From: Clostridiaceae bacterium
Lineage (GTDB): Bacteria; Bacillota; Clostridia; DSM-8532
Reading direction: 5' to 3'
Assembly (NCBI GenBank): GCA_012719545.1
Contig: JAAYAD010000065.1
Coordinates: 1-64,000 of the forward strand
DNA length: 64,000 nucleotides
In this document: piece by piece, positions 1 to 64,000 of the stretch
How the letters are laid out: each line of letters opens with the position of its first letter
How positions within the stretch are numbered: the stretch's first letter is position 1
Program-made: the position numbers and the translations under genes
The notes under the pieces: generated by a model
Database searches by the model: none
Told to the model about the DNA's origin: nothing
The model's input: the letters and a program-made list of their open reading frames with translations, nothing else

Positions 1-154
1 GGATTTTGTCTGTGGCCTTATGACACCGTGGACATAAATGTACTTTTCGGTTCATCTTAATATGAATATGCAAACTATTTTCATTTCTTTCTACCGAGGT
101 AAGAGTTACATCTTTTAATCCAATCAATTCTTGCGTATAATTAATATTGAGCAT
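1..154 (-). CDS. ISL3-like transposase, N-terminal fragment cut by window edge
   Basis: The reading frame starts at ATG 152-154, with AAAGGAG about 7 bases upstream, and runs off the left edge after about 51 codons. The visible protein begins MLNINYTQELIGLKDV and has a CPRCH motif near residue 43. That is how the N-terminal zinc-ribbon of ISL3-family transposases starts: a short beta-rich segment and then CxxC. The catalytic DDE domain would lie outside the window. The element sits about 300 bases beyond csrA on the same strand. Whether the transposase is intact cannot be judged here. Confidence 0.7.
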   Translation of the reverse strand, partial: MLNINYTQELIGLKDVTLTSVERNENSLHIHIKMNRKVHLCPRCHKATDKI

Positions 155-229
155 GGTTTAAATCTCCTTTTAAAATGTGGTCTGAGCAACTTCATTTTAC
201 TAGAGATTCCAACTCCATGCTCTTATTAT

Positions 230-292
230 TAAAAAAAAATGCTGGAGTCCGAAGCAATTTTAGTTGTTTTGCTTCCGGTACCCCAACATTTA
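230..292 (-). terminator. Strong Rho-independent terminator downstream of csrA
   Basis: Read on the minus strand, a long imperfect hairpin (arms about 273-291 and 240-258, matching with a few wobbles and bulges) is followed directly by a run of nine T at 231-239. It lies between csrA and the transposase start, so it should stop flagellar-operon transcription before the insertion sequence. It could also be the outer end of the insertion sequence. Confidence 0.7.
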
Positions 293-301
293 TTATAAAA
301 C

Positions 302-332
302 CTAATAATAAAAGACAGATTTTATTTCTGCC
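302..332 (-). terminator. Second terminator-like hairpin after csrA
   Basis: On the minus strand GGCAGA (332-327) pairs with TCTGTC (319-314), with one G-T wobble, across a 7-base A-rich loop. A TTTTATTATTA stretch follows. The stem is short, so it is weaker than the hairpin at 240-291. Confidence 0.4.
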
Positions 333-340
333 TCCAGCAT

Positions 341-359
341 CATTTTGGTTACCAAAATG
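341..359. repeat. Perfect palindrome CATTTTGGT-T-ACCAAAATG
   Basis: This is a 9+9 base inverted repeat with a single central base. The spacing is too tight for an RNA hairpin of the usual kind, so a protein-binding site or an end-sequence of the neighbouring insertion element are alternatives. No promoter can be assigned to it. Confidence 0.5.
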
Positions 360-424
360 TTCATTTCATATTCACTGCCAGAACATACATAACAGTATTA
401 AAAATATAAATAAACATAGTGAAA

Positions 425-449
425 CAGGAGGAATACTTTATTCCTCCTG
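425..449 (-). terminator. Perfect 11-bp hairpin just after the csrA stop codon
   Basis: CAGGAGGAATA pairs perfectly with TATTCCTCCTG across a 3-base loop, beginning 3 bases after the csrA stop. The T-tract on the minus strand is weak (TTTCAC), so it may protect the 3' end rather than terminate. The 5' arm contains two GGA triplets, the core of CsrA recognition, but they are base-paired. Confidence 0.55.
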
Positions 450-452
450 CTC

Positions 453-695
453 TTATTTTTCCTTCCCTTTACTTTCAAAGGTCTTATTTAACTCATTAAT
501 ATCTAGTCCCTTGACTGTTGCAGCCGAGAGATTCTCATTCCTTATTTCTTCGTAAATCTCCTTGCGGTGAATGGACACGCTTTTAGGGGCATTAATGCCT
601 ATACGGACCTGGTCCCCCTGAACATCTATAATGGATATTTCTATATCATGGCCGATTATTATTGCCTGACCTTTTTTCCTCGTTAATACAAGCAT
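453..695 (-). CDS. csrA: Carbon storage regulator CsrA
   Basis: Small dimeric RNA-binding protein of 80 aa. It opens [15 protein letters not shown], has the conserved [19 protein letters not shown] core (residues 31-49) and ends in a charged tail, as in Firmicute CsrA. In Gram-positive flagellates CsrA represses translation of flagellin mRNA and is sequestered by FliW. It is the last gene of the flagellar run, 105 bases after fliW. A GGAGAGG ribosome-binding site precedes the ATG. Function is secure from sequence and context; its target in this organism is inferred. Confidence 0.97.
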
Positions 696-800
696 ATTAC
701 CTCTCCTAACTTACACCGGGGTCAAATCTGCCAAGTAAAAACATTTAGTAAAAATTAGATTCCCCTGCAAATGTTCATAATAATCAACAGACCATAGCTA

Positions 801-1226
801 TCAATTCTGGTACAGGTAATAACGGATAGGAAGGCTTTCATCCTTTTGGATAATCTGCTTTCCAATCTTTTTCTCCACATTTATTAATATGGGAGCCTTC
901 AAGTTTACCCTGGTTTCTTCAATTTTTTCAGGTATTACGACAACTGCAAGAGTCATTACGTTGCCGGAATCAGTGATTTCAAGGAAGTTAACATCATCAT
1001 CGTCTACATCAACGTAGTAATTGGGATATATGGAAAAGGGGTCAGTCACAACAAAGCAGAGATTGGGATCCTCCGCACTCTGGAGCCAGAAAAAGAGAGC
1101 GGCAGGATCATTGCCGATAAGGACAAATTTTTTATTATTTTCAAAACCGGGAATACCCATGGGAAAATTAATAAGCTCATCTTCCCCAATGTTTATTACA
1201 CCAAACTGTGCGGTTTTAAGTTCCAT
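801..1226 (-). CDS. fliW: Flagellar assembly factor FliW
   Basis: Cytoplasmic protein of 141 aa, the usual FliW length. Family features visible are FGVINIGEDELINFPMGIPGFE near the N-terminus and the run FFWLQSAEDPNLCFVVTDP at residues 45-63. FliW binds flagellin or CsrA in turn and so couples flagellin level to CsrA repression. It lies between flgL (41-base gap) and csrA on the same strand, the standard Firmicute arrangement. An AGGAG-type site precedes the ATG. Confidence 0.96.
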   Translation of the reverse strand: MELKTAQFGVINIGEDELINFPMGIPGFENNKKFVLIGNDPAALFFWLQSAEDPNLCFVVTDPFSIYPNYYVDVDDDDVNFLEITDSGNVMTLAVVVIPEKIEETRVNLKAPILINVEKKIGKQIIQKDESLPIRYYLYQN

Positions 1227-1267
1227 AAAAGCTCCTCCATAAATACTAAACCTTATTTTGCCCCATT

Positions 1268-2206
1268 TTATCTTAAGAAATCAACAAGGGAAGGCTGAAT
1301 AACGCGGGAACCTGTTGCAAGGGATGCTCTATATACATTTTCTTCATTCATAAGATTCATTATTGCTTCAGCTATATCAACGTCTTCATTCTTGCTCATA
1401 AGATTGGTAAAATTAACATTATCATCATCCAGGCGATTCGCTGTAAGCTCAACACGATTCATGCGTGCACCAAGGCCTGCCCGTACTCTTAAAAGGTTAT
1501 TAAGCTGTTCGTCTATATTTCCAAGAAGGCTTGACAAAGCTTCTTTGTCATCATTGTCCATTGCTGTCATGACCTGGTCAAAAACATCTACAAAGGCACT
1601 CTTAGTAGGAGGTATCGGAGGTACCTCAGAAGGATTTCCTGCGGTAGCAGCCGCACCATTATTGAAAAGATCGCTTCCGGGCACATTGACGTTAATGTAA
1701 TCGCCTATGCCTATTTCATACATGAGCTGTTCATCATTGTCAATATCTATGTTAAATTCACCATCTTCATTGAGAAGAGGCTTATCGGTCTTGAAGCCTG
1801 AGAAAATATAGCGCCCTGCGTAAGTGGCATTGGCCAAATTTATAATCTGCTTTTTCAGCTGCTCAGTTTCGGCTTTAATTTTCTGAAGCTCTTCCGGAGT
1901 ATTTGTTCCATTGGCAGCCTGGTTGGTGAGTTCACGGAAACGGTGTACTACTTCCGTCATCTGCTTCATGGTAGACTCGGTAATGTCCATCCATGATATT
2001 GCATCTTCAGTGTTGCGCTTATACTGCAGAACTTCGGCAACATCTGTCCTTAATTTAAGTGATTTTGATGCCACAATTGGATCATCGGCAGGTATGCGTA
2101 TTTTTTTGCCTGTTGCCAGCTGATGCTGATATTTTTGAGTCCTGTTCAGATTATTTGAAAGATTCAGCATCATATTGTTTATAAGCATATTATTAGTTAT
2201 TCTCAT
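1268..2206 (-). CDS. flgL: Flagellar hook-associated protein 3 (hook-filament junction)
   Basis: FlgL of 312 aa forms one of the two rings joining hook and filament. It starts MRITNNMLINNMMLNLSNNLNR, matching the flagellin-like N-terminal coiled coil (about residues 1-140). It ends with the matching C-terminal helix (about 255-312, ENVYRASLATGSRVIQPSLVDFLR). The central 165-245 segment is variable and contains a proline-rich PPIPPT. It is 32 bases downstream of the second flgK gene. It has no signal peptide, as expected for a type III export substrate. Confidence 0.95.
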   Translation of the reverse strand: MRITNNMLINNMMLNLSNNLNRTQKYQHQLATGKKIRIPADDPIVASKSLKLRTDVAEVLQYKRNTEDAISWMDITESTMKQMTEVVHRFRELTNQAANGTNTPEELQKIKAETEQLKKQIINLANATYAGRYIFSGFKTDKPLLNEDGEFNIDIDNDEQLMYEIGIGDYINVNVPGSDLFNNGAAATAGNPSEVPPIPPTKSAFVDVFDQVMTAMDNDDKEALSSLLGNIDEQLNNLLRVRAGLGARMNRVELTANRLDDDNVNFTNLMSKNEDVDIAEAIMNLMNEENVYRASLATGSRVIQPSLVDFLR

Positions 2207-2238
2207 AAATTACACACTCCTCAACAAAGACTAGGCTA

Positions 2239-3933
2239 TTAAATGCCGAGGCGGTTTACAAGCACATCCAGAACCTCACTGTATGTCTGTATCATCTTAG
2301 CTGCCGCTCCATAAATCTGCTGATATTTAACCAAATTAATCATTTCCTCGTTCAGCGAGACTCCCGATACCGACAGGCGCCGGTTTTCAAGCTGGATCAT
2401 TATGTTTTCCTGTATCTCCATGTACAGGGTAAATTGCTGACCATCAACACCCATGCTGGAAACCAGGGTTTTAATATAATCCTCGGGAGTTCCTTCCATA
2501 AACATGTATGGATTATGGCGCAATTTCATAATTTCCAGAAGGTTCTTATTGTTGGATACTTCACCCTCAGTGTCAGTTGCAGCAATATTATTTGTAGGGT
2601 CACTCTCAATGTCCCAGCTTATGGAGAAGTTTCTGGCAGTTATAAATGCATATCCTGCTTGTATTTGGTCTATTGTCAGGTCAGATATATCTAAAAATTC
2701 ATCAATTTCCTGTCCATCCGGTTTTCCGGCTCCACGCATCAGAGCTATGAAAGCTTCGCTGCTCATGGGCTTTCCGTCTTCTCCAAGCATCGTAAAGAAT
2801 CGGATACCTATATCCGGCGCCTTTGTGTCATTAGTATCCGGATACAGCACGTAGCCGTCGGCATGACCTTTGCCGTCCTCATATGTCTTTGTTTGGCCAT
2901 TATATATAATTCCTTCATTAAAGGCCATGGCAAAAACCCGTACAAATTCGTTCATTTTTCTCTGGTAGTATGGGATTCCTTTGTACTCGGGGCTTTTTTC
3001 GCCATTTAAGCCCACCATTCCATCATTGCCATCCCTCATATCGAGATAACCTTTAAGTTCACCGGATTTGATATTTACCTTATTTCCATCCTCCCAGGAA
3101 ACCTCATAAAGGTTATTGATATCCTCTGCATTAAGGTTGGTTGTTCTGGCCTCACATTTAAGATGGACTACATTATCGTGGTCTACCAAAGCCTTGCCGC
3201 TGATTGTTACCATAAACCGTGTTTCCGGTTCACCGTTAGGCAGCTTAAGGCCTGTCTGAACTTCATACGCCTCTATATTTACCAGTCGTGAAAGCTTGTC
3301 CACCAGATAATCTCGTCTGTCTCTTAAGTCATTGGCTTTATTGCCCATTACCTCAAAGTTATATATCTGCAGATTCAGTTCCCTTATCTGATCTGCAAGG
3401 TTGTTAATTTCCTCCACCTTGGAATATACCATATTGTTCAGATCTTCCTGCATATGGTCAAAGTGGGTTGCAACACTGTTAAAATATTTTGCGACAGCCT
3501 TGCCTCTCTCCATTACCATTGCTCTGGTAGCCTCACTTGAAGGGTCTGTGGACAATGTCTGAAGAGCATTGAAAAAGTCGCTTATTATCTTGGTATAGCC
3601 TGTATCACTGGGTTCATTGTAAATGGCCTGCATCTCCTCAATAATGGTTGCCTTAACCAGCCACTCCCCATAATATTTTGATTCGCTCCAGTATTTTTCA
3701 TCCAGATATGTATCTCTTACACGATCTACACTAACAACGTCACTACCCATGCCAAGCATTCCTGCACCACTTGCCACAAGAAGGGGGCGGGCAGCAGTCT
3801 GATTAATTACCTGCCTGGCATAACCGGGAGTATTTATGTTGTCTACATTATGAGAAACGTTGGCCAAACCTCTCTGAGAGGAGTAAAGGCCGCGCAGTGC
3901 AATTTCCAATCCCATAAAGGTGGTGTTATTCAT
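2239..3933 (-). CDS. flgK: Flagellar hook-associated protein 1, standard-type paralogue
   Basis: HAP1 of 564 aa, exported by the flagellar type III system to the hook tip. The N-terminal rod/hook motif is present (GLEIALRGLYSSQRGLANVSHNVDNINTPGYARQ is interrupted here only by normal family variation). The C-terminal motif is SVSGVSLNEEMINLVKYQQ near residues 520-540. The length is in the normal range and no foreign domain is visible. A longer FlgK lies 39 bases upstream. Two FlgK rings are not usual, so one copy may be conditional or specialised. GGAATGG precedes the ATG. Confidence 0.94.
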   Translation of the reverse strand: MNNTTFMGLEIALRGLYSSQRGLANVSHNVDNINTPGYARQVINQTAARPLLVASGAGMLGMGSDVVSVDRVRDTYLDEKYWSESKYYGEWLVKATIIEEMQAIYNEPSDTGYTKIISDFFNALQTLSTDPSSEATRAMVMERGKAVAKYFNSVATHFDHMQEDLNNMVYSKVEEINNLADQIRELNLQIYNFEVMGNKANDLRDRRDYLVDKLSRLVNIEAYEVQTGLKLPNGEPETRFMVTISGKALVDHDNVVHLKCEARTTNLNAEDINNLYEVSWEDGNKVNIKSGELKGYLDMRDGNDGMVGLNGEKSPEYKGIPYYQRKMNEFVRVFAMAFNEGIIYNGQTKTYEDGKGHADGYVLYPDTNDTKAPDIGIRFFTMLGEDGKPMSSEAFIALMRGAGKPDGQEIDEFLDISDLTIDQIQAGYAFITARNFSISWDIESDPTNNIAATDTEGEVSNNKNLLEIMKLRHNPYMFMEGTPEDYIKTLVSSMGVDGQQFTLYMEIQENIMIQLENRRLSVSGVSLNEEMINLVKYQQIYGAAAKMIQTYSEVLDVLVNRLGI

Positions 3934-3972
3934 GTATCTTCACCATTCCTTTCGTTTAAAGAGCCTTAATCT

Positions 3973-6030
3973 TTAAGCTCCAAGTCTGAACAAGATTGTC
4001 TCAAGCATCTGATCTACAACATTAATTACCTTGGAGTTTGCGTTATATGCGTATTTAAATTTAATCATATTGGTCATTTCCTCATCCAGGGAGACACCCA
4101 TGACAGACTGGCGGATATCATCGGCCTGTTTTACCAGGTTTTGATAGCTTTCCACCATGGTCTGAGCTTCATATCCCTTATTGCCTACCTGCAAAATTAT
4201 GTACTGGTAATAAGTATCAAGGCTCAGTACCTTTCCATTGCCCCTCATAAGGTCTTTATTTCTAAGGTCGGCTATAAGAAGGGCTATTCTGTTATCTCCG
4301 TTGGCATCCTCAAAACCTGCAACTATATTATTAACATCTTTCAAATCATCGCTTAACTTGATATTGCCAAGCTCCATCGGGCGGCTGCCTTCAATGGCTT
4401 CAAAGAAATTGCCGCCTGCGTTTCCATTCAGAGTTATTCCAGAAGAATGGATCCTGTTTACTTCTCTGGCCATTATATTAATCAATGCATTAAGCTGCTT
4501 TCTTACTGAGGAAATAATATTGAGATTATCTGGAATGGAAGCCATTTTTGTATTTACATCCAAGTTAATATCTGATGATATGTTTTCAAACAGACTCTGG
4601 AAGTTTGTGGTTCCATCCAGGGTATATAATTTACCGCCGGTGTTTTCAGTAAGATAATTCCATCCTTTTTCAGTTCCATTACCGACAGTGTGATATGCCG
4701 GATCGGTTGCCACCGATACTGTCATACCCAGACTTTGAAGTTTGGACAGGTAATTTGAGAAAGTTGTATCGTCTGTCAGCTCTTCATCGCCGTTTATGCT
4801 TTCGTTTGTAAATACCAATAAATATTTGTTGGCATCTTTAGGGTAATTATGTCCGGCTATCGCATTTACTACTTTTTCAAAATTATTGGCATTATTGCTG
4901 CTGGGTGTTGTTGGTATTCCGTCTAGCAGCAAATCAATATCCTTGCCGCAATTGGTAATAACCAATGGATCTGCAGGATCCGCTTCATTTCCATAGACTA
5001 CAAGCCTTATGTTATAGTCAAGGCCTCGGCTTTTAAGATCATTTATGAGGTTATTTACCTGATTTCTGACATTGTTAAGATAGCTGCCGCTGGTATCTGA
5101 CGCGTCTATGGCTATCGTAATATCGGCAGTTGTATTGGGGGTACCGTTATCGTAGTTTCCTTTTGCGCCGTTTACCTCACCACGGGCTTCCAATAGACCC
5201 CTTATTATGCCCTGACCAACCTCCAGGTCTATATCCCCTGCAGTGGTTCTAAGCACCGGTTTGTAGAAATGGGACAAATCAGCGTTGGGAACTGCAGCGA
5301 GCTCGTAATACTCTCCCCTGCTTACCAGATAATGACCGCCCACAAGTATATCCATGCTTCCATCAACGTTAAGGTAGGTTTCAGCGTTCAAAAGGGTTGA
5401 AAGCCTGTCTACCAGAAGGTTTCGCTGATCATAGTAGTCATTGGGCTTATTTCCTGCCGCTTCCGCGCTCATAATTTTTACATTAAGTTCAGCTATCTTT
5501 TCGGTTATTTCATTTACTTCTTCAATACGCAGCTTCAGTTCGTTGTTGAGATCCGCCTGAAGCTTATTGAGCTGGCTTCCTACATGATTGAGGTAATTAA
5601 CAAGTGAATCTGCGCGCTGTTTAACAAGGGCACGAATAGTAAGACTTTCAGGTGCCTTGCTGAGTTCCTGGAATGCGTCCCAGAAATTATTCAGTGCTGC
5701 CTGGAACCCCTTCGTCAAAGGTTCGCCCAAAATTTGCTGAAGATCTTCGATAGCCTTGTTTCTGGTTTCCCAATATCCAAGGTTATTGCTTTGTGTACGG
5801 TATATATTGTCATTAAAGAGATGGCGAATCTGGCGAATTTCCTGTACATCTACTCCCATCTCGACTACCCAGTTGCCAATTTGGCGGGGTACAGAAGAAG
5901 CCATAATGGCACTTTGCCGTGAATAACCCACTGTGCCCAAGTTTGCAACATTATGTCCTGTTACCTCAAGGGCCTTCTGGTTGGCCCGCAAGCCCGATAC
6001 CGCCGCTCCTAAACCAAAATTCATACTCAT
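3973..6030 (-). CDS. flgK: Flagellar hook-associated protein 1 with an inserted vWA domain
   Basis: A 685-aa FlgK. Residues 1-285 form the usual N-terminal half, with GLGAAVSGLRANQKALEVTG and GHNVANLGTVGYSRQ. Residues about 500-685 form the usual C-terminal half, with MGVSLDEEMTNMIKFKYAY. Between them, about 300-490 (DNA 4561-5133), sits a vWA-like domain. It has ITIAIDASDT with a MIDAS-like D309-x-S311-x-T313, then LRSRG-type helices, YLLVFTNES, and LGMTVSVATDP followed by NTGGKLYTL. FlgK proteins often carry variable surface domains, but an adhesive or metal-binding vWA fold is unusual. The domain would be displayed at the hook-filament junction. The frame is continuous, so this is not an assembly chimera within a broken gene. 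Confidence 0.92.
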   Translation of the reverse strand: MSMNFGLGAAVSGLRANQKALEVTGHNVANLGTVGYSRQSAIMASSVPRQIGNWVVEMGVDVQEIRQIRHLFNDNIYRTQSNNLGYWETRNKAIEDLQQILGEPLTKGFQAALNNFWDAFQELSKAPESLTIRALVKQRADSLVNYLNHVGSQLNKLQADLNNELKLRIEEVNEITEKIAELNVKIMSAEAAGNKPNDYYDQRNLLVDRLSTLLNAETYLNVDGSMDILVGGHYLVSRGEYYELAAVPNADLSHFYKPVLRTTAGDIDLEVGQGIIRGLLEARGEVNGAKGNYDNGTPNTTADITIAIDASDTSGSYLNNVRNQVNNLINDLKSRGLDYNIRLVVYGNEADPADPLVITNCGKDIDLLLDGIPTTPSSNNANNFEKVVNAIAGHNYPKDANKYLLVFTNESINGDEELTDDTTFSNYLSKLQSLGMTVSVATDPAYHTVGNGTEKGWNYLTENTGGKLYTLDGTTNFQSLFENISSDINLDVNTKMASIPDNLNIISSVRKQLNALINIMAREVNRIHSSGITLNGNAGGNFFEAIEGSRPMELGNIKLSDDLKDVNNIVAGFEDANGDNRIALLIADLRNKDLMRGNGKVLSLDTYYQYIILQVGNKGYEAQTMVESYQNLVKQADDIRQSVMGVSLDEEMTNMIKFKYAYNANSKVINVVDQMLETILFRLGA

Positions 6031-6041
6031 TCACCTGTTTT

Positions 6042-6548
6042 TCAATATTTGAAGTCAATCATGCTTCTTTTCATTTTACTTGAAACTTCATCGCCTGTTT
6101 TTCCGTATGTCGTAGCCTCAGGCTGCGGAGATGAAAGAAGCTGAATATTGAAATCTATATATTTTAGCGCATTTTCAATTAACTTTCGGTTTATGTCATT
6201 GCGGTCAGAAAGCTTTTTTACTACCTCTGAAAGCTTTTTGCCCACATCTTTAAGCTGTGTTTTATAGGGCTCGTCCACCTTTTCCTCAAGCTTAGACATG
6301 GTAAAGGTTTTATAGTCCTCACCCAGTTCATTGCATATCTGCCGCACTATCTCTTCCCTTGCCTTACTTAGCTGGCTGGTTTTTTCAGCTACCTTCTTTT
6401 CCTCTTCGGTGATATCTGATATTCCTTCTACATCATTACTAACAAGGCAATCAGTCTTTTTTATCCCGATTTCCAATACGGCTGAATATGCTTTATACTC
6501 ATATTGCATTACCTTTATAAGATTTTCTACCAGCGCTTTATCAGCCAT
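6042..6548 (-). CDS. flgN: FlgN-type flagellar export chaperone
   Basis: Alpha-helical protein of 168 aa from the chosen start. It fits the FlgN family by length, helical heptads (YEYKAYSAVLEIGIKKTDCLV) and position directly before flgK (11-base gap). It keeps FlgK and FlgL export-competent in the cytoplasm. The ATG at 6548 is preferred over one seven codons upstream, because AGGAG lies 8 bases before it while the upstream ATG has no ribosome-binding site. Sequence identity in this family is low, so context carries much of the call. Confidence 0.85.
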   Translation of the reverse strand: MADKALVENLIKVMQYEYKAYSAVLEIGIKKTDCLVSNDVEGISDITEEEKKVAEKTSQLSKAREEIVRQICNELGEDYKTFTMSKLEEKVDEPYKTQLKDVGKKLSEVVKKLSDRNDINRKLIENALKYIDFNIQLLSSPQPEATTYGKTGDEVSSKMKRSMIDFKY

Positions 6549-6582
6549 GTCCTCAACTCCTGCGGCCATAATTCTAAAATAT

Positions 6583-6590
6583 ATATCGGC
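6583..6590 (-). promoter_or_regulatory. Possible sigma-28 (SigD) -10 element for flgN-flgK
   Basis: On the minus strand GCCGATAT differs by one base from the sigma-28 -10 consensus GCCGATAA. It lies 35 bases upstream of the flgN start and just after a terminator-like hairpin. No good TAAA -35 box is seen at 15-16 bases, so this is only a candidate. It would give the late flagellar genes their own promoter. Confidence 0.35.
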
Positions 6591-6624
6591 ATAAAATAAA
6601 ATCAGGATAACCTTCGGTTATCCC
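6590..6624 (-). terminator. Hairpin between flgM and flgN
   Basis: GGATAAC (6623-6617) pairs with GTTATCC (6611-6605), with a CGAAG loop on the minus strand. TGATTTTATTTTATG follows. Its position, 40 bases past the flgM stop, suggests partial termination inside the flagellar operon. Confidence 0.55.
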
Positions 6625-6665
6625 TTCAATGTTCTGACTTTGTTTCCAAAGCTTTTTTCATGGCT

Positions 6666-6938
6666 TTATTTCAAGCCAAGAATTTTTTTTGCTACGTCTT
6701 CGGAGGTTACCTTGTATTGGCCCCTCTCCATTTTCTTAAGAATTTCGTTAACCTTATCCTCTCTTACATCAGGCACTTGTCTTAAAGCTTTCAAGGCAAC
6801 GTTAAAATCATTGGCAATAGTTGAAATTGTCAGTTCATCTTTTTTGGATGATGTCACGTTAACCTTAGCTGCCTTGTCAACTTTTGCTGAATCACCATAG
6901 ATGCCTGACACCTTGGGAATACTTCCCCAAATTTTCAT
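6666..6938 (-). CDS. flgM: Anti-sigma-28 factor FlgM
   Basis: A 90-aa protein that binds and inhibits the flagellar sigma factor SigD until hook completion. The C-terminal half shows the family pattern: KKDELTISTIANDFNVALKAL, then VPDVREDKVNEILKKMERGQY and VTSEDVAKKIL. The N-terminus is disordered and Lys/Ser-rich. The ATG at 6938 is chosen over GTG at 6950, because the GTG overlaps the AGGAG site itself. It precedes flgN in the usual order. Confidence 0.92.
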   Translation of the reverse strand: MKIWGSIPKVSGIYGDSAKVDKAAKVNVTSSKKDELTISTIANDFNVALKALRQVPDVREDKVNEILKKMERGQYKVTSEDVAKKILGLK

Positions 6939-6956
6939 TTCCAATCCCACTCCTAT

Positions 6957-7154
6957 TTATAATAGCTTTCGCCTGAATTCCAGCGCACTAGTCTTTCGTA
7001 CTTTTAGATACTTGGATACTTTTACATATGAATAGTAAGGGTTGTCTTTAAGTATATCGTCACATATTTCAGGCTTCTTAACAGGGCAGGAAAATTTCCC
7101 ATATTTATTTCCTCTTAAAGTCTCTCCTGATTGACTCATCCTTTCGCACGCCAT
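6957..7154 (-). CDS. Possible small protein between yvyF and flgM
   Basis: An open frame of 65 codons overlaps the 3' end of yvyF by 50 bases in another frame and stops just before the flgM ribosome-binding site. AAGG stands 7 bases before its ATG. The last 45 residues (CPVKKPEICDDILKDNPYYS and a basic helix ending EFRRKLL) read like normal protein and use ordinary codons. No family is recognised. Without it, about 165 bases of this tight operon would be empty. It could equally be a chance frame. Confidence 0.3.
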   Translation of the reverse strand: MACERMSQSGETLRGNKYGKFSCPVKKPEICDDILKDNPYYSYVKVSKYLKVRKTSALEFRRKLL

Positions 7155-7557
7155 GGAGATACCTTAAGCCGCCTTCATTTTCCTTTTCATCATAATCCTT
7201 AAGAGATTCCTTCAAGGACCTGCCAGCATTGATCATTTCATTTGCTATCCTCTTGGAACAGTTTACGCAAAAACGCCCGCTGTTTATTCTGACTCCGCAG
7301 CTTTCACACTGCAAAGCAATTGGGCTGTTATCCGCAACCTCAATTCGCCCCTCTTTCAAAAACCTATAGATGAGCTGCGTTGAAACATTGGTCTCTTTGG
7401 ATACCTCTTGGATGGTGGCGCCGGGAAATTCCTTCAAAAACTGCCTGACCCTTTCAAATTCTTCTTCTTCAAGCTTCTTGCATGCTTCACAAATTTGAGG
7501 GCCGATAGCATACATAAAAATTCTTTTGCATCTTCGGCAATTCTTTAATTCAGGCAT
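7105..7557 (-). CDS. yvyF: YvyF-type flagellar operon protein (TIGR03826-like)
   Basis: A 150-aa protein of unknown biochemical role found beside flgM in Firmicutes. Two cysteine clusters frame a helix-turn-helix-like centre: CRRCKRIF and CEAC (residues 6-26), then VSKETNVSTQLIYRFLKEGRI (about 48-68), then CESCG and CVNCSKRI (about 80-100). The build suggests a zinc-binding regulator. The ATG at 7557 is chosen because GGAGG lies 9 bases upstream; the frame is open 18 codons further but into comFC without a better site. Confidence 0.88.
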   Translation of the reverse strand: MPELKNCRRCKRIFMYAIGPQICEACKKLEEEEFERVRQFLKEFPGATIQEVSKETNVSTQLIYRFLKEGRIEVADNSPIALQCESCGVRINSGRFCVNCSKRIANEMINAGRSLKESLKDYDEKENEGGLRYLHGVRKDESIRRDFKRK

Positions 7558-7597
7558 ATTATGCCCCCTCCCGAATAGTCTTCCACTTATTATATCG

Positions 7598-8284
7598 TCA
7601 TTTTTCGGCAATAGCTATAACGGCTGCGTAAATTCTGCCCGAACAATGATTGTTTAATATTTTAGCACACTGGTTAAGGGTTGTTCCAGTTGTTGTTACA
7701 TCGTCAATTAACAGGATGTTTTTACTTTTTACCGCATCTTTATTTGCTATACCAAATGCATCATCCATATTTTTCAGCCTTTCTTCTCTTTTTAAAAGGC
7801 TCTGGGGACGGGTTTTTCTCAACTTTTTAAGAATATTGTTGTCCATTGGAATATTAAGAAGCTTAGACAATTCTTTTGCCAGAAGCTCAGTCTGATTGTA
7901 TCCCCTTTGTCGTTTTTTGGAAGAATGCATAGGAACCGGCAAAATTATATCAATATCAGGAAGTATAGCCTCCTTCATAAGCTCTTCTGCAAGAAGAAAG
8001 GCAAATGTTGCCGAAAGTCTGGGATGATACTTAAACTTCATGGTTTGAATTGCCTCATCAATGCCATGCTCATAATAAAAGGCGGCAAAAAGACCATCGA
8101 CATATGGTATGTTGGGTGTCTTAAAAAATCCCCTGCCGCAGCGGGGAAGAAGCCGGTAGCAGGTTTCACACAGGTAGACTTCTGAATCCTCATTAATGAT
8201 TTCATCACATACCATGCATTTTGCCGGGTAAATCAGCCTTATAAGCTTTTCAGCAAAGCCTGGAGTATCAATTGATTTTTCCAC
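7598..8284 (-). CDS. comFC: ComF family phosphoribosyltransferase-like protein
   Basis: A 228-aa protein with an N-terminal four-cysteine cluster (CMVC at 23-26, CETC at 44-47 region). The phosphoribosyltransferase fold ends in the PRPP-type loop ILLIDDVTTTGTT. The HSSKKRQRGYNQTELLAKEL segment is diagnostic of ComFC/GntX proteins. ComFC takes part in natural transformation, probably with ComFA, but no comFA is present here. It overlaps recD2 by 17 bases, so the two are co-translated. The flagellar neighbours follow the Bacillus comF-yvyF-flgM order. Confidence 0.93.
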   Translation of the reverse strand: MEKSIDTPGFAEKLIRLIYPAKCMVCDEIINEDSEVYLCETCYRLLPRCGRGFFKTPNIPYVDGLFAAFYYEHGIDEAIQTMKFKYHPRLSATFAFLLAEELMKEAILPDIDIILPVPMHSSKKRQRGYNQTELLAKELSKLLNIPMDNNILKKLRKTRPQSLLKREERLKNMDDAFGIANKDAVKSKNILLIDDVTTTGTTLNQCAKILNNHCSGRIYAAVIAIAEK

Positions 8285-10481
8285 CCAATCGCTCCTTAAG
8301 ACCTGAGTATCTTTTTTTCCCGTTGATATTCCGAACCATTTTCTCCATTAAGTCGGGGCTTCCTACCAGCACCACAAGTTTCTTCGCCCTGGTAACTGCT
8401 GTATATAGAAGGTTTCGGCAGGCCAAAGCTCCCGGCACTCCATAAAGGGGGACAACCACCGCCGGAAACTCTGTTCCCTGGCTTTTGTGGACTGTAATGG
8501 CATATGCGTGCTCAAGATTGTCCAACTGGTCAAAACGATATTCACATGTTCTGTTGTCGTCAAACCGAACCGTTAGTATCTCTGACCGTGTATCAATATC
8601 TATGACAATTCCTATATCGCCGTTATATACCCCCAGCCCATCAATCCATCCGCCGTTATCATCCATCATGGTCCAGGGCATGGTATAGTCATTTTTAATC
8701 TGCATAACCCTGTCCCCGGTACGGAATACCGTACCTCCCGCAATTATCTGAGGCTTATTTTCCTGCTCGGGGTTAAGGTTCTGCTGTAAAAGCTCGTTAA
8801 GCCGGTTTACTCCTGTATCCCCCTTACGCATGGGCGATAAAACCTGAATGTCTCTTAACGGGTCAAAACCAAAGCGTTCAGGTATAATGCGCATGCAAAG
8901 CTCAACCACTGTATTTGCCGTATCTTTTCCGCTCAGTTTTTGTATAAAATAAAAGTCTCCCTCTTCATTGTTGACTGATGGAACAAGCCCCTGATTTATA
9001 AGATGGGCATTGGTGATAATGAGGCTTTCTTCCATTTGCCTGAAAATGGTCTTAAGCTTTATTACAGGGAATCTTCCGCTGTCAATAATATCTGAAAGCA
9101 CCTTGCCCGGTCCAACAGACGGAAGCTGGTCCGCATCCCCCACAAGTATTAAGCGCGCACCTTCCGGAAAAGCCCTTAAAAGAGCGCTCATCATGACAAT
9201 ATCAATCATGGAGGCTTCATCTACTATAATGACATCGGCTGAAAGAGGATTGTCCTCATCCCTGAAGAAATAGGGATTCTCTTCGTCTTCGTAATTATAG
9301 CCAACCTCAAGTAGCCTGTGGATTGTCTTTGCCTCCCAGCCCGAGGTTTCACTGATACGTTTCGCCGCTCTTCCTGTGGGCGCAGCAAGAGTCACCGAAA
9401 GCCCCCTGGCATTAAAAAGGTAAATAAGAGTTTTTATAATGGTGGTTTTTCCTGTTCCGGGGCCGCCGGTAATAACGCATATTCCCTTTGAAAGGGCACA
9501 TTTTACTGCTTCTTTCTGGATATCATCCAGAAAAATATCGTTTTCCTCTTCATATTGCCTTATTAATTCATCAGCATCCTCAAAAAGCGAATGTACAGTC
9601 CTATTCTTTAATGCTTCCAGCTTCCATGCACAATACCGCTCAGCTTCGGCAAGGGTATCGGTGTAAACCCTATCAGGAAACCTTTTTTCAATAAAGATTC
9701 TGCCTTCAAGGTTCAGCGCGTCAAAGGCGTCAAGAATATATTCCTGTTCTGCCTTCGTAAGCTTTTCTGCCTTTTTAAATAATTCATCCTTTAGAATGAA
9801 TGTATTGCCTTCAGCACAAGACGCATTGAGAATATACAGAAGTGCGGATTTAAGCCTTTCCTTGCTGTATGGTTCAACACCAAGGGAGGCAGCAAGCTTG
9901 TCACACACCGAAAAATCAAAACCAATGCTTTTGTCTAAAAGAATATAGGGATTGCTTCGTATTAGTTCTTCAGCATTTGCCCCAAGCCTTTTTATAATTT
10001 TATCCGCAATGTTTGAAGGCACATTGTACTTTTGAAGCATCATTGTTATGCTTCTTATGCTTTCATGCTCAACGAAGGCTTGTCCAAAGAATAGAGCCTT
10101 GTCGGGAGATATTCCTTTTATTTCCGAAAGACGGAGAGGTTCTTTTAAGAATATTTCAAAGGTTTTTTCCTTAAAAGTGTCAACAATAATCTTAGCTGTT
10201 GCAGGGCCAAGCCCTTTGATAAAACCGCTTGAGAGATATTCCTTTATTTCATCTTCCCGGGTGGGTTTTCTTCTTTCCATGTCCTCCACCTTAAACTGGC
10301 GGCCATAATCTGCATGACTGACAAATGCCCCTTTTGCCACAATGTTTTCACCAACTGTGATATGGGGCATTATTCCTACCATGGTAATGTGGGAATTTTC
10401 ACTTTTAAGCTCACATACCGTATAACCGTTTTTTTCATTTTTATAGCGAATTGACTTGATGACTCCGGTAATTTGTTCCAA
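8268..10481 (-). CDS. recD2: RecD2-type ATP-dependent DNA helicase
   Basis: A 737-aa SF1B 5'-3' helicase of the RecD2 type, which acts without RecBC. It has an N-terminal OB-like part, helix-hairpin-helix units (GLGPATAKIIV near 91-101 and SEIKGISPDKA near 119-129), Walker A GGPGTGKTT at 339-347, DVIIVDEASMID as Walker B, QLPSVGPGK, and a C-terminal AITVHKSQGTEFPAV motif. The length is typical. It starts the comFC-flagellar run 25 bases after a small membrane-protein gene. Role: replication fork and mismatch maintenance, by family. Confidence 0.95.
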   Translation of the reverse strand: MEQITGVIKSIRYKNEKNGYTVCELKSENSHITMVGIMPHITVGENIVAKGAFVSHADYGRQFKVEDMERRKPTREDEIKEYLSSGFIKGLGPATAKIIVDTFKEKTFEIFLKEPLRLSEIKGISPDKALFFGQAFVEHESIRSITMMLQKYNVPSNIADKIIKRLGANAEELIRSNPYILLDKSIGFDFSVCDKLAASLGVEPYSKERLKSALLYILNASCAEGNTFILKDELFKKAEKLTKAEQEYILDAFDALNLEGRIFIEKRFPDRVYTDTLAEAERYCAWKLEALKNRTVHSLFEDADELIRQYEEENDIFLDDIQKEAVKCALSKGICVITGGPGTGKTTIIKTLIYLFNARGLSVTLAAPTGRAAKRISETSGWEAKTIHRLLEVGYNYEDEENPYFFRDEDNPLSADVIIVDEASMIDIVMMSALLRAFPEGARLILVGDADQLPSVGPGKVLSDIIDSGRFPVIKLKTIFRQMEESLIITNAHLINQGLVPSVNNEEGDFYFIQKLSGKDTANTVVELCMRIIPERFGFDPLRDIQVLSPMRKGDTGVNRLNELLQQNLNPEQENKPQIIAGGTVFRTGDRVMQIKNDYTMPWTMMDDNGGWIDGLGVYNGDIGIVIDIDTRSEILTVRFDDNRTCEYRFDQLDNLEHAYAITVHKSQGTEFPAVVVPLYGVPGALACRNLLYTAVTRAKKLVVLVGSPDLMEKMVRNINGKKRYSGLKERLGGKIN

Positions 10482-10506
10482 TACTTACACCTGTTATCAA
10501 AAGCAG

Positions 10507-10851
10507 TTAATTTCTATTAAGGATATCATACAATACTCCGCCGGAATCCTGCAACACCTCTAAAGGGTACATCTTTTTCAGGGTATTGGCTATTTTAACG
10601 GTTTCATTATTACCGGCATGAATTACAAGGTATACCTTTCCGTCAGTCATAAGCTTTTCAGGTATCTTTTCAAGATATATTCTGCGGATTATTCCTTCAA
10701 GCTTTGATTCCGAGTTCTCTGGCACAAGAAGTATTAGCTTGTATCCGGCATCCAAAGTCTTTGTCTTGGAATAATAATATATTGAATAAACAAGCCAGGC
10801 GATGCCTATAAAAGCAAGTATGGACAGGATAGTCAGAAGAAAAGTCTCCAT
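10507..10851 (-). CDS. Small membrane-anchored protein of unknown function
   Basis: A 114-aa protein with one N-terminal transmembrane helix (about residues 5-27) and a soluble part with alternating beta and alpha segments (YKLILLVPENSESKLEGIIRRIYLEKI, KVYLVIHAGN). This suggests a small Rossmann-like domain facing the cytoplasm. No family is recognised. It sits 25 bases before recD2 and probably shares its transcript. Confidence 0.75.
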   Translation of the reverse strand: METFLLTILSILAFIGIAWLVYSIYYYSKTKTLDAGYKLILLVPENSESKLEGIIRRIYLEKIPEKLMTDGKVYLVIHAGNNETVKIANTLKKMYPLEVLQDSGGVLYDILNRN

Positions 10852-10918
10852 ATGTGCCCCCGGGCCTTATGCTTTCATATACTCATCATATGTTTTGGAA
10901 AGCCTATCTGTTAAGTAT

Positions 10919-10948
10919 ACAAAAGGACAAGGATAATCCTTGCCCTTA
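10919..10948 (-). terminator. Terminator after metK
   Basis: On the minus strand AAGGGCAAGGA pairs with TCCTTGTCCTT (one wobble) around a 3-4-base loop, and TTTTG follows. It begins about 25 bases beyond the metK stop codon. Confidence 0.7.
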
Positions 10949-10971
10949 AATTAATATGATATTAATCCCTG

Positions 10972-12162
10972 TTATCTTAATCCTGCTTTTTCCCTCAACA
11001 GTTCAACCTTATCGAGTCTTTCCCATGTGAAATCGGGGTCATTTCTGCCAAAATGGCCATAGGCCGCTGTTTTTCTGTAGATAGGTCTTCTTAAGTCAAG
11101 CATCTTAATAATTCCGGCAGGTCTTAAGTCAAAGCTCTCTGAAACAATTTGAGAAATCTTTTCTTCCGGAATTACGCCGGTTCCAAATGTATCAATCATT
11201 ATTGAAACGGGCCTTGCAACACCTATTGCGTAAGCAAGCTGAACCTCAACTCTCTTTGCAAGCCCTGCAGCTACGATATTCTTTGCCACATATCTTGCCG
11301 CATAGGCTGCTGAACGGTCCACCTTGGTGGGATCCTTTCCTGAAAAGGCTCCGCCGCCATGCCTACCCATTCCGCCATAGGTATCCACTATTATTTTTCT
11401 TCCTGTAAGACCAGAGTCACCCTGGGGTCCGCCAATTACGAAGCGGCCTGTGGGATTAATGAAGAAGCGGGTTTTGTCGTCCAGCAATTCCTTTGGTATA
11501 ACAGGCTTTATAACATTTTCTATAATATCTTTTTCAATTCTATCATGAGTCACCTCAGGCCCATGCTGGGTTGAAACAACAATTGTGTCCACCCTGACAG
11601 GCTTGTCCCCATCATATTCAACAGTAACCTGGCTCTTGCCGTCGGGTCTTAAGTAGTCCAGTTTTCCGTTTTTCCTCACCCAGGTCAGCCTTTCGGTGAG
11701 CTTGTGGGCAAGGGAAATGGGCATTGGCATATACTCAGGGGTTTCGTCACAGGCATAGCCGAACATCATACCCTGATCCCCCGCACCGATTGCCTCAATT
11801 CCCTCATCCATCATATTAAGCTTATGCTCCAGAGCCTCATTTACACCAAGGGCAATATCCTCTGACTGTTCGTCAATGGAGGTAATTACCGCACATGTGT
11901 CACAATCAAAACCAAATTTAGCCCTGTCATAACCTATATCACGAATGGTTTCCCTGACAATTTTCGGAATATCCACATAGCATTCTGTCGTGATTTCTCC
12001 CATGACCAGAACCATACCCGTTGTAACCGCAGTTTCACAGGCAACTCGGGCATATGGGTCCTTGGCAATAATGGCATCCAAAATGCTGTCTGATATGTTG
12101 TCGCAAATCTTGTCTGGATGACCTTCGGTAACAGATTCCGAAGTAAATAATTTCCTGCTCAT
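10972..12162 (-). CDS. metK: S-adenosylmethionine synthetase
   Basis: A 396-aa enzyme making S-adenosylmethionine from methionine and ATP. Signatures are [13 protein letters not shown] at the N-terminus, [12 protein letters not shown], the [18 protein letters not shown] active-site loop, and [12 protein letters not shown] at the end. The start is ATG 12160-12162 with AAAGGAAAGGAG before it. An in-frame ATG 24 codons upstream lies in the loop of the riboswitch terminator and is rejected. Expression is under the SAM-I riboswitch upstream, giving feedback by its own product. Confidence 0.98.
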
Positions 12163-12217
12163 ATTACTCTCCTTTCCTTTTTTACAGGAGCTCTTTTTCC
12201 AATATTTTTCCCAGAAT

Positions 12218-12242
12218 AAAAAAATCTCTTCCATGAAGAGAC
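12218..12242 (-). terminator. Expression-platform terminator of the SAM riboswitch
   Basis: TCTCTTC-ATG-GAAGAGA forms a 7-bp stem followed by seven T (12218-12224), read on the minus strand. It lies 55 bases before the metK start and just after the aptamer. It should form when SAM is bound. Confidence 0.85.
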
Positions 12243-12254
12243 CGTTAACATAAG

Positions 12255-12356
12255 CCCCTCATCTGTCAGGATTACTCCTGCGGGAATTGGCACCATTGCT
12301 TTATAAGCTGGTTGCCGGGTTTCATCGGGCCCAATCCCTCCACCTCTCTTGATAAG
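12255..12356 (-). promoter_or_regulatory. SAM-I (S-box) riboswitch aptamer controlling metK
   Basis: Read on minus from 12356: CTTATCAAGAGAGGTGGAGG, then GGCCCGATGAAACCCGGCAACC, GGTGCCAATTCC and AGATGAG close to the 3' side. These are the conserved blocks of the S-box aptamer in the right order, including the P1 closing pair CTTATC/GATGAG. It senses S-adenosylmethionine; bound ligand favours the terminator at 12218-12242 and so represses metK. Confidence 0.97.
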
Positions 12357-12380
12357 GTTACATTATTCGACTGTAAGTGA

Positions 12381-12409
12381 ATGATAACATACCAAAAATT
12401 ATACGTCAA
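12381..12409 (-). promoter_or_regulatory. Promoter of the metK leader
   Basis: TTGACG (12409-12404) and TATCAT (12386-12381) are separated by 17 bases, giving a start about 15 bases before the S-box. It is divergent from, and only about 8 bases away from, the promoter at 12417-12446. Confidence 0.8.
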
Positions 12410-12416
12410 GGACCCG

Positions 12417-12446
12417 TTGACAAGTTGGCAAAACTGTAAATATAAT
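12417..12446 (+). promoter_or_regulatory. Near-consensus SigA promoter of the 12481 gene
   Basis: TTGACA and TATAAT separated by 18 bases lie 35 bases upstream of the ATG at 12481. Both hexamers match consensus exactly. Confidence 0.8.
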
Positions 12447-12480
12447 TAAGGCAAGCAAAAATACAGCAGGGTGATATGCC

Positions 12481-12885
12481 ATGAGAAAAATAAAAGATAC
12501 CGCCATTGATGACTTCCAATACGCCGTATCTGAGCTATTAATCCGCAACAAAAGCATTCTTGACGGAATGACCAAGCTGGACACTTCAAATGCACGTATT
12601 AACAGAGCGCTCTCAAAAGCTGTTACCCACTGCGGCTGCATACAGGTAAATGCCCATAAGCAAGATTTCCCTGAGGACGCAGGGCTGGACAACATCAATA
12701 ATTCTTTAAGCTCCCATCTTGAAGGGGAGTTATGCCCCGATTGCAGAGACCACCTTGAAAAAGAAATAGGGAGTCATCTTTTCTATCTGGCGTCCTTATG
12801 CAACAATCTTGACCTGAACCTCTATGACATAATCATCAAGGAGCTTGACAGGCTAAGACTCCTTGGAAAATTCAGCTTAAGGTAA
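12481..12885 (+). CDS. Conserved clostridial-type protein, MazG-like C-terminal helix (unknown role)
   Basis: A 134-aa soluble protein. It has cysteines in a CGC (about 56-58) and a CPDC (about 85-88), which may bind metal. It ends in an amphipathic run, LEKEIGSHLFYLASLCNNLD, that resembles the E-x-GDhhWYLA helix of MazG-type nucleotide pyrophosphohydrolases. The full four-helix MazG motif is not evident, so hydrolase activity is not claimed. It stands alone on the plus strand with its own strong promoter. GGTGAT precedes the ATG. Confidence 0.8.
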   Translation: MRKIKDTAIDDFQYAVSELLIRNKSILDGMTKLDTSNARINRALSKAVTHCGCIQVNAHKQDFPEDAGLDNINNSLSSHLEGELCPDCRDHLEKEIGSHLFYLASLCNNLDLNLYDIIIKELDRLRLLGKFSLR

Positions 12886-12914
12886 ATAAAAACCTGCGGT
12901 ATAATTCCGCAGGG
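12884..12914 (-). terminator. Terminator of the cysE-cysS-radA operon
   Basis: CCTGCGG pairs with CCGCAGG around a 7-base loop, and on the minus strand TTTTTATTTA follows. It lies about 200 bases past the radA stop. The 200 bases between (12915-13117) contain AT-rich repeats of TAAGAGA but no gene. On plus there is no T-tract. Confidence 0.65.
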
Positions 12915-13117
12915 TACATATCTAAACAACTTATTATTTTACAATACTGTTTATTTGTACTGGCTTAAACTTATTGTTGAAGCCTTTTCTTATTTTTATC
13001 TCCCATTTGTCTCTTATCTCTTATAGTCTCTTATTAGTTTTTAATTCAAGTCTTTAAATATTTAAATTTAAACTCGTCTTCAAAACCTAAGATGTATTGA
13101 GAAACCGATTATTCTCC

Positions 13118-14476
13118 TTAGAATGCTGCCTCAATAGCCTGTTCCACGGTTGATACCGTTATTATTTCAGCTGAACCCCCAAAATTAGATAATATATCTT
13201 TTCTCTGCTCAGGAACAATTAAGCGTCTGAAGCCCATTCTAAGGCTTTCTGTAATACGCTTGTCCATCTGACTTACCTGGCGAACCTCACCCGTAAGCCC
13301 AACCTCGCCGAATACAACTGTTGAAGGCCTTATGGGAATATTTCTGAAACTTGAGGCAATAGCCAATACAACTCCTAAGTCGGCTGCAGGTTCAATTATC
13401 TTAAAACCTCCAGCTACGTTAAGGTATGCGTCAAAGGTGTGAAGCTGCATGCCCATCTTTTTTTCAAGAACAGCCATGAGCATGGAAAGCCGGTTATAGT
13501 CCATTCCGGTAGCCTGTCTTCTGGGCATTCCAAAGCTTGTAGCGCAGATTAAGGCCTGAATTTCCACCAGAATCGGCCTGGTGCCTTCAATAATGCCTGC
13601 AATGGCTGAGCCTGCCTGATCCCGGCTTTTGTCTTCAATCATTATTCCTGAGGGATTGGACACATCTTTAAGGCCGTTTGAATCCATTTCAAAAATTCCA
13701 ATTTCATTGGTTGAACCAAACCTGTTCTTAACTGCCCTGAGTATCCTGAATCCCTGATGGCGTTCCCCCTCAAAGTAGAGAACCGTATCCACCATATGCT
13801 CCAATACACGGGGGCCGGCAAGCGCTCCTTCCTTTGTTACATGGCCTATAATAAATACCGTTATGCCTTTTTTCTTGGCAATCCTGAGAAGGTGGCTTGT
13901 GACATCCCTTACCTGGCTTACACTTCCGGGAGCCGAGGTAAGCTTCTCCGAATAAATAGTCTGTATGGAGTCGATAACAAGAAAGTCGGGCTTGTCCCTT
14001 TCAATTATGGCTTCCACCCTCTCATAGGAGGTTTCGGAAAGCAGGTAAACATTTGAATTTACCGCTCCAAGCCGCTGTGCCCTGAGCTTTATCTGAGCCG
14101 CAGATTCCTCGGCAGAAACATATATTACTTTGCCTTTTTCGGCTATTTTAGAGCACACCTGCAATATAAGGGTGGACTTTCCTATCCCCGGGTCTCCCCC
14201 TATAAGAATAAGAGAAGCAGGAACAATGCCTCCGCCAAGAACACGGTCAAGTTCCATGCTTCCTGTTCCAATTCTGGACACCTCAATATTCTCTATTTCA
14301 GACAGGGAAATTGAGGCAGGCAGGGGTGCATGCGACAAAGACTTGTCGTAAGAATTCTCTTCATAGACTTCCTCTATAAATGTATTCCATTTAAGGCATG
14401 ACGGGCATTTGCCCAGCCAGCCGCTGCTCTCATAGCCGCATTCACTGCATACATATTTATTTCGTAGCTTTGCCAT
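13118..14476 (-). CDS. radA: DNA repair protein RadA/Sms
   Basis: A 452-aa RecA-like ATPase that drives branch migration in recombination. It has a zinc finger C10-x2-C13 / C24-x2-C27, Walker A GGDPGIGKST, the RadA-specific KNRFG motif near residue 250 and a C-terminal Lon-protease-like domain lacking the protease serine context. It is the last gene of an operon after cysE and cysS (18-base gap). Confidence 0.97.
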   Translation of the reverse strand: MAKLRNKYVCSECGYESSGWLGKCPSCLKWNTFIEEVYEENSYDKSLSHAPLPASISLSEIENIEVSRIGTGSMELDRVLGGGIVPASLILIGGDPGIGKSTLILQVCSKIAEKGKVIYVSAEESAAQIKLRAQRLGAVNSNVYLLSETSYERVEAIIERDKPDFLVIDSIQTIYSEKLTSAPGSVSQVRDVTSHLLRIAKKKGITVFIIGHVTKEGALAGPRVLEHMVDTVLYFEGERHQGFRILRAVKNRFGSTNEIGIFEMDSNGLKDVSNPSGIMIEDKSRDQAGSAIAGIIEGTRPILVEIQALICATSFGMPRRQATGMDYNRLSMLMAVLEKKMGMQLHTFDAYLNVAGGFKIIEPAADLGVVLAIASSFRNIPIRPSTVVFGEVGLTGEVRQVSQMDKRITESLRMGFRRLIVPEQRKDILSNFGGSAEIITVSTVEQAIEAAF

Positions 14477-14494
14477 TTGCTTTCCCCTGAAAAC

Positions 14495-15883
14495 TTATAT
14501 CTTTTTCCACTTAACCCCATTTGGTGTATCCTGAAGCTCAATTCCCATCTCTTTAAGCTTATCCCTGATTTCGTCAGCAAGCTTATAGTTTTTGGCCTTT
14601 CTTGCCTGCTGCCTTTCCTCAATAAGCTTTTCAACTTCAGCTTCCAGAGTATCTTCGCTCTTTCTTACAATGCCCAATACACCAGTAAGCTCATTAAACA
14701 GGGAAAGAGCACCCTCCAGGAAGGATTTGTCCTTATTGCCGTTTGCAATCTGTACGTTGATTTCCCTAACAAGTTCAAATATGGCTGAAATAGCATCGGC
14801 AGTGTTAAGGTCATCATCCATTGCTTCTATAAACTTGTTTTTATAAACAGTAAGCTTATCAAGATTTTCAGCTGAATCTGCGGAATTTTCAGCACTCTTA
14901 AGGAGGAATTCAAGATTTCTCTTGCATTCATAAAGCCTTTCAAGAGCATTTCCTGCCTGCTCAAGCTGCTCTGCACTGTAATTTATTGGGCTTCTGTAAT
15001 GGGCAGACAGCATGAAGAAGCGTATAACTTCATAATCATAATGCTGTGCCGCTTCCCTTACTGTAAAGAAATTGCCAAGGGATTTTGACATCTTCTGATT
15101 GTCAATATTAAGGAAAGCATTGTGAAGCCAGTATCTTGCAAAGGGCTTTCCTGTTGCCGCCTCGCTCTGGGCAATTTCATTCTCATGGTGAGGGAATATA
15201 AGGTCAACACCGCCGCTGTGGATGTCGATTGTATCACCAAGGTACTTGTTTGCCATAACCGAGCACTCAATGTGCCAGCCGGGACGTCCGGGCCCCCATG
15301 GGCTGTCCCATGCAGGTTCTCCCGGTTTTTGCGCCTTCCAGAGGGCAAAGTCCATGGCATCCTTCTTTCTTTCATCCACGCCTATGCGGGCGCCAGCCTC
15401 CAGCTCTTCAATATTGTAGTGGGACAGCTTACCGTACTCCTCAAACTTTCTGGGGCTGAAATATACATCGCCGTCCACCTCATAGGCATAGCCCTTATCA
15501 ATGAGAATCTTGATGAATTCTATAATCTCAGGTATATTTTCGGTTGCTCTTGGATGGATATCGGCCTTTTCAATTCCAAGACCCTCGGCGTCAACAAAAT
15601 ACTCCCTGATATAGCGTTCGGCTATCTCAGGTACTGTTGTGCCTTCCTCCCTGGCTTTGTTAATGAGCTTGTCGTCTATGTCGGTGAAATTCTGAACAAA
15701 AGTTACGTCATACCCTCTGTACCTTAAGAACCTTCTTAAGGTATCGAAGATTATAAAGGGCCTTGCGTTTCCTATGTGGAAATAATTGTAGACAGTGGGT
15801 CCGCAGGAATACATTGTCACCTTGTTTTCCCTTAATGGTACAAATTCTTCTTTTTTTCTTGTCAATGTGTTATATAGCTTCAT
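14495..15883 (-). CDS. cysS: Cysteinyl-tRNA synthetase
   Basis: A 462-aa class I synthetase charging tRNA-Cys. The zinc-site [17 protein letters not shown] includes the HIGH variant [14 protein letters not shown] completes the cysteine pocket, and the KMSKSLGN loop lies near residue 270. The start is ATG 15881-15883 with AAAGGAG 10 bases upstream; a frame 12 codons longer into cysE is rejected. Gene order cysE-cysS with a 7-base gap is typical of Firmicutes. Confidence 0.97.
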
Positions 15884-15890
15884 ATGTTCA

Positions 15891-16619
15891 TTACTCCTTT
15901 TCACCATCATTGGTGGCATTATCCTTGTTTATCTTATTTGCTTCATATGATTCAAGAAGCCTCTTCATTTCCTGATACTCTTTCTCATAATCCAACAGGT
16001 CATTTTTAAGTTTCTCCAGTTCACTTCTTAATCTGCACAGTTCCTGGGATACCGGGTCAGGTATATGTATCTGGTCAAGTTCGAAGCTTTGGCGGATTTT
16101 TTGTCCGGCACGCTTTACAGCCCTGCCCGGAACACCCACAACGGTTGTATCTTCCTCCACTTCGCTTAAAACAACTGCATTTGCTCCTATTTTAGCATTA
16201 TCCCCTACCCTGAAGGGACCCAATATTTTTGCCCCTGCGCTTATAAGAACATTATTTCCCACCGTAGGATGGCGCTTTTTGCCCTTATCTTTTCCAGTAC
16301 CTCCAAGGGTAACGCCGTGGTAGATTGTGCAGTAATCGCCTATCTCTGCGGTTTCACCTATAACAACACCCATACCATGATCTATAAAAAGACACTTTCC
16401 GATTTTGGCTCCGGGATGTATCTCTATTCCGGTTTTATGGCGCGCCCATTGGGATATGGCTCTGGCGATAAAATAAAAGCCGCGCACATGGAACCAGTGG
16501 GCTATCCTGTACATTCTGACAGCCTTATATCCAGAATATTGGAAAATAACCTGCCATACGCTTCTGGCAGCCGGATCACGTTCATATATTGACTTTGCTT
16601 CCTCATACCATCGGAACAT
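15891..16619 (-). CDS. cysE: Serine O-acetyltransferase
   Basis: A 242-aa enzyme acetylating serine for cysteine synthesis. The left-handed beta-helix hexapeptide repeats run from about residue 60 ([19 protein letters not shown]) through [17 protein letters not shown]-type loop to [11 protein letters not shown]-terminal Glu/Lys coiled coil (about 200-242) is longer than in many CysE proteins. ATG 16619 is used rather than a GTG three codons earlier. Putting cysE with cysS couples cysteine supply with its charging. Confidence 0.95.
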
Positions 16620-16649
16620 GACCTTCACCCTATAATCTATTTATCAATT

Positions 16650-16678
16650 ATTATACACATTATGCCTGCAAGTGGAAA
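16650..16678 (-). promoter_or_regulatory. Promoter of the cysE-cysS-radA operon
   Basis: TTTCCA (16678-16673) and TATAAT (16655-16650) are separated by 17 bases, with TG one base before the -10. Transcription would start about 25 bases before cysE, leaving no room for a T-box or other leader. Confidence 0.65.
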
Positions 16679-16819
16679 GCGTATACTAATTTGCGTCTAA
16701 ACAATAAAACAGATATTTTAATAAGCATGAATCGGCAATATTTCTCTTTTTACGGTATTTCCCCAAATCTTTCTTCCATCTCTGAATATTTCTGTGCCTA
16801 AAATTTCAGCAAGCTAATA

Positions 16820-16848
16820 CAAAAACAGGTAACCCGTATGGATTACCC
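16820..16848 (-). terminator. Terminator after coaW
   Basis: GGTAATCC pairs with GGGTTACC (one T-G wobble) around ATAC, followed by TGTTTTTGT on minus. It starts 7 bases past the coaW stop. Confidence 0.8.
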
Positions 16849-16854
16849 GTTAAT

Positions 16855-17697
16855 TTAACCTATGGATTTCACATCATGCCCATCAGGGCTTATTAAGGAA
16901 GCTCCCGCCGCAGTTGCATACTCGGCATGGGTGGGTATGTGGAATCGGACATTATGAAGTTTTGTCAGGCTGTCAAATACCGCTTTGGCCTGGGGCACCA
17001 TTGTGAGGTTGCCTGTCAGCACAACATCTTCCACTTTTTCATTCCTTGATGCAAATACAGCCATAACGCCGATGCACTGGAACACAAGATTGATAATACC
17101 CAGAGCTACATCTGCTTTTGAAGCCAAATCAATGACTTTCCCGAAATTAGAGGCAGTTGTGTCCGGAGGAAGCCCCACAATCTCATCCCGGGTTATATCG
17201 CCTATGGACAGGTCAACATTTTTTAAGTCTCCGTCCCTGGCAGTTTCAACAATGTCGTTGAAATTGCGGATATTAAGGGTCAGGCTTGAAAGGCCCAGAA
17301 GAGTGCCCCCGCCTATGCCCGTACCGCCTAAATGCATGGCTCTTCCTTTTTCAGCCATTACAAAAGCCGTACCGGTACCCATGCTGACAATAACCGCTTT
17401 TTCAAGGCCGCTTAAAAATAATCCCCCATAGCCTGTGGCCAGAAACTCGCCCACCTTATATGTTGGAATGCCGAGTATCTTTTCGTTTATAAATGAGGAG
17501 CCCACACCGGTAATCATAATCCTTTCAACATCGGACAGGGTCAGCCTGTTCTCATTGAGGAACTTGCCGAATGCCCCATAGATTGATGATATGGGATCTG
17601 TTGCCTTAACAAGCAATGGGCTAAAAATAGTTCCTTCATTAAGGCCTACTATTTTAGTGGTGCTTCCTCCTATGTCTATTCCTATTACGTGTCCCAT
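16855..17697 (-). CDS. coaW: Type II pantothenate kinase
   Basis: A 280-aa ASKHA-fold kinase phosphorylating pantothenate, the first step of coenzyme A synthesis. Motifs are GIDIGGSTTKIVG at the N-terminus, VSMGTGTAFV, and LGGTGIGGGTLLGLSSL. A C-terminal VVLTGNLTMVPQ loop is also present. This is the eukaryote-like type II form, usually insensitive to CoA feedback in bacteria. An ECF S-component gene lies 128 bases upstream on the same strand, pointing to vitamin salvage. Confidence 0.93.
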   Translation of the reverse strand: MGHVIGIDIGGSTTKIVGLNEGTIFSPLLVKATDPISSIYGAFGKFLNENRLTLSDVERIMITGVGSSFINEKILGIPTYKVGEFLATGYGGLFLSGLEKAVIVSMGTGTAFVMAEKGRAMHLGGTGIGGGTLLGLSSLTLNIRNFNDIVETARDGDLKNVDLSIGDITRDEIVGLPPDTTASNFGKVIDLASKADVALGIINLVFQCIGVMAVFASRNEKVEDVVLTGNLTMVPQAKAVFDSLTKLHNVRFHIPTHAEYATAAGASLISPDGHDVKSIG

Positions 17698-17773
17698 TTA
17701 TCTTACTCTCCATCTGTCTTTACTTTTTATACATACAACACTTTTTTCTTATATAAAGTTTTATATAAAAGCG

Positions 17774-17803
17774 ACTGCTCCTATTTTTTAAAACAGGAGC
17801 AGC
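17774..17803 (-). terminator. Terminator-like hairpin between the S-component gene and coaW
   Basis: CTGCTCCT pairs with AGGAGCAG across an A/T-rich loop; on the minus strand TCGCTTTTATAT follows. It may end transcription after the transporter gene or lower coaW expression. The following 75 bases are AT-rich with possible -10 boxes. Confidence 0.6.
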
Positions 17804-17825
17804 AAAATACTTACGTGTTCTCGTA

Positions 17826-18461
17826 CTATTTTCCACCACGGCCATTATAAATCCTGTTAAGTGCCGTCACTACAGGCAAGGATACAATGGCTGCCAATAA
17901 TATTTCAAATATTACGTTAACGGATACTCCCCCGAATATAAAAGCAAAAAGACTTGTGACAACTACCGATGAATCGGATGACTTAACTACGGCGTCCACA
18001 TATTGCTGTGCATACAAAAGGTAAATCATCCCCAGAACGCCAATTGTGTTGGTGAGAGTACCTGCTATGGCGCCCACAACAATACCTGCGCTGCGATTGT
18101 TAACAAGCTTTTTTGCACTCACATAGGCATAATGAGCAGCTATGCCTATCAAAATTCGCGGCATAACCGAAACCAGAGGATTTAAAAATACGAATGCTGT
18201 GGGAAGTCCTGCAAAAATAGTAGCTGCCGTATACAGGCTGGACAAACCAAAAATCATGCCTACAATGGCCCCCACTACCGGTCCTTCCAGAATTGCCGCA
18301 ACAATTACCGGAACGTGCATGGTTGTTATGGTTATTGGCAATGGTGGAACAGGGATGTACCCTAAAGAAGGAATAAGTGATAAAAGAATTGAAAATGCAG
18401 ACATTACGCCTGCCACTGCGATGCGCCTCGTACTGATACGGGGCTTAATGACTTTTTCCAT
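17826..18461 (-). CDS. ECF transporter substrate-binding S-component, possibly for pantothenate
   Basis: A 211-aa membrane protein with about six transmembrane helices. It has a basic N-terminus and the S-component signature AVAGVMSAFSILLSLIP, in which the small-residue A-x3-A helix contacts the T-component. S-components use a shared EcfAA'T module encoded elsewhere. Nothing in the sequence alone fixes the vitamin. The neighbouring coaW makes pantothenate the first guess, although the genes are 128 bases apart with a hairpin between. GGAGG precedes the ATG. Confidence 0.85.
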   Translation of the reverse strand: MEKVIKPRISTRRIAVAGVMSAFSILLSLIPSLGYIPVPPLPITITTMHVPVIVAAILEGPVVGAIVGMIFGLSSLYTAATIFAGLPTAFVFLNPLVSVMPRILIGIAAHYAYVSAKKLVNNRSAGIVVGAIAGTLTNTIGVLGMIYLLYAQQYVDAVVKSSDSSVVVTSLFAFIFGGVSVNVIFEILLAAIVSLPVVTALNRIYNGRGGK

Positions 18462-18532
18462 AATGTACCTCCATTCTCACTCCGCTTAGGGATATGAGTT
18501 GAATAAAAATATGTAGTTTATTAATGTCCGGT

Positions 18533-18544
18533 TTTGATATCAAA
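18533..18544. promoter_or_regulatory. Operator-like palindrome TTTGATATCAAA
   Basis: A perfect 12-base palindrome flanked by a wider CCGGT/ACCGG inverted repeat (18528-18532 and 18546-18550). It lies at about +8 to +19 relative to the predicted start of the S-component transcript, where a repressor would block elongation. The regulator is unknown. Confidence 0.5.
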
Positions 18545-18558
18545 TACCGGCAAGTAAA

Positions 18559-18588
18559 ATAATATCACAGTCTTATGGGCCTTATCAA
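18559..18588 (-). promoter_or_regulatory. Promoter of the ECF S-component gene
   Basis: TTGATA (18588-18583) and TATTAT (18564-18559) are 18 bases apart. The leader to the ATG is about 90 bases and contains the palindrome at 18533-18544. Confidence 0.6.
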
Positions 18589-18770
18589 TTATGAAGATTA
18601 TAATTAATATTCCCACATTTTGCATTCTTTTAGCAATAGTGTACATGTCCCGCAAAGCAAAAAGCTCTTTTTATAGCAGAAAATAATCTAAAAATGTCGT
18701 AAAATCTCCTCATCGTACTTTTTACAAAAAAGCGATTGTGGTAAGATTATTACATTGAAGGTGATATGTT

Positions 18771-19661
18771 TTGCATCATGTTTTTATTGTCAACCCTGTT
18801 GCCGGCAAGGGCAGGGCTTATAAAATGATAGATAAAATAAAAGACAGATTTGAAGGCTTTAATCAAACATATGAGATCAGAATTACTGAAGCACCTGGGC
18901 ACGCTAAAAAATTAGCTCAGGAGTGTATTCTGAATGATAGGCCGGTACGTCTCTATTCTGTTGGCGGTGACGGAACCTTAAATGAGGTTGTCAACGGCAT
19001 TGCAGGTTCTAAGGCAGAGCTTGGAATAATCCCCTGCGGTTCTGGAAATGACTCCGTCAGGTCCTTCTATAACTGCACCAATCCTGTAGACCTTATCGAT
19101 GTGCTTCCTGTTTCCCCTTCTGCATTGGTGGATATGGGCAAGTTCAACGACAAGTATTTTATAAATATTGCTTCCATAGGCTTTGATGCCGAGGTAGTTT
19201 TAAAAAGCCGGTTATTCAGAAAGATTCCGCTTTTGTCCGGACCAATGACATATGTACTTGGAGTGCTGGCGGCAATTATATCATTGAAAAAATACAGGCT
19301 CAAAATAACAATAGATGATTCTTTTAATATGGAGAAGGACTTTTTACTAACAATTTTCGCAAATGGGTCTTATTATGGCGGCGGTATGAAAGCATCCCCA
19401 AATTCAAAAGTAGATGACGGGCTTTTGGATTTTTCCCTGGTGGATTCAGTTTCAAGGCTAAAGCTCATGCGATTTTTCCCTGCTTTTAAAAATGGCGGGC
19501 ACTTAAGCATGAAAGAAGTATTTCAGAAAAAGGGAATCAGGGCGGTTGTCGAAAGCAATGAACCCTTTCCATTCAATATCGACGGTGAAGTATTTACAGA
19601 TACCCGTGCGGTTATTGAGCTTTTCCCTGAAGCCCTCAGTATCATAGTTCCCAAATTCTAA
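18771..19661 (+). CDS. Diacylglycerol kinase family lipid kinase
   Basis: A 296-aa protein of the DgkB/YegS type. The catalytic domain has VNPVAGKGRA at 7-16, GGDGTLNEVVNG at 65-76, GSGNDSVR, and GGGMKASPNSKVDDGLLD in the C-terminal beta-sandwich. It phosphorylates a lipid, probably diacylglycerol, at the membrane. The start is TTG at 18771 with AAGGTGAT upstream; the nearby ATG at 18766 is out of frame. Its last 4 bases overlap the end of cysQ, which runs the other way. Confidence 0.9.
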   Translation: MHHVFIVNPVAGKGRAYKMIDKIKDRFEGFNQTYEIRITEAPGHAKKLAQECILNDRPVRLYSVGGDGTLNEVVNGIAGSKAELGIIPCGSGNDSVRSFYNCTNPVDLIDVLPVSPSALVDMGKFNDKYFINIASIGFDAEVVLKSRLFRKIPLLSGPMTYVLGVLAAIISLKKYRLKITIDDSFNMEKDFLLTIFANGSYYGGGMKASPNSKVDDGLLDFSLVDSVSRLKLMRFFPAFKNGGHLSMKEVFQKKGIRAVVESNEPFPFNIDGEVFTDTRAVIELFPEALSIIVPKF

Positions 19662-20440
19662 TAGTCCATTTTAAGAGCGTTTTCAGCACGGTTGAGGGCA
19701 TAAAATCCCGTAGGATTCCTTGGGTCTTCCTTGTTATATTTAAACGGCTTTCCATCCATGCCTGAAAAAATGCCTCCCGCTTCGGTTATTATTATATCCA
19801 TGGCAGCAGTGTCCCACTCCATGATCCTTCCGAAGCGGTAGTAGGCCTCAACATCTCCCCGGGCCAATAGGCAGCCTTTATATGCACTTCCTGCAATCAC
19901 AATATTTTTGATGTGGTTTCTTTCTATAAGCCTTTCAAGTTCAGCGGAATAGTGGGAACGGCTCTTGGCAAGGCGGATATCACCTGTTCTTTCCGAAACC
20001 CTTATAGGCCTGTCCAATCCTTTTGCAGCCATAAATGCTCCCCTGCCCTTTTCCGCATAATAAAGTTCCTCCAAAACAGGAACATAAATTACACCTGCAA
20101 TGGGTCTGTTGTCTTCAATCAAAGCAATGTTGACAGTAAACTCCCCATTTTTATTAATGAATTCCTTTGTCCCGTCCAGAGGATCAACAATAAAACAATA
20201 TTTTGCCCCAAGCCGGGAAGTATCGTCAGCCGATTCCTCTGCCAATATGGGAATTTCATTAAATTCACTTTTTAAGCTTCTTACAATAACATCATTTGCA
20301 ACTTTATCCGCCTCTGTAACCGGTGAGCTGTCCTCCTTGTATTCCACCTGAACATCTTGTTTATACCGCTTTAGTATCTCATGTCCCGCAACTATTGATA
20401 TTTCTTTCATGGTCTTTAGGGCTTTTTCCACATTCAACAA
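19658..20440 (-). CDS. cysQ: 3'(2'),5'-bisphosphate nucleotidase CysQ-like
   Basis: A 260-aa inositol-monophosphatase-superfamily enzyme. Metal ligands appear in LAEESADD (67-73), DPLDGTKEF (86-94) and WDTAAMD (near 220). The CysQ branch degrades 3'-phosphoadenosine 5'-phosphate from sulfate assimilation. Inositol or other sugar-phosphate specificity is not excluded. It ends tail to tail with the lipid kinase. Confidence 0.88.
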   Translation of the reverse strand: MLNVEKALKTMKEISIVAGHEILKRYKQDVQVEYKEDSSPVTEADKVANDVIVRSLKSEFNEIPILAEESADDTSRLGAKYCFIVDPLDGTKEFINKNGEFTVNIALIEDNRPIAGVIYVPVLEELYYAEKGRGAFMAAKGLDRPIRVSERTGDIRLAKSRSHYSAELERLIERNHIKNIVIAGSAYKGCLLARGDVEAYYRFGRIMEWDTAAMDIIITEAGGIFSGMDGKPFKYNKEDPRNPTGFYALNRAENALKMDY

Positions 20441-20456
20441 TACAACATCCCCTTTT

Positions 20457-20714
20457 TTACTTAATCCTTATGTAATTTTTTCGGCCATTGGAAACTTCAA
20501 TTTTATAGGCTTCCCTGACAGGACACCCATATGTTTGGCTTAGAGATATAACCTGTTGAAGATAACCATAGGGGAATAACAGGCTATATCCGCATCCTGT
20601 CTTTGAAACCTTGCAGGGGGTTGCAATTACCTCAAAATATAGTCCGCGCTGTTCGAAAACATGGCGCATTCTATAGGCATAATTCCCTGAATCATAAATT
20701 GCAATACAGTCCAC
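20457..20714 (-). CDS. DUF3343-type small protein (putative Se/S carrier-like)
   Basis: An 85-aa protein with the DUF3343 pattern: a beta-alpha start CIAIYDSGNYAYRMRHVF, VIATPCKVSKTGCGYSLLF with two cysteines, then a helix and a basic tail. The family is proposed to carry sulfur or selenium, which is not proven. The frame extends to 20807, but that part runs through a terminator hairpin. GTG 20712-20714 has GGAGG 5 bases upstream and is preferred. A TATAAT at about 20750 could be its own promoter. Confidence 0.7.
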   Translation of the reverse strand: MDCIAIYDSGNYAYRMRHVFEQRGLYFEVIATPCKVSKTGCGYSLLFPYGYLQQVISLSQTYGCPVREAYKIEVSNGRKNYIRIK

Positions 20715-20796
20715 AACATCCTCCATGTATGTATTATTCATATTATATGCTATTCCGAAATATCTTCCACTGTCACAAATGTGCATACTAAGATAA

Positions 20797-20845
20797 AATG
20801 CACCCAATAAAGCCTCTTTACAGGCATTATGGGTGCATTTTTCCA
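20797..20845 (-). terminator. Branched terminator upstream of the DUF3343 gene
   Basis: AATGCACCCA pairs with TGGGTGCATT and encloses an inner GCCT-CTTTAC-AGGC hairpin. T-rich tails occur on both sides (TTTTATC on minus, TTTTTCC on plus). It lies about 65 bases past the stop of the small zinc-ribbon gene and should end that transcript. Confidence 0.75.
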
Positions 20846-20908
20846 GAACATTAATGACTTTTAGTCAAATATTTACATAATTGTCGATGTTATTTATCAA
20901 AGAGCCAA

Positions 20909-21121
20909 TTAGTCGAACTCTGTTATCCTTTTCATCATGCTTTTATACCTGAATCTGCACATTTCATTGAGCCTTAGTACATCCTCCTCTTTTCCTGTGA
21001 ATTGGCATCTTATGCAGTAATATTCGTCCTTTTCCCTGTCATAGAACATATCTATATCCAGATCCCTCATAAAGCACGACGGGCATCTGTAATTTAATCT
21101 GCCTTTTCCAGCCTGAGGCAT
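20909..21121 (-). CDS. Small zinc-ribbon protein of unknown function
   Basis: A 70-aa protein with CPSC (13-16) and CIRC (36-39), a typical rubredoxin-like zinc knuckle pair separated by 19 residues, and a basic C-terminus (RFRYKSMMKRITEFD). No family name can be given. It overlaps the 3' end of the preceding 610-aa gene by 28 bases, implying translational coupling. Confidence 0.75.
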   Translation of the reverse strand: MPQAGKGRLNYRCPSCFMRDLDIDMFYDREKDEYYCIRCQFTGKEEDVLRLNEMCRFRYKSMMKRITEFD

Positions 21122-22926
21122 GTAATCATCTCCTCATTCTTTGATAATTCCGTTGTAAGTCCGAGAGTATACATTGGTGAGAAGGCATAACCTTCCCTTA
21201 TATACCCTGTCATCTCCCCATTTAGAGGCATCATTGTTACACGGGTGTTAACCTGAGGTACAACTGCCTGTACAAAGACAACTCTTTCAACTGTTTCTTC
21301 ACGGCACCTGTACCGGTAATCTATTCCTTTGGTTTCATTTTCGCCTTTGCATATGAGCCTGATGCCCGTCATATCCTCCGGATACTCTGTTGTGCCATAG
21401 CATGCCGTCATATACTCATTTACAGTAACCTTGGCCTCAGGATTGCTGCTTTCAGTTATTTTTCTTGATATCCTTATTTCCCCGGTGTTTTCTGTAAATG
21501 TAAAGGTTGATGCAAGCTTAATGGTCAGATCGCTGAACTCAATATCCACAGGGTCAAGGGTTAATATTCTGTCTTTACCGTCCTGTGTAAACCTTGCCTT
21601 GGTGCGGCACAGGCAAAGATCCACTTCTTCACCTTTATAGCTTATTTTGCAGCTTTTAATGGAGCCTTCCCCCGCATAGTGGGTAAAATAGCCTGCTCTG
21701 TACATGGACTGGATTAGGTATGGATAGGAGGCGTCATGAACATTTCCTGTATCTATCCCCACGGGTCTTTCAAGCTTTGCCACATAGGGTCTTAAATCTA
21801 TCAGTGCTCCACCCTGATTCATGTCAACACAGGTGCGCATAAAGGGATCTGCATACCAGAAAAGCTGTTTTTCCGAGCCATAGAGAATATCTTTCCAAAG
21901 AGCGCACTGTGGCTCAGTATAGGATTTATTATCCCTGAACCAGTCGGCAAACTCGCTCATGGTCATGTCCACAAGCTCACCTTTTCGCTTAAGGGAAGCG
22001 TAGTATGCCATTCCGTCCCTGTAACTTTTTACAAGAAGTTCATAGGGTGCTTCCCAGCGCCCCATCTTATTCATCCAGCCAGGACCAACAAACATCATGT
22101 TATAGGCAAAGCCGTTATTATATTTTTCCAGGGATCTGTACTGGTCTATGAGGTTATACAGGTATGGGTATTCCCCATCCTTATAAATCATGCCTCTTAA
22201 CACATTCTGGGGGTGAGTTCCGAAATTGGAACCATTTCCGTCAAAGCAGGCCAAAAGATCCCTGGAAAGATGAGGGATAGCTACTATTCCGCTGTCTTCC
22301 GACTCATTGGCAGCCGGGGCATGGGTGTTTTGTTTTGAAGGGATCCACGGATTCCATGGACCTCCGTCAAGAAATGTGTACCAGGAGTTATTGCAGGTTC
22401 TGTAGGCCTTAGGCCCTTCCTCCCAGCAGCTTGCAACTGCACATTTTACCGTTGGGTACTTTTCTTTTATGTAGTTTATCAACTCAGCATCCATATAATA
22501 TGAGCCGGTTGACTCGGGGTAAAAGCCAAATACCTCATAAAACTTTTCAAACACGTCATTTACTATGGATTTTTTGTCCTCCGGTGAAAACATCCAGATG
22601 CAGAAGTCCTTGGTTTTGTATTTTTCCCGGAACTCCTTGCAGGGAAGCCCAAGAAGTGTCAGTCCAATTTCATCCCCATATTTTTCATGGTGTTCTTTGG
22701 CAAGCTCAATTGCCTCTTCATTGAAAAGGCTGGAATACGTCATTTGAATTGTGGTTTTCAAGCCGTTTTCATGGGCAATTTCCTGCTGAAGTTTAAAAAT
22801 ATCAAGAGATTCTGTAAGAAGGCTCTTTCTTGAAATGTCTTCTTTTTTTCCGTGTCCGGTTATCTTTTCGGCATATTCCGGAACCATTTCAGGTCTATGT
22901 ATAATATTAAGAATAAACTTTCCCAT
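21094..22926 (-). CDS. Large unrecognised protein, probably carbohydrate-active
   Basis: A 610-aa cytoplasmic-looking protein without a signal peptide. The first 300 residues read like a beta/alpha barrel of the polysaccharide-deacetylase or GH57/GH38 kind: FILNIIHRPEMVPEYAEKI, GFYPESTGSYYMDAEL, and HLSRDLLACFDGNGSNFGTH. The last 200 residues are beta-rich. I cannot name the family and do not assign an activity. Position after the GH53 galactanase suggests sugar metabolism. ATG 22926 has GGAGG 7 bases upstream; the longer frame is rejected. Confidence 0.75.
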   Translation of the reverse strand: MGKFILNIIHRPEMVPEYAEKITGHGKKEDISRKSLLTESLDIFKLQQEIAHENGLKTTIQMTYSSLFNEEAIELAKEHHEKYGDEIGLTLLGLPCKEFREKYKTKDFCIWMFSPEDKKSIVNDVFEKFYEVFGFYPESTGSYYMDAELINYIKEKYPTVKCAVASCWEEGPKAYRTCNNSWYTFLDGGPWNPWIPSKQNTHAPAANESEDSGIVAIPHLSRDLLACFDGNGSNFGTHPQNVLRGMIYKDGEYPYLYNLIDQYRSLEKYNNGFAYNMMFVGPGWMNKMGRWEAPYELLVKSYRDGMAYYASLKRKGELVDMTMSEFADWFRDNKSYTEPQCALWKDILYGSEKQLFWYADPFMRTCVDMNQGGALIDLRPYVAKLERPVGIDTGNVHDASYPYLIQSMYRAGYFTHYAGEGSIKSCKISYKGEEVDLCLCRTKARFTQDGKDRILTLDPVDIEFSDLTIKLASTFTFTENTGEIRISRKITESSNPEAKVTVNEYMTACYGTTEYPEDMTGIRLICKGENETKGIDYRYRCREETVERVVFVQAVVPQVNTRVTMMPLNGEMTGYIREGYAFSPMYTLGLTTELSKNEEMITCLRLEKAD

Positions 22927-23042
22927 TTTTATCCTCCAATTTAAGGCATAGCAAGGCTGACAGCACATTACTGCTGTAAAAATAAAATATAGGTCTCTAG
23001 GATTTGCGATTTTTTAATGTGATTATTAGAATTTTGGAAGCA

Positions 23043-23081
23043 GCCTGGAGACGCCCGTTTTAGTTTTGAGTGTCTCCAGGC
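23043..23081 (-). repeat. Hairpin between GH53 gene and the 610-aa gene
   Basis: GCCTGGAGAC and GTCTCCAGGC pair perfectly (10 bp) around a 19-base loop, starting 10 bases past the galactanase stop. There is no T-tract on minus, so it may stabilise the upstream mRNA or act as a weak terminator. Confidence 0.55.
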
Positions 23082-23091
23082 ATTTAAATAG

Positions 23092-24639
23092 TTAATTAAC
23101 CTTTACAAAGTACCACATCTGGCTGTATGAGCCATTATCAGAATTTTGAACACTCAATGCACCGTTTGATGTTGATGAATTGCTTATATCCAGAACTTTG
23201 CCGCTATTGCGGTTCTTGATTTTAAAATAGCCGTTTCCTGCATCAATAAGCTGCCATTGCTGGTTGTAGCCGCCATTGTCGCTCCACTGTATGTTGTTTG
23301 CGCCATCGCTGGTTGACCTTCCATTAATGTCCATGATTTTTCCGCTGTTTACATTTTTGATTTTATAGTAGCCGTTTCCTGCACTTACAAACTGCCACTT
23401 CTGGCTGTTCCATCCGCCATATTCCCATTGCTCGATGTTGGCGCCGTCCGATGTTGAGCCGCCGGCTACATTGAGAGCCTTTCCGCTGTTGCGGTTATAT
23501 ATTACATATGTGGCTGAGGTGTCAGGGAATGTACCTGAACCTGTCTCGCTGTCCTTAAAGGCATTAAGAGCAGTTGTAAATCTTAAAACATTGCTGGATA
23601 TTTTTGTGGTAGCTCCTAGTGGATATGCATCGGGCAGAACTCCTGAATTTGCCTCAGGCTCCCAGTAGAATACACCAAGCCCTTTATTTCCGGGAACTGC
23701 CTTTACTCTCTCTACTACGGCTTTAAGCATGTTGTATGTATTTGTCGGGTTGGACTCAAGTCCGCCCACTTCTACAACCATAACTTCTTTACCGTAGCGG
23801 GATGCCATATCGTTCAGGTTGGTTGCCAGGGCATTTATACTCTGTGTATAGTCTGAACCTATCCAGTATGGATAATAGGACATACCTATAACATCAGTTT
23901 TGCCGCCGTAGGTTGTAATGAAATTATCAAAGAACCATCTGAAGGTGCTGTTGTTATGGCCATTGGCAAGGTGGGTAACTACCTTGGAGGAAGGGCTTAC
24001 AGCTTTTACGGCATCATAGCCGCTGTTAAGAAGCTGTGTCATCTGGCTGAAATTATCATACCTTCCGTCGGGCCACAAAAGGCCTGAATTTATTTCATTG
24101 CCAACCTGCACCCATTCAGGATAAATTCCCACGTTGGCAAGAGCAGACATAACATCATAGGTATGGTTATACACTGCTGTTTTGAGCTGATTAAATGAGT
24201 AATTTGCCCACGCTGCAGGTTTGTCCTGATAAGCCGGATCTGCAAAGTGATCACTGTAATGGAAATCTATCATGATTTTCATTCCCAGCGCCTTTGCCCT
24301 TTGAGCCATCCATACTACTCCTGTTTTATCGGCATATCCTAAAAGGCATGTTTCGGTAGGTGTCTTCTGCCATGTATAGGATGAAGGAGGATTTACAAAG
24401 ACTCTGAGTCGTACGGCGTTAACAGCGAATTCACTCAATATCTGGAGTGCGTCTTTCTGTACTCCGCTGGGATTCTGCCACTTTATGCCCATATCTTCAA
24501 GCTGGTTAAGCCAGCCAATATCTGCACCATATATGAAATTTGAAGCTGCATTTGATACTACAGGCGCTCCGGGTGTTACAACCCCCAGCCCCAGTATCAG
24601 TGAAGTACATAACAGCAAAGCAAACATTCTTTTTAACAT
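23092..24639 (-). CDS. Secreted endo-beta-1,4-galactanase (GH53) with ricin-type CBM
   Basis: A 515-aa extracellular enzyme cleaving the beta-1,4-galactan side chains of pectin (arabinogalactan I). A signal peptide covers about residues 1-31 (cleavage near SNAAS). The GH53 barrel (about 34-365) has the acid/base in VQVGNEINSG (E182) and the nucleophile in MVVEVGG (E290). After a short linker, residues 376-515 form a CBM13/ricin beta-trefoil with three Q-x-W-type repeats (SQKWQF, NQQWQL, SQMWYF). ATG 24639 follows GGAGG by 8 bases. No dockerin is seen, so it acts free rather than in a cellulosome. Confidence 0.94.
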   Translation of the reverse strand: MLKRMFALLLCTSLILGLGVVTPGAPVVSNAASNFIYGADIGWLNQLEDMGIKWQNPSGVQKDALQILSEFAVNAVRLRVFVNPPSSYTWQKTPTETCLLGYADKTGVVWMAQRAKALGMKIMIDFHYSDHFADPAYQDKPAAWANYSFNQLKTAVYNHTYDVMSALANVGIYPEWVQVGNEINSGLLWPDGRYDNFSQMTQLLNSGYDAVKAVSPSSKVVTHLANGHNNSTFRWFFDNFITTYGGKTDVIGMSYYPYWIGSDYTQSINALATNLNDMASRYGKEVMVVEVGGLESNPTNTYNMLKAVVERVKAVPGNKGLGVFYWEPEANSGVLPDAYPLGATTKISSNVLRFTTALNAFKDSETGSGTFPDTSATYVIYNRNSGKALNVAGGSTSDGANIEQWEYGGWNSQKWQFVSAGNGYYKIKNVNSGKIMDINGRSTSDGANNIQWSDNGGYNQQWQLIDAGNGYFKIKNRNSGKVLDISNSSTSNGALSVQNSDNGSYSQMWYFVKVN

Positions 24640-24709
24640 AATCGTAACCTCCGCATGGGTTATCATTAAAAATTAAGGCATATTCTGAGGAACGGAAAGG
24701 ATGTACCTT

Positions 24710-24739
24710 GTGGAACAGGAGTATTTACTCCTGTTCCAC
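24710..24739 (-). repeat. Strong perfect hairpin between the sugar-binding protein and GH53
   Basis: GTGGAACAGGAGTA and TACTCCTGTTCCAC pair perfectly over 14 bp with a 2-base centre, 13 bases past the stop of the binding-protein gene. No T-tract follows on minus. It probably protects the upstream mRNA and lowers read-through to the galactanase. Confidence 0.65.
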
Positions 24740-24752
24740 ATAAAGATGCGGG

Positions 24753-26348
24753 CTATTTAAGGCTGTTGAGGTAAGCATCAATCTGTGCCTGCTGTTCTGC
24801 TATTATTGCATCGTTTCCGGCAGTCTTATATTTTTCAATTAATTTTGCCACTTCAGCTTCAGGATCGTTTGTGAAGCCCAATACCACTACCTTGAAATCT
24901 GTCTTCCAGAGGTTTGTTACTGTGGCAACCTCGTTCTTGACCTTGGAATCGTCAAATGTAAAGTTCTGTACCGGATGAGTCAGAGCAACCTTTTCCCAAT
25001 TGCTTCTGATTTCATTGTAATTCGGGATTCCGCCCTGAACCTGTCTGAAGAGCCTGTCATCCCTCCAGCCCCAGTTGCAGTTGCCGTCAATGGGGTAATT
25101 GGCAGAATTCTCAAGGGGAACAACATATCCTTCAGGGGTTAAATCATAATGAACTCCCTTAATACCGTATGTTACAAGGTCCGCATACCTCTGTTCGTTC
25201 TTTACAAGATCAAGGAACATAAGGGCTCTTTCAGGATTCTTGCTGTTGGCGTTTATACCCATACCGTTCTGTATGTATGGCTTAATAGGTATGCCTTTAC
25301 CGTTCATGCCGTCAAATACCTTTACGTCCCATTCCGGATGAGAAGCAACTACTGAGGTGTATGTGCCGTTGGCTGTGGAAAGGTTCATAATGGCAGATGC
25401 GCTCTTTCCGTTGATGAAGGATTCCTTGGAAGAAACCTTGTTAACAAGTGCGCTCTTGGACCAGTAGCCTTTGTCCTTCCATTCCTTCATTTTCTTTGCA
25501 AACTCAAGGAATTCAGGTGTTTCTATTATGTTGACAATCTTTCCGGAGCTCTTGTCTGCCAGGTTAAAGAAGTGGTTCAACTGCTGAGGTTCAAGGTAAT
25601 CAAGATTTTGCGGTGCCAAGACTTCAAACCTCAACAATGTGTCAAAGTCCATATCTGATCCGATATCAAGAGGAATGAGGTGTTTTTCATTCTTTGCAAC
25701 GGCATCAAGATACTTTTCAAAATCGTCCTGATTCTTAATTTCACTTATGCCGTACTTGGCCATGAGGTCGCCTCTTACCATGTAAACATAAGCATTAAGT
25801 TCTTTATAGTTCATAGGAAGCATGTATACCTTGCCGTTAACCTTTGCCTGCTCCCAGGCTTCCTCATACATTGATTCATAGGTTCTTGGTGCATATTTTT
25901 TGAGCATATCCTTTGTTATTTCAAGGAATCCGCCCTTTGTTGCCTGGCTGTTATAGAAAGCCCAGTTTGCTGTATAGATAAGATCAAAGTCATCACCTGA
26001 GGCAAATACCAGCGGATATTTCTGCGTATAGTCGCCCCATCCCATGAAACTTACTTCGACAGTGGCATTGATATCTTCTTTAAGCATTTTGTTAAGCTCG
26101 CCATATACCAGATTGAAATCTTTAGCCATGTCGCCAAGTAAGTACATTTTAAGGGTAACTTCTTTGGAGATATCAATTTTTTCCTCTTTTTGTGAATTAT
26201 CTGAATTGCTGGCCGGAGTTGGAGACTGAGAAGCTACCTGTTTGTTGTCATCGCCTGCGGCAGGTTTTTCTTGGCCGCAGCCTGCAAGTATGGCACTAAA
26301 AAGCATTAACATTGCCATAACTAAACAAATGGCTCTTACCTTTCGCAT
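24753..26348 (-). CDS. Sugar ABC transporter substrate-binding lipoprotein
   Basis: A 531-aa lipoprotein with signal and lipobox LAGC (C24), then a Gln/Ser/Asn-rich linker (about 28-55) and a two-lobed family-1 binding domain of the LplA type. It captures oligosaccharides outside the membrane and hands them to the two permeases encoded upstream. Position next to the GH53 gene suggests galacto-oligosaccharides; this is inference. GGAGG precedes the ATG. Confidence 0.92.
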   Translation of the reverse strand: MRKVRAICLVMAMLMLFSAILAGCGQEKPAAGDDNKQVASQSPTPASNSDNSQKEEKIDISKEVTLKMYLLGDMAKDFNLVYGELNKMLKEDINATVEVSFMGWGDYTQKYPLVFASGDDFDLIYTANWAFYNSQATKGGFLEITKDMLKKYAPRTYESMYEEAWEQAKVNGKVYMLPMNYKELNAYVYMVRGDLMAKYGISEIKNQDDFEKYLDAVAKNEKHLIPLDIGSDMDFDTLLRFEVLAPQNLDYLEPQQLNHFFNLADKSSGKIVNIIETPEFLEFAKKMKEWKDKGYWSKSALVNKVSSKESFINGKSASAIMNLSTANGTYTSVVASHPEWDVKVFDGMNGKGIPIKPYIQNGMGINANSKNPERALMFLDLVKNEQRYADLVTYGIKGVHYDLTPEGYVVPLENSANYPIDGNCNWGWRDDRLFRQVQGGIPNYNEIRSNWEKVALTHPVQNFTFDDSKVKNEVATVTNLWKTDFKVVVLGFTNDPEAEVAKLIEKYKTAGNDAIIAEQQAQIDAYLNSLK

Positions 26349-26399
26349 GAAATTGCCTCCTTTTATAACAATTTTATAATAATATCCGGAAAACCGGTA

Positions 26400-27281
26400 T
26401 TATCCTTTTACTGCGCCTACAGTAATGCCTTTTACGAAATATTTTTGCACGAAGGGATAAAGAAGGACTATGGGACCGGTGGCTACAACTGTCATTGCCA
26501 GCTTCATGGGCTCTGAGGGCATCTGGGGAACCGGAACACCTGATCTGGAAGCTGTCTGGTTTATAAAATCCAGCTTGCTAAGAATCTGGTACAAAAAGTA
26601 CTGCAGAGGAAACATGCTTTGCTTGTCGACAAACAGCATGGCATTATACCAGTCATTCCAGTAGTTCAGGGCAATGAACAGGCCGATTGTTGCAAGAGAA
26701 GGCTTTGATAAAGGTAGTACAAGTCTTAAGAATATGGTGAAATCTCCTGCCCCGTCCAGCTTTGCCGACTCAAATATGGCATCGGGAATGGACTTCATAA
26801 AGTTTCTCATTATGAGTATGTATATGACATTCATAAGAAGGGGGAAAATCAAAGCCATGTATGTATCCTTCATCTTAAGGTACTTAACCATCATTATGTA
26901 CCAGGGCACAAGACCGCCGCCAAAAATGGTTGTAAAGTAGAAATAGAAGCTGAAATGGTTTCTGTATTTAAAATCCTTGCTGTTAAGAACATAGGCGGTC
27001 ATGGCGGTAAAGAAAAGCCCTGTAAGAGTACCTATCACTGTCACCATTATTGTGACTCCATATGCTTTTAAAAGCATGTCCGGCGATTCAAAAATTATCT
27101 GATACGCCTGGAAGGATATTTCCTTTGGGATAAACCTGTACCCATCCCGCAGTATTGAGCCCTGTGATGTAATGGAACCTGTCAATATAAGCAGGAACGG
27201 GAGAACGCAGAATAATGTAATAAGAAGTATTACGACAACACCAAGAATATTAAATACCAGCCTGTCTTTTCTTATTTTCAT
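26400..27281 (-). CDS. Carbohydrate ABC transporter permease, LplC/MalG-like
   Basis: A 293-aa inner-membrane protein with six predicted helices. The cytoplasmic EAA loop reads ESAKLDGAGDFTIFLRLVLPLSKP (with G and LP conserved), and the protein ends GITVGAVKG, typical of the LplC/YtcP subgroup. It pairs with the LplB-like permease 11 bases upstream. No ATPase gene is in the cluster, so a general MsmX-type ATPase elsewhere is expected. Confidence 0.94.
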   Translation of the reverse strand: MKIRKDRLVFNILGVVVILLITLFCVLPFLLILTGSITSQGSILRDGYRFIPKEISFQAYQIIFESPDMLLKAYGVTIMVTVIGTLTGLFFTAMTAYVLNSKDFKYRNHFSFYFYFTTIFGGGLVPWYIMMVKYLKMKDTYMALIFPLLMNVIYILIMRNFMKSIPDAIFESAKLDGAGDFTIFLRLVLPLSKPSLATIGLFIALNYWNDWYNAMLFVDKQSMFPLQYFLYQILSKLDFINQTASRSGVPVPQMPSEPMKLAMTVVATGPIVLLYPFVQKYFVKGITVGAVKG

Positions 27282-27292
27282 TGTACTTCCCC

Positions 27293-28216
27293 CTAGAACA
27301 ATGCATAGTCATTGTCAATTATCTTAATAAGCTTATTGGCACCCAGGATGATAAATAGTGACAGTACGGATTGGTACAAGCCTGCCGCAGCAGTCATGCC
27401 AAATTCCTGCAGATCCATAAGGGAGCGGACCACATATGTGTCAATAACGTCTGTTGCGTCAAGGACAAGTCCGTTGTTGCCAACAACCTGGTAGAACATT
27501 TGAAAATCGCCCTTCATAATATTTCCGAGACTTAGGAGCAAAAGGATTATCACCGTTGGTTTTAAGGAAGGCAAGGTTATATGCCATATTTTTTTAAATA
27601 TGTTTGCCCCGTCAATATCGGCGGCTTCGTAAATTTCCGAATCAATACCCAAAATTGCAGCAAGATACAGGACTGATCCATAGCCCACCCATTTCCAAGC
27701 GCTTACTGCGACAAGTATGTATTTCCATGCCGACGGATTGGAATATACGTCAATGGGTTCCATACCCATAGAATTCAATAATGTGTTGACGGCTCCGAAC
27801 TCATAATTGAATAAATTATAGATAAATGCGCCTACAACAACCCATGAAATGAAGTAAGGAAGGAACATAAGGGACTGGGATATTTTTTTAAAGCATTTTC
27901 CGGCAAGTTCGGATAAAATTATTGCCACGGTTATCTGCAGAAAATTGTTTATTATCAGGAAGGCTATATTGTAGAGTATTGTATTTTTTGTTACCAGAAA
28001 CGCTTTTCCGGAATTGAAGAAAAATTTGAAATTGTTAAAGCCTACCCAGGGGCTCTTGAATATTCCCCCCGTATATGTATAATTCTTGAAGGCCAGAACT
28101 ATTCCCGTCATGGGAACATAGCACATTATGAAAAAATACAGAACCGCTGGCATAATCATAAGAAATTTAACTTTGTTCTTGTTTAGTTCGTATAGAATTC
28201 CATTTTTCTTTTTCAT
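27293..28216 (-). CDS. Carbohydrate ABC transporter permease, LplB-like
   Basis: A 307-aa permease with six helices. The EAA loop is EAADIDGANIFKKIWHITLPSLKP and the ending LIKIIDNDYALF is typical of the LplB/YteP subgroup. It is the first gene of the galactan transport operon (LplB, LplC, binding protein, GH53) and is divergent from the YesN/YesM pair 218 bases away, which probably regulates it. Confidence 0.94.
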   Translation of the reverse strand: MKKKNGILYELNKNKVKFLMIMPAVLYFFIMCYVPMTGIVLAFKNYTYTGGIFKSPWVGFNNFKFFFNSGKAFLVTKNTILYNIAFLIINNFLQITVAIILSELAGKCFKKISQSLMFLPYFISWVVVGAFIYNLFNYEFGAVNTLLNSMGMEPIDVYSNPSAWKYILVAVSAWKWVGYGSVLYLAAILGIDSEIYEAADIDGANIFKKIWHITLPSLKPTVIILLLLSLGNIMKGDFQMFYQVVGNNGLVLDATDVIDTYVVRSLMDLQEFGMTAAAGLYQSVLSLFIILGANKLIKIIDNDYALF

Positions 28217-28334
28217 ATACCTTTACCTCTGAAGAAATGGAATAATGCTTAAATCATGTTGACACCTCAATAATACTTGCTCTGAATGTCCATAAAAATA
28301 GTACAAAATTATAATTATGAGTAAATTTCTACTC

Positions 28335-28350
28335 TGTTTATCCGTTTATC
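28335..28350. promoter_or_regulatory. Tandem repeat GTTTATCC-GTTTATCC, possible YesN-like regulator site
   Basis: Two head-to-tail copies of GTTTATCC lie between the divergent permease and response-regulator genes. They are about 60-75 bases upstream of a TATTAT (28275-28270) that could be the permease -10, which has no good -35. AraC-type activators commonly bind such direct repeats; binding here is inferred. Confidence 0.4.
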
Positions 28351-28371
28351 CAAATGAATAGCTTCAAAATC

Positions 28372-28400
28372 TTGTAAACGGGTAGTAAAGATAATATGAT
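28372..28400 (+). promoter_or_regulatory. Promoter of the response-regulator/kinase operon
   Basis: TTGTAA and TATGAT separated by 17 bases lie 35 bases upstream of the GTG start of the regulator gene. Confidence 0.55.
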
Positions 28401-28434
28401 GGATATATAATCGTTCTTTTTGGGGGTTCATAAA

Positions 28435-30033
28435 GTGATAAAACTTTTGCTTGTGGACGATGAGAAAACTACTAGAGACGGCTTACTGGAGTACATACCT
28501 TGGAAAGAACTCGGAATAGATGCGGTAAAGGCTGCGGAAGACGGTATAAAAGCTCTTGAGCTGGCAATGGAATTTAATCCTCATATCATTCTCACCGACG
28601 TAAGGATGCCTAAGATGAACGGAATAGAACTGGCTGAGCAAATAAAGGTGCAGTTGCCCCAATGCAAGGTTATCTTTTTAAGCGGCTATACCGACAAGGA
28701 ATACCTTAAATCAGCCATCAGGCTCCAGGCAATGAACTATATCGAAAAACCAGTAAATATAGATGAAGTTAAGGAAGTTATCACCAAGACTGTTTCCCTT
28801 TGCCGGATGGAAGAAGAAAAAAAGCAAAACGAAATAGGCCTTGCCAATAAAATAAATGAGAGCCTTCCAATTCTTAAAGAAAAGCTGTGTCTTGAACTTA
28901 CCGTCCCGAATTTCAACAGTGCTTCCATACAGGAAAAATTTGATTTTCTCGGGATTACCATACGTGAACAATGCTTTTGTACATCAGTAATAATCAATTT
29001 GGATATTGATGCTTCTGAGAACATTAGTATCCCCCAGGACCAGAGGGATAGTTTAATAAAAGTCACTGAACAAATATTTGAAAATGAAAAGGTACATTGC
29101 TTATGTGCAGTAAAAGAACCCGGTCTTTTAGTAATTCATATTCTGGGGGACACTGTAAAAAGCAGAGCCTTTCTTGAAAACTTACTTGGAAAGGTTAAAT
29201 CAGAAATTGAGCAGATTTCCGGCATAGGACAAAAACTTTTCATAGCCGCAGGTTCAGTAGTAAACAGCGTCCATGGTATTCATACGGCATATCAGAGGGC
29301 GGCAATAACGCTTCAAAAGCAGTTTTTCCTCGGACACGGCAACATTGTATTTTTTGAAGAGGACAACAGCCCCGTATTTGACTTCGGCAAGTACAATATT
29401 CAGGATTTTCTGGACCTATTAATAGCTGAAAAAAAGAATGAAGCAGAAATTTATATAAAGAAAATAGTAAGCGAACTTAAGCTTTGCACCAATACCCTTG
29501 TAGATAATATAAAGAATTATTTTTTCAATATGCTGACGGGCTTATCAAAAATAGCCGACGACAGAAATATTGTAATTGTTGAGTCCGAACATAAGAAGGA
29601 ATATTTCTGGGATATTATTTCAAAGGCAAAAACAATTTATGAGATAGAAGCTTATCTTTTGGAGAAATTAAATATCTTCTTTGGCGCTCTTGCAGAAAAA
29701 GAGCAGAGTAATTCAATAGTTTACAGCGTCATTAAGTATGTCAGGAACAATTATAAGGATCCCAATTTATCCATTAAAACTATTGCCTCCTACGCCTTTG
29801 TAACGCCCAATTACCTGTCACTGGTATTTAAAAAAGGAACGGGCAAAACAATAAATCAGTTCATCACCGAAACTAGAATTGAAAAAGCAAAAGAGCTTTT
29901 AAAAGACAGACGGATAAAGCTGTATGAAATTGCCTCACTTGTTGGATTCAGCGACGCCAATTATTTTGCCAAAATCTTTAAAAAGATTGAAGGCATGAAT
30001 CCGTCCGATTACAGGGAGAAACATATATTATGA
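28435..30033 (+). CDS. YesN-like response regulator with AraC-type DNA-binding domain
   Basis: A 532-aa cytoplasmic regulator. Receiver domain 1-120: acidic pocket D8-D9, phospho-acceptor D55 in ILTDVRMPKMNG, switch Lys in YIEKPVN. A middle region of about 300 residues links it to a C-terminal AraC double helix-turn-helix (IKTIASYAFVTPNYLSLVFKK and IASLVGFSDANYFAKIFKK). The start is GTG 28435 behind GGGGG; a TTG five codons earlier overlaps that site. Partner of the kinase that overlaps it by 4 bases. It probably activates the divergent galactan transport operon. Confidence 0.93.
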   Translation: MIKLLLVDDEKTTRDGLLEYIPWKELGIDAVKAAEDGIKALELAMEFNPHIILTDVRMPKMNGIELAEQIKVQLPQCKVIFLSGYTDKEYLKSAIRLQAMNYIEKPVNIDEVKEVITKTVSLCRMEEEKKQNEIGLANKINESLPILKEKLCLELTVPNFNSASIQEKFDFLGITIREQCFCTSVIINLDIDASENISIPQDQRDSLIKVTEQIFENEKVHCLCAVKEPGLLVIHILGDTVKSRAFLENLLGKVKSEIEQISGIGQKLFIAAGSVVNSVHGIHTAYQRAAITLQKQFFLGHGNIVFFEEDNSPVFDFGKYNIQDFLDLLIAEKKNEAEIYIKKIVSELKLCTNTLVDNIKNYFFNMLTGLSKIADDRNIVIVESEHKKEYFWDIISKAKTIYEIEAYLLEKLNIFFGALAEKEQSNSIVYSVIKYVRNNYKDPNLSIKTIASYAFVTPNYLSLVFKKGTGKTINQFITETRIEKAKELLKDRRIKLYEIASLVGFSDANYFAKIFKKIEGMNPSDYREKHIL

Positions 30034-31832
30034 TTCGGGAGCTTGCAGGTAGAATTGTTCAGTTTCTCAACAACATAACTTTAAGGACCAAGCTCATGCT
30101 GTCCTTTTCAATCCTCATTGCAATTCCTATGAGCCTTTTGACGTTTATTGGCTATAACCAGATATCCATGACTGTTGAAAACCTGGTGCTTTTCTCAGCC
30201 AGGCAGAACTTTGATCAGACAATTTCCTTTCTTGACTATAAAATCAGTAAGGTCATTGACATATCCAATATTATTTCAGTGGATAAAAATTTAACTTCAA
30301 TACTTACCAAAGACATAGATACATACGAAATAGCAGAACAAGTCAAGGATGCACATGAGATAAACGCAATTTACCTTACTCCCTATCAGAAAGACAATGA
30401 TGTTTACAGGTTAAGGCTCTTTGTGCGGGACGAGCTTATATACTCAAAAGAACGTGTCAACATTTTCAGCTTCAATGATATTAAAGAAACACAATGGTAT
30501 GATTCCCTGATGGCAAGAAACCAAAAAATACTCTGGTGTCCTCCCCAATACTTTGTGGATGATTTTGGAAGAAAAGCAGAGGTTGTGTCTGCAATGCGGG
30601 TTATTCTTGATCCCAACCGCTATGACAGGATAATCGGCATTTTTAGTATTGATATTCTTGAAAGTGATATAAGGAACATTATTAAGAACGCCAATACCAC
30701 AGAAAAGGGAGTCGCCTACCTTATTAATTCCAATGGAGAAATAATATCAAGCTCCGATGAAAATGCCCTTAATAACCTTGCCGCCTACAAACTGAAAATC
30801 ATGCCCGAAAATGCAGACGATACATGGGAAGACACGGTGCTGGACGGCAAAAGAATTATGGTTGGACGTAAAAACATTAAAGGAACCGACTGGACTCTTG
30901 TTTCCATCATTCCCTACGAAGAGATTTTGTCCTCCAGCAATGTTCTTAAGGAGCAGATGTTTTTCCTTCTTTTGGCCATGATCCTGGTGGCATATGCCCT
31001 TGCGTATTTTATATCAGACTTGAGCACCAAGAGAATTGGTCATCTCATTAAAAGAATGCGAAAGGCCCAGACAGGAGAATTGGAGATTATCAAAGCACCT
31101 CCTGGAAAAGACGAGGTTGGAGAACTTATAGCCAACTTTAATTTTATGATCCAGAAAATAAGGATCTTAATTGAGGAACAGTATAGAACGGGTCAGGAGA
31201 TAAAAAATGCAGAGCTTAGGGCTCTTCAGGCACAAATTAATCCCCATTTTTTGTACAATACTCTGGATCTGATTAACTGGACCGCTATAAGGAACAATGT
31301 GCCTGATATCTCATCCGTTGTCCAGTCACTTGCCAAATTCTACAAACTTAGCCTCAGCAAGGGCAATGATATAGTCCTTGTATCCGATGAACTGATGCAT
31401 GTAAAACTCTATGTGGATATTCAGAACAGAAGATTTGAAAATAAGGTTAATTTAAATATAGATGTAGACGAAAGCCTGCTCAACTGCAGGATACTTAAAA
31501 TTATTCTTCAGCCCATTGTAGAAAATTCAATAATCCACGGAATTCTTGAAAAGGAAGAGAAGTCGGGAAATATCAATATTACGGGAAGAGAGGAAAACGG
31601 AGATATAGTATTTAAAATAACCGATGACGGTGTCGGAATGGATGAAAAAACACTGAATTCACTATTACAGAATTCAACAACCCGTGAGAGCCATGGCTAC
31701 GGGGTAAGAAATATAAATGACAGAATAAAGCTGCGCTATGGTGAAGCCTATGGCTTAAAATACAAAAGCGAGCCCGGCAAAGGCACAGAGGTTGAAATAA
31801 GGCTTCCTAAGACACCTCCCTCCGATTCATAG
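30030..31832 (+). CDS. YesM-like sensor histidine kinase
   Basis: A 600-aa membrane kinase: transmembrane helix about 20-42, extracellular Cache-type sensor to about 300, second helix about 305-328, HAMP (RIGHLIKRMRKAQTGEL), then a His_kinase domain with QAQINPHFLYNTLDLINW (phospho-His near residue 402) and ATPase motifs ILQPIVENSIIHG, DDGVGMD and GYGVRNI. ATGA overlap with the regulator implies coupled translation. The sensor probably detects a sugar or a binding-protein complex outside the cell. Confidence 0.94.
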   Translation: MIRELAGRIVQFLNNITLRTKLMLSFSILIAIPMSLLTFIGYNQISMTVENLVLFSARQNFDQTISFLDYKISKVIDISNIISVDKNLTSILTKDIDTYEIAEQVKDAHEINAIYLTPYQKDNDVYRLRLFVRDELIYSKERVNIFSFNDIKETQWYDSLMARNQKILWCPPQYFVDDFGRKAEVVSAMRVILDPNRYDRIIGIFSIDILESDIRNIIKNANTTEKGVAYLINSNGEIISSSDENALNNLAAYKLKIMPENADDTWEDTVLDGKRIMVGRKNIKGTDWTLVSIIPYEEILSSSNVLKEQMFFLLLAMILVAYALAYFISDLSTKRIGHLIKRMRKAQTGELEIIKAPPGKDEVGELIANFNFMIQKIRILIEEQYRTGQEIKNAELRALQAQINPHFLYNTLDLINWTAIRNNVPDISSVVQSLAKFYKLSLSKGNDIVLVSDELMHVKLYVDIQNRRFENKVNLNIDVDESLLNCRILKIILQPIVENSIIHGILEKEEKSGNINITGREENGDIVFKITDDGVGMDEKTLNSLLQNSTTRESHGYGVRNINDRIKLRYGEAYGLKYKSEPGKGTEVEIRLPKTPPSDS

Positions 31833-31873
31833 CAAGCATTGATATCCGAGTAAATAAACAAGGAGAATAAATA

Positions 31874-32803
31874 TTGGTGGATGTATTAAGGGTAATTGAT
31901 AAAATTCATGAACTGTCCCCTGGCCCAGCGGTTAAATACAAGATAAAAAGACTGCTTAAACAAGAGGTTGACGGAAGATTATTTAACGAATTTTACAACA
32001 GCAAATGGGTCGAGCAACTAAAATCAAACCAGCATGAAGATGGCGGCTATGGAAGATTCCATTCACAAAACTCTAAGGTAAAACAGAAATATCCTACCAC
32101 CGAGAGAGCCGTTGATTGCATGAAAATGTTGGGTCTGGAGCGGGGAAATCCCCTTATTGATAAACTGTGCGGTTATATGGAGGGAATATTAAGGCATGAA
32201 ATTGAATGGCCGGACGGTTATGAGAAAAACAAATGGTACAGGCCCGCCCAACCCTTGTTTGTGGCATCCAAGCTATCGGTTTTTGGTTCTGCCATTAAGG
32301 AGTTGGTAGAAATCTTCGATTGCTGGCATGCTATTTTGAAAGAAGCCTTCCAAAACGGGGAGTATAATGGAGAAAAAGCAAATAAGATATCAAAAGAGCT
32401 GATAGGTTGTCCCATTGACGGAAGCTATATTGGTCTTAATTCCATAATTCTTGTTGAGTTTTTTGCAAATATGCAGGAAAAAATAAGCGAAGAAATAAAG
32501 AAATTTTACTTAAAATGGCTGCATAATAACGGAAAACCCATTGGCTATACAAGCGTGATACTAAACCGGGGCCTAAACAACAGATTTTCCGAGCTGTACA
32601 GGGTTTACTTCCCTCTCTCCCGTTTTACTTGTTTTAAAACAGAATTTGAAGAGCAATTATGTCAGCTGAAAGAAATGAGAGATCCGGACGGCTTTTGGAA
32701 TTTCGGAAGGGATTTTGCATGTCAGAAATTATCTGATGACTGGAAGAGCAGGACAAGAATGAGCATTGATCACACTGTTTTGGCATTGCAGCTCTTTGTG
32801 TAA
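31874..32803 (+). CDS. Hypothetical protein, possible alpha/alpha-toroid fold
   Basis: A 309-aa cytoplasmic protein. WVEQLKSNQHEDGGYGRFHS (46-65) and LKEMRDPDGFWNFGRD near 270 look like the repeats of squalene-cyclase or prenyltransferase-like alpha/alpha toroids, in which Q-x-DGG-[WY]G recurs. The catalytic residues of those enzymes are not evident. The start is TTG 31874, 8 bases after AGGAG; GTG at 31877 is an alternative. It follows the kinase by 41 bases and may share its transcript. Confidence 0.7.
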   Translation: MVDVLRVIDKIHELSPGPAVKYKIKRLLKQEVDGRLFNEFYNSKWVEQLKSNQHEDGGYGRFHSQNSKVKQKYPTTERAVDCMKMLGLERGNPLIDKLCGYMEGILRHEIEWPDGYEKNKWYRPAQPLFVASKLSVFGSAIKELVEIFDCWHAILKEAFQNGEYNGEKANKISKELIGCPIDGSYIGLNSIILVEFFANMQEKISEEIKKFYLKWLHNNGKPIGYTSVILNRGLNNRFSELYRVYFPLSRFTCFKTEFEEQLCQLKEMRDPDGFWNFGRDFACQKLSDDWKSRTRMSIDHTVLALQLFV

Positions 32804-32866
32804 TGTAAAATATAAATATGCTTAAATGAGGCAGTGATCATTTTTTAAATTTTTATAAAAAACATA

Positions 32867-32896
32867 TTGACCATCAATACACATCTGACATATAAT
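32867..32896 (+). promoter_or_regulatory. Promoter of the trp operon
   Basis: TTGACC and TATAAT are separated by 18 bases. Transcription should start near 32903, about 330 bases before trpE, just ahead of T-box Stem I. Confidence 0.8.
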
Positions 32897-32907
32897 GTTA
32901 AAAATAT

Positions 32908-33130
32908 TGATAAACCGTTGAGCAAGGGTAGTAGGTTACGGATGGTATTTCAGAGAGCCGCGGCTGCTGTGATGCGGTATGCCTGAACTAATCGAATGGG
33001 CTTGCGAGGGTGGCTTGAAACCATAACGGGAGTAGACGCCAACGGGAACCCTGTCCGTTATCATAAGGGTACGCATGATGGTGTGTAAGTTGAGTGGGCA
33101 GTTTTTCTGCCAATTAGGGTGGTACCGCAG
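32908..33130 (+). promoter_or_regulatory. Tryptophan T-box riboswitch leader
   Basis: The 13-base T-box core AGGGTGGTACCGC at 33116-33128 is unmistakable. Stem I closes by GCAAG (near 32922) with CTTGC (33001-33005). The specifier codon directly before it is TGG (32997-32999) followed by G, matching uncharged tRNA-Trp. AGTAG and AGAGAG motifs of Stem I are present. A GGCAG-T5-CTGCC hairpin before the T-box is Stem III. Uncharged tRNA-Trp should stabilise the antiterminator and switch on trpEGDCFBA. Confidence 0.95.
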
Positions 33131-33137
33131 AAGCATA

Positions 33138-33172
33138 AGCTTTTGTCCCTTGGGGGGCAAAGGCTTTTTTTA
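33138..33172 (+). terminator. T-box regulated terminator before trpE
   Basis: AGCTTTTGTCCC pairs with GGGGCAAAGGCT (two wobbles) and seven T follow at 33165-33171. It competes with the antiterminator containing the T-box core. Confidence 0.9.
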
Positions 33173-33234
33173 TACCCATAAACCAAGGCCTTGGAATAAG
33201 AGTTTCAAACATTAAAAGGAAAGAAGGTGGTAAA

Positions 33235-34698
33235 GTGACCAGTCCCGATCTTGAAAAAATTAAGTCCTTTGCAGGCAGATACAGCATAGTTCCTATTTTC
33301 AGAGAAATCTACGGGGATATGATTACCCCTGTGGCAGTGCTTAAAAAGCTTGCTCAAAACAGCTCCCAGCATTTTCTCCTTGAAAGTGTGGAAGGAGGAG
33401 TAAATTGGGGGCGGTACTCCTTCTTAGGTTATGATCCTGTTATGAGGGTTGTATGCAAAAACTCAACCGTCAGGATTATCAAAGGAAAAACTGAAACTAT
33501 AAAAAAGACAGACCGGCCCTTTGATGTACTTCGGGAAATAATGGGAAGATATAAAGCCCCAATTCTTGACGAAATGCCTCCATATACCGGCGGTTTTGTC
33601 GGATATTTCGCCTATTCCATGATTAAGTACAGGGAGCCCAAATTGAAGCTGGATAGCGGAGAATTTGACGATTTTGATGTAATGCTGTTTGATAAAGTAA
33701 TTGTATTTGATCATCTCCGGCAAAAAATCATGTTATTCGCCAATGTCGAAACCAGCAACCCTGAAGAAAACTACAGGCGCGCATCAGCCCAATTAGATGA
33801 CATAGAAAACATTATTCGGAACACAAAGCCTTTATTTTCTGAAAAAACCGACGACCAGCCTCAATTCTCCTGCAATATGTCAAAAGATGAATTCTGCAAT
33901 ATGGTGGATAAGGCCAAAAAGTACATTATTGACGGCGATATCTTCCAGGTAGTTCTTTCCCGCAAGTTTTCTTCACCTTTTAATGAAAGCCTTATAAATG
34001 CCTACAGGGTATTAAGAACTACAAACCCTTCCCCCTACATGGTATACCTTACAACAAATGATGTGGAGCTTATATGTTCATCACCCGAGACTCTTATAAA
34101 ACTTAAGGATGGTCAGCTTGCCACCTTTCCCGTTGCCGGCTCAAGGCCAAGGGGGAAAACTCCAAAAGAGGACATTGACCTTGAAAAGGACCTCCTGTCC
34201 GATGAAAAAGAGCTTGCCGAGCACAATATGCTGGTGGACCTTGGCCGCAACGATTTAGGAATGATATCAGAATTCAATTCTGTAAAAGTGACAAAATACA
34301 TGGCAATTCACAGGTATTCAAAAATAATGCACATCTGCTCCCAGGTTGAAGGAAAGATTCTGCCGGGATATGACGCCTTCAATGCAATTGAGGCCGTTTT
34401 GCCTGCAGGAACCCTTTCAGGGGCTCCAAAAATACGGGCATGCGAAATAATAGAGGAACTTGAGCCTGAGCCAAGAGGCATTTATGGAGGTGCACTGGGC
34501 TATATTGATTTTTCGGGGAACATGGATACCTGCATTGCTATACGGATGGCGGTAAAAAGAAATGGAGTTGTTTCCGTTCAGGCAGGAGCAGGCATTGTTG
34601 CCGACAGCGTTCCGGAAAAAGAGTACGAGGAGTCAGGAAACAAAGCCCTTGCAGTTATAAACGCCATTCTCCGGGCAAAGGAGGTAATTGAGCCTTGA
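33235..34698 (+). CDS. trpE: Anthranilate synthase component I
   Basis: A 487-aa chorismate-using enzyme that, with TrpG, makes anthranilate. C-terminal chorismate-binding signatures: IFQVVLSRKF, FPVAGSRPRGKTPKED, ILPGYDAFNAIEAVLPAGTLSGAPKIRA and QAGAGIVADSVPEKEYEE. The GTG start follows AAGGTGG by 5 bases. It is the first gene of the trp operon. Confidence 0.97.
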   Translation: MTSPDLEKIKSFAGRYSIVPIFREIYGDMITPVAVLKKLAQNSSQHFLLESVEGGVNWGRYSFLGYDPVMRVVCKNSTVRIIKGKTETIKKTDRPFDVLREIMGRYKAPILDEMPPYTGGFVGYFAYSMIKYREPKLKLDSGEFDDFDVMLFDKVIVFDHLRQKIMLFANVETSNPEENYRRASAQLDDIENIIRNTKPLFSEKTDDQPQFSCNMSKDEFCNMVDKAKKYIIDGDIFQVVLSRKFSSPFNESLINAYRVLRTTNPSPYMVYLTTNDVELICSSPETLIKLKDGQLATFPVAGSRPRGKTPKEDIDLEKDLLSDEKELAEHNMLVDLGRNDLGMISEFNSVKVTKYMAIHRYSKIMHICSQVEGKILPGYDAFNAIEAVLPAGTLSGAPKIRACEIIEELEPEPRGIYGGALGYIDFSGNMDTCIAIRMAVKRNGVVSVQAGAGIVADSVPEKEYEESGNKALAVINAILRAKEVIEP

Positions 34699-35279
34699 TT
34701 TTGCTGATTGATAATTACGACAGCTTTTCATACAACCTTGTCCACCTTGCAGGACTCTTCGATTCCCAAATCCGGGTTGTAAGAAACGACCAAATAACCA
34801 TTGATGGGATAAAAGATATGAATCCATCACACATTATCCTTTCTCCCGGACCGGGGCATCCAAAGGATGCCGGTATTTGCGAGGAAGTTGTAAAGAAATT
34901 ATCAGGTGTATTCCCCATTCTAGGGGTGTGTCTTGGGCACCAGGCCATATGCGAGGCCTTTGGCGGTGAAATATGCCATGCACGAAAGCTTATGCACGGT
35001 AAAAAAAGTACCATAATTGTTGATACTGAAAACCCCATATTTAGGGGGCTGCCCAAAATCCTTGAAGGAGCACGATATCATTCCCTGGCCTTAAAAAGAG
35101 ATAGCCTTCCAGACAGACTTAAGATAATAGCTGAGGATGAATCAGGCGAGATTATGGCAGTAGGCCACAGGGATTACAGTGTTTATGGCCTTCAGTTTCA
35201 TCCCGAGTCAATATTAACTCCTATGGGAAATGTGATAATGAAAAATTTCTTATCCATCGGAAAGGAGGTTAAATCATGA
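34695..35279 (+). CDS. trpG: Anthranilate synthase glutamine amidotransferase component
   Basis: A 194-aa class I amidotransferase. The triad is visible: C79 in GVCLGHQAI and H/E in LQFHPES near 170. LIDNYDSFSYNLV opens the protein. TTG start overlaps the trpE stop by 4 bases, with GGAGG upstream. It may also serve aminodeoxychorismate synthesis if no separate pabA exists, which cannot be seen here. Confidence 0.96.
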   Translation: MILLIDNYDSFSYNLVHLAGLFDSQIRVVRNDQITIDGIKDMNPSHIILSPGPGHPKDAGICEEVVKKLSGVFPILGVCLGHQAICEAFGGEICHARKLMHGKKSTIIVDTENPIFRGLPKILEGARYHSLALKRDSLPDRLKIIAEDESGEIMAVGHRDYSVYGLQFHPESILTPMGNVIMKNFLSIGKEVKS

Positions 35280-36289
35280 TTCAAAAAGCAATCCAAACCC
35301 TGCTTAATGGCGAGAATCTGGATTTTGAAACAGCAAAACAGGTTATGTACGAAATGATGGACGGAACAGCCACCCATGCCCAGATGGGAGCATTCTTAGC
35401 TTCCCTCAGAATCAAAGGCGAGACTGTTGAGGAAATAACGGCATTTGCTTCTGCAATGCGGGAAAAAGGACTTAAGATTAACCCGGTGAGAAATGTAATA
35501 GACATTGTAGGCACCGGCGGGGACGGCACAAATACTTTCAATGTTTCCACCACCTCCGCATTTGTTATCGCAGCAGGGGGAGTTCCGGTTGCCAAGCACG
35601 GAAACCGCGGGATTTCCAGCAAAAGCGGTGCTGCCGATGTACTGGAACATCTAGGCGCGAAGATTGACCTTACACCCCAACAAAGTGAGGAAGTTCTGAA
35701 GAGAACTAATATCTGTTTTATGTTTGCTCCCATATACCATGCTTCCATGAAGCATGCGGCGCCGGTTCGCCGTGAAATGGGAGTAAGAACAGTTTTTAAT
35801 ATTTTAGGACCCCTATTGAATCCGGCAGGTGCCACCATGCAGTTAATGGGCGTTTACAGCATGAAGTTGGTGGAGCCTTTGGCCAAGGTTCTGTCAAACC
35901 TGGGGGTTGTACGAGGACTTTGCGTCAGCGGAAGTGACGGCATGGACGAGGTTACCCTGACAGGCAAAACACACGTCTGTGAAATCAGGCACGGACAATT
36001 TGTCACATATGACATAACCCCGGAGCAATTTGGTTTTGAAAGATGCAGCCTTGAGGATTTAAAAGGAGGAACGCCTTCAGAAAACGCGAGTATTGTACGG
36101 GATATACTTTCCGGAAAGGAAAAAGGTCCTAAGCGTGACATGGTAATCCTTAATTCAGCCATGGCATTATACCTTGGCATAGACAACTGCTCGGTATCCG
36201 ACTGTATTAAATTGGCTCAAAATCTCATTGACAGCGGAAAGGCCTATGAAAAACTGGAGGAGTTCATCAGGCTCACCAATGAGGTGTGA
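35276..36289 (+). CDS. trpD: Anthranilate phosphoribosyltransferase
   Basis: A 337-aa enzyme joining anthranilate with PRPP. Motifs: DIVGTGGDGTNTFNVST (PRPP loop), KHGNRGISSKSGAADVLEHLG and FAPIYHASMKH, RREMGVRTVFNILGPLLNPA. It overlaps trpG by ATGA. Not fused to trpG, unlike in enterobacteria. Confidence 0.97.
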   Translation: MIQKAIQTLLNGENLDFETAKQVMYEMMDGTATHAQMGAFLASLRIKGETVEEITAFASAMREKGLKINPVRNVIDIVGTGGDGTNTFNVSTTSAFVIAAGGVPVAKHGNRGISSKSGAADVLEHLGAKIDLTPQQSEEVLKRTNICFMFAPIYHASMKHAAPVRREMGVRTVFNILGPLLNPAGATMQLMGVYSMKLVEPLAKVLSNLGVVRGLCVSGSDGMDEVTLTGKTHVCEIRHGQFVTYDITPEQFGFERCSLEDLKGGTPSENASIVRDILSGKEKGPKRDMVILNSAMALYLGIDNCSVSDCIKLAQNLIDSGKAYEKLEEFIRLTNEV

Positions 36290-36298
36290 GGTGATTGT

Positions 36299-37078
36299 GT
36301 GCTTGATCGAATTATTAGTTCAGCAAAATATAGAGTTGAGAGAAAAAAAGCTTTCAGACTTTATTCAGAAATAAAGGCAGTGGCTCTGCTGCTCAACAGG
36401 AGCACTGGTTTTCCCTTTGAAAAAGCTCTTATGAAGGATGATATAAGCTTTATCTGCGAAATTAAAAAGGCCTCTCCTTCAAAGGGTATCATTGCGGATG
36501 ATTTTCCCTATATCGATATTGCCAAGGAGTACGAAATGGCAGGAGCCGATGCAATCTCAGTACTCACCGAACCCGAATTCTTTTTGGGTCGGGACGAATA
36601 CCTGCATGAGATACAGCGGGAGGTTTCCCTGCCTGTCCTTAGAAAAGACTTTATAATAGATTCCTATCAAATTTACGAGGCAAAGGTTCTTGGAGCTTCT
36701 GCTGTGCTTCTCATCGCCGCACTTCTGGATACCGATACCTTGCGCCAATTTATACACTTATGCCATGAACTTGGCCTTTCTGCCTTGGTGGAAGCTCATA
36801 ACGAAATGGAAATAGAGTCAGCCCTAAAGGCAGGGGCACGGGTAATTGGAGTCAACAACAGGAACCTTAAAGATTTTACGGTAGATATAAATAACAGTCT
36901 TAGACTCAGAAAACTTGTGCCTGATACAGTCCTTTTTGTTGCAGAAAGCGGGATTAAATCAAAAGAAGACATCGATGCATTAAAGAAGGCAAAGGTAAAC
37001 GGAGTTCTTATTGGAGAAACCCTGATGCGAAGCCGCAACAAATGTGAAGCACTTAAAAAATTAAGGGGTGATGCATAA
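36299..37078 (+). CDS. trpC: Indole-3-glycerol phosphate synthase
   Basis: A 259-aa TIM-barrel enzyme. Signatures: FICEIKKASPSKGII (catalytic Lys), VLTEPEFFLG, VLRKDFIID, GVNNRNLKDF, AESGI and VLIGETLMR. GTG start behind GAGGTG. The frame shares one base with trpF (TAATG). Confidence 0.97.
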   Translation: MLDRIISSAKYRVERKKAFRLYSEIKAVALLLNRSTGFPFEKALMKDDISFICEIKKASPSKGIIADDFPYIDIAKEYEMAGADAISVLTEPEFFLGRDEYLHEIQREVSLPVLRKDFIIDSYQIYEAKVLGASAVLLIAALLDTDTLRQFIHLCHELGLSALVEAHNEMEIESALKAGARVIGVNNRNLKDFTVDINNSLRLRKLVPDTVLFVAESGIKSKEDIDALKKAKVNGVLIGETLMRSRNKCEALKKLRGDA

Positions 37079-37713
37079 TGACCAAGGTTAAAATCTGCGG
37101 TCTTTCAAGGGAAGAAGACATCCTGGCGGTAAACCGGTGGAAGCCTGATTACATTGGCTTTGTATTCGCCCCAAGCCGGCGCAGGGTAACCTTTGAAAAA
37201 GCCCGTTATTTAAAAAGTTTTCTAAACCCTGAAATAACAGCGGTAGGTGTATTTGTTGATGAGCCTCTTTATTATGTAATTTCCCTGGTGCTGGATGGAA
37301 TAGTTGATGCTGTTCAGCTCCATGGAGATGAGGACGCATCCTACATAGAAAATCTTAAACAAAAGGTTTCATGTCCTGTTATTAAGGCAGTACGGGTAAA
37401 ATCCAAGGAACAGATACTGGATGCAGAAAAGCTTCCTTGTGACATGCTGCTTCTTGATTCGTACCAGGAAGATACTCTGGGCGGAAGCGGCAAAAGCTTT
37501 GATTATTCACTGATTCCTTCTCTTAATAAGCCCTTTTTTCTTGCAGGGGGGCTGAACGCATCCAATATTCAAAAGGCCATAATAACTTGTTCCCCATACG
37601 GTGTTGATATAAGCAGCGGTGTGGAGACAGATGGATTAAAAGATGAGCAAAAAATCCGGGAAATTATTGAGACCATATCAAGTTTTAGAAATGAAAGAGA
37701 GGCGGGAAAATGA
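37078..37713 (+). CDS. trpF: Phosphoribosylanthranilate isomerase
   Basis: A 211-aa TIM barrel with [10 protein letters not shown] (general base Cys), [28 protein letters not shown] and GGTGKSFDY-like GGSGKSFDY, then [11 protein letters not shown] and VDISSGVET. Ends overlapping trpB by ATGA. Confidence 0.97.
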
Positions 37714-38891
37714 AAGGACGGTTTGGTCCATATGGCGGGCAGTATATTCCTGAGACCCTTATGAGAGCTGTAATAGAGCTTGAAGAAGCCTATGAATTCT
37801 ATAGCAGGGATGAAAGCTTCCAGAATGAGTTGGAGAATCTTCTTAAAAGCTATGCAGGAAGACCCTCTCTCCTCTATTTCGCTGAAAAAATGACAAAGGA
37901 TCTTGGGGGAGCTAAAGTTTATCTCAAACGTGAAGACCTTAACCATACCGGCTCTCATAAAATCAACAATGTTTTAGGCCAGGTGCTTCTTGCAAAGAAA
38001 ATGGGCAAAAACCGTGTAATAGCCGAAACAGGAGCCGGTCAGCACGGTGTGGCGACGGCTACGGCGGCTGCCCTTATGGGTATGGAATGCGTTATTTTTA
38101 TGGGCAAAAAGGATATGGAGCGTCAGGCTCTCAACGTCTTTCGCATGCAGCTTCTTGGAGCCGAAGTCAGAGCCGTTGAGTCAGGAACACAGACATTAAA
38201 GGATGCCGTCAACGAGACTTTACGGGAATGGTCATCAAGAATAGAAGACACCCATTACGTCCTTGGCTCTGTTATGGGGCCCCATCCCTTCCCTACCATC
38301 GTCCGTGATTTTCAAAAAATTATTGGCAAGGAAATAAAAGAGCAGCTTATGGAAAAGGAAGGCCGCCTTCCTGATGCGGTAATAGCCTGTGTGGGCGGCG
38401 GAAGCAACGCAATTGGGGCTTTTTACGAGTTCATCCCCCATGAATCGGTTATGCTCTTTGGATGTGAAGCCGGAGGATTGGGCGTAAACACTGATAAAAA
38501 TGCCGCTACCATAGCAAACGGAAAAGTGGGAGTATTCCACGGAATGAAATCATATTTCTGCCAGGACCAGTACGGACAAATATCCCCGGTTCATTCCATT
38601 TCCGCAGGCCTGGATTATCCCGGAATAGGCCCTGAGCACGCTATGCTCCATGATATAAAAAGAGCCAAATATGTACCCGTTACCGATAATGAAGCAGTTG
38701 AAGCCTTTGAATACCTGTCAAGAACCGAAGGTATTATTCCGGCCATCGAAAGCGCCCATGCTGTGGCATATGCCATTAAGCTTGCACCGCAAATGGGCAG
38801 GGATAAAATTATCGTTGTAAATTTATCCGGAAGAGGGGACAAGGACGTGGCACAAATTGCCCGGTACAAAGGGGTGAATATAAATGAGTAA
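37710..38891 (+). CDS. trpB: Tryptophan synthase beta chain
   Basis: A 393-aa PLP enzyme condensing indole with serine. The PLP lysine is K84 in HTGSHKINN; the phosphate-binding [10 protein letters not shown] lies near 225-234; [12 protein letters not shown] holds the catalytic Glu. This is the TrpB1 type that partners TrpA. It overlaps trpA by 8 bases. Confidence 0.98.
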
Positions 38892-39657
38892 ATTGCAGAA
38901 TGCCTTTTCACATGGTAAAGCCTTCATTCCATTTATTACTGCCGGCGATCCTTCTCTTGATGTAACCGAAGAATTAATCTATGCCATGGAGGAAGCGGGA
39001 GCCAACCTCATTGAAATTGGAATTCCCTTTTCCGATCCTGTTGCCGAAGGAGTTGTAATTCAGAAGGCAAGCAAGAGAGCTTTATTGTCGGGAACAACCA
39101 CCGAAAAAATATTTGGCATGGTTGAACGGATCCGAAAAAATACCGATATTCCTCTGGCTTTTATGACATATTTAAATCCCATACTGGCTTACGGGAAGAA
39201 GCAATTTTTAAATATTGCCGGAAATTTGGGAATGGATGCCCTTATTGTGCCCGACATGCCCTTTGAGGAGCAGTATGAACTTCTGCCCGACTGCAGAGCG
39301 AACAATATTGACCTGATATCCTTAATTGCCCCCACCTCAAAGGAGCGCATAGCCAAAATTGCCGCCGGCGCACAAGGCTTTGTCTATTGTGTTTCATCCA
39401 TGGGAACAACGGGGGTGCGCGAGAAATTTTCAGCAGAAATAAGGAATATGGTTGCACAGGTTAAGGAAATAAAAGATATACCATGCGCAGTGGGTTTTGG
39501 TATTTCCATTCCTCAGCAGGCCCGGGAAATAGCTTCTTTTTCCGACGGAGTAATTGTAGGAAGCGCCATTGTAAGAATTGTTGAGCAATACGGGAGCAAA
39601 GCCATAAATCATGTGCGGGATTATGTATGCCGCATGAAAGAGGCAATAAAAGAATAA
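38884..39657 (+). CDS. trpA: Tryptophan synthase alpha chain
   Basis: A 257-aa TIM barrel cleaving indole-3-glycerol phosphate. The signature [18 protein letters not shown] holds catalytic E44, but the second acidic residue, normally Asp (LADG), is Glu here (E55). That change keeps the charge and occurs in some Firmicutes as far as I recall. C-terminal VGFGIS and GVIVGSAIV bind phosphate. It is the last trp gene. No good terminator follows, only a weak hairpin at 39697-39722. Confidence 0.96.
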
Positions 39658-39730
39658 GATACAAGCTTAAACTGTGTTTCATAAACAGCTTAATCAAAGC
39701 ATATCCATATAAAGTCATATGCTAAATATC

Positions 39731-39760
39731 TTGACATTCAAAACATCAATATCGTATAAT
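39731..39760 (+). promoter_or_regulatory. Promoter of tRNA-Arg(CCU)
   Basis: TTGACA and TATAAT, both exact consensus, are separated by 18 bases and lie 15 bases before the tRNA. Confidence 0.85.
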
Positions 39761-39775
39761 AGCTTGTGCATTTAT

Positions 39776-39852
39776 ACGCCCGTAGCTCAGTAGGATAGAG
39801 CACAAGTTTCCTAAACTTGGTGTCGCACGTTCGAATCGTGTCGGGCGTACCA
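39776..39852 (+). tRNA. tRNA-Arg, anticodon CCU
   Basis: A 77-base cloverleaf. Acceptor ACGCCCG pairs with CGGGCGT, followed by an encoded A-CCA. The anticodon stem CAAGT/ACTTG has loop TTCCTAA, giving anticodon CCT, which reads AGG. The T-arm is GCACG-TTCGAAT-CGTGT. It has its own promoter and terminator. Confidence 0.96.
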
Positions 39853-39884
39853 AGGGCTTCAAGAAATCTTGAAGCCCTTTTTTA
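39852..39884 (+). terminator. Terminator of tRNA-Arg(CCU)
   Basis: AAGGGCTTCAAGA pairs with TCTTGAAGCCCTT, and T-rich sequence follows (TTTTTT). It starts at the last base of the tRNA. The 237 bases from 39885 to lpdA show no gene. Confidence 0.9.
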
Positions 39885-40121
39885 GTGCCTATGCTGCACT
39901 TTCAGCAAACTTATTAGGTTTAATTCCAAATAAACTTTTACTTTTGGGAAAACGTTGGGAAAAGGATTTTCCTTATTTTTCTATCCTTCAGCAATGCTTT
40001 TTATACCTTGTAATACAAATTTATATACCAGTCTTTTTATTATTAATTGGGATTGATAATTTGGCTCCGGTGCATTTTAATATAAGTATGGTAATTACCC
40101 CTAAGCAAAGGAGAAGGATTC

Positions 40122-41492
40122 ATGGTATATGATCTTATAGTACTTGGCGGTGGCCCGGCAGGCTGCTTAGCTTCAGAACGCGCAGGACACGCAGGATTAA
40201 AGGTACTGCTTATTGAAAAAAGCAATGTGGGCGGCGTGTGCCTTAATGAAGGATGCATACCCACAAAAACTCTTTTGTACAGCGCAAAATTACTGGATAA
40301 CGCAAAATCAGCCGAAAAATACGGCATAACGGTTTCCGGCATTTCCATAGACCACAGAAAAGTCATAGAACGTAAAAACAAGGTAGTAAGAACCCTTACT
40401 GTAGGTGTTAAGTCGGCTTTGAAAGCCAATGGCGTAACCCTTGTTGATGGTAATGGTGTTATTCAGGGAAAAGACCAGGATGGTTTCAAAGTTTCAGTAA
40501 ATGAAGAAACCTATACAGGAAAGCGCCTTTTAATTGCAACAGGTTCTTCTCCCTCTGTCCCTCCCATACCCGGCCTAAAGGAAGGCCTTGAGTCCGGAAT
40601 GGTACTTACAAACCGCGAGATATTAAACCTTAATGATGTACCGGAAGAGCTGGTTGTAATAGGCGGAGGCGTAATCGGCCTTGAAATGGCATCATATTTT
40701 AACAGTGCAGGTTCCAAAACAACAATTATTGAAATGCTTGATCATATTGGCGGGGATAATGATTCGGAACTTACAAAGCTTCTTCAAAAAGAATATGAAA
40801 AGAAGGGCATTAACTTCCATTTGAATTCAAGGGTTACAGGCATTGATACCAACGGTGTTCATTTTGAGATCAACGGAGAATCAAAATTTGTTCCTGCTGA
40901 GAAGGTCTTACTGTCAGTTGGAAGAAGGCCTAATATCAATGGAATTGGCCTAGAAAATATAAATGTTGCAACCCAAAACGGTGCTATCGTTACAGATGAC
41001 AGGATGCAGACGAATATTCCGGACGTTTATGCCGCAGGAGATGTGAACGGCAGATACATGCTCGCCCATACTGCTTACAGAGAGGCAGAAGTTGCAGTGA
41101 ACAACATGCTTGGAAAAGAAGACAGGATGAATTATAATGCAATTCCTTCAGTTATATATACCAATCCGGAGCTTGCATCGGTGGGCGAAACTGAAGCAGG
41201 CGCATTGTTAAAGGGCATGGACATTGCTGTTGTAAAAGTCCCCATGCGTTTTTCAGGAAGATACTTGGCCGAAAACGAGGGAGGAAACGGAGTATTTAAG
41301 CTTGTTTTCGATAAAAAGCAAGGTAAAGTCATTGGAGCATCAGCCCTTGGCAATTACTCATCCGAATTTATCATTGCATGCGGAATTATAATTGAAAAGG
41401 GACTAACCCTAGAAGACATCAAAAAAACAGTCTTCCCCCATCCTACCGTATGCGAGGTCATAAGAGAAGCTGTTTTTCAGCTGAACATATAA
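40122..41492 (+). CDS. lpdA: Dihydrolipoyl dehydrogenase
   Basis: A 456-aa FAD flavoprotein. The FAD fold GGGPAGCLASERA, redox pair C40/C45 in GGVCLNEGCIPTK, NAD fold VIGGGVIGLEMA, FAD motif DVYAAGDVNG and the C-terminal HPTVCEV base are all present. Normally it re-oxidises lipoamide of 2-oxoacid dehydrogenases or the glycine cleavage H-protein, but none of these is encoded nearby. There is no lipoyl domain fused. AAGGAGAAGG precedes the ATG. Confidence 0.93.
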   Translation: MVYDLIVLGGGPAGCLASERAGHAGLKVLLIEKSNVGGVCLNEGCIPTKTLLYSAKLLDNAKSAEKYGITVSGISIDHRKVIERKNKVVRTLTVGVKSALKANGVTLVDGNGVIQGKDQDGFKVSVNEETYTGKRLLIATGSSPSVPPIPGLKEGLESGMVLTNREILNLNDVPEELVVIGGGVIGLEMASYFNSAGSKTTIIEMLDHIGGDNDSELTKLLQKEYEKKGINFHLNSRVTGIDTNGVHFEINGESKFVPAEKVLLSVGRRPNINGIGLENINVATQNGAIVTDDRMQTNIPDVYAAGDVNGRYMLAHTAYREAEVAVNNMLGKEDRMNYNAIPSVIYTNPELASVGETEAGALLKGMDIAVVKVPMRFSGRYLAENEGGNGVFKLVFDKKQGKVIGASALGNYSSEFIIACGIIIEKGLTLEDIKKTVFPHPTVCEVIREAVFQLNI

Positions 41493-41512
41493 CAGAACCC
41501 ATTAACAAGGAT

Positions 41513-41571
41513 GCATGGACAGCGTCGGATAATTCAAAATTGTCATCTTGTCTTCACTTGGCATAAATTAT
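41513..41571 (+). repeat. Bipartite intergenic element, copy A
   Basis: GCATGGACAGCGTC (41513-41526), 31 bases, then TTGGCATAAATTAT (41558-41571). The same two blocks, the second with one change, occur in the same order upstream of sleB (copy B, 52377-52315, minus, 35-base spacer). Function unknown. Confidence 0.5.
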
Positions 41572-41644
41572 TTTTTATTAAGTATTGTATTACCCGGGAA
41601 ATCAAAAAAGTAAGCCAACATGAAAGGCTCACAAAATAAGGCTA

Positions 41645-41690
41645 ATAAAAAATAGCGAGGAAATCATACTCCTCGCTATTTTTTATTTTC
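41645..41690. terminator. Bidirectional terminator between lpdA and ABC permease
   Basis: AATAGCGAGGA pairs with TCCTCGCTATT around an 8-base loop, with T-rich runs on both strands. It serves lpdA on plus and the ABC exporter operon on minus. Confidence 0.85.
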
Positions 41691-41719
41691 AGGTTACTAA
41701 GCTTTAGTTATTGACTTTA

Positions 41720-43288
41720 TTAACCTGCTACCTCTATATTGTCAAGAATTCCTGCTGAAAGGATATATAAGGTTAACGCAAGGATTAATCCCGTTCCTCC
41801 CATTGCAAATATTGTCCAGAACTCGCTTCCGGTTACAGCACCTGCAACAATGGCTGAAACTATGCTTGGAATAAGGATTAACAGGGTAACCATCAATTTA
41901 ATAAAGAATACCAGTGTCTTGCCGTGGATCTTTCCCAAAAGCTTTCTGCATAACACATCGGTATACACAAACACACCGCCATAGGCAATGTAGGTAAGAG
42001 CGCAGGCTGCAATGGTACCGATATCAGACTTAAAGAGTAAACCTGAAATTACTGACAGAATAACCCCGTCGGCCAAATTTTTCACATGCTCGGCAAAAGT
42101 GGCGTAGAAAAGCTTTTTATGGGACGAAGCAGGAATAAGATATATATAATGCTTTTCAAGCTCCGTGTTAAGCCTTCCCTGCATCTGGAATATCAACAGC
42201 ATATAAACGCTGAAGCAAACCACCAGAAGCATGGAAAAGTCATGAACCTCGTCAGGCATTATGAATCTGAAGCCTATTCCTGCAATAATAATCCAGAGGG
42301 TAGTACTGTCAATAAAGAAAAAGTGAGAATATCTCCTTATATCCAAAAGCTGGCGTGAGAAAATGACACTGGCACCTTTTCCCCCCAGCTTAAAATTTTC
42401 TTTATTTTTGATTTTTTCATTAAACTTAATGGATTTTCCTTCACGCTTGGCTTTTAAGGCCGATTCAACGTATTCTGTACCTACCAGTACATCTTCGTAG
42501 AAGTCAAGTTTCATAAAGTACAGAAAAATTGATATCCCTACTATAAGTGCCAGCATTCCTGATGCCCCCACCCAGAATTCAGGGGTAAAGCCTGATACTG
42601 CGTAAGAGGCTATGGATGCGGTCCATCCAATTACAGGAAAGTATTTGAATACTGGATTATTAAAAACTGTCTCAATTGTACTGCCCAGATTTCTGGTCTG
42701 GGAAAGGCTTATTAAAGCTATGGCCCCAATTGCCAAAACAGCGATGTTTAATATTCTCTTTAAAATTTGTCTTCTTTTCTTTTCCTTTGAGGACCAGGAA
42801 TATATAATTATGCTGATGAGGGGGAAGGATAATGCGTAAGCCGCCACAGCAGCAAGCAGCATCCATATGCCATAAGGCTGAAGAACAAAATTATTCTTAA
42901 TATTGGGAATCTGAAAAAAAGTCAGTATGACCATTATAAAGGTACCACCGATATTTTTCAGAAAGCCATAGAGCAATACATCATTTGGCCTTATTGGCGA
43001 TGTAAATAAAAAATTTACATCAGCCATGCGAAAATAGGTACTTCCCTTTTCAATTCCCACACTCAAAGATGTGTAATACATAATTGTAAATACAAGAACC
43101 GCAATTCCATTAAACAGTTCCGGTGGCGCCGACCTTATATTTCCGCCGGATCCTGACATGGAGAGAATCAGCGTAAGGGCCAAAAAAGCTATTACAACTA
43201 TGTAGCCAATGAGTGTTGAGAACTTTTTAAATACGCCCTTAATAATGTTTTTAAGGCTTCTTCTGATAATAAAAAGCAGTGCGCTCAT
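41720..43288 (-). CDS. ABC exporter membrane subunit
   Basis: A 522-aa protein with about 10-12 hydrophobic helices and a cytoplasmic loop rich in Lys (EKIKNKENFKLGGKGAS). It resembles the putative ABC-exporter permease family found beside single ATPase genes in Firmicutes. Its start overlaps the ATPase stop by 4 bases. The substrate is unknown. Confidence 0.85.
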   Translation of the reverse strand: MSALLFIIRRSLKNIIKGVFKKFSTLIGYIVVIAFLALTLILSMSGSGGNIRSAPPELFNGIAVLVFTIMYYTSLSVGIEKGSTYFRMADVNFLFTSPIRPNDVLLYGFLKNIGGTFIMVILTFFQIPNIKNNFVLQPYGIWMLLAAVAAYALSFPLISIIIYSWSSKEKKRRQILKRILNIAVLAIGAIALISLSQTRNLGSTIETVFNNPVFKYFPVIGWTASIASYAVSGFTPEFWVGASGMLALIVGISIFLYFMKLDFYEDVLVGTEYVESALKAKREGKSIKFNEKIKNKENFKLGGKGASVIFSRQLLDIRRYSHFFFIDSTTLWIIIAGIGFRFIMPDEVHDFSMLLVVCFSVYMLLIFQMQGRLNTELEKHYIYLIPASSHKKLFYATFAEHVKNLADGVILSVISGLLFKSDIGTIAACALTYIAYGGVFVYTDVLCRKLLGKIHGKTLVFFIKLMVTLLILIPSIVSAIVAGAVTGSEFWTIFAMGGTGLILALTLYILSAGILDNIEVAG

Positions 43289-43992
43289 TGGCCTTCCTCC
43301 TTATCGGTAACCGAGAAGAATACCTGTTCAAGGGATTCCCCGCTTGCTTCCATTTCAGCCCTGGTACGGTTGACCTTAATTTCACCCTTATTCATAATAA
43401 GAACCTTATCCCATACCTCTTCTATGGAATCTATAATATGGGTGCTTATTAATACCGCACAACCTGAATTTTTAAGTTCAACAAAAATATCTTTCAATTC
43501 CTTTATGGCTTTGGGGTCAAGACCAATCATGGGTTCGTCGAACATAATCATTTTAGGATTAATAAGAAGGGCACAGCAAATGCTCACCTTCTGCTGCATA
43601 CCTTTTGAAAGCTCTTTACCCAGCATTTTTTTCTTATCATCCATGTCAAACCGGACAAGGAGCTTTTCTGCCTGTTCAGCCCAGTCCTTCAGCTCATATG
43701 CCCTTGCAATAAACTCCAGATGTTCCCAGACAGTAAGGGACTCATAAATAGCCGGTGATTCGGGTACATATCCAAATACCCTTTTAGCCCCAATGGTTTT
43801 ATTTTCCTTTCCATCAATGGTGATACTTCCGTCAAAGCGCAAAAGCCCGGCAATTGATTTGATGGTGGTGCTCTTTCCCGCTCCGTTAGGTCCCAAAAGA
43901 ACTCCAATTTCTCCCGGATAGACCTCAAATGACACGTCCTTAACAGCTTCAACTTTTTCGTACTTCTTTGACAAATTCTTTACTACCAGCAT
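43285..43992 (-). CDS. ABC transporter ATP-binding protein
   Basis: A 235-aa ATPase: Walker A GPNGAGKSTT (35-44), Q-loop region VFGYVPESPAIYESLTVWEHL, signature LSKGMQQKVS, Walker B KMIMFDEPMIGLD, H-loop STHI. It belongs to the CcmA/NatA-like exporters and powers the permease encoded directly after it. GGAGG precedes the ATG. Confidence 0.95.
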   Translation of the reverse strand: MLVVKNLSKKYEKVEAVKDVSFEVYPGEIGVLLGPNGAGKSTTIKSIAGLLRFDGSITIDGKENKTIGAKRVFGYVPESPAIYESLTVWEHLEFIARAYELKDWAEQAEKLLVRFDMDDKKKMLGKELSKGMQQKVSICCALLINPKMIMFDEPMIGLDPKAIKELKDIFVELKNSGCAVLISTHIIDSIEEVWDKVLIMNKGEIKVNRTRAEMEASGESLEQVFFSVTDKEEGQ

Positions 43993-44053
43993 GATAAACC
44001 TCCTTTATGCTAAAAAAGTCCCTACTCGAGTAATGGTCAAGCAGAGACTTCCC

Positions 44054-44069
44054 TGTATCAAATGATACA
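44054..44069. promoter_or_regulatory. Operator-like palindrome TGTATCA-AA-TGATACA
   Basis: A perfect 7+7 inverted repeat with a 2-base centre lies 62 bases upstream of the ABC ATPase start. No convincing SigA promoter can be fitted. GntR-type regulators of ABC exporters use such sites, but no regulator gene is adjacent. Confidence 0.45.
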
Positions 44070-44118
44070 ATGATGCTAAAGTAATTTATATTTTGATTGG
44101 TCTTTTATTATACGCTTC

Positions 44119-44613
44119 TTATGCTGCACCACAGCATTTTTTATATTTTTTGCCGCTGCCGCAGGGACAGGGATCGTTCCTTCCCACCTTATTGCTTACA
44201 GCACGATGGTCTTCATTATACTGCTTTCTGATTGCGGCACGCTCTTCTTCGCTTAAGATGCCATTCCATTCTTTTAACTCATAGAGCCATGATGCCTTGG
44301 CGTTAAGCATATTATAAAAGAGCTTCTCAAACACTATATTTGCCTTGATTTCACTTTCAGCTTCAAGTTTCTCAAGTTCCAGCTCATTTTCAAGGCTTGT
44401 ATTAATCCCATCCAGAAAACCCATAAAGGTGACATTGTCCATATTATAGGTCTTTGCCAGATCCTCAAAACGGCCTTCAAGGGTTTTGGTGTTGGATGCC
44501 AGAATAGTTTTGTAGGCTTCTGTTTCTTTTTCCAGATAGTTTTTGAAGATCCTCTGGCTTTGAGGGTTTTTCTGATCTTCCAAAACTCTCTGCCATTCTT
44601 TGTAAAGACTCAT
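44119..44613 (-). CDS. SEC-C motif protein
   Basis: A 164-aa protein, mostly helical and acidic, ending in the zinc-binding SEC-C motif [17 protein letters not shown] (about 146-162) known from the SecA C-terminus. The preceding part is a conserved clostridial helical domain of unknown function. It may bind ribosomes or chaperones; that is not shown. It follows argS by 48 bases. Confidence 0.88.
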
Positions 44614-44661
44614 AAGTATTCTCCTCTCATTATATCAGAGCGTTATTACAAGTAAATATTT

Positions 44662-46356
44662 TTACATCTTTTCAGGTGCAGTAATGCTTATCAGATCCAA
44701 AACGTTCTTTATTACTATCCTTGTACAGTCCACCAAAGTTAAGCGCGCCATCATAAGCTCTTCTTTCTCGCCCCTTACACGGCATGCATTGTAGAAGCTG
44801 TGGAAATGTCCTGCTACATCCATAACATACCGGGTAATTCTGCTGGGTTCAAGTGTTTTTGCCGACAGAGCTATTTCCTCTGGATACTCGGCAAGCTTTC
44901 TCATAAGCTCAATTTCCTCAGGCTCCTTAAGAAGCTTCAAGTTTACCGATTCTATGGGCCTTAAGGTTACCCCTTCCTCTGAAAGCTTTCTTAAAATGCT
45001 GCAGATGCGCGCATGGGCATACTGAACATAATAAACTGGATTTTCATTGGATTGCTTAACAGCAAGGTCCAGGTCAAAGTCCAGATGGCTTCCGGAGGTC
45101 TTGAGGTTAAAGATAAAGCGTGCGGCGTCACGTCCAACTTCCTCCAAAAGATCTCCTAATGATATGGCTCTGCCCGTCCTCTTTGACATACGGGCAATCT
45201 CACCGTTCCTGTAAAGGCGCACAAGCTGGAAGAGCACTACCTGGAAGCGCTCCTTGTCAACCCCGAAGGGAGTCATGGCAGCCTTCATGCGCTCTACATG
45301 TCCGTGATGGTCTGCTCCCCACAGGTCTATAACCCAGTCAAAGCCTCTGGTAATGAATTTATTGCGGTGATATGCAATATCTGCTGCCATATAGGTGGGA
45401 ACGCCGTTGTTTCTGATAAGAACCTCATCCTTCTCAAGGCCAAGCTTTTCACCACTTAACCAGACAGCGCCGTCCTTTTCAACCGTGTATCCGTTTTTCT
45501 TAAGGAACTCTACAGTCTCCATTACAGCTCCGCTGTCATGGAGGGACTTTTCAGAGAACCATACGTCATACTCTATGCCATAGTCCTTAAGCACATCACG
45601 GATTCTCTGTATATTGATGGGAAGTGCATAATTAACAAGAGCTTCACGTCTTTCTTCAGGTGTCTTGTTAAGCAATACATCTCCGTACTGACGAATATAT
45701 TCCTTTACATGGTCTATTATATCCTCGCCATAATAGCCGTCCTCGGGAAACTCAACCTTGTCCTCGCCAAGGAAATGCTGCAAATAGCGTGCTTCCAGAG
45801 ACTGGCCAAAACGCTCAATCTGATTTCCCGCATCGTTAATGTAAAATTCACGTGTTACGTCATATCCGGCTTTTTTAAGTACGCTTGCTATGCAGTCACC
45901 CAAAGCACCGCCTCTGGCATTGCCCATGTGAAGGGGCCCTGTGGGATTGGCGCTTACAAACTCAACGTTAACCTTTACGCCTTTTCCTATGTCCACCTCT
46001 CCGTAACGCTCCTTCTTGCGCTGGATAATGTGAAGGGCATCATAGAGCCAGTCTTTTTTAAGATAAAAATTAAGAAAGCCAGGGCCAGCAATTTCGGCTT
46101 TTTCTATATATGTTCCCTCAAAATCAAGCTCTGGCGCCAAAATTTCAGCGGTTTTCCTGGGAGGGAGCTTTGCCTGCCTTGCAACCTGCATGGCAATATT
46201 GGTTGAGAAATCACCAAATCCTCTTTCTCTTGGAACTTCCACCAGCATCTCAGGAAGATCAATATGAGGAAGGCTTCCTTTTTTCTCACATTCAACAAAA
46301 GCTTTTTTAACTACCGAAATAATCTCTTCACGTATCTTAACAAAGATATTATCCAT
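44662..46356 (-). CDS. argS: Arginyl-tRNA synthetase
   Basis: A 564-aa class I synthetase. The N-terminal Add-1 domain is followed by VEFVSANPTGPLHMGNARGG (HIGH variant HMGN), VIDLWGADHHGH, and MSKRTGRAI as the KMSKS equivalent. The C-terminal anticodon-binding helical domain ends RIVIKNVLDLISI. It follows the YwiB-like gene by 11 bases, as in Bacillus. Confidence 0.97.
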   Translation of the reverse strand: MDNIFVKIREEIISVVKKAFVECEKKGSLPHIDLPEMLVEVPRERGFGDFSTNIAMQVARQAKLPPRKTAEILAPELDFEGTYIEKAEIAGPGFLNFYLKKDWLYDALHIIQRKKERYGEVDIGKGVKVNVEFVSANPTGPLHMGNARGGALGDCIASVLKKAGYDVTREFYINDAGNQIERFGQSLEARYLQHFLGEDKVEFPEDGYYGEDIIDHVKEYIRQYGDVLLNKTPEERREALVNYALPINIQRIRDVLKDYGIEYDVWFSEKSLHDSGAVMETVEFLKKNGYTVEKDGAVWLSGEKLGLEKDEVLIRNNGVPTYMAADIAYHRNKFITRGFDWVIDLWGADHHGHVERMKAAMTPFGVDKERFQVVLFQLVRLYRNGEIARMSKRTGRAISLGDLLEEVGRDAARFIFNLKTSGSHLDFDLDLAVKQSNENPVYYVQYAHARICSILRKLSEEGVTLRPIESVNLKLLKEPEEIELMRKLAEYPEEIALSAKTLEPSRITRYVMDVAGHFHSFYNACRVRGEKEELMMARLTLVDCTRIVIKNVLDLISITAPEKM

Positions 46357-46367
46357 ATTCGTGCTCC

Positions 46368-46820
46368 TTATTGCTCAATTGTATGTTCATCGAAACATTT
46401 CTTCAAGCTTACAACAACATTCAATTTATTTCTTCCGCCATAAGCGCGATTAAATTCAAGAATATAATCCACCTTAATATTGCCGCCCGAATCGTTTATA
46501 TCTATATGAATATTCTTTGTCGTGACTCCAAGCACCATGCTCCCTAACTGGGTTCCATAGTCGGTCAGGTGTGTTTTGCCAGCCTCAAAGAGCATTACAG
46601 AGTCCACGTTTCCATGTCTTATAAGTGTTACCGATTCTTTGCTTATTTTAATTGTTGTGGTTGTTCCTTCAAGTCCGGTAATTTCGCTTTCCTCGTAGCT
46701 TATGATATAGTCGTCATTTTCCTTTAACAGTGTTCCTTCGGTAACAAAGCTTATCTTGTCCGTTTCGCCCGAAGGAGCACCCAATACGCTGTCAACTGTG
46801 ATTAATACCTTTTTCTCCAA
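46368..46820 (-). CDS. DUF1934/YwiB-like beta-barrel protein
   Basis: A 150-aa protein with the DUF1934 pattern: alternating beta strands, KISFVTEGTLLKENDDYIISYEES and the GSMVLGVTTKNIHIDI stretch. The fold is lipocalin-like by family; no enzymatic role is known. It sits between ddl and argS with gaps of 3 and 11 bases, the arrangement seen for ywiB-argS. Confidence 0.9.
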   Translation of the reverse strand: MEKKVLITVDSVLGAPSGETDKISFVTEGTLLKENDDYIISYEESEITGLEGTTTTIKISKESVTLIRHGNVDSVMLFEAGKTHLTDYGTQLGSMVLGVTTKNIHIDINDSGGNIKVDYILEFNRAYGGRNKLNVVVSLKKCFDEHTIEQ

Positions 46821-46823
46821 TTT

Positions 46824-47945
46824 TTACTTCCTTTCATATGAACGCGTACTTTGCTCGTATTTTTCTATGGCAAGGTCGATAAGCCTTGTAATCAGTTCAG
46901 AATATGGTATGCCGCTTGCCTCCCAGAGCTTTGAGTACATGCTTATATTGGTAAATCCCGGCATAGTATTGATTTCATTAAGTATAACCCTGTTAGTTTT
47001 TCTCTCCAGGAAGAAATCCACTCTGGAAAGCCCCGAACAGCCAAGAGCCTTAAATGCCCTGACTGAATAATCCCTGATTTTTTCCATTATTTGGGGTTCA
47101 ATATCAGCAGGAATTATTGTTTCCGACTTACCGTCTATATATTTGGCATTATAATCATAAAACTCATTGCATGGAAGTATTTCGCCCACAACCGATGCAA
47201 TGGGGTTATCATTTCCAAGTACCGCGCACTCAAGTTCCCTTCCGTCGATGAACTCCTCAATGAGTATCTTGGCATCGTATTTTGCGGCATGCAAAAGGGC
47301 ATCTTTAAGTAGTTCCGGTGCCTTAACCTTGCTTACTCCAACTGACGAGCCAGCATTGGCCGGCTTTACGAAGCAGGGCCATCCGATTTTTTCATTTATC
47401 TGGTTGATAATATATGGCACGGAATTGTTGATTTCGCTTCTCATTACTTTTATATAGGCTGCCTGAGGAATTCCGGCATTGCTGAATACAAGCTTTGAAA
47501 ATTCTTTGTCCATGCCTGCTGCCGAAGATAAGATATTGCAGCCCACATATGGCAAATCGGCCAGTTGAAGAAGGCCCTGAACCGATCCGTCTTCACCGTT
47601 TGGTCCGTGAAGCACGGGGAAAACCACATGGATGTTATTTTTATCATCTTTATTATTTAAGCTGATAATGCTCTTGCAGGTAGGAGCCTCAGGACAAGTT
47701 AAGTCCTGGCTTTTTGGAGCTTCAATCAATTTCTTTCTTGCAACGTTTTCCCATTCCCCTGAGCCTATCAGCTTTATATCGCCGTCAAATTTCAACCATT
47801 CTCCGTTTTTGGTTATGCCTATTATATTCACATCAAAGCGTTCCCTGTCAATATTCTCAAGTACGCTTTGGGCTGACAGCCTTGAAACCTCATGCTCGGA
47901 AGACTGACCTCCAAAGAGGACTGTAACATTTATTTTATCCGACAT
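46824..47945 (-). CDS. ddl: D-alanine--D-alanine ligase
   Basis: A 373-aa ATP-grasp enzyme making the D-Ala-D-Ala end of peptidoglycan precursors. Motifs: VLFGGQSSEHEVS at the N-terminus, VFPVLHGPNGEDGSVQGLLQ, FVKPANAGSSVGVSKV, EEFIDGRELECAVLGN and ILNEINTMPGFTNISMY. The Tyr of the omega-loop subtype is not judged. GGAGG precedes the ATG. Confidence 0.96.
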   Translation of the reverse strand: MSDKINVTVLFGGQSSEHEVSRLSAQSVLENIDRERFDVNIIGITKNGEWLKFDGDIKLIGSGEWENVARKKLIEAPKSQDLTCPEAPTCKSIISLNNKDDKNNIHVVFPVLHGPNGEDGSVQGLLQLADLPYVGCNILSSAAGMDKEFSKLVFSNAGIPQAAYIKVMRSEINNSVPYIINQINEKIGWPCFVKPANAGSSVGVSKVKAPELLKDALLHAAKYDAKILIEEFIDGRELECAVLGNDNPIASVVGEILPCNEFYDYNAKYIDGKSETIIPADIEPQIMEKIRDYSVRAFKALGCSGLSRVDFFLERKTNRVILNEINTMPGFTNISMYSKLWEASGIPYSELITRLIDLAIEKYEQSTRSYERK

Positions 47946-47970
47946 AATATCCTCCTGTAAACGGTATCAA

Positions 47971-47989
47971 GGGGAGCATGCTGCTCCCC
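47971..47989 (-). repeat. GC-rich hairpin between gerM and ddl
   Basis: GGGGAGCA pairs with TGCTCCCC around TGC, a very stable 8-bp stem 25 bases before ddl. No T-tract follows, so it could be an imperfect terminator for gerM or a translation-modulating stem. Confidence 0.45.
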
Positions 47990-48075
47990 TAAGGTATCGG
48001 CTTTTCATCAATGATCTTCCAGAAGAATTATACATTAATAACCATAGATATATCAAGACATGGATATATCAAGAT

Positions 48076-48777
48076 TTATTCAAGGGGCTCTTCCTCAACG
48101 TCTGTAATATCAGCAGCATCTGTTTCCTCACTTACCTCAAGTGTAAGTCCGCCTTCCTCAGGAACAGCAAGCCCCACTTCCTTATTTACAATGGCTTCGT
48201 TACGCGGAAAATCGTTGTTGAGGGTGACTTTTCCTGAAAAGTTCTTGGTTTCCTTGCCGTTGATAATTATTTTTACGCGCTCAATATCCTTAAGCTCGGT
48301 TAATGTATTTACTATTGAGTACACCGTAAGCTCGGCAAGAGTATCTCCGCCCGGATGCTTCTCTATAAATTCCTTAGTGAGATCGACGGTGGCCAATCTG
48401 TCCTCAATTTTTACCGGCGACCTTAAAGTTGTTCCTTCCGGGATTACTGATGTAAGTCCGTTTGCCTTAGGTCCTGCAATGAGTTCCTTAACCATTACAG
48501 AAGCTAAAGCTTCGGCGCCTTTTTTAGCCTCGGCAATGTCTACATAGCGTATCTCCTTTACAAGTTTTGTTTTCTCAGCATCGCCAAAATAAAGTATTAC
48601 AGGCACTTTTTCATTAAGAACAGCGGCCTCTTCCTCGTCAATTGTGATGCTGCTGGTTGGGGTGAGATCTTCTTCGCTTTCTGTTTTCTCTTCTTTATTT
48701 GCCCCGCATGAGGATAAAAGTAAAACAAGAACCATTGTCATCATTGCAATCATAGCAATTAATCTGAATTTTTTCAT
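48076..48777 (-). CDS. gerM: GerM-like sporulation/germination lipoprotein
   Basis: A 233-aa lipoprotein with lipobox LSSC (C24) and an acidic linker. One GerMN domain (about 55-205) shows VPVILYFGDAEKTKLVKEIR, VMVKELIAGPKANGLTSVIPEGT and ATVDLTKEFIEKHPGG. The acidic tail is EETDAADITDVEEE. B. subtilis GerM has two GerMN copies; one is seen here. It probably acts in the envelope during sporulation. ATG 48777 follows AGAGGTG by 6 bases. Confidence 0.88.
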   Translation of the reverse strand: MKKFRLIAMIAMMTMVLVLLLSSCGANKEEKTESEEDLTPTSSITIDEEEAAVLNEKVPVILYFGDAEKTKLVKEIRYVDIAEAKKGAEALASVMVKELIAGPKANGLTSVIPEGTTLRSPVKIEDRLATVDLTKEFIEKHPGGDTLAELTVYSIVNTLTELKDIERVKIIINGKETKNFSGKVTLNNDFPRNEAIVNKEVGLAVPEEGGLTLEVSEETDAADITDVEEEPLE

Positions 48778-49165
48778 AACGTACACCTCTTGTCTGAATC
48801 CATTTTAATGTCTATGATTTGATTGGACTATTTATTCTTGTTTTGCCATACTACTTGATTAATTGTCCTGATGCCGAAGCTTTTTGGTCACTATGACAGA
48901 AAAATATATACTATTTGAGAATGCCGCGGGGTCAAAATTTTGTTGTTTTTTATACTTATAAAACATGTATGTATAGGCTAAAATAAATATGCAAGCAGCA
49001 AAAGGCAAGAAGAAACATAACAGCAATTAAGCATAGCAGCTGAAACAGACGCACTAATAAACGCAGTAACTTGCCCCTTTCGCCCTAATTTCGCTCCTAC
49101 AGGAGCGGCACATTTTGAAAAAAATTTATATAGATTCCTCCTTTAAAATGAGAAAAGACGGACTT
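48778..49165. other. Intergenic region with possible small plus-strand transcript
   Basis: These 388 bases hold no recognised gene. A stretch at 48980-49080 is rich in AGCA/AACA repeats and contains a 13-codon basic frame (MQAAKGKKKHNSN, 48989-49030) without a ribosome-binding site. A CGCTCC-TACA-GGAGCG stem lies at 49092-49107. A perfect terminator at 49145-49186 faces both ways. Together these could make a small RNA on plus, but no good promoter is seen. Confidence 0.35.
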
Positions 49166-49190
49166 TTATCCGTCTTTTCTCATTTTTCTT
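49145..49190. terminator. Perfect 18-bp bidirectional terminator that includes the flavoprotein stop codon
   Basis: The arms 49145-49162 and 49169-49186 are exact inverted repeats with a 6-base loop. Five or more T flank the plus side and TTTTAAAG the minus side. On minus the loop contains the TAA stop of the thioredoxin-reductase-like gene, whose last codons form the 5' arm. Confidence 0.85.
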
Positions 49191-50056
49191 ACTGTTTCTA
49201 TCATCTGCCTGGAAGCTATGGCCCCCTGCCCTACCGCCACAGAAATCTGTTTAAAAACTCCCGTGCAGTCCCCGGCGGCATAAAGCCCCGGAATATTGGT
49301 TTCCATTTTGTCATTTACCAGAATGGATTTTCCGTCGGTCATAATGCCCATTTTAAGAGCAAAGCTTATTGACGATGCGCTTCCGTAAGCCACAAAAAGC
49401 CCTGAAAGTTCCTGTTTTCTTCCGTCCTCAAATAAAATCCCCTCAAGGTTTTCGCCTCCATAAAGTTCGGCTATCTTTTCTGTGTTAATGCTGAATCTGG
49501 ACAGTTCCTTCTGGTTTTCATCTGAAAGTTTAAGAGGCATACCGTTTGTAAAAATAGTTATATCGCTGGTAAAGGGTAAAAGTTCCATAGCCTCATGTAC
49601 TGCATAATCGGTATAGCCCAGTACACCCACCTTTTTGTTCCTGTAAAAAAACCCGTCGCATACTGTGCAGTAGCTTACTCCGCTGCCTTCAAATTTGTCA
49701 ATTTTCTTTACCGGTGCCTTTATATTCGGGCTTCCTGTGGCAAGAAGCACTGTATGTGCCTCATATATGTTTTTTGTCGTTGTTACCTTAAAATGGTCCG
49801 CCTTTTCTATATTCACTATTTCTTCATCAATAATTTCAGCGCCCAGCCTCTTTGCCTGCTTCTCCCCTGCAATTAACAGTTCTTTCCCGCCAATGGGCAT
49901 TTCAAAGCCATAGTAATTTTCGACCTTGTCGGCTTTAACAAGTGAGCTTCCAAAAAGACCTATAACCAGGGTCTTTAAATTGGCTCTGGCAGTATAAATG
50001 GCGCATGAAATCCCTGCAGGTCCTCTTCCTATAATCAATGCATCGTAAATCATCAA
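49166..50056 (-). CDS. Thioredoxin-reductase-like flavoprotein without NADPH motifs (FFTR-like)
   Basis: A 296-aa flavoprotein with the TrxB build: FAD fold IIGRGPAGISCA (8-19), redox pair C130-x2-C133 in SYCTVCDGFFY, and IPGLYAAGDCTG for FAD. The second nucleotide fold is degenerate: GYTDYA replaces GGGDSA (147-152), and the HRRDxxRA segment is replaced by FTNGMPLKL (169-177). Loss of both NADPH motifs is the hallmark of ferredoxin-dependent flavin thioredoxin reductases described in clostridia. No thioredoxin gene is adjacent. The reductant is inferred, not shown. Confidence 0.85.
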   Translation of the reverse strand: MMIYDALIIGRGPAGISCAIYTARANLKTLVIGLFGSSLVKADKVENYYGFEMPIGGKELLIAGEKQAKRLGAEIIDEEIVNIEKADHFKVTTTKNIYEAHTVLLATGSPNIKAPVKKIDKFEGSGVSYCTVCDGFFYRNKKVGVLGYTDYAVHEAMELLPFTSDITIFTNGMPLKLSDENQKELSRFSINTEKIAELYGGENLEGILFEDGRKQELSGLFVAYGSASSISFALKMGIMTDGKSILVNDKMETNIPGLYAAGDCTGVFKQISVAVGQGAIASRQMIETVRKMRKDG

Positions 50057-50276
50057 TTCAGCTCCTTAACCTTTTAAAGTCCTTATTAGTCCTCACTTTT
50101 CAAAGCTACTTATCAAATTTCAATGAATCTTTGGCCACAAAATAAAAAATAGAAATTAAAAACATATTACCATTTATTTTTAGAAAAAAGAAGATGAACC
50201 CCGGGCTTGTTTAATATGATAACTATGTGCAGATTTTTTTAGTGAAATTATACAAAACCGTGGATACCATTACAGA

Positions 50277-50314
50277 AAACAGAGGATACCACACCCGGGT
50301 ATCCTCCTGTTTTC
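50277..50314. terminator. Terminator after ypeB
   Basis: AGGATACC pairs with GGTATCCT, and outer AAACAG pairs with CTGTTT with a bulged C. T runs occur on both strands. It lies 42 bases past the ypeB stop. The 220 bases from here to 50057 have no gene. Confidence 0.8.
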
Positions 50315-50355
50315 AATCTTTTTGGTTATTTTCAGATTTAATTTTGCGGGGTTTT

Positions 50356-51768
50356 TTACATAGTCAATACTCCGTCTTCGGTGTTGATTATCAGGAGTAC
50401 CTGCTCCTCAGCTCCGGTATTGGCATTGATATATACCAGAAAGTCTTTCTCCTTAAGCTTTCCAATAAACTCATAGCAGAGAATTTCGGTTCCATAGTTG
50501 GTAGGAATCACTGCAAGGCCTGAAGCTTTTATATTTTCTCCCCTTAATACCTTTGCTCTTGCCTCTTCCTGGGTGAGTTTAGGCTTGCCCAGATTGCGCT
50601 TCGTATGGTTCATCAGATAGCCCTTTGCCTCAAATCCCACAACCTCGCCGTTGTCCAGGGCAATTTTAACTTTTATGAGATCTGGGTAATAGGTTATTCC
50701 GTCTTCATCGGTATATGCATAGTTGATTGTAGCAATGCCTCCGGCTTCAAAATAGTAGGTATCCTTCATATTGGGATATCCCCGGCTGTCAAGAAACTCC
50801 TTGCCGATTTGCTTTGCTTTGTTGATATCTATGGTTGGTTCGCCAACCACGCGGTTATAGAGATACCATACTACATGCCCGCCCTTAACAGATACGTCTG
50901 CCTCGGCAATGCTGTAATCTTTTTTGCCGGCAAGCTCTATTTTGAAATTGTATGTGTTTATTATTTCATTATTGTTGTCAGCAAGCTTTGTTACATTGTT
51001 AATTTTATCCTTGCCCAGGAATTCTCCCAGTTTTTCAATGGCCTTCTCCTCACTGATATTTTGTCCAGTAAGGCCAAGGGGCTGCCTTTTCTGCATATGC
51101 TCTGAGAATGGGCCGTCATATATAAGTGTGGGCATTTCCTCAAAACTCTGATCTATTGTGCTGAAGTTCATAGGCATTTCACTTGATGCTTCGCTGAAGG
51201 TTTTGGTTCCTTCATGCATTACGTTTTCCCACTTAAAATTGCCGTTTTCCAGTTCATTTTTAAGCTCGTTGAGGTTTTCTTCAAGCTTTAGAGCAAAGCT
51301 GTGAAGACTTGATAAGGTTTCCAGCTGCTTATCATCAATTCCCATTCCTGCAGTTGTTTTTCTAGCCAGGCTCTGGGTAAGGTCCGAAACCTGTGACAGG
51401 AACTTTTCAGTATTGGAAAGCACCCCAACCGATACGGGAAGCTGAGATAAGTTGCTTGCCGCAGCTCTTGCCTCCTGGCACACATCTCTTAAAGTAGTTA
51501 CAGTCATCTCGGGTGATGATGTCATAAGTGTTTTTAAAAGCAATATTTCCACATTGCTCACATAGTCCACCAGTTCATAGAATGCCCTGTTGTAAGTGTT
51601 GTTAAGCTGCCTTCTTAAAAGAACCGCTCTGTTGTACTGATATGCTCCAAAGAGAGTGGTTAAAAGGAGTATGAATATAATAATATTTTTTGACCTGTTT
51701 TTGCCCATTGCATCATAAAAAGCCCTCATTTTCCGACGAACGCCATTTTCCTTTTCCATAACATCCAT
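50356..51768 (-). CDS. ypeB: Germination protein YpeB
   Basis: A 470-aa spore protein with a membrane anchor (about 27-48), a helical N-terminal region and three PepSY-like repeats in the C-terminal half (about 235-465). The first repeat begins GLTGQNISEEKAIEKLGEFLG; later ones include TIDINKAKQIGKEFLDSRGYPNM and PKLTQEEARAKVLRGENIKA. YpeB stabilises and localises the cortex-lytic enzyme SleB in the spore, and the two genes are paired here. An ATG three codons in is also possible. Confidence 0.94.
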   Translation of the reverse strand: MDVMEKENGVRRKMRAFYDAMGKNRSKNIIIFILLLTTLFGAYQYNRAVLLRRQLNNTYNRAFYELVDYVSNVEILLLKTLMTSSPEMTVTTLRDVCQEARAAASNLSQLPVSVGVLSNTEKFLSQVSDLTQSLARKTTAGMGIDDKQLETLSSLHSFALKLEENLNELKNELENGNFKWENVMHEGTKTFSEASSEMPMNFSTIDQSFEEMPTLIYDGPFSEHMQKRQPLGLTGQNISEEKAIEKLGEFLGKDKINNVTKLADNNNEIINTYNFKIELAGKKDYSIAEADVSVKGGHVVWYLYNRVVGEPTIDINKAKQIGKEFLDSRGYPNMKDTYYFEAGGIATINYAYTDEDGITYYPDLIKVKIALDNGEVVGFEAKGYLMNHTKRNLGKPKLTQEEARAKVLRGENIKASGLAVIPTNYGTEILCYEFIGKLKEKDFLVYINANTGAEEQVLLIINTEDGVLTM

Positions 51769-51816
51769 GATCCTTTCTCTTAATATTGATGCTAACCTGT
51801 TTGTAGATTCTTCACC

Positions 51817-52275
51817 TTACTTGGCAAAATTATGCTTGCCAATCTTGACAACCACTTTTCGGGACCATATCCACTTGGAAGTGGCTGTTGCCGGGTTCCA
51901 GTAATAGATGCAGCCATGTGTGGGATCCCATCCGTTAAGGGCATCCTGTGCCGCTTTGTAAACTGTTGAATTGGGGTCAATGGGAACGTTAATCTGTCCG
52001 TCCGCTACTGCAGTAAAAGCTCCCGGCTGATAAATCACTCCGGCAATTGTGTTAGGAAAATCAGGAGACTTGACACGATTTAAAATGACCGCTCCTACGG
52101 CAACCTGCCCTTCGTAAGGCTCACCCCTGGCCTCTCCGTTGATGGCTCTGGCAAGAAGCTGGGCATCGCTGGTCCTGCCGGTATTTTGTCCATAGCTGTC
52201 CTGTGTGATAATTACGAATGAAACAACGGCTAGAATTGCACAAAGAATAAGAAAGCTCTTACTATCCCTTTTCAC
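51817..52275 (-). CDS. sleB: Spore cortex-lytic enzyme SleB, short form
   Basis: A 152-aa secreted enzyme with an N-terminal hydrophobic signal (about 8-27) and the Hydrolase_2 domain. The catalytic Glu is in LLARAINGEARGEPYEGQVAVGAVILNRV-type sequence (E46-E48 region), and AVADGQINVPID and GCIYYWNP complete the domain. It cuts cortex peptidoglycan as a lytic transglycosylase. Bacillus SleB is about 300 aa with a peptidoglycan-binding domain, which is missing here. It is followed by ypeB. GTG start; both it and GAGGTG lie in a hairpin loop. Confidence 0.92.
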   Translation of the reverse strand: MKRDSKSFLILCAILAVVSFVIITQDSYGQNTGRTSDAQLLARAINGEARGEPYEGQVAVGAVILNRVKSPDFPNTIAGVIYQPGAFTAVADGQINVPIDPNSTVYKAAQDALNGWDPTHGCIYYWNPATATSKWIWSRKVVVKIGKHNFAK

Positions 52276-52298
52276 ATTTTTTCACCTCAAGGGATAGT
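52261..52298 (-). promoter_or_regulatory. Hairpin holding the sleB start site in its loop
   Basis: On the minus strand ACTATCCCTT (52298-52289) pairs perfectly with AAGGGATAGT (52270-52261). The 18-base loop contains GAGGTG and the GTG start codon (52275-52273). Such presentation could help or hinder ribosome entry; the effect is not predictable from sequence. Confidence 0.55.
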
Positions 52299-52314
52299 TT
52301 TTCACAAAACCTCT

Positions 52315-52377
52315 ATAAATTATGCCAATTTTGCTTTTAGAAGCCGAAAGACTATGTGAAAATGACGCTGTCCATGC
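52315..52377 (-). repeat. Bipartite intergenic element, copy B, upstream of sleB
   Basis: On minus: GCATGGACAGCGTC (52377-52364), 35 bases, then TTGGCATAATTTAT (52328-52315), matching copy A at 41513-41571 with one difference in the second block. It lies 40-100 bases upstream of the sleB start, where its promoter should be. Confidence 0.5.
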
Positions 52378-52443
52378 TCCACTTTAATGGCAGCAAGACA
52401 CGCCTCTGGATATTAAACAGGATTCTGCATTCGATTATAATAA

Positions 52444-52470
52444 TTAAGCGGCTGTAAGTTACAGCCGCTT
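52444..52470 (-). terminator. Perfect hairpin after the YhaN-like gene
   Basis: TAAGCGGCTGTAA and TTACAGCCGCTTA are exact inverted repeats with a single central base, starting 30 bases past the stop. On minus ATTATTATAA follows, a weak T-tract, so it is a likely but not ideal terminator. Confidence 0.65.
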
Positions 52471-52499
52471 ACGGGTAGTCAGAAAGGAATGAAAAAATA

Positions 52500-54890
52500 T
52501 TACAGTCTGATTCTGTTTAGGTTACTGCCAAAAACCGACTGAGCAAGCTCAAATTCTCTTTCCCTGCAGGTAAACAGGAAAATCTGGCGTTCTTCCGACA
52601 TTTCTCTTAATAATTCAAAGGCTTTTTTAACACGGGTTTCATCAAACTGGGCAAAGGGCTCGTCCAAAAAGAGGGGCAACTTCTCCCCATTTCTTTCAAG
52701 CAGCTTTACTGCCGCAAGGCGCATGCTCAAATAAACCTGATCCATGGCTCCCCCGCTTAATGAGTTAACTGAAACAAGCTCGTCGGTCTCAGGAGATTCC
52801 AGGTTTATCTGAAGGGCATCGTTAGTAAACACCTTGCGGTACTTGCCTAAGGTCAGATAATCCATAATACGGCTCATTTCCTCATTCAGGGCAGGTATAT
52901 AATCCCTTTGAAGTGTCAATGAGGCCTCATTAAGAACCTGGATAGCAAGTGTCAGACCGGAACCTATAAGCTCCAGTGATTTCTTTTCCTCCTGCAACAG
53001 CCCAATCTCTTCCATTACTCTGGTAAGCTCCCCTTCTTTTGGCACCTGCTCAAGCCTGGCCTTAAGAGATGCAATATCGAGCTTTACCTGATTTATCCGG
53101 CCTTCCAGTGCAACTATTTCATTATTAATCTGCCATTCGGATTTTTCCTCAATCCGTTTTAAATCAAAGCTTTCAAGGCCATCCAGAATTTTGTCCAGAT
53201 CATCAGGGCTTGAAACCGGCTTTTCGGATAAGCTTTCTGCTTCTCTTAAAATTGACTTTATCCTTTCTTCTATAGCCGACTTTTCACTTAAAAGAACTTT
53301 CAATTCTTCTTTTGCTTTGTTAAGCCTTTCCACGCCTTCTTTAATTGACGTTACCGCCTGGATTTTGTCAGTTGAGTCCATTTTTGCCAGACTTATAATT
53401 TCATCCAGCCTTGCATTGATGCTTTCTATTTCTGCCTTAAGTTCCCCTATGCGTTTTTGGGTCTCGGAAATTTTATTATTTTTGTGTTCCAAAAGGTTTC
53501 TTCCCTTTAACTGGGCTTCCCTGTACTCAAGATATTGGCTTAGGTCCGCAAAACCGCTCTCGGAAAGGGCCATGGACAAAGCTCTTGAGCCTAATAGCCC
53601 TTCATCCCTGGCAAGGGCTTTCTTTGAAGGCTTAATTAGAGAAATCGCTGCAACAATTCCAAAAACAGCTCCCAGAATCAGATATGGAACAGAATAGGTA
53701 AACACATATGCCAGAATAAAAATGGGTGCTGCAATGCCTGACAGCAAAGTAAGAACAAGACTCCTGTTCTTATTAGCCGCAGTCTTCTTTTCATTTTCTG
53801 CCTGCTTTTGCTTATTGGCATTGAGTATTCTTTCGATAGGTTCAGTCCTTTTAATGGAGGCCTCTTCCGAATCAAGACCCTCTTTAATGCTTTCAGCCAC
53901 AGCCGTTAAACTGTCCAGGTTTGCCTTTTCTTCTTCAATCTCTGCTTTGGTTTTACTTTCATCATAAAGCAGGAGCATGGCTCTATGTACCGAATCTTCA
54001 TCTATATTCTCAAATTTCTTAAGATTGGCTATACTTTCATTGCACTTATCAATACTCCGGCTGTTTTCATCCGCCTTCTTTAAAATATCCGAAAGCTCGT
54101 TTTTTAAAGCCCTGAGCCTTGAGACCTTGATATTTTCCTTAAGGCTTTTTTTAATTTTCAGACTTTCTTCCAGTTCATTGAGTAGGTTTTTCTTTTCATG
54201 GAGCTCTAAAGCAGTATCAAGATAGCGGTCGTTAAGGTCAGTAAGCCTCTGCTTCTCTTCCTGAAGCTCTTTAAGCCTCATATTGACCTTATCAAGGGGA
54301 CGGGTAGTGGTTCTTCCGGTTCCTACACGCTCCAAAAGTGCTGTTTCAAGTGCTTTAATGGCATTGGCAAGAGACAGATCCTCACTTCCTGAAGCATTCA
54401 AATTTGAAAGCTTTTCAACCAGTGCCTTTCTTCCTTCTTCATCCACAGCGCATTGAAGCTGCTTAATAAACACGCTTCGTTCAAAGGCAGCTTCATCAAG
54501 CCCCAGATGCTCTTCTGCAAACTTTGGACCTGTGTCCTTAAGATGGGGAAAATCAGATGTAAGGTTATTGGCTTTGTCATCGTAAATATTGACAGTACCC
54601 TTGTCAAAATTCCGGCCCACTCTGTAAGACGAGCCGTCATCAAGGGTATATTCAAGTATGCCCGAGTACTGCTGGGCATTCCATGGCTTGTAATGCTTAA
54701 GGGGGGGAAGGCTTCCGTCCTTTGCCCTGCGTCCTCCCTTAAGGCCATAGAGCATGGCGCGTATAAAAGCCTGAAGAGTGGATTTTCCCGCCTCATTGTT
54801 TTCATATATAAGATTAAAGCTCGGTCCGGGTTCAATTCTCGTATTATTGAATTTTCCAAAGCCTTTGATATCTAACAGGGTAATTTTCAT
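52500..54890 (-). CDS. YhaN/SbcC-like SMC-type ATPase
   Basis: A 796-aa protein. The N-terminal half-ATPase has IYENNEAGKSTLQAFIRAMLYG (Walker A), then two coiled-coil stretches (about 200-380 and 450-640) around a hydrophobic pair (about 385-425) that may be membrane-inserted as in YhaN. The C-terminal half has VNSLSGGAMDQVYLSMRLAAVKLLE (signature) and PLFLDEPFAQFDETR (Walker B). It partners the nuclease encoded directly upstream. ATG 54890 is preferred; an earlier start lacks a better site. Confidence 0.88.
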   Translation of the reverse strand: MKITLLDIKGFGKFNNTRIEPGPSFNLIYENNEAGKSTLQAFIRAMLYGLKGGRRAKDGSLPPLKHYKPWNAQQYSGILEYTLDDGSSYRVGRNFDKGTVNIYDDKANNLTSDFPHLKDTGPKFAEEHLGLDEAAFERSVFIKQLQCAVDEEGRKALVEKLSNLNASGSEDLSLANAIKALETALLERVGTGRTTTRPLDKVNMRLKELQEEKQRLTDLNDRYLDTALELHEKKNLLNELEESLKIKKSLKENIKVSRLRALKNELSDILKKADENSRSIDKCNESIANLKKFENIDEDSVHRAMLLLYDESKTKAEIEEEKANLDSLTAVAESIKEGLDSEEASIKRTEPIERILNANKQKQAENEKKTAANKNRSLVLTLLSGIAAPIFILAYVFTYSVPYLILGAVFGIVAAISLIKPSKKALARDEGLLGSRALSMALSESGFADLSQYLEYREAQLKGRNLLEHKNNKISETQKRIGELKAEIESINARLDEIISLAKMDSTDKIQAVTSIKEGVERLNKAKEELKVLLSEKSAIEERIKSILREAESLSEKPVSSPDDLDKILDGLESFDLKRIEEKSEWQINNEIVALEGRINQVKLDIASLKARLEQVPKEGELTRVMEEIGLLQEEKKSLELIGSGLTLAIQVLNEASLTLQRDYIPALNEEMSRIMDYLTLGKYRKVFTNDALQINLESPETDELVSVNSLSGGAMDQVYLSMRLAAVKLLERNGEKLPLFLDEPFAQFDETRVKKAFELLREMSEERQIFLFTCREREFELAQSVFGSNLNRIRL

Positions 54891-54898
54891 ATGCGCTT

Positions 54899-56056
54899 TT
54901 ACTCTCCCCACCATTCAATTTTGCCGCTTTTTAAAGCCTCAAGGCCAAAGAATAAGGCAAGGTTCAGCCTTTCTATGCCCATCTTTATTTCCTCATTGTC
55001 CGGGTCGGCATTGAGCTCTTTTTCAAGATTATCCAGCCTTTTTCTGATTTCCCTTACGAAAGCTCCTTTTAGGGACGGATCCTTTTCCAGGGAATCAAGG
55101 TCAAAGGCTGCGCCGGTATTGTCCCTGATTTTAAAGTAGAGCCAGTGGGAAAACATCTGGTTCAGGGTTTTTGGGTCTATATTAAGCTCTGTTCTGCCCT
55201 TCAAGGTTACGCGAACAAGATCCCGCTGTGAATCAAGGCCTTCTGTTATTTCCAGTATCCTGATTCTTACCTCGTCAAGGGTCTTGCATCCTGTAATATC
55301 AAGGGTTTTATCGTGATATGCCCTGGTGGCGGTTTCAAAGAACCTTGTTTCCACCTGGGTTTTTTCTCCGTCATTAGAAAGGGTAACAAAAAAAGCTCCG
55401 TGGGCTCCCGGCTCATCAAATCCCAAAGGTTCGGGGCTTCCGGGGTTTATGATATTATAATCCTGCTTAATGGAATGAAAATGACCCAATGCGTAATAGT
55501 CGTAATTTAAGGCTTTAAGTTCGCTTGATGCGACAGGCATGTAATCGTGTTGAGTAAAGTCCATGTCAAGGGTGCCATGAAGCATGAGCATATTAAAATA
55601 ATCCTTCATTGGTTCCGGAACAAGTGAAAAGTCAGGCTTCACCTCTTTAAAGGCTGAAAAACCTATACCATAAAGATTAACGCCCGGCTTGTCCAGTATA
55701 AGATGAGGATTTTCATTTGACAGTATATGTACATTGGAGGGCCAGTCCCAAGCCCTGTACCAGGAATTGCGAAGATAGGGGTCATGATTCCCCGGCAATA
55801 AAATTACGGGGACCTTTGCCTCTGAAAGAACCATATGCAGCCAGTCCATGGTCCTTCTTGCTATGTACTGGTGTTCATATAAGTCTCCCGATATAAGAAG
55901 CAGGTCTGCATTGCTTTCCCTGACTTCCTTTATAATATTCAGGAAGGCTTTTTTAATATCCTCCCGCCGGGTTTCTGAATACTTCTCGGACCCTTGTTCC
56001 CTAAAGGGAGCATCCAGATGGATATCGGCACAATGAACAAATTTAAGAGTTCTCAC
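54899..56056 (-). CDS. YhaO/SbcD-like metallophosphoesterase
   Basis: A 385-aa nuclease with the phosphoesterase motifs FVHCADIHLDAPF, ISGDLYE, LPGNHDPY, MLHGTLDMDF and ALGHFHS in order. The C-terminal helical part (about 270-385) is typical of YhaO. Together with the ATPase gene 8 bases downstream it resembles the Mre11-Rad50 type pair for DNA-end processing. The physiological role of YhaNO is poorly known. Confidence 0.9.
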   Translation of the reverse strand: MRTLKFVHCADIHLDAPFREQGSEKYSETRREDIKKAFLNIIKEVRESNADLLLISGDLYEHQYIARRTMDWLHMVLSEAKVPVILLPGNHDPYLRNSWYRAWDWPSNVHILSNENPHLILDKPGVNLYGIGFSAFKEVKPDFSLVPEPMKDYFNMLMLHGTLDMDFTQHDYMPVASSELKALNYDYYALGHFHSIKQDYNIINPGSPEPLGFDEPGAHGAFFVTLSNDGEKTQVETRFFETATRAYHDKTLDITGCKTLDEVRIRILEITEGLDSQRDLVRVTLKGRTELNIDPKTLNQMFSHWLYFKIRDNTGAAFDLDSLEKDPSLKGAFVREIRKRLDNLEKELNADPDNEEIKMGIERLNLALFFGLEALKSGKIEWWGE

Positions 56057-56067
56057 TATTTACACCC

Positions 56068-56448
56068 CTATAAAAGAATAACTGCCTGGGCGGCGGCGTA
56101 ATGCCTGCTGTGGGTAAGGCTTACGTCAATTGCCTTGCCTCCCATTTTCTCAAAAAGGCGCTTGGCTTCGCCGTGCAGGACCGCCACAGGCTTTCCCGCA
56201 TCATCATTTATTATCTCTATATCCTGAAAGGTTACCCCTTTTGCTATGCCAGTTCCGAGAGCTTTGGATACAGCCTCCTTTGCGCAAAAGCGGGCAGCGA
56301 AGCTTTGAAGGGCGGCCTTGCCCTTTGACTCGCAATAATCTCTTTCAACCTTTGTAAAAACCTTGTTCAGAAAGCTGTCGCCATGCTTTAATATAGCCTG
56401 GTCAATGCGGTCCAGCTCAACAATATCCATGCCGCAATGCACATTCAT
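56068..56448 (-). CDS. acpS: Holo-[acyl-carrier-protein] synthase
   Basis: A 126-aa enzyme attaching 4'-phosphopantetheine to ACP. GMDIVELDRI holds the Mg-binding Asp, and FAARFCAKEAVSKALGTGI the catalytic Glu/Lys. It ends with the common SLTHSRHYAAAQAVI. ATG 56448 follows GGAGG by 7 bases. An open frame to 56658 runs through the tRNA gene and is rejected. Confidence 0.96.
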   Translation of the reverse strand: MNVHCGMDIVELDRIDQAILKHGDSFLNKVFTKVERDYCESKGKAALQSFAARFCAKEAVSKALGTGIAKGVTFQDIEIINDDAGKPVAVLHGEAKRLFEKMGGKAIDVSLTHSRHYAAAQAVILL

Positions 56449-56464
56449 CAAAAGACCTCCGCAT

Positions 56465-56500
56465 AGTAAAAGAGCACAGGCTCCTATAAGCCTGTACTCA
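56465..56500 (-). terminator. Terminator of tRNA-Arg(CCG)
   Basis: GAGTACAGGCT pairs with AGCCTGTGCTC (one wobble) around a 6-base loop, followed by TTTTACT on minus. It lies between the tRNA and acpS, so acpS would need read-through or another promoter. Confidence 0.8.
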
Positions 56501-56504
56501 AAGC

Positions 56505-56579
56505 TGGTGCCCCGTGTAGGAATCGAACCCACATCAATGGAACCGGAATCCATCGTCTTATCCATTAGACTAACGGGAC
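56505..56579 (-). tRNA. tRNA-Arg, anticodon CCG
   Basis: A 75-base cloverleaf on minus. Acceptor GTCCCGT pairs with ACGGGGC (one T-G), then A and encoded CCA. The anticodon stem ATGGA/TCCAT has loop TTCCGGT, giving CCG, which reads CGG. The T-arm has GGTTCGATTCC. Confidence 0.96.
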
Positions 56580-56611
56580 GACAAAATAACCCCAAACTTA
56601 GAGGCACATAT

Positions 56612-56640
56612 ATTATACCCTCTTTTAAGCAGGATATCAA
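56612..56640 (-). promoter_or_regulatory. Promoter of tRNA-Arg(CCG)
   Basis: TTGATA (56640-56635) and TATAAT (56617-56612) are separated by 17 bases, giving a start about 25 bases before the tRNA. Confidence 0.8.
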
Positions 56641-56667
56641 GACACGTAAAACTTCCATTTACGTGTC
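56641..56667 (-). terminator. Hairpin after the second sugar ABC operon
   Basis: GACACGTAAA and TTTACGTGTC pair perfectly around a 7-base loop, 40 bases past the permease stop and just before the tRNA promoter. The minus-strand tail TTGATATCC is a poor T-tract. Confidence 0.55.
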
Positions 56668-56707
56668 TGATACAAGCTTTCAGGCTTATTTTGCCCTACG
56701 CCGGAAT

Positions 56708-57532
56708 TCAGCCTTTGTCCGCTCCGCTTAACGCAAATCCCTTGGACATGAATCTCTGGGAGAAACTGTAGAGAATGACGCTTGGAATCATATAGACAAC
56801 CGAATAGGCAGCCAGGCGTCCGTACTCAATAAGGCCGCTGTTGTCAAAGAACTGGTATATGCGTACCGAGGACGGAAAATTGCTTGCCGTCTGAAGCAGG
56901 ATAAAGGGTACGAAGAAGTTGCCCCAGGCACCAGTAAATACATAGATTGATACCGTCAAGATGCCGGGTATCATTAACGGCATGATAATATGCCTCATAG
57001 CAACCAGCGAGTTTGCTCCGTCCACTCTTGCTGCTTCTTCCAGGGAAACGGGAACAGAATCCATAAAATTCTTCATCATCCATATGCCGTAGGGCATATT
57101 GGTTGCCGCCATGAAGAAAGCAATACTTACCAGTTTGTCATGCAGGCCAAAGGATATAAAAAGCTTGAAAACCGGTACCAGTATGGCATTAATGGGCAAT
57201 GAGGTCATGAATATGATTATGTATAAAAAATATCTTTTTCCTTTAAGGTCATAGCGGGACAGCGGATATGCCGCAAGAAAAGAAAAAACCACTACCACTG
57301 CCGATGTAATTATTGCTATTATGAAGCTGTTTAAAAAGCCTCTCAGGTTATCAGGGTTTGTTATAACAGATACATAGTTTTCTATGGTAGGATTTTTAGG
57401 CAGGCTCAATAATGGGCTTGCATTCAGGTCAACTGAGGCAAAGGCAAGCCACAGAAGCGGTATTAAAAATAACAATGCTATTATTGCGAGTATGATGTAC
57501 TGCAAGATTACAACGGATTTTTTCTCTTTCAA
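56708..57532 (-). CDS. Carbohydrate ABC transporter permease, MalG-like
   Basis: A 274-aa permease with six helices and the EAA loop EAARVDGANSLVAMRHIIMPLMIPG. The ending SQRFMSKGFALSGADKG is typical of MalG/UgpE partners. It is the last gene of the second sugar ABC set, 13 bases after its partner permease. The substrate is unknown. The set differs in subfamily from the LplBC set at 26400-28216. Confidence 0.93.
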   Translation of the reverse strand: MKEKKSVVILQYIILAIIALLFLIPLLWLAFASVDLNASPLLSLPKNPTIENYVSVITNPDNLRGFLNSFIIAIITSAVVVVFSFLAAYPLSRYDLKGKRYFLYIIIFMTSLPINAILVPVFKLFISFGLHDKLVSIAFFMAATNMPYGIWMMKNFMDSVPVSLEEAARVDGANSLVAMRHIIMPLMIPGILTVSIYVFTGAWGNFFVPFILLQTASNFPSSVRIYQFFDNSGLIEYGRLAAYSVVYMIPSVILYSFSQRFMSKGFALSGADKG

Positions 57533-57545
57533 CTCTTTCCCCTCC

Positions 57546-58433
57546 CTATAGCTTTATTTTCGAGAACTTCACATAACAGGCGCTCAAAACAATTCCGAGG
57601 ATGAGCATAACCATTGCTATTGCAGTACCATAGCCCATCTGATAGCTTCCAAATGCCTGTCTGTACATGTATATAGAGAGAGTGGTTGTTTTTGTTCCGG
57701 GTCCTCCGCCGGTCATGGCGTATATAAGGCCGAAAACTCCAAGTGTTTTAAGGGTAATAAGTATTGCGTCAGTCATTATAGTGCCTTTAATCATCGGAAT
57801 AATAATTCTGGTGATTTTCTGCCAGCGGTTGGCTCCGTCAATTGCAGCCGAAGCCTCAACATCAGCCGGTATATCATCCAGTGCCGCCTGGAACTGAAGC
57901 ATGGAAAAGGCTGTTCCATGCCATATATTGGCTATAATTACGCTTACCATTGGAAAGGAAACCAGCCATGAAATTGGTTTACTCAGAATTCCCAGGCTTG
58001 TAAGTGCCGTATTTAATGTTCCACTCTTGCTGAAAAAAGCCACCCAGCAGAAAGAACATACAATTTCAGGCATAATCCATCCAACCAGAATGGTCATACC
58101 CACAAAACTTCTGAAATGCCTGTTTTTATTTCTCATTAGCAGTGCAATAAAGAATCCCAATATTAACTGTCCAATTATTGCGGAAAATATCAGAAATATA
58201 AGAGTATTTGCAAAGCTTGTTCTGAAAAGCGGGTCAGAAAACATCCTTACAAAATGGTTAAAACCAATAAAATTATAATTGGTTGATTTGCTCCCGCTTA
58301 GGGTCATATCAGTAAATGAATAGTAAAAGCTTAATAAAACCGGCCAAATGAAAAAGAATAGCAATAAGGCTATGGTTGGAGCCAGAAATAACAAGGCTTT
58401 CCTTCCCTGCTTTGATATCCTTAATAACCTCAC
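57546..58433 (-). CDS. Carbohydrate ABC transporter permease, MalF/UgpA-like
   Basis: A 295-aa permease with six helices. The EAA loop is EASAAIDGANRWQKITRIIIPMIKG and a conserved GGPGTKTTTLSIYMYRQAF loop precedes the last helix. GTG 58433 sits 4 bases after GGGGGAGG and is preferred over an upstream start at 58466 whose frame crosses a hairpin. Confidence 0.9.
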   Translation of the reverse strand: MRLLRISKQGRKALLFLAPTIALLLFFFIWPVLLSFYYSFTDMTLSGSKSTNYNFIGFNHFVRMFSDPLFRTSFANTLIFLIFSAIIGQLILGFFIALLMRNKNRHFRSFVGMTILVGWIMPEIVCSFCWVAFFSKSGTLNTALTSLGILSKPISWLVSFPMVSVIIANIWHGTAFSMLQFQAALDDIPADVEASAAIDGANRWQKITRIIIPMIKGTIMTDAILITLKTLGVFGLIYAMTGGGPGTKTTTLSIYMYRQAFGSYQMGYGTAIAMVMLILGIVLSACYVKFSKIKL

Positions 58434-58457
58434 ATGTCCTCCCCCTGTCGTGAATAA

Positions 58458-58493
58458 GCTTCCCATACCAACGCTTCCATTGGCATGGGAAGC
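58458..58493 (-). repeat. Strong hairpin between binding-protein and permease genes
   Basis: GCTTCCCATGCCAA pairs with TTGGTATGGGAAGC on minus (14 bp, one wobble) around an 8-base loop, 34 bases past the binding-protein stop. No T-tract. Probably raises binding-protein mRNA over permease mRNA. Confidence 0.65.
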
Positions 58494-58527
58494 ATACCGA
58501 TATTCTTAATCCCTTAATGGGCACTCA

Positions 58528-59940
58528 CTATTTTGTCAGGGTATTTTCATTACCCACAACGCTGATTACTCTGGACTTGTACTCTTCTGCTGCCTGTTCA
58601 GCGGTCATGTCAGTACTTACCAGTTCTTCAACGATGGTCTGAATCTGAGTGGATACCATTGCATAGCTTTCATGCTTGGGACGAACATAGGCATTGGCCA
58701 TATAAGCGGTCATTTCCTTTATATATGGACGCATTGCATATTCTTCGATATCAGTTGAGTCATCACGAGGAGACATACGGCCGTCGTACAGGCTTCTCCA
58801 GGTTGCATTTTCCTTATTTCCGCAGAATGCCAGGAATTTGAAAGCTTCATCCTTGTACTTGCAGTGGGAGGAAATAGCCCATGACCAGCCGCCGCACATG
58901 GTGATGGTTGCAGGGTCTCCGCCGTACTGGGTAGGCATTGCTGCAAATCCGATTACCTGTTCAAGATTTTCTACGGGATATGAGCCTGTAGAAGTCCAGT
59001 TTCCTGCTGTTGTAGCAACAGCCAGATACATTCCGATTGTACCGTCTGCAAGACCTTTGTTGACCTGAGCTCCAACATCGCTGGCAAGAGCCACATCAAG
59101 GCTTACACCCAGCTTCTCAGTCTTATAAACCTGTTCAATGAACTTGAAGGTGTCCGAAAGACCCTTGCTCTTAACTACCCATTTGCCGTTTTCATAGAGC
59201 TGGTCCCCTGTACCGTAAAGGAGCATCTCAAAAGTCTGCATTGAAACGCCTTCGCCGTTTTGTTTGCCAACTATCATATAGAAGGGTTCAATGGAAGGAT
59301 CATGAGCCTTAATCTTCCGGGCTGCATCCAATATTTCCTCCCAATTTGTGGGCTGCCAGGGGGTAGGAATACCTGCATCCCTGAATACTTTATAATTGTA
59401 GAAGATTCCGCGGGAGTCGGTAGAAATGGGAATGCCGTAAATTTTTCCATCAGTTCCTTTAACGGCTTCCTTGGTTCCGTCAAGATAATGTGACCATTCA
59501 TCCCAATTAGCCACATAATCATCCAGGCAGGCAAGGTATCCTGCTGCCGCATCGGTAGCAGTCATGTATGTATCTTCCATGAAAATATCAGGAGCGGTTG
59601 TTTCAGAGGATAACTTCAGGGCAAGCAATGTAGCATAGTCGCCCTCGGATGAGGATATGGGGGTAAGTTCAATCTTTATGCCGGGATTTTCTGCTTCAAA
59701 TCTCTCAATAACTTTCTTTTCTTCCAGCCATTTTTCCAATAGGTCATTGGAGGCTGCCTGCTTGTAGGTAAATTTGAGAACTATTTCTTCAGGTTTTTCT
59801 GTTTGATTTGAAGTGTCATTGTTTGTACTGGATGAGGGTGACTGGGTGCCGGCAGTGGGGTTATTTGAGGAACAACCAACTAACGATAATGTCATAGCCA
59901 GAACCAGAAACAGAGCAATTACTTTCGCCTTTTTCTTCAT
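58528..59940 (-). CDS. Sugar ABC transporter substrate-binding lipoprotein
   Basis: A 470-aa family-1 binding lipoprotein: signal with lipobox LVGC (C23), Ser/Thr/Asn-rich linker (24-48), then a two-lobed domain. Typical pieces are FEAENPGIKIELTPISSSEGDY, DIFMEDTYMTATDAAAGYLACLDDYV, GIPISTDSRGIFYNYKVF and GGWSWAISSHCKYKDEAFKFLAF. It is the first gene of its ABC operon and lacks an ATPase partner nearby. GGAAAGGA precedes the ATG. Confidence 0.93.
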   Translation of the reverse strand: MKKKAKVIALFLVLAMTLSLVGCSSNNPTAGTQSPSSSTNNDTSNQTEKPEEIVLKFTYKQAASNDLLEKWLEEKKVIERFEAENPGIKIELTPISSSEGDYATLLALKLSSETTAPDIFMEDTYMTATDAAAGYLACLDDYVANWDEWSHYLDGTKEAVKGTDGKIYGIPISTDSRGIFYNYKVFRDAGIPTPWQPTNWEEILDAARKIKAHDPSIEPFYMIVGKQNGEGVSMQTFEMLLYGTGDQLYENGKWVVKSKGLSDTFKFIEQVYKTEKLGVSLDVALASDVGAQVNKGLADGTIGMYLAVATTAGNWTSTGSYPVENLEQVIGFAAMPTQYGGDPATITMCGGWSWAISSHCKYKDEAFKFLAFCGNKENATWRSLYDGRMSPRDDSTDIEEYAMRPYIKEMTAYMANAYVRPKHESYAMVSTQIQTIVEELVSTDMTAEQAAEEYKSRVISVVGNENTLTK

Positions 59941-60005
59941 AGAATCCTTCCTTTCATAATCAGCTGGCGGCTGTCCGCGAACAAACCAGTTATGCTAGCA
60001 CCCCT

Positions 60006-60034
60006 ATCATACCGTCCGTGAAAAGGACCGTAAA
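60006..60034 (-). promoter_or_regulatory. Promoter with internal inverted repeat, second sugar ABC operon
   Basis: TTTACG (60034-60029) and TATGAT (60011-60006) are 17 bases apart, about 65 bases before the binding-protein gene. The spacer contains the inverted repeat ACCGTCC-GTGAAAA-GGACCGT (60011-60031, one mismatch), placed like an operator. Confidence 0.6.
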
Positions 60035-60189
60035 TATTCAGTTTTTGTATGACTGCTCATTTTTGTTATGCATTTTTAACAACTATACAGTATTACAAAG
60101 GCGCGTTTTTGATATTTATGCTAACAATAGCGACTGACGATATTGAAGCTAAAATTGACAATTCTTGTACTATTGATAATTTTTGTTTA

Positions 60190-61014
60190 CTAAATTTCAA
60201 CTTCCATACCGTCGTAGGTTGTAAGAAAACCTACCTTTGCTGCTTCCTCAGCCATTTTTTCATAGTTCCATCCGCCATTATGGGAAAAATGGTTGGCAAT
60301 AAAGATGGTATTTTCGTCAACTGCTTTAATTTTCTCAAGGCGGCGCCTCATCTCAACATTATCCATAAGCCCCATATGATTGGTGCCTTCACTTCTGCTC
60401 TGCATGGTGCAGTCAAGGCTCAAAAGATTAATATACACATTGTTTTTCTCAAGATAATCCATTGTCTCCTCGGGGAAGAAACCTGTATCGTTGCCGTAAA
60501 GAATAGTTTTGCTTCCCTGGGAAATAAGGAATATTAAGCACTCTTCACTCTTGTCATGGTTTGCAAGAAGGGGTACAACGGTATAATCCTTTATTTTGAT
60601 TGGAACAAAGGGAGCAGCGTAGATTATTTCAAAATATTTATCAGCGTCAAATTTTGATGGTAAAAGTTCATAGAACTTTTTTTCAGATTCCTTATTACAG
60701 TAAATACGCATTTTTTCTGGTGTTGGATGGGCCAAGCCCTCTTGGCGCATTTCAAACTCAATGGCATAGAAATGGTCTGTGTGGCTGTGAGTTACAAGAA
60801 GCTCTGTAATTCCGTGAAGATTGAAATTATAGGTCAGATAATGCATATAGGTGTCCGGAGGAAAGTCAATAAGCAGGTCATCGTTTATAAGAGCCTGAGA
60901 ACGGGTTCTTATATTTCTTCCTCCTTCTTTTCTGGCGGTTTGGCACACTTCGCAGTTGCAGAACACAGCGGGTACACCTTCTGCAGCGCCGGTTCCCAAG
61001 TATTTCAGCTTCAT
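60190..61014 (-). CDS. MBL-fold metallo-hydrolase (PhnP-like)
   Basis: A 274-aa metallo-beta-lactamase-fold protein. It starts LKYLGTGAAEGVPAVFCNCEVC with a PhnP-like cysteine cluster (C21, C23, C26 region). LLVTHSHTDHF gives the HxHxDH metal site, with later FLISQGSKTILYGNDTG and IANHFSHNGGW. It may cleave a phosphodiester or a sugar-derived compound. Location between a sugar regulator and a sugar ABC operon suggests carbohydrate metabolism. AGGAG is 7 bases before ATG 61014. Confidence 0.85.
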   Translation of the reverse strand: MKLKYLGTGAAEGVPAVFCNCEVCQTARKEGGRNIRTRSQALINDDLLIDFPPDTYMHYLTYNFNLHGITELLVTHSHTDHFYAIEFEMRQEGLAHPTPEKMRIYCNKESEKKFYELLPSKFDADKYFEIIYAAPFVPIKIKDYTVVPLLANHDKSEECLIFLISQGSKTILYGNDTGFFPEETMDYLEKNNVYINLLSLDCTMQSRSEGTNHMGLMDNVEMRRRLEKIKAVDENTIFIANHFSHNGGWNYEKMAEEAAKVGFLTTYDGMEVEI

Positions 61015-61047
61015 TTTCATTCTCCTTTGCTTTATATTTAATAAAAT

Positions 61048-63393
61048 TTATTGTCCTGATGTTTGCTCAAGTATGGCCTTAAAGCGGCCTGGGGTTACTC
61101 CTTCCCTTCTCTTAAATACCCGTATAAAGGATTCGCAGCTTAGATAGCCCACAATGGTTGATACCTGCTGAACTGTAAGCTCGGGGTTTTCCTTAAAATA
61201 GTCCTTGGCTTTATTTATCCTGACTTCATGTATATAGTCCAGAAGCCCATTGCCTGTAAGTTTCTTAAAGGTTCTGGAAACATAATCGAGATTCTTGTTC
61301 ATCATATCTGCAATCATACTCACATTAAGGTCCGGATTCATGTAATTCTGGTGAACAATTTCCACGATATCATTCTTAAAGCTGGATTCTGCTTCTTCCT
61401 CCCTGTCTCTGCAGAATTCCTCCAATTCATCGAACAGTGTATTTAACCTTGCCTGGAATTCAACCACATTTTTACAGTCCATCAAGTCGCTGTGCTCATT
61501 TACCTTATCGATAAGTTTTCCTGCATCCGGAACGCTGACATAATTCATGGCTCCCAGGATATTGTTAATAAGCCCATATAGTCTGAATTTGAGAACATTG
61601 GTGGAATTAACGTTATCATTGAAATAATGCTTTATTATTTCGTTGAAATAGGATTTGGCCTTAGAGAAATTTCCTGACTTGACATAGCCAAGCATCATGG
61701 ACTCTTCCTTAAGCATCACGGTACTGAATTTATTGTTGCTGTTAAGGGTGGGCATCCTGTTATATCTTGCAATGACCTTGTTTCCCGTAATCTCAATATA
61801 TTCCATGGTCTTGTTCATTTCTTTAAAAGCTTGTCTTAAGCCCTCAACACCCTGATGAAAGTCTGAAACCGCTATGATTGTATCAATACCGTAGTTTTCA
61901 CGCAAAAACTGCTGAGCCTGGCTTAAGTTTTCCTTTATGTTTTTGTTGAACATCTCAAGCTTCTTTATATCAAGCATGACAATAAATATAAGCTCCTGGC
62001 CATAGCGGATGCAGGTTGTATTATAATGCGAGGACAATATCTGAGTAACAATGGTCTCGCAGAGGTCAATGGGGTAATGGGCCAATTCTTTATTTTCTTC
62101 CGCCTTTTCAAAGTATGAGCTTATATCAGTGCATTTAAGCTTTATAAAGCAGCAGGACTGATTTTCGTAATTTATGCCTACCTTTGATGCGTAATAGGCT
62201 ATAAACTCATTGGTGCTTTTTTTGTCATACAGAGCGGCAACAAGATTCCTCTTCTGATCCAATCCTGCCTGTTCCTTATGGAGGTTCATATAGGCTATTT
62301 TCTGATCCGCCGCATCCAAAAGAATGCTCTTTATTTCAGAGTAGGGATCAAAGAGCTTGGAAACAACGGTTCCTGTCTTCTCCCCCTTTGCAAGGGAAAA
62401 CAGCTGCCTTATAGGGTTATAGTTGCGGAGGGTCAAAAAATATATCAAAGCACAGCCTAAGACAGCGCATATAATAAATGTTATAACGGCTATTACCTGA
62501 ATGTCCTGCCTGTGTTCTGCCAGAATATCCTGTGAAAGAGCAAAGACATATGTAACGGGAATAAACCTGCTTTTTACATAGGACAAAAAATAACCATTAT
62601 AGACTATTGTGCCGTTGTCTTTTTCAAGCCCGGCAGGGTCAATACTTAAAAGGCCGTTATTCCAGTATTGCTCCAGTATATTTTCTCCTGTTGTATTGTC
62701 AATAATTGCTGCAATCATGCCGTAACTGTCTATGGAGCTTTCAATGGCGTTCTTTAATATATCGGTCCTGAACTTTATAAGTGTAAGGCTTCTGCTTATA
62801 TCTTCCCTTGGGGTAACGGGAAAGGTCTGCATAAAGTACAGGGTTCCGTTTCTAAGACATTTAAGCTTTCCTCCGGTAAAGCTTTCCGACTCCTTAACCC
62901 AGTCTTCATAAGAAAGGCCCGGATCTTCTCTTTTTATATAATTCTCGTAAACATCTTCATCATTTAGCATACCGCTGCAATTAATATTTATGTCTTTATC
63001 ATTCAGGCAGACAACAATGTCGTCAACAAAATTATTGCTTATCATGATGGAATTAAGGTGATTTGAAAGCCGGTAGCCGCTGGTTATGTAGTTGCCGCTG
63101 TTTTCGTCCGTCGAGTACAAAAGATAATTCATACTGTCATTTTTTAATATGGAAAGGCTTATGGCCAGGGACCTTTCCAGGTACTCATCCATTAAAAGCT
63201 GAACCTTATATGCCTTATCCGTCAGCACTTTTTCTGTCTGTCTTGTTTCCCGCTCCATAAGCTGGCCTGTTATTATTACAAAAGCAGAGACAAAGAAAAT
63301 TATGGGTATTAGGAAAATAAGAAGGTAGGATTTTATAAAGTTAAGAAAAACACTTTTTTCAGAGCCGGAAAGTGCAGTTTTAAATATTTTCAT
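61048..63393 (-). CDS. Membrane-bound AraC-family transcriptional regulator
   Basis: A 781-aa regulator with transmembrane helix about 18-42, an extracellular sensor to about 290, a second helix about 295-320, a cytoplasmic middle and a C-terminal AraC double helix-turn-helix (VSMIADMMNKNLDYVSRTFKKLTG and VQQVSTIVGYLSCESFIRVFKRREGVTPGRFK). This architecture merges sensing and DNA binding in one protein and is common beside LplABC-type sugar transporters. It probably controls the ABC operon downstream. ATG 63393 preferred. Confidence 0.9.
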   Translation of the reverse strand: MKIFKTALSGSEKSVFLNFIKSYLLIFLIPIIFFVSAFVIITGQLMERETRQTEKVLTDKAYKVQLLMDEYLERSLAISLSILKNDSMNYLLYSTDENSGNYITSGYRLSNHLNSIMISNNFVDDIVVCLNDKDININCSGMLNDEDVYENYIKREDPGLSYEDWVKESESFTGGKLKCLRNGTLYFMQTFPVTPREDISRSLTLIKFRTDILKNAIESSIDSYGMIAAIIDNTTGENILEQYWNNGLLSIDPAGLEKDNGTIVYNGYFLSYVKSRFIPVTYVFALSQDILAEHRQDIQVIAVITFIICAVLGCALIYFLTLRNYNPIRQLFSLAKGEKTGTVVSKLFDPYSEIKSILLDAADQKIAYMNLHKEQAGLDQKRNLVAALYDKKSTNEFIAYYASKVGINYENQSCCFIKLKCTDISSYFEKAEENKELAHYPIDLCETIVTQILSSHYNTTCIRYGQELIFIVMLDIKKLEMFNKNIKENLSQAQQFLRENYGIDTIIAVSDFHQGVEGLRQAFKEMNKTMEYIEITGNKVIARYNRMPTLNSNNKFSTVMLKEESMMLGYVKSGNFSKAKSYFNEIIKHYFNDNVNSTNVLKFRLYGLINNILGAMNYVSVPDAGKLIDKVNEHSDLMDCKNVVEFQARLNTLFDELEEFCRDREEEAESSFKNDIVEIVHQNYMNPDLNVSMIADMMNKNLDYVSRTFKKLTGNGLLDYIHEVRINKAKDYFKENPELTVQQVSTIVGYLSCESFIRVFKRREGVTPGRFKAILEQTSGQ

Positions 63394-63456
63394 GTATGAA
63401 TCGCCCACCTTATACTGAACGTATCTTAAGTCATGTGCGGATACTGTTAATACCCA

Positions 63457-63520
63457 TAAAAAATAAAAAAATGATCAACAGAAAAGGCACATATAATATG
63501 CTCCTTGGTTCTGGATCATT
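63457..63520 (-). terminator. Terminator-like hairpin in front of the AraC regulator
   Basis: On minus, AATGATC-x-AGAA...AAGG...CATA pairs with TATG...CCTTTTCT...GATCATT in a long interrupted stem, followed by TTTTTATTTTTT (63457-63470). It lies between a possible promoter (63559-63588) and the regulator start, so it is either an attenuator or the terminator of the gene at the window edge. Confidence 0.7.
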
Positions 63521-63558
63521 ATCGTTAAATAAATTTATTTCCCCTCAAATATAATTCT

Positions 63559-63588
63559 ATGATAGCTTATAAAAAGCTGCATTGTCAA
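63559..63588 (-). promoter_or_regulatory. Possible promoter upstream of the AraC regulator
   Basis: TTGACA (63588-63583) and TATCAT (63564-63559) are separated by 18 bases. The predicted leader of about 160 bases contains the hairpin at 63471-63520. Confidence 0.6.
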
Positions 63589-63633
63589 CGAATTTATACC
63601 CATTACGGCCTCTATTGCCACAATAAAAACCAA

Positions 63634-64000
63634 TCACGGCAAGCTTGCCATAATTCTCAGGAACATATCCTCCACATACGTTATGGCACCGCTGCAGATA
63701 CGCATCCAAAAATATGTGGCCAGTATAAGAACAAACTTCCAGAAAGAAGTTATCTGTGTTCTCACGCTTATGGTCCTGTATATCACACCCAGCTGGAAAT
63801 AAGGAAGAACGGTTATGAGTATCAAAATTACTGAAAAAAGAAGCCTAATCTGTTGTGATGAGGCTGCATTAACCTCTCCCCATCTTATACCTGAGTAAAA
63901 ATACAGAATCATTGGAACAACAAAGAGAATATGCGACAAGGCATAGGATTTCATCAAAACAACAGGCATTCTCTGATTTATGCGTCTTTCACTTCTTTTG
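63634..64000 (-). CDS. Membrane protein, C-terminal part, cut by window edge
   Basis: The frame is open from the right edge (KRSERRINQRMPVV...) to the stop at 63634, about 122 codons. The internal ATG at 63969 has no ribosome-binding site, so the true start probably lies beyond 64000. Three hydrophobic segments (about residues 17-32, 47-68 and 84-104 counting from that ATG) indicate an integral membrane protein. No family is recognised. Confidence 0.6.
   Translation of the reverse strand, partial: KRSERRINQRMPVVLMKSYALSHILFVVPMILYFYSGIRWGEVNAASSQQIRLLFSVILILITVLPYFQLGVIYRTISVRTQITSFWKFVLILATYFWMRICSGAITYVEDMFLRIMASLP

Follow-up and report, generated by a model that had tools for sequence, protein, structure and literature searches.

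In Salmonella, 11 copies of FlgK, also called hook-associated protein 1 (HAP1), form the ring at the junction of hook and filament, in which the outer domains are exposed and the D1 helices are buried (PMC12221982). In the FlgK of Campylobacter, one long helix of the D1 domain, D1a, is split by a 14-residue segment, Gly300-Gly313 (PMC5691160). A known case of a foreign domain inside a flagellar protein is flagellinolysin, a flagellin with an inserted metallopeptidase (PMC5595980). No report of a von Willebrand factor A (vWA) domain in FlgK was found in the literature searched, in which subscription journals are poorly covered. Such an arrangement is predicted for flgK1, a gene in the window, that is, the whole 64,000-nucleotide stretch of clostridial DNA analysed here (Table 1).

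The preliminary description of this DNA had read a continuous 685-residue frame with the two ends of an ordinary FlgK, and this reading holds. The frame is open from its first to its last base and lies on the minus strand, a point absent from that description, and Pfam places Flg_bb_rod at residues 9-36, FlgK_D1 at 95-290 (1e-51) and Flg_bbr_C at 645-680. The product scores 308.4 bits with TIGR02492 (flgK_ends), the FlgK equivalog of NCBIfam, whose cut-off is 170.75, and the AlphaFold model of the whole protein superimposes on Salmonella FlgK (2d4y) with a Z of 33.0 and an rmsd of 2.0 over 339 aligned residues. The genes flgN and flgL are nearby, in the order flgM-flgN-flgK1-flgK2-flgL, after which come a fliW-like and a csrA-like gene. 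Together with the predicted structure, these comparisons show that flgK1 encodes a genuine FlgK, with a predicted vWA domain inserted in its D1a helix. A chance frame or an assembly join is ruled out as the origin of the insert, which recurs in over 30 genomes, drawn from many assemblies and including some in a single contig. The products of flgK1 and flgK2, which stand in tandem, are 37% identical at the N side; tandem FlgK pairs are common in the class, and numerous further genomes within the phylum likewise have two FlgK matches. Outside the flgK1 region, a single gene of the window, at 23092-24666 (minus strand), hints at a diet of plant polymers: read by eye, it encodes a secreted galactanase-like enzyme whose C-terminal units are ricin-like and repeated. 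It is also the one finding that favours the plant fibres suggested earlier as a target of attachment.

Table 1. Features of the flgK1 region, with positions counted from the first letter of the window and residues from the start of FlgK1
Feature	Position	Strand	Basis
csrA-like gene	453..695	(-)	translation read by eye
fliW-like gene	801..1226	(-)	translation read by eye
flgL (HAP3), flagellin-like N and C domains	1268..2206	(-)	Pfam domains; name from gene order
flgK2, second FlgK in tandem, 564 aa, without vWA	2239..3933	(-)	TIGR02492, 301.6 bits
flgK1, FlgK (HAP1) with vWA insert, 685 aa	3973..6030	(-)	Pfam, NCBIfam, whole-protein model
Insert proper, residues 287-504 (218 residues)	4519..5172	(-)	relatives without insert
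vWA fold (predicted), residues 300-498	4537..5133	(-)	AlphaFold models and fold comparison; Pfam VWA barely above cut-off
MIDAS Asp position, Asn409 in the window (lost)	4804..4806	(-)	alignment to integrin alpha-M VITD Asp and L061
MIDAS Thr position, Asn380 in the window	4891..4893	(-)	control vWA L061
MIDAS part 1, D309-A-S311-D-T313, kept	5092..5106	(-)	alignment
N-side linker, residues 285-299 (EVNGAKGNYDNGTPN)	5134..5178	(-)	conservation and alignment with Campylobacter FlgK
flgN, FlgK/FlgL export chaperone	6042..6569	(-)	Pfam FlgN, 2.5e-26
flgM, anti-sigma-28 factor	6666..6950	(-)	Pfam FlgM, 1.2e-15

The limits of the insert are given by relatives that lack it. A 477-residue relative (L032, of genome G046) matches residues 9-286 and 505-684 of FlgK1 with nothing between, residue 286 being joined directly to 505, and the insert is therefore taken as 287-504; three further relatives, of 490-498 residues, have merely about 20 residues at this position. 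The flanks, GLLEARGE on one side and NIISSVRKQLNALINIMAREVNRIHSSG on the other, each correspond to one half of a single long helix, D1a, of Salmonella FlgK. An insertion at the position of D2 was also considered and is ruled out by the alignment of both flanks, as GLLEARG and NIISSVRKQLNAL..VN.iH..G make up one Salmonella D1a helix (PMC5691160). The region of FlgK1 that matches D2 of ordinary FlgK comes later, at about residues 532-603, and is short; since it is still present, the vWA domain is not a replacement of D2. With HMMER, the N-side linker of the insert aligns with the segment that splits the helix in Campylobacter, GRNYSKSEGKYEDG (Gly300-Gly313). In family f24, three vWA-FlgK proteins of 760-779 residues (L103, L104, L127) carry a second, smaller insert, some 27 residues long, immediately ahead of the linker.

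By sequence, the vWA assignment is thin in the window protein alone, because the Pfam VWA score only just exceeds the gathering score (24.1 against 23.8 bits, residues 303-435). The same profile is matched by 12 of 22 relatives from the family, the best at 1.7e-9. What settles the presence of an alpha/beta vWA fold inside FlgK1 is the predicted structure. A prediction for the inserted region by itself, which had been proposed earlier as a check, was made with AlphaFold for residues 292-502 together with 22 homologues, and yields a vWA fold with the strand-helix order of that family (pLDDT 85, pTM 0.86). Compared by VIA-align, this domain model reaches a Z of about 18 with the vWA domain of TFIIH p44 and of about 16 with the I domain of integrin alpha-M, the A1 domain of von Willebrand factor (vWF) and the pilus adhesin SpaC, and its Foldseek matches include the vWA domain of the LapA adhesin. 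The model of the whole protein (pLDDT 76, with poor D0 ends) also gives a Z of about 18 to vWA domains over residues 300-497. The earlier claim of a vWA domain inside FlgK is thus borne out by the models, with an insert that extends beyond the fold on both sides, and D309, S311, T313, the strand LLVFTNES (404-411) and the segment TGGKLY (464-469) all lie where they had been placed.

The metal site of the domain is a different matter. A classical MIDAS has three parts: the motif D-x-S/T-x-S/T, a Thr from the loop that precedes helix 3, and an Asp that follows strand 4. The corresponding positions of FlgK1 (309, 311, 313, 380 and 409) were assigned by alignment to integrin alpha-M and to L061, a free vWA protein having all MIDAS parts, which was used as a control; of these, the Thr position is assigned with least certainty, the integrin alignment leading to Ser378 and the control to Asn380. 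Longer frames of the phylum (1102-1832 residues) that matched the insert profile are other proteins, and they served as MIDAS controls. At the five positions the window protein reads D, S, T, N, N, so that of the MIDAS-like motif described earlier D309, S311 and T313 are present and make up just one of the three MIDAS parts, the first. Among the homologues, D309 is found in 40 of 41 and S311 in 35, and residue 313 is variable; the Asp is present in 7 of 39. All five residues occur in 3 of 40 homologues and four of the five in another seven, and the others have three or fewer. The alignments show a MIDAS eroded across the homologues, and the loss is not universal, as the three complete sites, all in congeners, remain; the outcome that the preliminary description had named as refuting it, loss in every homologue, is thus not what is observed.

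These counts bear directly on the proposal that FlgK1 forms a ring of metal-dependent adhesins, in which the MIDAS of the vWA domain would bind a surface ligand, plant polysaccharide or another. The near constancy of D309 and S311, the congeners with a complete site and the two adhesins among the structural matches, SpaC and LapA, speak for it, but the window protein has Asn at both the Thr and the Asp position, the Asp is rare elsewhere, and the loops on the MIDAS side are less conserved than the domain mean. Adhesion of this metal-dependent kind is unlikely, and this part of the preliminary description is not supported as it was worded.

Conservation within the insert is uneven, with means of 0.78 for the N-side linker, which is its most conserved part, 0.51 for the vWA domain and 0.46 for the MIDAS-side loops, compared with 0.70 for the D1 body. 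Because conservation is high in the linker and falls below the vWA mean in the MIDAS-side loops, what selection has chiefly preserved is not the metal site but the fold and the way it is joined to D1. Alternatively, the variability of these loops could reflect variable ligands rather than the absence of a binding site. A linker beside D1 that is conserved on a par with it, in an insert that interrupts a D1 helix, is also what a structural collar would display, in which the vWA domain has no outside ligand and, by packing on the hook or on adjacent junction subunits, stiffens the joint or tunes it. This reading is possible, if tentative; it is weakened by close relatives in which the vWA domain was lost, on two occasions, and FlgK retained, which indicates that the hook-filament joint can work without the domain.

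The distribution of vWA-FlgK was sampled with a profile of the insert in 33 genomes of the order, 391 drawn from the class and 398 drawn over the phylum, to which the search was confined and whose surveyed genomes are mostly drafts. The search for the same insert in other clostridial FlgK proteins, suggested at the outset, was productive: the insert is present in 28 of the 33 genomes of the order, two more being cut by contig ends, and in 34 of the 391 of the class, which in a combined tally amounts to nine families. Carriers include Clostridiaceae metagenome-assembled genomes (MAGs) and, among named genomes, Thermoclostridium caenicola DSM 19027. The 398 genomes drawn over the phylum contained no further member of the kind found in the window. 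One of the 29 profile matches in the order, from G011, is a FlgK without vWA: this genome is labelled as the same genus, and its sole FlgK (L128) is divergent (35% identity) and groups with family f22, which is due either to gene exchange or to mis-binning. A 900-residue FlgK2 frame of another genome, G007, was dropped as a further insert, since it is 555 residues long from its ATG.

In a tree of the FlgK body, built with the insert cut out, a single clade (support 100/99) holds all 40 vWA rows, along with four that lack the domain: G046 and three rows from a genus of family f187. This implies three changes, interpreted as a single gain and two losses. A PF00092 search of the same genome for a donor vWA domain matched this gene only. 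Over nine close pairs, dN/dS is 0.10-0.25 for the vWA domain and 0.04-0.11 for the FlgK body, a tenth pair (window and L005) being saturated at synonymous sites; the vWA domain is shown to be under purifying selection.

A second vWA domain is found in the FlgK of G379, a genome from another class. The protein (L146:142-2589) has 816 residues and matches Pfam VWA_4 at residues 473-570 (29.0 against 27 bits), and by eye its MIDAS begins D, T, S, the Thr being replaced by Ser and the Asp by Asn. In a congener, G177, FlgK is 600 residues long and lacks the domain, with 66% and 63% identity on either side of it, and FlgK also lacks vWA in three other genomes of the family. Since the domain comes after GRDFF, which is the D2 site, and is absent from the congener, the insertion differs from that in the window in both place and history; going by these sequence comparisons, it is an independent one. 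Among 20 other long FlgK proteins, G379 is the only one in which Pfam recognises an inserted domain, and in L139-L145, FlgK proteins of 730-840 residues, the extra parts have no Pfam match.

Many such long FlgK proteins in the phylum, and a vWA domain that has diverged more rapidly than the rest of FlgK (median identity to the window protein 35%, against 58% for the body), might suggest a neutral or phage-escape decoration: a domain on the surface that has no binding function and is either tolerated or kept variable by phages. The low dN/dS, a fold that is intact over nine families and the second, independent gain of the same fold all argue against this explanation, which is highly improbable.

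The best explanation, to which we assign a probability of about one half, is that the insert points outward from the junction ring as a contact domain without a classical metal site, its partner being external material or an adjacent subunit of the hook or the junction. Judging from its homology to FlgK, FlgK1 would leave the cell through the flagellar type III system with the help of FlgN, refold outside and assemble into the junction ring, where up to 11 vWA domains could point outward. We infer this orientation from size, since a domain of 200 residues hardly fits inside the packed D1 layer, rather than read it from a structure, because the domain sits on a D1 helix that is buried in Salmonella. 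The earlier proposal of a displayed ring is supported to this extent: a vWA fold lies inside FlgK, is conserved in relatives and, by homology, would be carried on the junction ring. Less surely, the domain may act as a protein- or ligand-contact module that needs no classical MIDAS metal site; the vWF A1 domain and the vWA domain of TFIIH p44 also do without one. Against the contact-domain explanation stands the tandem of FlgK1 and FlgK2, either of which may make the standard ring, so that FlgK1 may not fill it. A bolder and rather doubtful extension is that the junction became a vWA ring independently in Clostridia and in another class, at two different sites of FlgK, for gripping a surface or sensing load where the rotating filament has its base.

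Domain insertions are already known in flagellin. What appears new is a vWA domain in FlgK, a low-copy protein with a single defined place in the flagellum; the domain has a fold known from adhesion proteins, is kept in nine families and was gained twice. This raises the question of whether the junction does more than join the hook to the filament. The insert has the same fold as the vWA and integrin I domains (PF00092) of integrin alpha-M, vWF A1, TFIIH p44, LapA and SpaC, but differs from them in its incomplete MIDAS, a feature shared with vWF A1 and p44. With the FlgK/HAP1 proteins of Salmonella (2d4y, 9go6), Campylobacter (5xbj, 9gsx) and Burkholderia (4ut1), FlgK1 has in common the D1 body, TIGR02492 and flgN and flgL as neighbours; in the solved FlgK structures other outer domains (D2, D3) come after the D1a helix, whereas in the window protein the vWA domain splits that helix (PMC5691160). 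Flagellinolysin resembles vWA-FlgK in having a foreign globular domain inserted in a flagellar axial protein and carried outside. It differs in being a filament protein of thousands of copies with a peptidase, as opposed to a junction protein of few copies with a vWA domain, and it has spread by lateral transfer, while the spread of vWA-FlgK looks mostly vertical.

Follow-up and report, generated by a model that had tools for sequence, protein, structure and literature searches.

A tandem-hairpin pan RNA precedes a putative pantothenate salvage unit, panT-coaW, in a Clostridiaceae genome and is widespread at clostridial PanT loci

Organization of the panT-coaW locus

The region described here lies in a 64,000-nucleotide stretch of Clostridiaceae DNA (the window), and its features are listed in Table 1. 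Two open reading frames lie on the minus strand, a gene for an ECF transporter S-component and a coaW gene, as the initial annotation had proposed; it also described a predicted promoter just 5' of a perfect palindrome, TTTGATATCAAA, set within a wider inverted repeat, and a terminator-like hairpin between the two genes. All of these are present: the palindrome has a single exact copy in the window and falls a few bases past the predicted transcription start, and the intergenic hairpin has a 13-bp stem and a weak U-run, CGCTTTTATA, although neither its position nor its sequence is common to the five relatives that were folded. Two other leader RNAs lie elsewhere in the window, a SAM riboswitch (12256-12358, minus strand, 90.8 bits) 5' of a metK-like gene (10972-12234), and a T-box leader (32909-33153, plus strand, 109.3 bits) 5' of an apparent tryptophan biosynthesis operon with a trpE-like reading frame at 33235.

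Table 1. Features of the panT-coaW region, in window coordinates
Feature	Position	Strand	Basis
Predicted sigma-70-like promoter, TTGATA-18-TATTAT	18559-18588	-	Sequence; -10-like hexamer just 5' of the RNA in 79/80 related PanT leaders, 59 with a -35
pan motif RNA, tandem hairpins, 5' leader of panT	18468-18554	-	RF01749, 43.1 bits; model R1, 77.6 bits
pan hairpin 1, two conserved bulged A residues	18525-18552	-	Rfam alignment, covariation
TTTGATATCAAA palindrome, forming the apical part of hairpin 1; palindromic form not conserved	18533-18544	-	One exact copy in window
pan hairpin 2, two conserved bulged A residues; 3' end overlaps the Shine-Dalgarno sequence	18472-18501	-	Rfam alignment, covariation
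Shine-Dalgarno GGAGG of panT, abutting hairpin 2	18468-18472	-	71/83 related leaders end in CGGAGG
panT-like ECF S-component, 211 aa, probable pantothenate importer subunit	17826-18461	-	PF12822, 96.5 bits; 4rfs_S, 6zg3_C
13-bp terminator-like hairpin between panT and coaW, weak U-run CGCTTTTATA	17774-17803	-	Sequence
coaW, type II pantothenate kinase, 280 aa	16855-17697	-	NF009842, 270.3 bits; PDB type II PanK, 68.4 bits
Terminator-like hairpin directly 3' of coaW	16824-16851	-	Sequence

The S-component and the pantothenate kinase

The 211-residue protein belongs to PF12822 (96.5 bits, over a threshold of 30.7), and a search of all solved structures returned only two true relatives, 4rfs_S (79 bits) and 6zg3_C (72.7 bits), both of which are ECF-PanT complexes according to PMC7755397. 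With a profile of 12 homologues the two PanT structures score 111.3 and 85.7 bits, at least 58 bits above RibU (27.5) and ThiT (26.5), so that the profile scores against solved S-components do not place the protein with another vitamin group. The match to the Lactobacillus proteins is full-length, and two of the three residues described in that paper as important for pantothenate in L. brevis PanT, Arg95 and Asn131, correspond to R102 and N138 and are invariant in all 12 homologues. The third, Trp64, is a phenylalanine in the window protein and in all 12 aligned relatives; this residue has been shown to matter in Lactobacillus but is not known to define the PanT family. The clostridial gene also differs from its Lactobacillus counterparts in being linked to an RNA leader and to a pantothenate kinase gene. 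The genome encodes a CbiQ/EcfT-family protein (185.3 bits), whose gene follows two reading frames that we name by reading their sequences, one with two ABC-ATPase domains and one for an L17-like ribosomal protein. This is the arrangement of the shared modules of group II ECF transporters.

The 280-residue product of the second gene is identified by its sequence as a type II pantothenate kinase, matching NF009842 at full length with 270.3 bits (curated cut-off 234) and type II kinases of known structure (PDB 4m7x and others) with 68.4 bits. Nothing notable sets it apart from known CoaW proteins save its position after a transporter gene under RNA control.

Neither PanB nor PanC was found in this genome, which is rated 99.99% complete, and both are present in only two of 33 genomes of the order (G003 and G032), where the RNA described below lies upstream of those genes. 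The RNA in the window is thus placed on the salvage of vitamin B5 rather than on its synthesis. Together these observations bear out the proposal of the initial annotation that the locus serves pantothenate uptake and activation, and we regard the S-component as PanT-like and probably the substrate-binding subunit of a pantothenate importer. It could instead carry a different substrate, such as pantetheine or another vitamin; the Trp64 to Phe change lies in the binding pocket, and some pantothenate kinases also accept pantetheine (PMC6593275). We consider this unlikely given the margin by which PanT structures outscore RibU and ThiT, the invariant pocket Arg and Asn, the lack of PanB and PanC, and the CoaW or CoaX gene that follows at 32 of 83 related loci, a set that includes several truncated ones.

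The palindrome is part of a pan RNA and not a DNA operator

Besides uptake and activation, the initial annotation had placed the genes under a repressor, not further identified, acting at the palindrome, and this second part found no support. The window contains 23 perfect 12-bp palindromes where a first-order Markov model predicts 20.25 (range 10-31), and the palindrome by itself is thus at chance level. The wider inverted repeat is above chance because it is hairpin 1 of the pan motif RNA: an unbiased Rfam scan of the window returned RF01749, an orphan cis-regulatory RNA, at 18468-18553 of the minus strand with 43.1 bits against a gathering score of 36.2 (E 1.8e-6 when 301 bases are searched), and TTTGATATCAAA forms the apical half of its first hairpin. 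This is the sole match to RF01749 over the cut-off in the 2.95-Mb genome; the best other match (15.2 bits, E 9.4) was disregarded as a second copy. The predicted fold of the leader as a whole is only moderately better than that of shuffled sequences (z = -1.81).

A perfect 12-bp palindrome just 3' of a promoter is what a DNA operator for a repressor of pantothenate genes might look like, but conservation, the point on which that reading had been staked beforehand, is lacking: the palindrome occurs in one of 85 aligned leaders, that of the window's own genome, and the operator reading fails on this count. A genome search for further sites near CoA genes recovered just one other exact copy of the 12-mer, inside an unrelated sugar ABC-permease gene, and the changes seen around the palindrome in other leaders are ones that preserve RNA pairs, the stem including bulged A residues at its middle for which a DNA operator would have no need. 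The operator is thus already largely refuted, and we rate it as extremely improbable.

The structure of the RNA is well supported by comparative analysis. Regions were fetched around 75 pan matches from the order and class, and in 14 of them the first gene after the RNA is PanT, followed by coaW in six (all in the window's family) and by coaX in five. Alignment A2 was assembled from 14 salvage-type leaders, 12 of them before panT and two before an OPT-family gene and coaW, leaving out G205, G363, G343 and two near-duplicates of G329. In this alignment pairing is kept in 97.4% of cells, and at 14 of the 19 pairs both sides vary; neither value was reached by any of 500 shuffles, and controls in which the structure was slid along the alignment gave at most 47.4% pairing. 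A2 supports two hairpins, each with two bulged A residues. A larger alignment, A4, contains 85 chosen leaders, near-duplicates and low scorers having been dropped together with L235, L251, L258 and L270 (E 2e-5 to 5e-5); here 95.6% of cells are paired and both sides vary at 16 of the 19 pairs, although the alignment is fitted to the model and represents the better-scoring part. The four bulged positions, which are also present in the aligned window sequence, are A in 83, 82, 85 and 85 of the 85 leaders.

In its tandem hairpins, in the two conserved bulged A residues of each and in its place in the 5' leader of a pantothenate operon the window RNA agrees with the pan motif as described by Weinberg et al. 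2010 (PMC2864571), where, across three phyla, the RNA lies 5' of operons for panB, panC or aspartate decarboxylase; positions before panB operons are also reported in PMC5670726 and PMC4342826. It differs from that description in preceding PanT and CoaW in a genome where PanB and PanC were not found, and in that its 3' end is itself a Shine-Dalgarno sequence and does not lead to a terminator. In the open-licence literature, to which our search was confined, we found no description of panT, coaW or coaX preceded by a pan RNA. PMC6593275 lists PanT, PanF and PanS, with known B5 transporters covering 75% of B5 auxotrophs, and the riboswitches listed there do not include pan; a survey of cis-regulatory RNA regulons (PMC3766115) has none of the pantothenate terms that we looked for.

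Pan RNA is widespread at clostridial PanT loci

A covariance model, R1, was built from A2; it scores the window leader with 77.6 bits (E 1.9e-14) as its single match in the window, which supplies one of its 14 training rows. A protein search of the 33 genomes of the order yielded 29 PanT homologues, and R1 finds the RNA directly 5' of panT at 27 of these loci with E values of 1.3e-6 or lower (seven of the 27 being training members), the other two having weak matches at E 0.015. The Rfam model matches nine of the same 33 genomes at E values up to 0.1, seven of them over the cut-off.

A second search was made for PanT in named genomes, from which the best 80 loci were kept, including those of Clostridium beijerinckii, C. 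carboxidivorans, C. drakei and Thermoclostridium caenicola. R1 matches 72 of the 80 at E<1e-3 (three, L224, L227 and L231, being training members), and six more at E 0.01-0.22; among these best 80 loci only L262 and L303 gave no match. All 78 matches (E<=1) are on the sense strand and upstream of panT, with 421 kb searched on both strands. At 40 of these loci the Rfam model was also tried, and it passes its gathering threshold at seven, compared with 36 for R1 at E<1e-3; the Rfam model thus under-calls the salvage form. Pan RNA is therefore widespread on the B5 uptake genes of clostridia and has been largely missed with the Rfam model.

Six plasmid-borne PanT homologues mark the boundary of this association. 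The RNA accompanies the two Peptostreptococcales homologues (E 8.1e-11 and 4e-4), one from Anaerotruncus has a match no better than E 0.29, and R1 gave no match at any of the three from Lactobacillales, and the association is therefore clostridial rather than general to PanT.

Leader anatomy and a proposed mode of control

The leaders at PanT loci are compact, and the boundaries of the RNA correspond closely to those of the expression signals. Of the 80 leaders with enough upstream sequence, 79 have a -10-like hexamer whose first base is 16 to 9 nt before the RNA (24-43 of 80 in control windows), and 59 of these also have a -35 at the right distance. At the other end, CGGAGG forms the exact 3' terminus of 71 of 83 leaders, and all 83 have a start codon (counting ATG, GTG and TTG) 3-14 nt past the RNA; in the window it is 6 nt away. 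The three bases immediately 5' of hairpin 2 could pair with the Shine-Dalgarno GAG in 73% of cells, compared with 37-48% at shifts of at least 3, and a hairpin 2 extended in this way toward the Shine-Dalgarno sequence is also seen when the fold of the window leader is predicted. Hairpin 2 is therefore placed where the entry of ribosomes can be blocked, and we infer from this arrangement that the panT leader is a translational OFF switch.

The wider set of pan leaders presents a different anatomy. A strong intrinsic terminator lies within 260 nt in 82 of 155 pan leaders, and across 75 non-redundant terminators the duplex between the terminator's 5' arm and the 3' arm plus tail of hairpin 2 has an energy of -10.86 kcal/mol, compared with -9.46 (sd 0.25) when arms are re-dealt among loci (none of 200 re-dealings as good) and -9.81 for reversed arms. 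The region of hairpin 1 pairs far more weakly with the same arms (-6.26 kcal/mol). Counting exact matches between hairpin 2 and the terminator arms gives a weak signal (4.22 versus 3.95 bases, with four of 1000 re-dealings as high), and the antiterminator idea rests mainly on the duplex energies and less on this count. The geometry of the biosynthetic leaders is that of an antiterminator, in which a folded hairpin 2 would go with the terminator, and so with the OFF state. The complementarity of the terminators to hairpin 2 thus argues for the same OFF logic as in the direct PanT leaders, whose own arrangement implies the same sign.

These same terminators raise the question of whether transcription attenuation also operates at panT, using either the hairpin between panT and coaW or one within the leader. 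A strong terminator within 260 nt is found in only one of the 14 leaders that directly abut PanT, where it falls inside the coding region, and the 6 nt between the RNA and the panT start codon leave no room for one, and we regard attenuation here as very unlikely. Returning to translational control, coaW is likely to be co-regulated with panT, as judged from the gene order in six genomes where the two are 27 to 160 nt apart, while the hairpin between them could uncouple coaW from the RNA in the window's genome.

Other genes downstream of pan RNA

RF01749 is found in 158 of 398 genomes of a phylum sample, from which we fetched 80 regions, a non-random set composed of the listed loci of genomes with two matches and a selection weighted to lower scores. 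PanT is in the operon in ten of these regions, and in two an OPT-family gene is followed by CoaW; the class and order samples contain five more such loci (L081, L092, L093, L095, L098, L156 and L161 in all, with the RNA on the plus strand). The one OPT-family protein that was scanned matches PF03169 with 159.6 bits, and this transporter is a candidate non-ECF importer of pantothenate or pantetheine. At L081, L092 and L098 a short reading frame begins directly after the Shine-Dalgarno-like sequence of the pan RNA.

A sodium/bile-acid symporter-family gene (PF01758) comes first at L158, followed by a gene of the PanB/C cluster, an order like that of PanS; L150 has the same apparent order by the look of its sequence, and the symporter-family gene at both is probably the pantoate transporter PanS. 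The first gene of the pan operon at L041 is CoaBC. The remaining pan operons mostly encode a DUF2520 protein, PanB, PanC and PanD, and L145, L203 and L221 were left unassigned. In many of them (L084, L041 and others; cluster c2) the DUF2520/Rossmann protein adjoins PanB, and we take it to be the PanG type of ketopantoate reductase.

Two further arrangements were seen. At L113 and L114 a sub-threshold pan-like RNA (about 29 bits), apparently with one hairpin and ending in AGGAGG, precedes an ECF S-component gene and CoaX; a single pan hairpin may suffice. In five pan-led operons BioY-like or BirA genes precede PanT-CoaX (L149, L165, L187, L190 and L193), mixing biotin and pantothenate functions; Pfam confirms BioY in L149 and BirA in L187, and the assignments in the other three are read from the sequence.

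A model for pan regulation

Taken as a whole, we think it quite probable that panT and coaW form a B5 salvage unit under a tandem-hairpin pan RNA that acts as a feedback OFF switch. Transcription would start at or beside the first base of the pan RNA. As long as the needs of the CoA pathway are covered, a factor bound to the RNA, either a metabolite of the pathway or more likely a protein that senses one, would stabilise both bulged-A hairpins, and the stabilised hairpin 2, its 3' end running into the Shine-Dalgarno sequence, would block ribosome entry on panT and shut down uptake. When CoA is short the RNA would open and PanT would be made, delivering pantothenate through the shared EcfA-EcfT module to be phosphorylated by CoaW. 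The OFF direction, the translational mode, the co-regulation of coaW and the identity of the signal are all parts of this model that we infer from leader anatomy and gene content. A product of the CoA pathway, acting directly or through a protein, is the likeliest signal, which would lie beyond pantothenate because the kinases and CoaBC are found under the same RNA.

Whether a protein takes part is a separate issue. The RNA is small and highly conserved and is found on genes for several steps around pantothenate, as riboswitches are, and it could bind CoA, phosphopantetheine or pantothenate itself. But a pair of small, similar hairpins with 16-57 nt of linker between them is more reminiscent of a double protein site, as was suggested by Weinberg et al. 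2010 (PMC2864571). The tandem hairpins fit a protein partner somewhat better, and we hold a direct metabolite riboswitch to be possible but rather doubtful.

We also offer, tentatively and as a possibility that falls a little short of probable, a broader proposal in which a single CoA-sensing system of the Bacillota has pan RNA as its read-out and guards the entries to the pathway: the synthesis of pantoate and pantothenate, the uptake of pantoate, ECF-PanT uptake, the type II and type III pantothenate kinases, and CoaBC. It would have two interchangeable output modules, blocking of the Shine-Dalgarno sequence in the direct panT leaders and an antiterminator/terminator switch in the others, and by the logic of such a system the OPT-family transporter paired with CoaW would be a new importer of pantothenate or pantetheine outside the ECF class.

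Pan RNA was described in 2010 and is still an orphan; its presence on uptake and kinase genes narrows what it can sense to a signal expected to drop under CoA shortage, wherever the pantothenate comes from. For reporter and binding assays, culturable clostridia offer convenient leaders that are short, precede a single gene and lack a terminator. Pan RNA may also serve as a marker for finding new B5 transporters, such as that of the OPT family.
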